Positions 1-26,005 of a DNA stretch of 26,005 nucleotides are shown here, piece after piece. Origin of the DNA: Ectocarpus siliculosus (taxonomy: Eukaryota > Sar > Phaeophyceae > Ectocarpales > Ectocarpaceae); the NCBI GenBank assembly GCA_000310025.1, contig FN649749.1, positions 2,122,733 through 2,148,737 on the forward strand, written 5' to 3'. A model generated the notes under the pieces. The model did no database searches, was not told the DNA's origin, and saw only the letters and a program-made list of their open reading frames with translations. The number at the start of each line of letters is the position of its first letter. The first letter of the stretch is position 1. Made by a program: the position numbers and the translations under genes.

Positions 1-245
1 TTTTTTTTTTTTGCCTTTTGTTTTCCCCCCCCCCCACCCCCCCCCCCGGGAGGAGGGCCTTCCCCTATTAAAGAAAGGGGGGGGGTGGGGGGGGGGGGAA
101 CGGAAACAAAGGGAGGGGGGGGATGTTTCCCTTTCCCCGCTTCCGTTAAACCACCCTTGTGGGAAGTTTATTGGCTGGGGGCAAACCCCCCCCCGGGGGG
201 GGGAGGGGGTTTGGGGGGGGTCCCCCCCCCCCCCCCCCCAACTGT
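1..245. other. Homopolymer-rich stretch, probably low-quality sequence
   Basis: This stretch is dominated by runs of T, C and G, many of 7 to 18 identical bases, with little normal sequence between them. Open frames here translate to proline/glycine strings and carry no credible protein. Such density of homopolymers is not seen elsewhere in the window and suggests a contig edge or uncorrected base-calling errors rather than biology. Confidence 0.6.
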
Positions 246-2470
246 GTTTTTTGTAGAACGGCTCGGTCTTTGTTGCATTTGGGGGGCACCGCACAAGCCA
301 CAGCTTGAGTTGCGCTTGCGTGTCGCTGTTCTCTGAGAGATACCATCAACGCCTGTCTCTCTGTGTGTGTCTCTAACGGTATGTCTACCGACGCCAACCG
401 TAGCCGTTCGAGCTGGGGTTAATCGTTCCCTTGGCGTGGAGAGGACTGTCGTGTAGAGCTGCATTGGTTGAGTGGATTCACCATAGGTGAGCGAGGCAGA
501 GTTGCGGTAGAGCAGTGGCATTATCAGCGAACAACGACGAAACGACAAACTTTTGGAGGTCGAGGAGGAGGACGGGGGACGAATGTCCCAAGGAAGCTTG
601 GTGTCTTCTGTTGTCAGGATGCGGGACGGTGCGTAACGCCGATGGCTTTGTCACGAACAAAGTGCAGTAGCACGACGGACAAGCATTGCTACCGTGGCAG
701 TGTGTGATATGGCACCGGAGTGCGATCTACTTTGCATCATTCCGATCTTGGTTTATCGCACCCCGGTGCGTAACACCGATGAGTGCCATAACATTGCATC
801 AGGCTCCCGGCATGCGCTCTCCTCTCCGCTTTAGGGCATGGCCTCAAGGTAGACATTGGGAAATGTTTCAATCAAAATCGCGCGGTTTTAAATCAGGAGA
901 CACCATGAGGTGCACGTGCACCACGATGACAAATTACACATGCCAATTTTTTCATCCTGTCCCCTTTTCTTGTCGCCGACAACTATCTCCTAGGCCATGC
1001 GTGCCGAAACCATGACGGAGAGCTACCCGCCCTACACAAAGACTTATCTTACACCCACAACAAGGGCACAGGCTTATCGTACCCACACAAGAAGGTTTTC
1101 CCTTCCCCCGACCCATCCTCGTACGAAGAGCAACAGATTGCCAGCGAGCTACCACCTCTCGGCACGCCTTTTACTACCAAGCGTACAGTCACCCACGCCC
1201 ACTCACATGGCACAACCAGCCGCGTTTAAATGAACGGCGATCACAAAGAAACCCGCATCAGTTTTACGCGCACATCACACTTCGAAAATCAAACACGCAA
1301 GACTACGTTCATTGTTGCCGAGCCGGTCGAAATTAACACCCAAAATAATCGACTGTCCCTCCGGGCAACCGGGGTTGGTTTATCGACACCACGTATAGTC
1401 CCCAGGCGCATTTACATGTGGTACACGCCCAACTATCCCCCTCTCGAAGAGCGCCAGGATAAAACAAGGCAGGGCGGAGGGAAGCGCGCGGGATGTCCGA
1501 GGGAACAACATTTTGTTTGCAACCAACATCTATCTGCAATATCATTTCCTACACCACGTCAGCAACACGAAAAACTATAGACAGACGTTGGAGGGGACGG
1601 GATTCTCGTGCGAAGGTGCTTATAAGACCGCCCTTTTCTCCGCCCTTTGTGTAGAGAACCAAGAGCACTAGAAAATCTCGAGAAAACTACGCCTTCCCGT
1701 GGAAAATCCCACGAAGGTTTCCCATGATTTGTCGGTCCTACCCAGTGGGAATCTCCAACTCTCCCAAAGTCCCACCTTCGTCCCCTACCTACTCCAAGAT
1801 CAGCTGAGCACTCCTCAACATTCCGATAGCTCTGCCGCTCTACACTCTCGTACTTGGCACATTCCGTACCCGCTTTGAACTCTGATAGTCCTTCACCGTT
1901 GGCAAGCTCTCGCTTCGTGTGCCGTTTCGAGGAAACCCAAAGCGCCACTCGGTGAAGTTCGTGGCATCGTTAGCCGATCACCCTAAATGTTGAGCGCAAG
2001 CTCTCAGCAACGTTTCCACAAGGGGAAAAGCCCCAAAAAACATTCTCTTGAACGGTCAACCTACTCAACTGCTTAGAAATGACGCGCTTACCCGCATGGA
2101 AGAACTTTGCCATTGCACTCACCCGTCGCTGACGCTGTGAGTTGGGCAGACGTAGCCTTTTTCTTTGTGTGTGTGTGTTGCTTTTAGGCACTCTTGGCAT
2201 GCCAAGGGAGCACTGCTAAACTGATCTGCAGAAAATGAACCGAGACACCTACCCAACACGCTTACATACACAGCAATAGCACTACTTGAGGAAAAAAAGT
2301 GTGGCAATGAGTGAAGATCTTTTGTATCTGGATCCACCGGAAAAAGAAACACACACACAAACAAGGCGCAATCTTAGCCCCCCGGCTACATCTCGTGGGG
2401 GGCTTGGTGCCTTTGGCAGAGCCGGCCCCGCTGCAGCAGCCTGCCTCTATCGCTTATTCCTACTTGGCAG
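246..2470. other. Intergenic region without a supported gene
   Basis: I find no recognisable protein, RNA gene or complete mobile element here. Open frames of 60 to 140 codons exist on both strands (for example minus strand 1559-1948 and 1970-2200), but none shows a domain, a good splice structure or a conserved motif. A 17-base motif GGTGCGTAACRCCGATG occurs at 628-644 and again at 765-781 with one difference. A G run near 2683-2700 is a simple repeat. The region may hold decayed repeats, which I cannot name. Confidence 0.5.
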
Positions 2471-4334
2471 TCAGGGAGGTGGGGGAGAGGGAGGTTTGTC
2501 ACCGACTGCTTCCGCTATCATCCGCGTCCTCACTTCCTGTAGGATATCACCGAGCAGGTTTTGTCCCCGCCATGAGGACGGTGTTCTCGCCGCAGGGTTG
2601 TCGGCACGAAGCCCTATCCCCCACACGCGGTCGTAGGGGCTCGCTTCAGCCAAGAGCTTGTTGTTTCGTGTGTTTTCGGAAATGGGGGGGGGGGGGGGGG
2701 ATCACGATTTGGTGGAGTGAGGGGGCGACGGCGTAGAGGAGGGATGTAGGAATTTGATCTCGATCATGCATAAGGTGATTTTTTCGACCGTTGAGTCCCA
2801 ATCCTACACGACCGGGACAGAGAACGCCATGGCTGTCTTTCGACTAGGGGGGGGGGGATGAATCCGCGGTGGTGTCGTGCTGGAACGCGTTGGAAGGTGT
2901 TGGAAGAGATCGAACCGAGATTGAGCGTGGGATTTGATAGGAAAAGGGCATCACGGCTTTCAAGGCTACCGTCACAGGGCTAAATAAACGTTTTATAAGA
3001 GTCCAAACAACGAAACGTCATTGAACGCTGGTCGGAACGCGAGCCGTACTCATACGTACGCGTACTTCACAGCTTTCGCCAGCAGCTGAACGCCAAGAAA
3101 AAGCACGCGGTGCAGCCACGCACCTTTTCCCCGGTGTCAAGCAGGCGTTGCCCCATCATTTCGTTTTGGGTGAACTTGGCGTAGTTCCCCCGCGCCACAA
3201 TGCGCATTTTGTGCTGGTCCCACACGTTCTGATCATACCCGCTTACGCCGCGGCCCAGGTCCTTGTGCTCCCTGCGAAATCGAGACCCCCGCGAAAAATG
3301 CTCAGCAGGAATTGGCCAGCGGTGTACTTGCTTGCCCCCAAGGCTGCCGAATGCGCGCCACCACTTTGAAGACACCCCTTGGGCGTCCGGTTTGGCAGCG
3401 TAGGTAGCGGTGGAGTTGACAAATATCCTCCTCCAAAAAACAGGAAACGTCTGCATCATGGTATCCTGGTTTGCCTAAAAGTCTAACTCAGTCGAATAGA
3501 AACGGATATGAGCAACCAAGTGTGACTGTATACCTGCCACGTGTGGCTGTATGTATACCTGGGGCTGGGCGTCGCCATGATCTTCTGCCAGCTACTATTG
3601 TCGCCGAAAAGCTTGGCCTTTTCTGCCATCATGTACTGTTCCGCGCAGCTGTACTGCACCTGCACGAAGCATGGAAAAAAGTGCGGTGTTTTTTCAGGGG
3701 AGCAAAGAGGGGATTGGGGCATGATCTCGAACGGGCTAACGTAGACGCCAGCAGCAGTCTTCCAAAAATACTTGCGTAAGGAACACGGCGTCAGCAAGAA
3801 GTCCCAAGAACCCTAGGGGCGCCCAACACAAGCTGTTGAGAAGCACGATGACCACTAGACCACTAGTCAGCGCTGACTAGTGGTCTAGTGGTCATCATGC
3901 TTCTCAACACAAGCTGTGTCCTTCGCCTCGAATGCTGCATACGCGCAGCGTGCCATATGCGCGTAGGGGTACACGATGCACGAGGAAAACATGTCACCAC
4001 AGGCACAAACTACAAAGAGCCAGCGGGCGGGAGACTGGCTCACGTTGTCGACGACGAAAACCGAGGGCGTCCACTGCGAGAACACGGAAGGCGGCTGCCA
4101 AAAAAACAGCAAGTCTGGGGAAACGTACTCCCTCGTCCCGTCGAACCGGGTCGCGGCTGGGGCCGGTGATGATGATGCCTGAGCCTCCCGGCCGTGCGTA
4201 ACACCGCAGTAATCATGGACACGTCCATTTGGTTCTATGAAGCACGGCCTTGAGCAACCGGGCAACTTGCAGGTGGGGGTTGGCGGGTGGGATCGTGTCA
4301 AGCCTAAGAACTGTAGAATACCTTGGAGGATCAT
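2471..4334 (-). CDS. NADAR (YbiA-like) domain protein with N-terminal Cys/His motif
   Basis: Four exons read on the minus strand: 4334-4044, 3659-3559, 3271-3124 and 2656-2471. They join with matching phases (0, 2, 0) to give 241 residues with no internal stop; all introns have GT..AG ends. The first exon holds CKLPGC...HDYCGVTH (about residues 22-47; spacing C-X4-C-X15-C-X3-H), a probable zinc-binding motif, then enters the NADAR domain at LLFFWQPPSVFSQW. NADAR signatures follow in order: CAEQYMMAEKAKLFGD, KDLGRGV, KFTQNEMMGQRLLDTG, then ASPYDRVWGIGL and WRGQNLLGDILQEVR. The conserved Glu and Asp/Trp positions of the family are present. Known NADAR/YbiA proteins are N-glycosidases acting on ADP-ribose-linked bases or damaged riboflavin intermediates. 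The substrate here is inferred only. The ATG at 4334 is the first in the exon; an extra upstream exon is possible. Confidence 0.86.
3836..3907. mobile_element. 72-bp foldback (MITE-like) element
   Basis: Two 36-base arms (3836-3871 and 3872-3907) are reverse complements with one mismatch and no spacer, so the whole element is one hairpin. The ends read TTGAGAAGC...GCTTCTCAA. It is flanked directly by the 9-base repeat CACAAGCTG at 3827-3835 and 3908-3916, which looks like a target-site duplication. A 9-base duplication is typical of Mutator-like elements, so this may be a minimal non-autonomous member; that assignment is inference. It lies in the intron between the first and second exons of the NADAR gene and leaves the coding exons untouched. 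Confidence 0.75.
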
Positions 4335-5334
4335 TCTCCTCCCAAGGGGCGACGGGGGTGGTGCGTTACTCTCCTCTCTCCTGTTGTCTCTTGGTGCTAC
4401 GACTCTACGACTTAGGATGCGGCGGAACAAAATATTGGGGAGGAACGGAGAGGAACCCGCAACGACGCGGAGAACCTATCGAGAACCAGAACTATTATCT
4501 GGTTTGATTCAGACTGACAGACTGACATCAACATTCAGGATTCAGGAGATTTGAGAGCAGGTAGAGAGTTGAGAGGGTTGAGATCAACTGAAGAAAGACA
4601 AACAAACAGCAAATTGTTCGGCGTGTATACTGTTGAGATCTTTAGGAGTGAAAAACTCTAGTCTGAGCTATGAGATTTAGCGCCGGGCGTAGGATTCTCT
4701 CTCGACGACAACAACTGCGCTTCAAGGTCAACAAGATGTCGCGAAAATCAAAGGTATGATTAAACATGATGCTGCACTTCATATCATCACACATTTCGAG
4801 CCTCGAGTATTTGAGACATGCTGTTTGCCTCCGACTCTGTCCTCCATGGCCTCTTACCTTTTTCCTCCCCCTCCGCGGCATCGCCTCTCCTCTTGCTGAA
4901 AATTCAGAGAGAGAGGCGCCCTTCGATACAACAGCAGCAGCTCGATCACTCCGGGCGTACAAAAGTTCGTTGTTCGGAGACGTGACGCCGGCACCGACAA
5001 GTAAAGATTATCGGTGTGCGAGCCTGAGAGGGCGTGCGCAGTCAAACGCCAGAGTATCTTGAACAATTAACTCCAGAGCCTGGTCTACAAACAGACTCTG
5101 TGGTGGTGAATCGTTTTGTATGGAAAGGGAGGAGCTCCCTCCGTCATGTTCAAATTTCGCCACCACAAAGATTTAGGAATGGTCCGTAGAACGTTTCGTG
5201 CGGTAGGGAAAACGCACCCGTGGGCAAGATGTTTCCTTACAAGCAGTTTCGCGAACCGCGGTCTAGGCTCTTTTCCTTGCCGTTTGTCGACAAAGACCCA
5301 TCCAACAACATGCTTGTCTCGGCGATAAGCGTCT

Positions 5335-5356
5335 CAGCAGCAGCAGCAGCAGCAGC
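5335..5356. repeat. CAG trinucleotide microsatellite
   Basis: Seven consecutive CAG units. In the plus-strand frame opened by the ATG at 5229 it reads as an alanine run, but that frame is not a supported gene. Confidence 0.9.
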
Positions 5357-5875
5357 GGGTGTGTGCTGTGTGCCGCGGTCGCTTCGTAGGCTGTGGTTGT
5401 ACAGCAGCCTACGGTTTCACTTCGAGTGCGGATGTAACTTGATGTGTGCCTCGGAACGAAGAAGCAAAGAATGATGTTTGATTACTGACTGACTCCCGCG
5501 TCAGGTTTTGATGGTGCTTAAGTGGAGTGAGCACAACGGGAGCGAGAGCACGCTTGTGTCTCATCTCGAAAACAAAAAACAAAATCACACAACCGTCCTC
5601 AACAGGGTTCTCCCGAGATCTACTCGCTGTACTGGTCTCTCGGGGTCTTTTCGGACAACCCAAGAAAGTTTCACCGTAAATATTCCCACAATCTCTCTGA
5701 CGTATTCAGAGTCTCCGTGCTCGACTTCTACAAGCAGGTTATCTAGGACAAAACTCTCAACCTATTATCCCTAGGCTACACGCGTAGAACGCATGTATTT
5801 GCACATACATATATATGCATCACACAGACAGAGACGTCTTGTTGTGTTGCTGCAATCGACTACAGAGAGAATTGC

Positions 5876-5939
5876 GTGACTCATGATGCAATACTGCAGG
5901 TATCCAGCGTGACTCATGATGCTACTGGAGGTATCCAGC
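5876..5939. repeat. Imperfect 33/31-bp tandem repeat
   Basis: Two adjacent copies begin GTGACTCATGATGC and end GGTATCCAGC (5876-5908 and 5909-5939). The second copy lacks two bases and has one substitution. A third partial copy of the ATGATGC core follows at 5941. It is intergenic. Confidence 0.8.
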
Positions 5940-6395
5940 CATGATGCATATCTCCGACAGCTTGGTGCCTCCGCTTGAGAAAATGATGTACTGAACTGGT
6001 GGGCAGGCAACAAAGGGTACTGCATCATTGGACTGCCTAGTGACGACAGCGCGCACCGCCAAAAGTCAAGAGCGAAACTAGAACGCCGGTTCTCTCTCTC
6101 TCCCTCTCTCTGCGTTGGATACTGCTTACAGCAAACAATTGATCAACCAAGCCCTCTTTAAGTTGTCAGAGACAGACCAGGAAACGCTTACAGGAAATCA
6201 CTGCTAGCACGGTGTCATGCGACGGCAGTTTTCACACAATGCAACGTGTGTATTACAACAAGACGACTACTGGAGAAAAGTTCTGCCAACCCCTGCGACC
6301 AAGGCTGAACCTTCCAGCCGGAAAAACAGGACCGCCTCCGCGAGGAAAACAAGTTCAAGAGGAAATAGAACATCGAGGGGGTACGAATAACCCGT

Positions 6396-6416
6396 CCCTA
6401 ACCCTAACCCTATCCC
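6396..6416. repeat. Interstitial telomere-like repeat
   Basis: The stretch reads CCCTAACCCTAACCCTA followed by a degenerate fourth unit, equal to TTAGGG repeats on the other strand. Only three exact units are present. It may be a relic of telomere insertion or break repair, or chance. Confidence 0.6.
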
Positions 6417-6570
6417 AACTTCCCCGATAGCTTTATCCAACATGTTTACTTCATAGAAAACCCTGCAAAGGCTACTGGAAAAACATCGTCACCGCCCCCC
6501 CCCACCCCCCCCTAAGTTATATTAGCAGACCCCAACACGAACAACACCATGTACTCCTCCGGTTGCTTTG

Positions 6571-9159
6571 TTATGCTTCCAGCTGGATGGATGACCCAAA
6601 CCGCGCGTACAATTCCTTCTTAAGGACCTGGGCAGGGGGGACGGTGCGGCAGATGAATTTAATCGGTGTCCCAAGAGGGATAGCTTCAAGTATTTAGGAC
6701 CATCTCTGGAAAAAGACGAAGTGGAACGAAGCAAGGGGATGACCCAATCACTGCTGTTGAGGCGAGGACCGCGGGCGAGCTTACCCTGTGGCGTGCTGCC
6801 AGGGAAGACCATCGCCTCCTACCACCAAGGGGTGGGGATTGTGCTGTCTCGACACAGCCGCGTGCGCCGCGCTATCGGCACTTGGCCCAAAAGAAACAAA
6901 ACAACACAACAACCAACGGCGAATTTTCATTGATCGACGTTTCCTTTCCCTCGAAAGGACAACGATGCAGCGACCGCGCTGCCACCGCCGCTGCCAAGAA
7001 GGCCATCGGGCCAGGATAAGATATGTCGTAAGAAAAGACTGAAACGACCATGCTAGCAAAACCTCCTGCATGCATCCACTCGGTATGATCACACCAGGCG
7101 CAAAGATCGACGCCCCTATTCGTCCACAAGTCCCACCAATGTCGCTCGGAAGGAGCAGAAAAGCCGCCGCGGACAGAAGTAGCCGTGCAAACGCTCGGCT
7201 GTTGTAACTCACCCCTTGTCGTAGCAGAATTGTTTTCTCCTCGTCTACGAGATCGTCCAACTTCGATTGCCGTTTCTTGGGTGCCAGACGCACGAAGCAG
7301 GGAGCGCGGTGACGGCAAGGGCAAAAGAGAAGCACGCGGTAAACACCTCGATACAATGCGAGATGGCGAACACACCACACATACTACTGTCGTAACCCTC
7401 CGCCTCCATTCGCACACCTGTGTCAACAACCTTGGTGGTCTCTCCGGCAAGAGCGTCATAGATACATGCAAACGACTCTCCCACGGCGGGAGAGGGTGAT
7501 GTGCTCCAAAAAACTGCTAGCGCCCCATTCTTACTGCTTCAGGGGGGGTGTGCTAGCCAACCATGTAGGTCTACGTATTTCTCTCCCTCTCTCCATATCC
7601 TCAGCTTCCAATGGCGGTACGGGTGGCTACTTGGTCTTGGCGGCCAACGACAGTCGTAGGGTAAGTAAATAACAAACAAAGACGCAAACAGACACGCACC
7701 GATACACACAACGTTGCCCCCGTTTCGGAGACCACGATACTTAGCCGCTGACGCCTTCTCATTGATCAGCCGGATAGCCGGATAGTGCGGTCCACGCTAG
7801 CGAAAGAAACACAAACATGTCGAAGCGTTTCTTCCCGAGACACGGGTGTGTCTCATTGGTCAGGTGAGCTGTAGCACGGTCGATGTGTGTCAGACACACG
7901 CAAGCCTCCTATTGATGACTTCAATCGGTTTGCGCGGTCGATGCCAAAGGAACACAAACACTCAAACGCGCAAACAAGCACTCAATCGTTCTTACGCCGC
8001 TGAGACAACCGGGTATTTCGTTGGTTTTCCCAGTAGCGTTTGATGCTGCACGAAAACCCGAAAAAACCAACCAAGCACACCCTCTCTTCCTCCCACCAAC
8101 GGTTGACGCAAGCACAACGAACGACCCACCTCCTGCTGCCGCTCACAGTAGTCCGTGGCGAACTCCTCTTCGCACTCCATGAAACTGTCGCCCAGCATGA
8201 GCATCACCGAGTCGCCTTCGCCGGTCATGAGTTCGGTTGTCGCATCGTCCAGCTTGTCCAAAATGTCCTGTCGGTTCGTTTTAGATTTGCCGTGTAATGT
8301 AGGCACAGGGAATGGAATATGTCAGATGGTTGTGTAGCGGGATGACAACGCCGACGCCGACGGTGCGGTGCGCAACTTGATACTGCTATATCTAGTACAC
8401 CACAATACGAAGGGTGCACTCAAAAGCAGTACCGCTACATTAGTCTACTGCGGCCATTGGTTATCTACATGTAGTGCTCCTGATGGAAACAAAGCGAAAG
8501 AGACGGCACCTCGCCCAGGTTTTCGGATCTACACACAGCATACGGCTACTGCTGTACGGGGGGGGCGTACTCTTGTTTGCATGCCGTAGTGGTTTGACAA
8601 TCTACCACGCGGGGTGGGGGGTAGGAACGGCAAGCTTCTACGTACCTTGATGTGCGACTTATCATCCCTGATTTCCAAGAGACGGGTGTTGAGGCGGCCG
8701 AACTCGTTGATCTTCTGCTGGTCCTCGTACCTAACCTATTGTAGCATCGATCGGCAGACACGGCAGGAGGCAAGAAAACAAGACCACGGGGTGCTTTGAG
8801 TTCGTGAACAGAATACTGGTAGGTCGAGCAAGACGGAGAGCAGGTTTGACACTCGAAAACAAACACCTGAGACGGGAAAACAGCTCTTGCTCGAATGACC
8901 AAGTACTACAGTAGTCATGAACCGGGGGCATCGGATGTGTTTCGTGATGTATATAGTGGTAATAAACAAGAACCGTCAGCCGAAATGTCCTTCTCCGCCC
9001 TACAGCAGCTTGCCAAAATAGCTTTTCCCGCATCCAGGAAGATCCCGCCTCGATTCCCCCCCCCCTCGTTTAGTCGGTGCTGCTGCTGCTTACATGTAGA
9101 CTACGCGATGGTTGTGCGTCTCACGGACGACTCGACGAAAATCATCACCTCTGAGACAT
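6571..9159 (-). CDS. PFDN4: Prefoldin subunit 4
   Basis: Four confident minus-strand exons are 8730-8646, 8267-8130, 7275-7213 and 6627-6571, with GT..AG introns and matching phases. The protein reads YEDQQKINEFGRLNTRL, then DILDKLDDATTELM..., then KLDDLVDEEKTILLRQ, and ends LKKELYARFGSSIQLEA. These match the two coiled-coil arms, the central beta strands and the conserved C-terminus of prefoldin subunit 4 (EDQQ.IN.F.R near the start, LYA.FG..I.LE at the end). Prefoldin is the cytosolic hexameric chaperone that passes nascent actin and tubulin to the CCT chaperonin. The visible part is 113 residues; family members are about 120-135. The first exon needs two bases in the last codon. An 11-base exon at 9159-9149 (ATGTCTCAGAG, then GTGATG) fits the phase and would give MSQR before YEDQQ, but this is a guess. 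The gene body is well supported, its start is not. Confidence 0.87.
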
Positions 9160-9332
9160 CGGGCGTTAAAACTCATCTCTGCCAATTTACTCACTAATTT
9201 ATACCCGCAGGGGTGATGTCCCTATATGCTGTCTGGGAAATCGTAGACATACAGGTACTTTCTGACGCTATGAATTCATTACTAAATAATCTGTCTCAGA
9301 CTCTATGATAGAGATGGATTCGTTGTGTCATA
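8731..9332. other. Prefoldin 5' region (intron 1 and/or promoter)
   Basis: This is the upstream side of the first confident prefoldin exon, reaching to the TTAA at the left end of the transposon. It should hold the missing first exon, unless that exon lies beyond the transposon. The only phase-compatible candidate I found is the 11-base exon at 9149-9159. A CTG run sits at about 9080-9091. No other gene is visible. Confidence 0.5.
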
Positions 9333-9349
9333 TTAACCCTTACGTGACT
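9333..9349 (+). repeat. Left TTAA target site and 13-bp terminal inverted repeat
   Basis: TTAA at 9333-9336 is followed by CCCTTACGTGACT at 9337-9349. The reverse complement of the right end gives CCCTTTCGTGACT, one mismatch. A short subterminal stem, CCCGA-A-TCGGG, follows at 9355-9365. Confidence 0.82.
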
Positions 9350-9524
9350 ACACCCCCGAATCGGGCATGTTAGCAGGCACGATAACTCTTATATGCGACA
9401 ACTTTCGAACCGAATTGAGCTGTGGATACCTGCGTCGACGACGGCTCGACGGTACGACTAGACCGCTCGAAAAGAAACAAAGTAACGACCGGGGACAGAA
9501 ACAGCACGTCCCCTATACAGAAAA

Positions 9525-9794
9525 TTGAAAGCCTGGGAGTTGCAATGCTCCGCAGCACCCTGCATCCCGCGCTGCTGCTGTGCTGCTGTGGACCTCAGTC
9601 CAGCACGCAGAAACGCCATAATGATGCTGTTTTTCCTCCTGCTTGTTGCGATTTTTCGCACGAGCGCTATGGACGGGGTTCCTGTGTATCACGTTCGCAA
9701 GGAACAGGAGCTAGCTCCCCAGCCGGCTGCGTTGGGCCAACGGGTACAGCAGCACATCGATGGATCTGCGTCGCGCATCATTTGCAGCACATAA
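9525..9794 (+). other. Upstream open frame in phase with the OTU exon, ended by TAA
   Basis: The frame open before the TAA at 9792-9794 is the same frame as the OTU exon, which starts at the ATG 21 bases later. Its ATG at 9621 starts a hydrophobic stretch (MMLFFLLLVAIF) resembling a signal peptide or membrane anchor, followed by a plausible soluble segment. It could be an upstream ORF, a former N-terminal part of the OTU protein cut off by a stop, or chance. No domain is recognised. Confidence 0.3.
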
Positions 9795-9815
9795 TTGACA
9801 AGAGGTGGGAGGGTT

Positions 9816-12800
9816 ATGGTCTTGCCCGACCGCGCTGGTGTGTATACCGTAAAGCCGGATGGCCACTGCGGGTTTAGTGCGATGTCCGCGGGTCTGCAGG
9901 TTTGCCTCGGTAGAACAAGGGCCGCCCCCACCCCAGAGAACATGAGGAGCGTGGTCGCCCGTCGAGCCACGGAACATGTTCTTGGCGCATCCGGTGTTGA
10001 GGACTTGACAGCTGTACTCTCACCAGACCAGCTTGGGCGGGCCCGGAGTGTGCGTATACCGGATGTTTTAGGAGCTGCCGTGGAAGAAATGACGGCGCCG
10101 GAGGATAAGACGGTCGGTTGGTTTCGCGAGAAAGCCCAGCTAAGTGCAACAACAAAATGGATTGACGTGACCTGGTTCTCTTTTCTGGCGTCGGAGTACG
10201 GGGTGAACATCATGTTGTGGGAGCCAAGCCCCACGTACGGCACAGTTCAGCCGTACTCAGCAGCCCTCACGGCAGGCATGTTCTTGTTCGAGAAAAAAGA
10301 CAAAATGGACGAGGAGGGGGATCGCTGGGTGCATCTGCTCTATCGGAAACACGACGATCCGTGGGCAGCGCGCGAGGGTGTAGGTGAGGCAGGCCATAAA
10401 CAGCACAACCACTTCGACCGTCTGCAGCTTGGACTCAACGTACATACTTCCTTCATCGATGTCGTCAGAGTTGCAAAGGAGAAAGCGCTAGGAATGGCGG
10501 CGCCGGTGCCGTCGGCGAGCGCCACGGCCGGGAAGAAAGCGCCAGGGTCCGCAAAGGTGGACGGAGAAGAGGTGGACGATCCCGAGTTCAGCATGAGACC
10601 AAGCGGCAGCAACAGCAACAACAGCAGCAGCAGCAGCCGGCAAGCGGAGGGAAAGGCTGCAGCGGGAAAGAAAAGCAAGGCGAAGATCGGGAGTAAGGTC
10701 GGGGTGAAGCGACCAACCGAGAGGCAGCCAGGGGACAGCAAGAGGCACAAGGCGGGGGGTGCACCGGGGAAGCAGCGCAAGGCGGTTGGTGTGCCGGGGA
10801 AGCGCAAGGCGGGGGGTGCACCAGGGGAGGGGAGGGGTGCCGCAAAGAAATGCAAGAGTACGCCGACGGGTAGGAGGAAATCGGTGAAGAGCAACGGCCA
10901 AGTAGACGAAGCCAACTATGATTCCGACGGCAGCATCGGGGGGGGGGACCACGAGCGAACCCAGGGCTCCTTCGCTAGCATGTCGCAGAACGACAAGAAG
11001 GTGGTGGCCGCCATGAAGAAGATCCAGGAGCTCAAGTACAGGCGGGCGTACTTGCTGAGCAACAAGAGGAGGGCGCGGGGTCTAAAGGTGGGTTTGTGTT
11101 CGTGTAGACTTTTCTCTTGGCATTTTCCAGGCGAATAGGCGGACCTAAGAGAAGACGACGATTTATGGTGGTGCAAAAGTTGAGTCCGATAAATAGTGCG
11201 AATCAATACTGCTGTAGCAGTTTCTTACGTTTTTTTTTTCGCTTGGAATACCGAGTAGAGAGTGCCCTATCAACGCTGAACAAACGCGTGTCTAGGTAGG
11301 CACTTTGTTTCGCCTCGTGTGGTCGCTAGTCTCTACCAAAAATAATCTTAGAAGTGTTGGTAAAAAGCACCTGGTTGCTTGCATGATCATGTTGACGCCT
11401 CCGTGCCTGGCTCCTGTTGCTCAACACGGGTGTGGTTTCCAATGTTGGCAGGGGGGCAACGAATGTCGAGTTCACGATTCGGAGTATGTAAATGCATGTG
11501 CGTGACCTGAACACCCTACTGGCCCTGTATGGTGTTACTTTTGATCGCCGTGTCAGTTTCATGTGAATCTCTCGCTCGCTCGATTCGTAGGTGTTAGTGA
11601 CACCGTCGCCTCGTACGACTTTATTTTTTTTCGGATGATTGAACACAACACGGCAGGGTATGAATTGACACACCTGCCGCTCTGTTTCCGCTGTTTGCCG
11701 ACGACGTGCTCAACCCAGCTCAAGGCCATACGCGACAGGGAGAAGGAGAGGCTCAAGAAAGCGGCAGAAAAGGAAAAAAAAAAACAGCTTCGGCCGCGGC
11801 AGGAGGTGGAGGAGGAGGAGCGACAAGAGAGAGAGGAGCTAGAGAAGCAGCAGCAGCAGGAGCAGGAGGAGTTGAAAGCTGAGGCGGAGGAGTACCCGGA
11901 GGTGGCGTGGACCGACCGCGGCATTCCTGACTTTGCGGGAACGACGGACCACAAGAAGAGAACCCGGCGGCAAGCGGTCAGCGCTGCTTCGCTGTCGGCG
12001 TCCGCGCGATCGAAGTTGCCCTCTCTCGATACCTTCATGGGCGGCCGCGACGAGAACGGAGAGTTCCCGCTGAGTGGTTTGATGAAGACGTGCTTCAACA
12101 TGATGTTCCCCGACAAGGCAGTAGATCTTTTCGTGCAAAAGGTGAGCATTGGTGTTTTCGTGTGGTCGCATTCCTTATTAAGTTGCACTCGAACAACTCA
12201 CTAGGGGGGTTGCACGCAAGTAAGAGACCGAGCCGTTATGCGTCGGACTTGAAAGTAGTTCCGCGGGAAGGGGGGGAGGGGGGGGGGCGGGATGAATTGT
12301 ATGCCCTTTGTTGGTGTTTACACTGCATGATGTCGTCTGCATGCCTTGGTCGCTTAATCATACTGGCCGAATGTAGATCACAGCTCATCAAGATTGTCAA
12401 ACACACGGGGGTTTATGCGGTGTTCATGCATACTTCCCTCCTGACGTGCTACGTACCAGCGTATCGTGCATGGGGTGGTTTGCAAGGGCGGATGCAATAC
12501 CGCGGAATGTACTCCGAGTAGAGAAGCACCCTCCCCCCCCCCTATCCAGCGCGCGGGATCCCTGTTATGTATGTTGTAATTTGATTACCGATATCCACCC
12601 GACCAACCCAACAATTGAAAGCGGGTACTAGGTAGATGCCTGAGAACACAGTCTGTTGTGGCCCCTTGCGGTATTGCTTACGTTCCAAGACACCCGCGGA
12701 AGGCGTATGCGGATTAATTTAATCAAACATGTCTGTGCTGCCACGGCTTGCATCAACAATCATTGTGTATATATACGACACCTCGGCGCGACCTCTGGGG

Positions 12801-15688
12801 CGAATATGCTAATCTTCGCTCCGTCTTGTTGTCCCTGACCTCTTCCGCGCGAAACGTGATACTTTTCCAGACCAACAAGTACGTGAACCTTTGCACCACA
12901 CCACCACCCCCCGGAGCTACGGAGAAGCGCAAGGAGCATCAGATGAAGAAGACGAGAACTCTAGGCAGGGTCACCCTGCCGGAACCCGCATTCGAGCGCA
13001 AGCACATCTACGGCATGCTGGGCATCACGATCACGATGGGGCTCACCAAGAAAACGCGCATGAGGAAGCACTGGAGTAGATCGTTGCACGACGACTATCC
13101 TCTAGTGAGGGCGTGCATGCCGCGTGACTTGTTCGAGCTGTTGTACTGCCGTTTCATCCACTGCTCGGACGGCAACGCTCCTCCTCGATTGTTGGACGAG
13201 GACAACACCCCTAACCCGGACTTCGATTCGAAGTGGCACATCAGGTGAGTTTTACCCGTCGGAGACTTCGAGCGTTCTGACTGTTGGACCACGCTCCTCC
13301 ATTTTTTCATGTGGTGAAATAAAACGGCCTCCAAGCCGGCAAGTACCCTAGAATCCAAATCCAAAGGGTTCATGTCGTTGTACCTGTCGTTGCCCTACAC
13401 CACCCGCCCTCCCCGTGGAATACTACACGTGACCACTACAGTAGCGTACAGTTGTACACCACCCGCCCTCCCCGTGGAATACTACACGTGACCACTACAG
13501 TAGCGTACGGTTGGGATGATCATAGCTACGGACTAGCGTGGTTGGTGTGTGTAATCAATAGGCGAGCATTCGTATGTCCGTTCGTGTCCCACGAATGTTC
13601 TACAACAGATTAACCAACGCCACACCTCCGTGCTAATCTTGACGTCGCTTCACCGGCAGAGAGCTCGAAGACATCTTGAACACCGCGTGGACGGAAAACA
13701 TGGACTTCAACCAGTGGCTGTGCTACGACGAGCAGATGGTGAAGACTGTGTCGAGGTACGCGCACTTCCTCATGAGACACCAGCCCAAGAAGCCCATCAC
13801 CCACGGTACGCGGTTTGTGTTTCGTGTTGTATGGACGATTCCTGCCGACTGTGTGTTTTCCTTGTGACGGCCTTGCGGTGTGAGGGCTCGGCGGCTGGGG
13901 ACATGGGCGAAGACCTTGTATAGTATTCGGTTTTTAAGGGCCACCATGTGGTGGAGTTGTCATTTTTGCTTTGTGGAGTTGACCCCCCCCCCCTCTCCCT
14001 CTACTGGAAAAATAGGAGCAGGAACATTTGGCGTTTAGGTCACATGAAGAAATCATGCCCGTGGGCATAATCCAAAGCTCGATTGCTACACAGAGCTCGG
14101 CGGTGCCGAAAATGGCGGAGCTGGAACCGTCAATGACTGTCCACGAGTTTCAAGCGGCAAACTCGAATAGAGTGCAAACGGGCACGATTGACTGCTGCGC
14201 CGCCTTATTAATTCGCTCCACCATTTTTNNNNNNNNNNNNNNNNNNNNNNNNNNNNNNNNNNNNNNNNNNNNNNNNNNNNNNNNNNNNNNNNNNNNNNNN
14301 NNNNNNNNNNNNNNNNNNNNNNNNNNNNGCTCGACGCCTGCAAGGATTTCGGTGACAAAATCGACGGCTCTGGCGTGCACATCGCAATGGACAACTACTT
14401 CACAAGCCCGACACTGTTCGAGTGTCTTGCGGGCCACGACATCTTCGCGGTGGGTACGTGCCGGGTTAACCGAACCGCTGGCGCGATCCCTTTCTTGCAG
14501 AGCCTCGATCGCATCCCCGTCAAGCGGGGAGACATGCACTTTGCCCGCGCCGGCAATGTCGCATTCGTGCAGTGGCTCGACTCGAAGGATATCATCCTGT
14601 GCAGCACCATCCACCTCGCGCAACCTCGCGCCGCCATCGGCCAGCCCAAGAAGGAAGACGACGACGGCGGCGACGACCATTTCGCACCTCTACCTTACAG
14701 GTGACCTTTTTTGTTGTTGTTGACCAGATTCATGTTTTTATTTCTGCGTCTTCATGTCGGATGCCTCGCTCGAGTAGCATGTCGGTCAAACTGGTTCGTG
14801 CAAAGGTTGATGGAGTTCAAAGTTTGGTGTTGCCAAAATGCAGCGGCTCGGGTTCATGCCTTTAGTATTCGGTTCGTCACACAGGCTGTTCTCACCGACC
14901 GGGAACGTGCTTGGGGCTTGAGCATTGTAGTGTTGACAGGGGCTGATGCTACGCCGGGGTAAAAATAGGTTGCTACGTCCGACGACCTCCATCCAGTTCG
15001 TCGTCGCCGCAGCCGCAAGTGTGGTGCCTGACCCATGTGTTCCGCCTGCCCCCCGCCTGCCTGCCCCTTTTCGTGCGTGTCCAGCCTGCGCAAAGCTGGG
15101 CAGAAGGGGAAACCCATGGAGCTACAGCAGCCGTGGATGCGTAAGGATTACGTGGCCAACATGGGGGGAGTAGATACGGCCGACCAACAGAATGGTTCCC
15201 ACGCCCATGACCACAAGGCGTGCACGAACTACTGGCGGCGAGTGATGGAGGCCAAGATTGAGCAGACGTTCACCAACATTTTCGTGATGTTCAAGGCTTT
15301 GGTAGCCTTCTGGGACGGTGAAGCGAAGGAGAGGCTCGAGAGAGGAGACCTAGACCTTGAGTCGTCGATGGAGTTGGAGGGAGTGGTGAAGGAGCTCCGC
15401 AGGTTGGCCAATCTTGAGAGGTCGGACTGGGACGAACAGATGTCGACGGAGCTCATGGGGAGGTGCGGTGTTGGTAGCCTCAACAAGGGGGGGAGACAGG
15501 TCAAAGATACGGAACCCCCGAAGGACGTTTGGGGGAGCGTTCACATTAAGACAAAACGCAAGTGCATGTACCCCGGATGCAAGAAAACGACAAGAAAAGG
15601 GTGTGCCTGCGAGGCGTTCTGCGGTGCAGGGCGGGAGGGGGGCGGGGGGGTTTTGATGTGCAAGGGATGCTTCGAGAACCCGGCGTAG
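9816..15688 (+). CDS. OTU-domain/piggyBac transposase fusion protein (interrupted by assembly gap)
   Basis: Visible exons: 9816-11087, 11719-12141, 12871-13244, 13660-13805, a partial exon from the gap to 14700, and 15085-15688. Junction phases agree at every join outside the gap. Exon 1 encodes an OTU-like cysteine protease: DGHCGF with Asp15 and Cys18, a WIDVTWFSFLASEYGVNIMLW segment, and HNHFDRL with His199. A Ser/Lys/Arg-rich tail with AGGAPGK-type repeats follows. Exon 2 is a charged coiled coil ending FPDKAVDLFVQK. Later exons match DDE_Tnp_1_7: TNKYVN, YGMLGITITMGL, MPRDLFELLYCRFIHCSD, then acidic residues in CYDEQ (13727), MDNYFTS (14390), WLDSKDIILCST (14579) and GGVDTADQ (15173). 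The C-terminus holds a Cys-rich motif (CMYPGC...CKGCF). About 1,060 residues are visible. The segment after the first catalytic Asp is missing, probably in the gap. The role is cut-and-paste transposition at TTAA; OTU deubiquitinase activity is inferred. Confidence 0.82.
11088..11718 (+). other. Intron joining OTU exon to coiled-coil/transposase exon
   Basis: The donor is CTAAAG/GTGGGT and the acceptor is CAACCCAG/CTCAAG after a pyrimidine-rich stretch. Both sides are phase 0, so a 631-base intron would join the OTU exon to the next exon without a frame change. The charged helix at the end of exon 1 continues smoothly into that of exon 2. This is the key junction for the fusion claim. Confidence 0.65.
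13396..13513. repeat. 59-bp tandem duplication in a transposase intron
   Basis: Two head-to-tail copies of 59 bases (13396-13454 and 13455-13513) begin TACACCACCCGCC and end GTAGCGTACRGTTG. They differ at one position. The repeat lies wholly within the intron 13245-13659, so it does not alter the reading frame. Confidence 0.92.
13806..14228. other. Non-coding or foreign sequence before the assembly gap
   Basis: After the donor at 13806 the expected piggyBac segment (GIK...GY...VY.G) is not found before the gap. The stretch has an open plus-strand frame from 14028 running into the gap, but it does not resemble transposase. It is probably intron, or a small insertion or misjoin next to the gap. 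Confidence 0.5.
14229..14328. other. Assembly gap (100 N)
   Basis: Exactly 100 N, the usual placeholder for a gap of unknown size. It removes the start of the exon that continues at 14329 and probably the segment that follows the first catalytic Asp of the transposase. Confidence 0.98.
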
Positions 15689-17036
15689 GCACGCTAGGGC
15701 CGCACGGGCTGAACGGGAGGCCTCGAAGTTCGGAAAAAGGACACGGAAGGATATGAACTGGTGCTCGTGACCGTTTTTTGTTGTTGTTGCGAGTGTTTCG
15801 GGCGGAGGAAACAGGGATCGACTCGTGTAAGGGTCCCTTGACATATTTTTTGGCAGGCAGACTGATCGTAGCGCATCATCTTCCCGTCCGTCATGAAAAT
15901 GTTTTACTCCGTCGTTTACCTGTTGTGTCTTCCCGATAGCAGTGGTATTATAGTGTGGGGCGTTTGTGTTGTGTACTTGTTTACCACCCATCTGTATCAT
16001 GTAGCGGTCGAAGTACGATCGTTTTCATCCTTGCGAGATAAAGTGCAAGTTACTGAATCACAATATTGTAGGTCTTTTATTCCGCGCTATTTCTGAAAGC
16101 GTGTGTCTTTAGAGTCTGAAGCGTCCTCCGGGATATGCGGTGAAGAGTGCTTGTCGGGCAACTGTTGGTGGGCGCCGGCGGTGTCACCTGCGGTAGTGAG
16201 TTTTTAGCCCCCCCCCCTTTAGCCCCCATTCGCTTGTGACTACTGTCAGTGTTGTTGCGATTAGCCACGGCTCGTGTATCGCTCGTTGTGTGTCGTTTTT
16301 AACCCGAAACCTATGTGGCAAGAGCCTTAGGTTTGGCGTCGGTATCCCGTGCTTTGGTCGACAGACATGTTCGCACGTAGACAAGGAATGGAGTACGAAG
16401 TGTACAAGGTTTGCAGATACCAAGGTTTGCAGATAAAATCGAAAGAAGTCTTCGGCATCTAGATAAACAACGTTTTCCTGGCACTTTAGTTTTTTCACTG
16501 CGTGCGGTGTAGTCTAGTCCTTTCGTGCGACAACGTCATACACACCACGTGCCGGTGGTGCTCACCAGTAGTTCAGAGACCGCAAACGGCATCGGAATCC
16601 AACCGTGTGCCAATGACAGACATTCCGGAGACCTTCATGCGATCAAGTCGTGAATACTTGCAAGATCATTTGTTCCATGTTTATTCCATTTCTTCATCTC
16701 GAAACCAAGGCGCTGATCTCTGCGAAAATGCAATACACATCTCCCGGCGAGTGCGCCTGCAACATGCGACGAAACATACGGAATTTTCAGATCACACCAT
16801 TGCACCATCGGTTGTTCCACCGAGTTGTGCCTTGCAGCACTCTTTCTCCAAATAACCCCAGCGAATTGAATGACAAACCCAGCGAACTCAAAGTCATGCG
16901 GGGGCACGACGCCCTGCAAACTAGCCAAGCGCAAACCTTGAGGTTCTGCTCGAAACTCTTGTAAGTACGAAACCCTCTCCACCCCCCCACCCCACCCCTC
17001 AGGCTCCATGATCAGCCTAAAACACGCGCTCGAGAA
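15689..17036. other. Region between convergent transposon genes
   Basis: This lies between the stop codon of the transposase and the stop codon of the minus-strand accessory gene. It must contain both 3' ends. Open frames such as minus strand 16635-17009 show no domain. I see no RNA gene or long repeat. Confidence 0.5.
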
Positions 17037-18289
17037 TCACGACAATGCCTCCGCAATGGCCGCTGGTATGGCTTCGTCTCCCGGCCACACCGCGCGGCAC
17101 GCCTGCGTGAAGCAGTCCCTCCTCGTGATTTGAACGCCACGACCCCTCGCGTTGAGGCGGGTGCTCACGTCGAACGAAGCCTGCACGTTGCGGGGGAAAA
17201 AACGACGACGTAGGCTTGTTTTTTTAGAGCGTGCACTCCAGTCTTTCGTGGGAAAATGGAGAGCCAACAAACGTTACGTGGCATGCAGTATCTTGTGAGA
17301 GACAGACGTTCACGCAATGGGGCGGCGCGTGCGTCTTTTTCTCCGTTCGGACTACTAACCGCCCGTTCGGATTACAAAACCTAACTTCGGACAAGACAGA
17401 AAATTATGCTCGGCCTCCCCAGTACATCGTTACCCCTACTGCTGTCTAATGCGGGGAGTACAAAGCTGCGGGCTGCCAGCCTATTCGTACGAAATGGGAG
17501 AGTCTCCAACCTAACTGATACGGAAGATAACACCATATCTGTCTCAAAAGGGGAGTCGACGCGCTGGGCGCCGCTTGTCTTTCCAGAGCATTTGCTGAGC
17601 ATTGCGGAGGTTCATAGGGATAGGGTTGCTGTAAACGCGTCTTTCAGGTCTCTCATCCCTCTTTCCTGTCTACTTCGTGTGGTGATATGATCTGTCTGGC
17701 AGCTGCATTGATCCGCAGGCTCGAAAAACACACGCACGTTAGTCCAGGTTGAAGTTTGTGGGCCTAGTGTACTGTTGTAGCACTCTTACAAGCCACCATG
17801 TCAAACAAAGCTGAACGTGGAGCACACCTATAATACACGAGGTGCAACGCGCACAGCAGGTGCACAACCGATCTGGGTCAGCAGCCCATCATTTGTGGGG
17901 TTGCCAAATATCAATTGTACTATACTTACTTGATTCCTCAGACGCTTCGCTGTGACCTGCCCCCCCGAGCTCCTCTCGGCTGCCTTTGAGAAATCTACAT
18001 CCCCGATCCAGCGGGAGTGGTGGTACCCGCAGAGTCCGGGGTGCTGCTGAGCTGCGGTCCTCCTTGCTGCCAGGTCCCTTATGTCTGGGAGGGGCTGGGG
18101 CTCGTTGTCCCCGTGGCAGCAGAACCGCTTCCCAACCGCCCTGGCTGCAGCAGATGTCGCCTCGGGCAGGAGCTGGGGTGTTGTGTCCGCGATGAGAACC
18201 AGCTCGTCCCACACAACTAGGGGAGCATTCACTGGGTCCCACTCAGCCGCTTTGGCCTCCCAGAACTGAGCGATGTCCTCTGGGTCCAT
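17037..18289 (-). CDS. Transposon-borne accessory protein of unknown function
   Basis: Two minus-strand exons, 18289-17930 and 17180-17037, join in phase 0 to give 167 residues. The start ATG lies in a strong context (ACCACCATGG) after a CAG-rich leader. The donor is AATCAA/GTAAGT and the acceptor GTGCAG/GCTTCG, in a 749-base intron. Exon 1 begins MDPEDIAQFWEAKAAEWDP. It has an acidic and hydrophobic N-terminal half, then Cys and His residues (RFCCHGD at about 55-61, LCGYHH at about 86-91) that could bind metal. Exon 2 begins ASFDVSTRLNARGRG and ends EALS. I recognise no family. It lies inside the transposon ends and converges on the transposase gene. It could be a regulator or an end-binding partner, a captured host gene, or a mispredicted frame. 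A further internal exon cannot be excluded. Confidence 0.5.
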
Positions 18290-19236
18290 GGTGGTGATGT
18301 TGGTACTGCTGTACTGCTGTTGTTGCTGCTGTTGTGCTGGCAGGCTGTGGCGGAGTGACAAAGTGTCAAAAAGAGACACCCGCCCCCGTGCCTTCGCGTT
18401 TTTGAGAGGGTTTTCGTGACTACAGGCACGATAGGAGGCATGATAAAACCTGTCTTTATCTGGTACGATAAAGCATGCTCTCGCTGTTGACTTGTGTGCC
18501 TTCTTCCTTGCCTTCGGAATGTGGTTGCAGAACTGAAGGCCAAGCTTACGAGGCCTCTCCCCGAGTTCTCCTGCGCGCGTGTGTGTTCGAGTGTATTCCT
18601 TGTCCGTCTTCAACCAACCGCCACCACAAGGCATAGTTTATCTCTCGCGCGGCTCGTGCTTGCTGCTGCTGCTGCGGCGGGCTGCTGCTGCTGGTGCTGG
18701 TGCTTTTTCATTTCGTTTCGCATGCATGCATCCAACAAACAAACCGCGTGCGTGTGTGCTTCTTGTCTCCGCTGGATATATCACCCAACCAAGTGGCATT
18801 GGAGGCGGTGCCATGCCTTGCGCCAGTGTGCTGCATCGGCGGCGGGGTAGAACTGCTGTGCATGCGATGTATCTCTACTGCTGCTGCTGTATCCATGTAG
18901 ACTATCACCATGTAATCGTGTTTGGGGTAAAGAAATACGGCGCCCTCTCCTCTCTCTCTCCTCCGGTTTCCGACAGCACCTACATACAGCAGTACAGCAG
19001 TCAGTGTAGTTATCGGTCACTCATCACATTCTTCACGTGAGGGTTACGCTGCTGTTGGGCACTAAACCTTTGTGGCACCATGGGGTGCGTGCGGTTGACC
19101 CATGTGGGAACCTGTTGGTGCGCAAACAAACGTGCAAAAGTTCAAGTGCGGGTGTCGTGTGTGTGTGTCTCATGACTCATCGGTCTATTCGGTCCCGGCA
19201 GAACAAAAAAAAACGCGGAAGATCCAGAAAGAACCC
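18290..19236. other. Right subterminal region of the transposon
   Basis: This holds the upstream (promoter) side of the accessory gene and the right arm of the transposon. It contains CTG/CAG-rich runs (18300-18340 and 18660-18705) and one internal copy of the terminal motif at 19034-19047. Open plus-strand frames here translate to repeats of cysteine, alanine and leucine and are not credible genes. Confidence 0.5.
19034..19047 (-). repeat. Internal copy of the transposon end motif
   Basis: CACGTGAGGGTTAC matches the reverse complement of the left end, CACGTAAGGGTTAA, at 12 of 14 positions. It lies about 0.2 kb inside the right end in the same orientation as the right terminus. It may be a subterminal transposase-binding repeat. 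Confidence 0.5.
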
Positions 19237-19253
19237 AGTCACGAAAGGGTTAA
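19237..19253 (-). repeat. Right 13-bp terminal inverted repeat and TTAA target site
   Basis: AGTCACGAAAGGG at 19237-19249 is followed by TTAA at 19250-19253. It mirrors the left end with one mismatch in 13. Confidence 0.8.
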
Positions 19254-20291
19254 GAAGAAAAAAAAAAAAAATAGCCTGCCTGTAAGGAGAACGCACCACG
19301 CATCTAGTAGTAGCACCAACCGCTGGTGGGTTTCAAGACTAGGCGTGTACAGTAGTACCTCGACATACCTCGACATCCACTTCCTCCTCACGGGCAAGCA
19401 TGCTGGTGCTGGTGCTGGTGCTGGTGCTGCTCTATCCTCGTGGTGTCACGGAAGCCAGCAGGTAGTATTGATTTAGTAGTGGATCCGCAGGGTGGACTTT
19501 CGTTCGAGAGGGAGGAACAGAGGGAGCGGAAGCCTGCCAGGGGGGGGGTAGGAATGGTTGACGAGAGGGGCAAAGAGAGAGAAGTGGGTCGCAGTATGGA
19601 AATGCATCAGTAAGCTATTGCAGGCGAAGTGGTGCCTTGCACATTTTTTTTAGCACAAGGCTGGCTGTGTTTCCAATAGAGAGCAGCCTCTACAAGACAC
19701 TTTGCACGGGAGGAAGAGGTGACTATGCAAAACTGTTCAGGGCAACCTACTAAGACATAATCACAACCTTTGCCCAGCTATTCACCTTTTCAAGCGAATG
19801 AACAGGGATGACTCGTAGCTGTTGGCGAGCACAGGAGCAGTGCAGTCAGTGCGATCCGCGATCGATCAAGTCCGATGATTGATGATCAATCGTTTTGAAT
19901 CGTCCCGCGGGGGCTTCGCAGAAAATACTATGGGCGAATAAGGTATGGGGATATGCCAAAAAATCAAATTTTGGAGGGGGCGTGGGGTACCAACCGACAG
20001 AGAACAGAGAGAAACAGACCAGCCATCTAACACGACGCAGGAGGAGAGAGTCCTTCAACAGAGACTCGTTAGCCGTCTGTGGGCAATCGTTGGCACCGAG
20101 GAAGGAGTGGCGGCGACGCCTGCTCGCAACGACATCCGAAGCCAGCCCTAATCGCCTTAAACGAGAAGAGAGAGAGAGAGGAAAAGAGGTGTGAGAGAGC
20201 GGCAGAGCTTTTTTTTGTTTGGCGCGGGGGCCGGGCTGTACGTGTACCGACCGAGAGAGAGGCCGGTAGTAGCAAGGTTAGTGGACAGGCC
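19254..20291. other. Upstream region of the bactofilin gene
   Basis: This lies between the right transposon end and the bactofilin start codon and presumably includes its promoter and 5' leader. An A run follows the TTAA. A GCTGGT hexamer repeat lies at 19402-19430. A GA-rich run sits near 20166-20190. No gene is visible on either strand. Confidence 0.5.
19402..19430. repeat. GCTGGT hexanucleotide repeat
   Basis: Between four and five units of GCTGGT, outside the transposon. Open frames across it give Gly-Ala or Gln-His dipeptide strings and are not supported as genes. Confidence 0.85.
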
Positions 20292-23200
20292 ATGAAGAGG
20301 TTTACCGGCTGGAGAAGCTCCGCGGCAGAGGACGACGGCCAGCAGGCGTCGCCGCCGGAGCACTCCCCGACGAGGTCCCAGCTCTCGAACAACTCGACCA
20401 GCAGCCGGGGGGCCAGCAGCAGCCTCCGATCGGGCTTTACGGCACCGAAGTCAAGAGAGCAAAGCCCTGCTCGATTCGGGGCCGCCTCCGCCGACACACT
20501 AGGTGCCGCCACGGGCAGCAGCGGCGGGGCCGTGGTTGCCGTGTCGAGCAAGAAGATGCTCAAGATCGGAGCGAACGTGCGGTTTCGCGGGGACGTGATG
20601 GAGTGCAACACGGTCGTCCTGTGCGGCCGACTACAGGTAAGGTGTTTGTTCGTGCGGGTTGTCGGTCCTTTTTTCGCAAACTGCTGCTGCAGCTTGTATT
20701 TTGTTTTTGTGAAAACGTTCTAGGTTTTTTTGGGCCCATCGATCGGCAACGTGCCTAAAAGGCAGAACTGCAAGGGTACCCGGGTCACCCTTACCCTTCC
20801 CTCGTAGCACGGAGAGCAGCCGATGGAGAGAGTACCATGATGATTTTTCCCGCACAGACTGAAATAGGTAGGTAGTACCACCGTTTATCGGCGACCCAGA
20901 CAAACCACGAGAGTCTCGAACCGATCAACCATTTCTTTTTTTTTCAGTCGTTTTTTTCATGAGTTTGGTCGGAGCATTCATCTCTCTCTTGGCACGTTTG
21001 GGCGGCGGTGTGTCAGCAGCGGCCTTTTGCCCCTCCCTCACCCCCGACCCGGTGCGTTCGCAACCCAAAGCGACTCGCTGCTGTCCCAACCATTTTTTTC
21101 CGCGTCGTGGTAAATACGTGTTACGAGCAAAAGAGTCGTCTGTATCTCCCCTCTGCTGTTGTGCTTGGTGTTGCTGGTCTGTTTTTGAACCCCTCTCGCA
21201 TCCCGCCGAATAGAAAAGCATTCCGCGCGAGTTATGCATACTGCCATCAAGCAGTTTTCATTCGAACATCCCTGACAAAGTTGCTCGTCGCTCCACAGCA
21301 AACGCGTCAACGTAACGGCTGGCGAAGTTGTTGTGGCATAGCTCACAGGAGACAGACACATCGAAAACCTGAGAAGCAGGCGAAACTCGCGGAGTTGTGT
21401 TCTGCTCCGGGAGTGCATCATGTATTTCTGGGACTCTCTCGACAAATCTACTCCGATGACTGACGCCTGCCGTTCTTGTTTGGATCTCGCGGAGTTTCGG
21501 CAGTACACGCTTCTCCGCACGGAAGGGGAAACCTCCCCCCTCGCTGATCGTTTTTTTCAATTTTCTCGCGACTTTTATGCCGCCGCCGGCAGTCTCTGGA
21601 TTAGACTACGTATCGCCTCCTGGCATGAAATAGTTGTTTTTTTTTCGTCCACTTCCTCTCTCTTCTGTACACTAGTACAGTTCCAGAAAATTTCGTCCGG
21701 CCTTTCCGCACGTAGATAAGTTTCCCGGCGAGATGATGATATGCATGAGAGAGTAGAGGTGTGCATGGATGCAGAGCTGCATGTGAAACACGCAAAGTTT
21801 CCCGGGTTAGGCCTACAGGCTGTGCATTCAGCAGCCCGGAGATGAAAAAACAACCTTTGTCGACGCGAGTTGCTTCGGGGTAAATACAGGTGACCTTAAC
21901 CTCAACAGGCAGCACGTGCATACCACGCAGGGGGAGGACCACTGACTCACACTGTAGCATAGCATCGAGGACCACGCCATGAATGAAAGAGTCCGCCGTG
22001 TGGTTGAAGCGGGCCTCGTCCTGCAATACCGATTGATTGACCCGAGCGCAATCTCGCCGCAATGCCGCCGTTGGGTGTACTATCGTATTTTCCCCTCTGT
22101 TCCTCCCCTTTCGCCATCGTACATGTCGACGAGGAGACTTTACACCATGTTACAGTACACGTGTACATGCATTTACACGCAGTACAATACACAACCCGGC
22201 GTATTGCGGGTGGTTGGTTTTGTGGCGATAAACTGGGCGTGATAGAACGCTCTCTCTCTCCCTCTCTGACGTTGTGTTTCGCCCGCAGAATGTGTTCTAA
22301 AGCTCATACCAAGCCATGAGATTCAAACAGTGGCAGCAGCAAGCAGCGTACCTGATTGCATTAACACCACAATTAGCTACTTGTTTTTTCTTACTGAAAA
22401 CGCATCAAGTTCATCTCTTCCGGGATAGATGAGCAATGAATTTCATGAATTCAGAGTCTTACGCAAGTGCGTCTGGAGCTGTTGTCTAGACAGGGGACGC
22501 AGAGTATTTTTGGTGTGGTTGCAAGCACTCCTCGGCAATTGTTGCCCAGAGTCAGTGCGTGTTCCCTCCCCGCACGGACATGTTTAGGCACGGTGATGCC
22601 ATCGTATGAAGTGTCATGAACACGCACATACCACGTGTTCTCTGTCTCTATGGCTGCCTCTCTGACTCTCTCTCTCTCTCACGCACACTCTTCTCTCTCT
22701 TTCTCTCCCGTCCGGTCTGAAACAGGGTTTCGTAGAGACTCAGCGGATGACCATAAAGGAAGGCGGGATGTTTATTGGCGACGCCAAGGTACGCAGAACT
22801 TTTTCATCGCAGTTGACGTTGACTTCCCTTTGTGGCGAGGGGTTGGGCTCCAATGTGGTAGCATTGACGCAGGCAAGGAGGTTATCGAGGTGGTGCAGAA
22901 GAGGGCAACGCTACATGGAGACTAGTGCACCGATTGCGCTGTTGCCCCCCTGTTCCTCCGCCCCGCTTGACGAGGTTGTGTACAAGAGCTAGCTAGCTCG
23001 ATGCAAGGATGGTTGACCCCCCCGCAAGCAACGACTAAATATCGCCCCCCCGGGCTTACGTACTGCTATCTTCGGGAAGCAGAAACAGGCGCAGATGCAT
23101 CATTGACTTTACCCCCACCCACCCACCCCGGTTGCAGGTAGAGGAGGCGGACGTGTACGGGTCGTTAGACGGGTCGCTGGAGTCTTCCGCGAAGGTTTCC

Positions 23201-25383
23201 ATCCGTTCCACGGGATCAGTCTCTGGCAACGTGATCTACAAGAAGATGGTGCGTTTTTTTTTTTTTTTGTCTAGATGCTTGCTCGGTGGTGGTTAAAATG
23301 GAAGTACCATATTGCAAAGATGGAAGTATCCATATTATTGTACGAAGTAAGTGTTTTGGGTGGTCGACATGGCGACGGGCGAAAGTGTTGCCTGATACGC
23401 TTGTGCTGTACGTGGCTGGCTGTATTGTCGTGATATGATACAGTATATATCGTCACGGTTGGCGGTGATGGGAACGGACTGTGCTTGAAACTAGCGGCCG
23501 TGGGCATTATGGTTCTTGTTGTTTATTAACGTTGTTGTACCATCCTTCAGGGCACGCAGCGGTGAGGTGCAAGCGATGATCTGCCCCCTTCCATACCCCC
23601 CCCCCCTTGCCTGTGGGTCAAGGAAGAAAGGAAGAAGCACATGCAAAGGCTCTGGCCAGGGAAGTGTGTGGAAAGTGCCAGTCCCGCTGATGAGCGAATC
23701 ATTTTCCAGCCCGTCCTCTCACCCACAGCCCTTCCCTCGTACCACGTTTCTTTCGCCTACACGTAACCGCGGCACACGATTGGGCGAATCCCGATATCGA
23801 ACACGATGATGACACCAGACGATGGAGGACGGTGGGGAACTCGAGGGGACATTCGAGTGCAGCAACCGGGTAGGCGGGAGGCTACGCAACAGGGAAGGGT
23901 CGGCGACGGGGGGGGTGGGGGGGCTCCGTCGGGGGAGCCGGGATGATTCCGGCGCCTTGGCAGTACGGGATAACCAAAATACTATCTCGCCGCCGGGCAA
24001 ACAGTCCCCTATCCTGTGGCAGAACGGGCAAGGAGCGGCGTATGCAGGAGGGGCTGCGGCGGCTGCGGCGGCTGCGGGGGAGGAGGCGTGGGCAGGCGGA
24101 GGGCGGGTCGGTGCGGCCTTGGAACGCGCTGGCGGCGGCGGCGGCACCGGCACCGGCGCCGGTGGCAGCGGTAGCGGGTCCGTAATGTCGTCGGTGGCTC
24201 GGTTAGAAGCGTCGCCGCGGGGTAACCCGGTCCCCCCCGGCGGCACGGCGGCGGCGACGACGCCCGTTGGCGTAGGCACCGGGGGAGGAGCGCTGAGAAG
24301 GATCACCCCCACCGGCGCGGGCCTCTCTACCGCGGTGCGTGCGCCGTCGCCGCTAAGGCCTACCAGGGGGCTGCAGGTGCAGGGCCTGGGGGCGGAGGCC
24401 GGGGAGTTGTTCTGTGAGGAGGCGGTGACGCCGGTCGGCGAGTCGGGGGCGGGGGTGACGAACCTGCCTTCGACGAGAAGCAGGCGTTTGTCCGCGACCG
24501 CGGGGGGTGGCGGCGGCGGCGGCGGCGGCGACGGCAGCGCGGAGGAAGAGGGCACGAGCGGCGGCGGCGGCACCAGCGTGGCCGCTAGGGTTGGCACGTG
24601 GCCACCGCCTTCTCCGGTGCCTTCTTCCACGCGGTTGTGGCAGAGGAGGACAGAGGTGGGTGTTTAGGTGGTAGAAGCTGGTACTCCTGTTGCCCCCGTC
24701 CTCAGTTCCGCCTAACCCCACAAGTCAGTCACGGTTGCATACGTGGTTTCCCTTTCTCATTCTCTGTGTTTCTCTCTCTGCGTCTCTGTCGCTGTCGTTG
24801 TTCCTGTCGTTCTCTCCCTCCCTCCCTCCCTCCCTCCTTCCCTCTCTCCCGCGCAGAACCACACTACTCCCGCGCCGGCGCCGAGCCCCGCACCCCCCTC
24901 CACCACGGCCGCCCCGCCCGCTCAAACCTCGGGCAGCGTAACCCAGAACACCGTCAAATCCCTCGTGGAGTCCTACAAGCCCCCTTACCTGCAAGGGTCG
25001 ACGACCGCGTCCCAGCGACAGCAGCAGGAGCAGCCCGGCTCTGTCTCTGCTGCGTCTCGCACGCTGGCGCCCCCCTCGGTTGCTGATCTCGCGGGGAGTG
25101 GTCCGGTGGGCAACGGCGACGGCGTTGCCGGCGGCGGGGCGGGCGTGGGGCGAATGGGGATCCCGGCGGAAGAGAAGCTCGACAACTACGAATCGGCGCT
25201 GGAGGAGGAGTCTGATTCTGATTCGGCGGCAAAGGTGAGGGGCTAATGTCCGTGAGGGGGGTGGGTTCGTGTGGGGAAAGACACCAGGCTGGGGTTCTGT
25301 TGCAGCTATCGCCGTACTTGTGTGCGCTCCAACCACGGGTGGTATATGGGCGAAAGAGAGCTTTTAACAGTGTTTGCGGATGA
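20292..25383 (+). CDS. Bactofilin-domain protein with long low-complexity C-terminus
   Basis: Six exons: 20292-20636, 22726-22788, 23138-23248, 23819-24655, 24857-25234 and 25306-25383. All introns are phase 0 and GT..AG, giving 603 residues. The bactofilin (polymer-forming cytoskeletal) domain covers about residues 88-185: KIGANVRFRGDVMECNTVVLCGRLQ is split here by the first intron, then GFVETQRMTIKEGGMFIGDAK, EADVYGSLDGSLESSAKVSI, GSVSGNVIYKKM and MEDGGELEGTFE. This is the repeated G-hydrophobic beta-helix pattern of the family. The N-terminal 87 residues are Ser/Pro-rich. The C-terminal ~400 are Ala/Gly/Pro/Ser-rich with an acidic patch (ALEEESDSDSAAK). Bacterial bactofilins form non-polar filaments at membranes; a filament role here is inferred. 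The start of the fourth exon was chosen because it continues the domain in phase. The last exon is less certain, because the segment at 25621-25743 is also phase compatible. Confidence 0.8.
24801..24856. repeat. Pyrimidine tract with CCCT repeats at a splice acceptor
   Basis: A run of CCCT/CCTT units ends in CCCGCGCAG, directly before the fifth bactofilin exon at 24857. It serves as an unusually long pyrimidine tract for the acceptor and is also a microsatellite. Confidence 0.7.
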
Positions 25384-25620
25384 GTTCATCGCTGACACCC
25401 TTCTTTGATTGACTACAATTCATTCACCCCATCACGAAGGACATATACGTGGCTTGACTTTGTTCCTTTTTTAATCTGATTGGCTGGTTTTGAACGAATC
25501 GGGCGACCTCTATTTGTACATGTCAACCATGTTGCACTGCTAATATTTTTCGACCTGGTTCAACGAATGGGTCGGATTGTTCCTCTCGCTTTTTTCAACC
25601 TCTGTTGTGGGGGCGGCGAG

Positions 25621-25743
25621 AAGATTTCGGGCCCAGTGAAAGCGTGCGAGGTTGAAGGCTGCACCCTGGAGGCTTGCTGGGGCGACCCGCGGTTCCGACC
25701 ACGATACTGTGCCAGGCACAAGAAGCAGGGGAACAAGCTCATG
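25621..25743 (+). CDS. Exon-like segment with EsV-1-7-like Cys/His motif
   Basis: This 41-codon segment is open, ends at a good donor (CTCATG/GTGAGT) and has phase 0 at both ends with an acceptor-like GAG at 25620. It encodes ACEVEGC...RYCARHKKQG, spacing C-X4-C-X15-C-X2-H. The EsV-1-7 repeat known from brown algae and their large DNA virus has C-X4-C-X16-C-X2-H, so this is one residue short. In known brown-algal proteins the repeat is found in developmental regulators, and its biochemical role is unclear. Here it could be an alternative or downstream exon of the bactofilin gene, since phase 0 fits the donor at 25234, or the start of a gene running past the window. Confidence 0.45.
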
Positions 25744-26005
25744 GTGAGTTGCGCTTGCCAAGGTGTTGGGGGGGGGGGGGGACTTGTACTCATGTCGCCG
25801 CATGTCGTATGTATTCGTTAAGACCATGGACCTCGCCTGTTGCCGGGGCGGAGCGATATCGCCGGCCGATGCTACGTCTCACAAGGATAAACAAGCTGAA
25901 GCTGGTCGTCGTCACCCTTGCATTCGCTGTGCCAAACAAGGTTGTCCCATTGGGCGACTGGGCATCCCGCCTAACCAAATGTTTTCACATTCGGCGATGG
26001 GGGGG
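25744..26005. other. Window end, no supported gene
   Basis: If the segment at 25621-25743 is an exon, this is the beginning of its downstream intron. A G run lies near 25766-25780. No coding signal is recognised. Confidence 0.4.

Follow-up and report, generated by a model that had tools for sequence, protein, structure and literature searches.

The window, by which we mean the whole stretch of 26,005 nucleotides that was analysed (G000:C24:2122733-2148737), contains a piggyBac element at 9333-19253 that runs from a TTAA at 9333-9336 to a TTAA at 19250-19253, the two being copies of a target-site duplication to which no strand applies. Directly inside these lie the terminal inverted repeats, CCCTTACGTGACT on the forward strand at 9337-9349 and, on the reverse strand at 19237-19249, a partner that reads CCCTTTCGTGACT inward. 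The termini can be written as TTAA plus CCCTTACGTGACT / AGTCACGAAAGGG, a 13-bp inverted repeat with one mismatch that adjoins the TTAA. An earlier note on this DNA had given the feature an extent of 9816-15688; that interval does lie inside one TTAA-bounded element, but the true element is wider. A search of the 189-Mb genome (492 contigs) with both element ends recovered 29 left and 28 right ends, and the near-uniformity of the left ends (99-100% identity in 26 of the 29, 72-75% in the other three) suggests that the element family has been recently active. TTAA is found at both ends in nine of 18 copies and TTAC at both ends in one; the ends differ in two (C66 and C12b), the left end alone is readable in five (four TTAA, one TTAT) and neither end in one.

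The insertion site of the window copy is a short, high-copy dispersed repeat (about 9202-9332) that ends in TTAAGAA and an A-rich stretch, and the ∼130 bases 5' of the left TTAA match at least 40 other places at 88-95% among the matches listed. The corresponding empty site with a single TTAA, searched as a 24-base pattern without the element, occurs 434 + 465 = 899 times genome-wide with up to two mismatches, compared with 0 occurrences of the reversed control. The C53 copy has apparently inserted at the same TTAA in another copy of that dispersed repeat. Given the TTAA-flanked ends and the uninterrupted repeat copies that serve as empty sites, the boundaries and the TTAA-type insertion are secure. 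Outside the element the window also carries a near-perfect palindrome at 3834-3909, whose 38-nt arms are 97% complementary and are joined without a spacer.

The larger gene of the element lies on the forward strand and is modelled as six exons separated by five GT-AG introns. Exon 1, visible at 9816-11087, encodes an OTU-like domain (about 9816-10490), then a Lys/Arg-rich linker and a tail that reads NYDSDGSIGGG...RRARGLK; exon 2 (11719-12141) encodes a Glu/Lys/Gln-rich segment followed by the start of the region common to other piggyBac families here. Transposase sequence continues through exon 3 (12871-13244), in which the DDE_Tnp_1_7 match begins, exon 4 (13660-13805), the visible part of exon 5 (14329-14700) with the AMDNYFTS region, and exon 6 (15085-15688) with GGVDTADQ, a C-terminal Cys-rich region that may be a zinc domain, and the stop codon TAG. 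The start of exon 5 (ICDVAGYC...) is hidden in the window copy by an assembly gap of 100 N at 14229-14328 and is readable in the C57, C53, C14 and C25b copies. Intron 3 contains a 59-bp tandem duplication (13396-13513, 98% identity).

Profile matches bear out the earlier proposal that the later exons encode a piggyBac transposase. In the window, DDE_Tnp_1_7 matches 12871-13245 (3.8e-5), 14330-14701 (5e-12) and 15032-15685 (0.017), the last of these being weaker than the cut-off when taken alone. In the sister copy at C14 (L017) four exons join in phase via GT-AG introns to give 545 residues, which match PF13843 (DDE_Tnp_1_7) at 4.8e-30 (105.5 bits against a cut-off of 22.4, over 41-409) and the solved piggyBat 9c0f at 3.2e-7. 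All three catalytic Asp motifs, ICDVAGYC, AMDNYFTS and GGVDTADQ, are present in sister copies of the same family (family A); the Asp of ICDVAGYC, which falls in the N gap of the window copy, we take to be D268 of piggyBac. At this position, presumably the first catalytic Asp of piggyBac, exon 5 of families D and E (L009-L014) has CC where families A, B and C have CD, and most of these copies keep the nearby DGG. Several sister copies are damaged at other places by their own frameshifts or stop codons.

The ATG at 9816 is probably not the native start of the gene. Two in-frame ATGs lie upstream, at 9621 and 9624, and begin the sequence MMLFFLLLVAIFRTSAM. Among 11 full-length exon-1 matches the open frame spans 504-565 codons in eight and 447 codons in three (the window, C21 and C25), and because 8 of the 11 have the longer frame, the native start is probably the ATG at 9621 or 9624, which would make 9621-9815 on the forward strand an N-terminal coding extension with the hydrophobic segment MMLFFLLLVAIFRTSAM. 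In the window copy the long form is broken by an in-frame TAA at 9792-9794, where C53, C57 and C25b read through. The hydrophobic N-terminal segment FFLLLVAIFRTSAM (9621-9671) precedes the OTU-like domain and is similar in families A, B and C, with differences by codon position of 6, 3 and 8 between A and C and of 3, 0 and 2 between A and B. A hydrophobic N-terminus is odd for a nuclear transposase. The layout, in which the domain is N-terminal and falls after this segment and before a long basic linker, could also be that of a cis-acting protease that cuts the fusion protein during maturation instead of removing ubiquitin; we regard this as very unlikely, as none of the precedents considered here is of this kind.

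A second gene, ORF2, occupies the reverse strand of the element. Its exon 1 (17930-18289, Met at 18289) and exon 2 (17037-17180, stop at 17037-17039) join in phase 0 to give 167 codons. Each of the families A-E, including family D, which lacks the OTU-like domain, has loci with a homologue beyond the 3' end of the transposase. These homologues are convergent to the transposase except at C472, where pieces point in both directions, and none is listed close to C7 or C183. They fall inside the apparent right ends of the elements in families C (L070), D (L069 and L075) and E (L071 and L072). Across A, C, D and E, identity to the A protein is 33-47%, and C57, H59, HPGLCG at 83-88, H91, C143 and C148 are invariant. 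ORF2 matched nothing in Pfam and gave one insignificant match in a PDB search. On viral contigs, tblastn confirmed none of 35 pattern-matched stretches for ORF2, nor any of 99 for transposase exon 5 or of 20 and 29 for the OTU-like domain. We regard the ORF2 product as a probable accessory protein of the lineage, and its occurrence across five families suggests that a piggyBac element need not be limited to a single gene. At L077 (C33:1323500-1327800) two family-E-like ORF2 copies lie in inverted orientation ∼2 kb apart.

As the earlier note had recognised, the OTU-like exon, which is open and contains DGHC and HNHFDRL, lies on the same strand as the transposase exons and within the same TTAA-bounded inverted-repeat element. 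The proposed junction at intron 1 (11088-11718, forward strand) stands in the DNA, where GT-AG ends and phase 0 join exon 1 to exon 2; the splicing itself we infer. The fusion is real at the DNA level, and exons 1-6 would be spliced into one protein. The same stretch could alternatively hold two tandem genes, an OTU-like gene whose end falls within exon 1 or shortly beyond it, and a transposase gene of its own that starts downstream, for example at the ATG at 11635. Exon 1 alone could indeed yield a stand-alone protein from its 447-codon stop-to-stop frame, and a genome-wide search for an intron-less copy with the exon 1/2 junction (up to three mismatches) gave 0 matches, as did its control. 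Against tandem genes, exon 2 continues in phase 0, and the arrangement, with its shared exon layout, is seen again in families A, B, C and E. Family D elements, moreover, have close to their start a frame homologous to the exon-1 tail, and an AAG/GT donor follows in the inspected copies of families A-E. Taken together, these observations make separate genes quite unlikely.

The family-wide comparison that bears on a fused gene covers at least 29 PF13843 matches, which by our own tally fall at 25 genome loci. At 18 of these 25 the transposase is preceded, on its own strand, by a protease-like exon 1, several of these copies being decayed; at two more (C474 and C234) the end of exon 1 alone remains, and at the five loci of family D (C137, C91, C50, C16:1849k and C7) no exon-1 OTU-like match is listed. 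In transposase identity to A the families fall in the order B (73-77%), C (62-67%), D (42-47%) and E (42% for L013; 40% over 120 positions for L055). Identity in the OTU-like domain is 63-64% between A and B, 34-37% between A and C and 19% between A and E, so that the order of divergence is the same in domain and transposase. Screened with a profile built from the domains of A and C, a set of 3908 frames yields those of family E at 3.1e-6, 7.4e-5 and 0.0016 and lists no family D frame up to an E-value of 1. Because the OTU-like domain is present in four families that have diverged from one another (A, B, C and E), its association with the transposase is not chance, and on the same ground the reading of the OTU exon as an independent insertion was rejected.

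PiggyBac relatives without an OTU exon, which the earlier note had named as a finding that would count against the fusion, do exist in the form of family D, but these elements keep a homologous exon-1 tail and splice donor, so that they favour the fusion and the domain is merely not universal. Of the five family D loci, the complete left part is readable for two, C50 and C16:1849k (L010 and L011), that of C91 being partly N. L010 and L011 start matching each other at a TTAACCCTT end, and an OTU-like frame is absent between this end and exon 2. When the final ∼60 exon-1 residues of families A, B and C are made into a profile, it recovers the D copies L010 (0.0014), L011 (3.1e-4) and L012 (2.7e-4) over 48 positions, and E copies are not among its matches. 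The AAG/GT donor is present at the corresponding end of exon 1 in the copies of all five families inspected, and in the E copy L055 an uninterrupted frame of 616 codons runs from the OTU-like domain through to it. Since its tail recurs in OTU-less family D, exon 1 belongs with the transposase gene and is most simply read as its N-terminal exon, in which the OTU-like domain would precede a segment shared with OTU-less relatives. Family D and two partial copies lack the domain, so that at least one lineage can do without it; the transposase tree is unrooted, and therefore a single gain with D outside and a loss in D both fit.

We considered whether the N-terminal domain is an OTU. The DGHC motif (9858-9869, forward strand) would form the catalytic Cys loop, and the NHF motif (10407-10415, forward strand) would supply the catalytic His. 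D15, G16 and C18 are invariant in all five rows of alignment A1 and all six of A2, and NHF is kept in four and five of these rows, respectively, row L003 stopping short of the motif; NHF is also present in the B copies L006 and L008. A match of exon 1 to OTU families, for which the earlier note had proposed a search, was not obtained in a profile scan of A, C and E members. PF02338 did not match, no Pfam OTU model did so up to a maximum E-value of 10 (HMMER filters drop most matches above 0.1), and NCBIfam gave no match for the OTU-like domain of A or E; because no curated model matches, we call the domain OTU-like and not PF02338. Searching the PDB with hmmsearch gave 12 matches with A1 and 10 with A2, each individually insignificant (E 0.33-0.98). 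They include wMelOTU (two sequences, with A1 only) and one 'ubiquitin thioesterase', the remainder being fragments of viral L proteins or polymerases of 171-219 residues, many representing a single protein in different versions, which we take to be viral OTU domains. A phmmer search of the PDB with the E domain found nothing.

We also compared profiles with ten OTU genes of this genome that had been found by PF02338, of which seven are over the cut-off (four were rescanned, and all four match). The comparison gave a score of 26.7 (P 0.0027, probability 11%) over 41 columns at the Cys loop, compared with 18.1 for the best of 100 column-shuffled controls and 12.7 for the reversed control; there was no convincing alignment outside the Cys loop, and the alternative alignments were at the level of noise. 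Of the 3908 frames, the one that the A and C profile ranks highest outside the family is the L066 OTU frame (E 0.5). A different fold, or an OTU domain that has lost catalysis and serves in binding, would account for the lack of a curated family match, the insignificant PDB E-values and a single-sequence AlphaFold2 model of the window domain that is unusable (pLDDT 30). The D-G-x-C loop and N-H-F, kept while identity falls to about 19-29%, and the PDB matches, two named OTU, one named ubiquitin thioesterase and the rest taken to be viral OTU domains, as well as the OTU frame of L066 despite its E-value, argue the other way; we consider this alternative improbable. OTU identity is the likely assignment, drawn from the motif, weak profile evidence and the conserved, presumed catalytic Cys and His, and in our estimate the domain very probably has a true OTU fold.

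Selection on the OTU-like domain was estimated within and between families. Pairs within families gave dN/dS values of 0.58-0.75 (C), 0.62 (B) and 0.32-0.69 (E). Between families the values were 0.557 and 0.702 for A with the B copies L006 and L008, both of which are decayed, and 0.37-0.48 for B-C pairs; between A and C synonymous sites are saturated, the one finite pair giving 0.231. These ratios indicate that the domain evolves mostly near neutrality after insertion, with selection visible over longer branches only. For transposase exon 5 we obtained 0.396 (A-B), 0.13 (A-C), 0.90 (one C pair) and 0.18 (one D pair), and dN between A and B is 0.27 in the OTU-like domain against 0.09 in the transposase core. 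The OTU-like domain thus appears constrained over long branches, though less than the core, and its faster evolution is compatible with adaptation to host factors without being proof of it. The weak constraint between close copies, together with the existence of family D, is also what one would expect of a captured host OTU gene carried as a passenger in one element lineage with no role in transposition. We think this unlikely, given that the domain is found in four families including the distant E with its presumed catalytic residues kept, and that the OTU-like frames are open in A and in the C copy L001 across saturated synonymous divergence.

The reading that we prefer, with a probability of roughly 60%, is that of a two-gene piggyBac transposon whose first gene encodes a transposase with an N-terminal OTU-like cysteine protease that acts on ubiquitin, the two being fused by splicing. 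The product of exons 1-6, spliced into a single protein of ∼1,100 residues, would comprise the OTU-like domain, a basic linker, the Glu/Lys/Gln-rich segment, the DDE core and the C-terminal Cys-rich region. The OTU-like domain would strip ubiquitin or a ubiquitin-like tag and, because it is tethered to the transposase, could have as its targets the transposase molecule or proteins at excision and insertion sites, such as chromatin or repair proteins. As a result the transposase might outlive proteasomal turnover or host repression. This suggests that the element interferes with the host protein-tagging system in order to move, and a role of the protease against turnover or silencing is plausible. 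A fuller version, to which we give somewhat less than even odds, is a two-gene piggyBac lineage that pairs the tethered N-terminal OTU deubiquitinase with ORF2 as a Cys/His-motif partner; ubiquitin editing would stabilise the transposase or clear marks from donor or target chromatin, and the OTU part would evolve faster as a host antagonist.

The element shares with the piggyBac superfamily the TTAA duplication, a short terminal inverted repeat starting CCC, the DDE_Tnp_1_7 core, AMDNYF and GGVDTADQ and a Cys-rich C-terminus, and differs from it, piggyBat being the solved relative, in its N-terminal OTU-like domain, five introns, length of ∼10 kb and second gene on the opposite strand. Protease domains of the ubiquitin or SUMO pathway are reported to have joined transposon proteins several times, in Ginger1, Helitron and Mutator (PMC2836005, PMC9741609). 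Ginger1 elements encode cut-and-paste DDE transposases with a C-terminal OTU or Ulp1 protease domain, and the authors propose that the protease activates DNA repair during or after transposition (PMC2836005). The combination of a DDE transposase and an OTU-type protease in one protein is common to both, but Ginger1 is of the Gypsy-integrase type with the protease C-terminal, whereas here the transposase is of the piggyBac type and the domain N-terminal (PMC2836005); membership of Ginger1 was ruled out by the PF13843 and piggyBat matches. Helitron and Helentron proteins carry OTU or herpes-tegument-like deubiquitinase domains, for which protection of transposition proteins from degradation has been proposed; activity had been measured for the tegument-like and not the OTU domains, transposon OTU domains being reported as untested (PMC9741609). 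They resemble the present case as transposon proteins with a deubiquitinase-type domain, but theirs are rolling-circle RepHel proteins with unrelated transposition machinery (PMC9741609).

Teratorn is, like the present element, a piggyBac element with extra genes, but it is a 180-kb fusion of piggyBac with a herpesvirus, and the word OTU is absent from the main texts of both Teratorn papers (PMC5601938, PMC10175614). Brown-algal piggyBac elements are already known, a study of Ectocarpus transposable elements having four PiggyBac families in its table and no use of the word OTU in its main text (PMC12477816). Among the open-access titles and abstract starts listed, there was no description of a piggyBac-OTU fusion. 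If true, the piggyBac version would make the reason for the joining of proteases to transposons testable, because the superfamily has a solved transposase (piggyBat) and this genome holds a sister family that naturally lacks the OTU-like domain. This genome also contains a multi-copy set of OTU-type proteins (L058-L066), several of which have Pro-rich or Asn/Ser-rich leaders (GDGACLLRCIARR...HYRTL), and which is possibly another mobile family.
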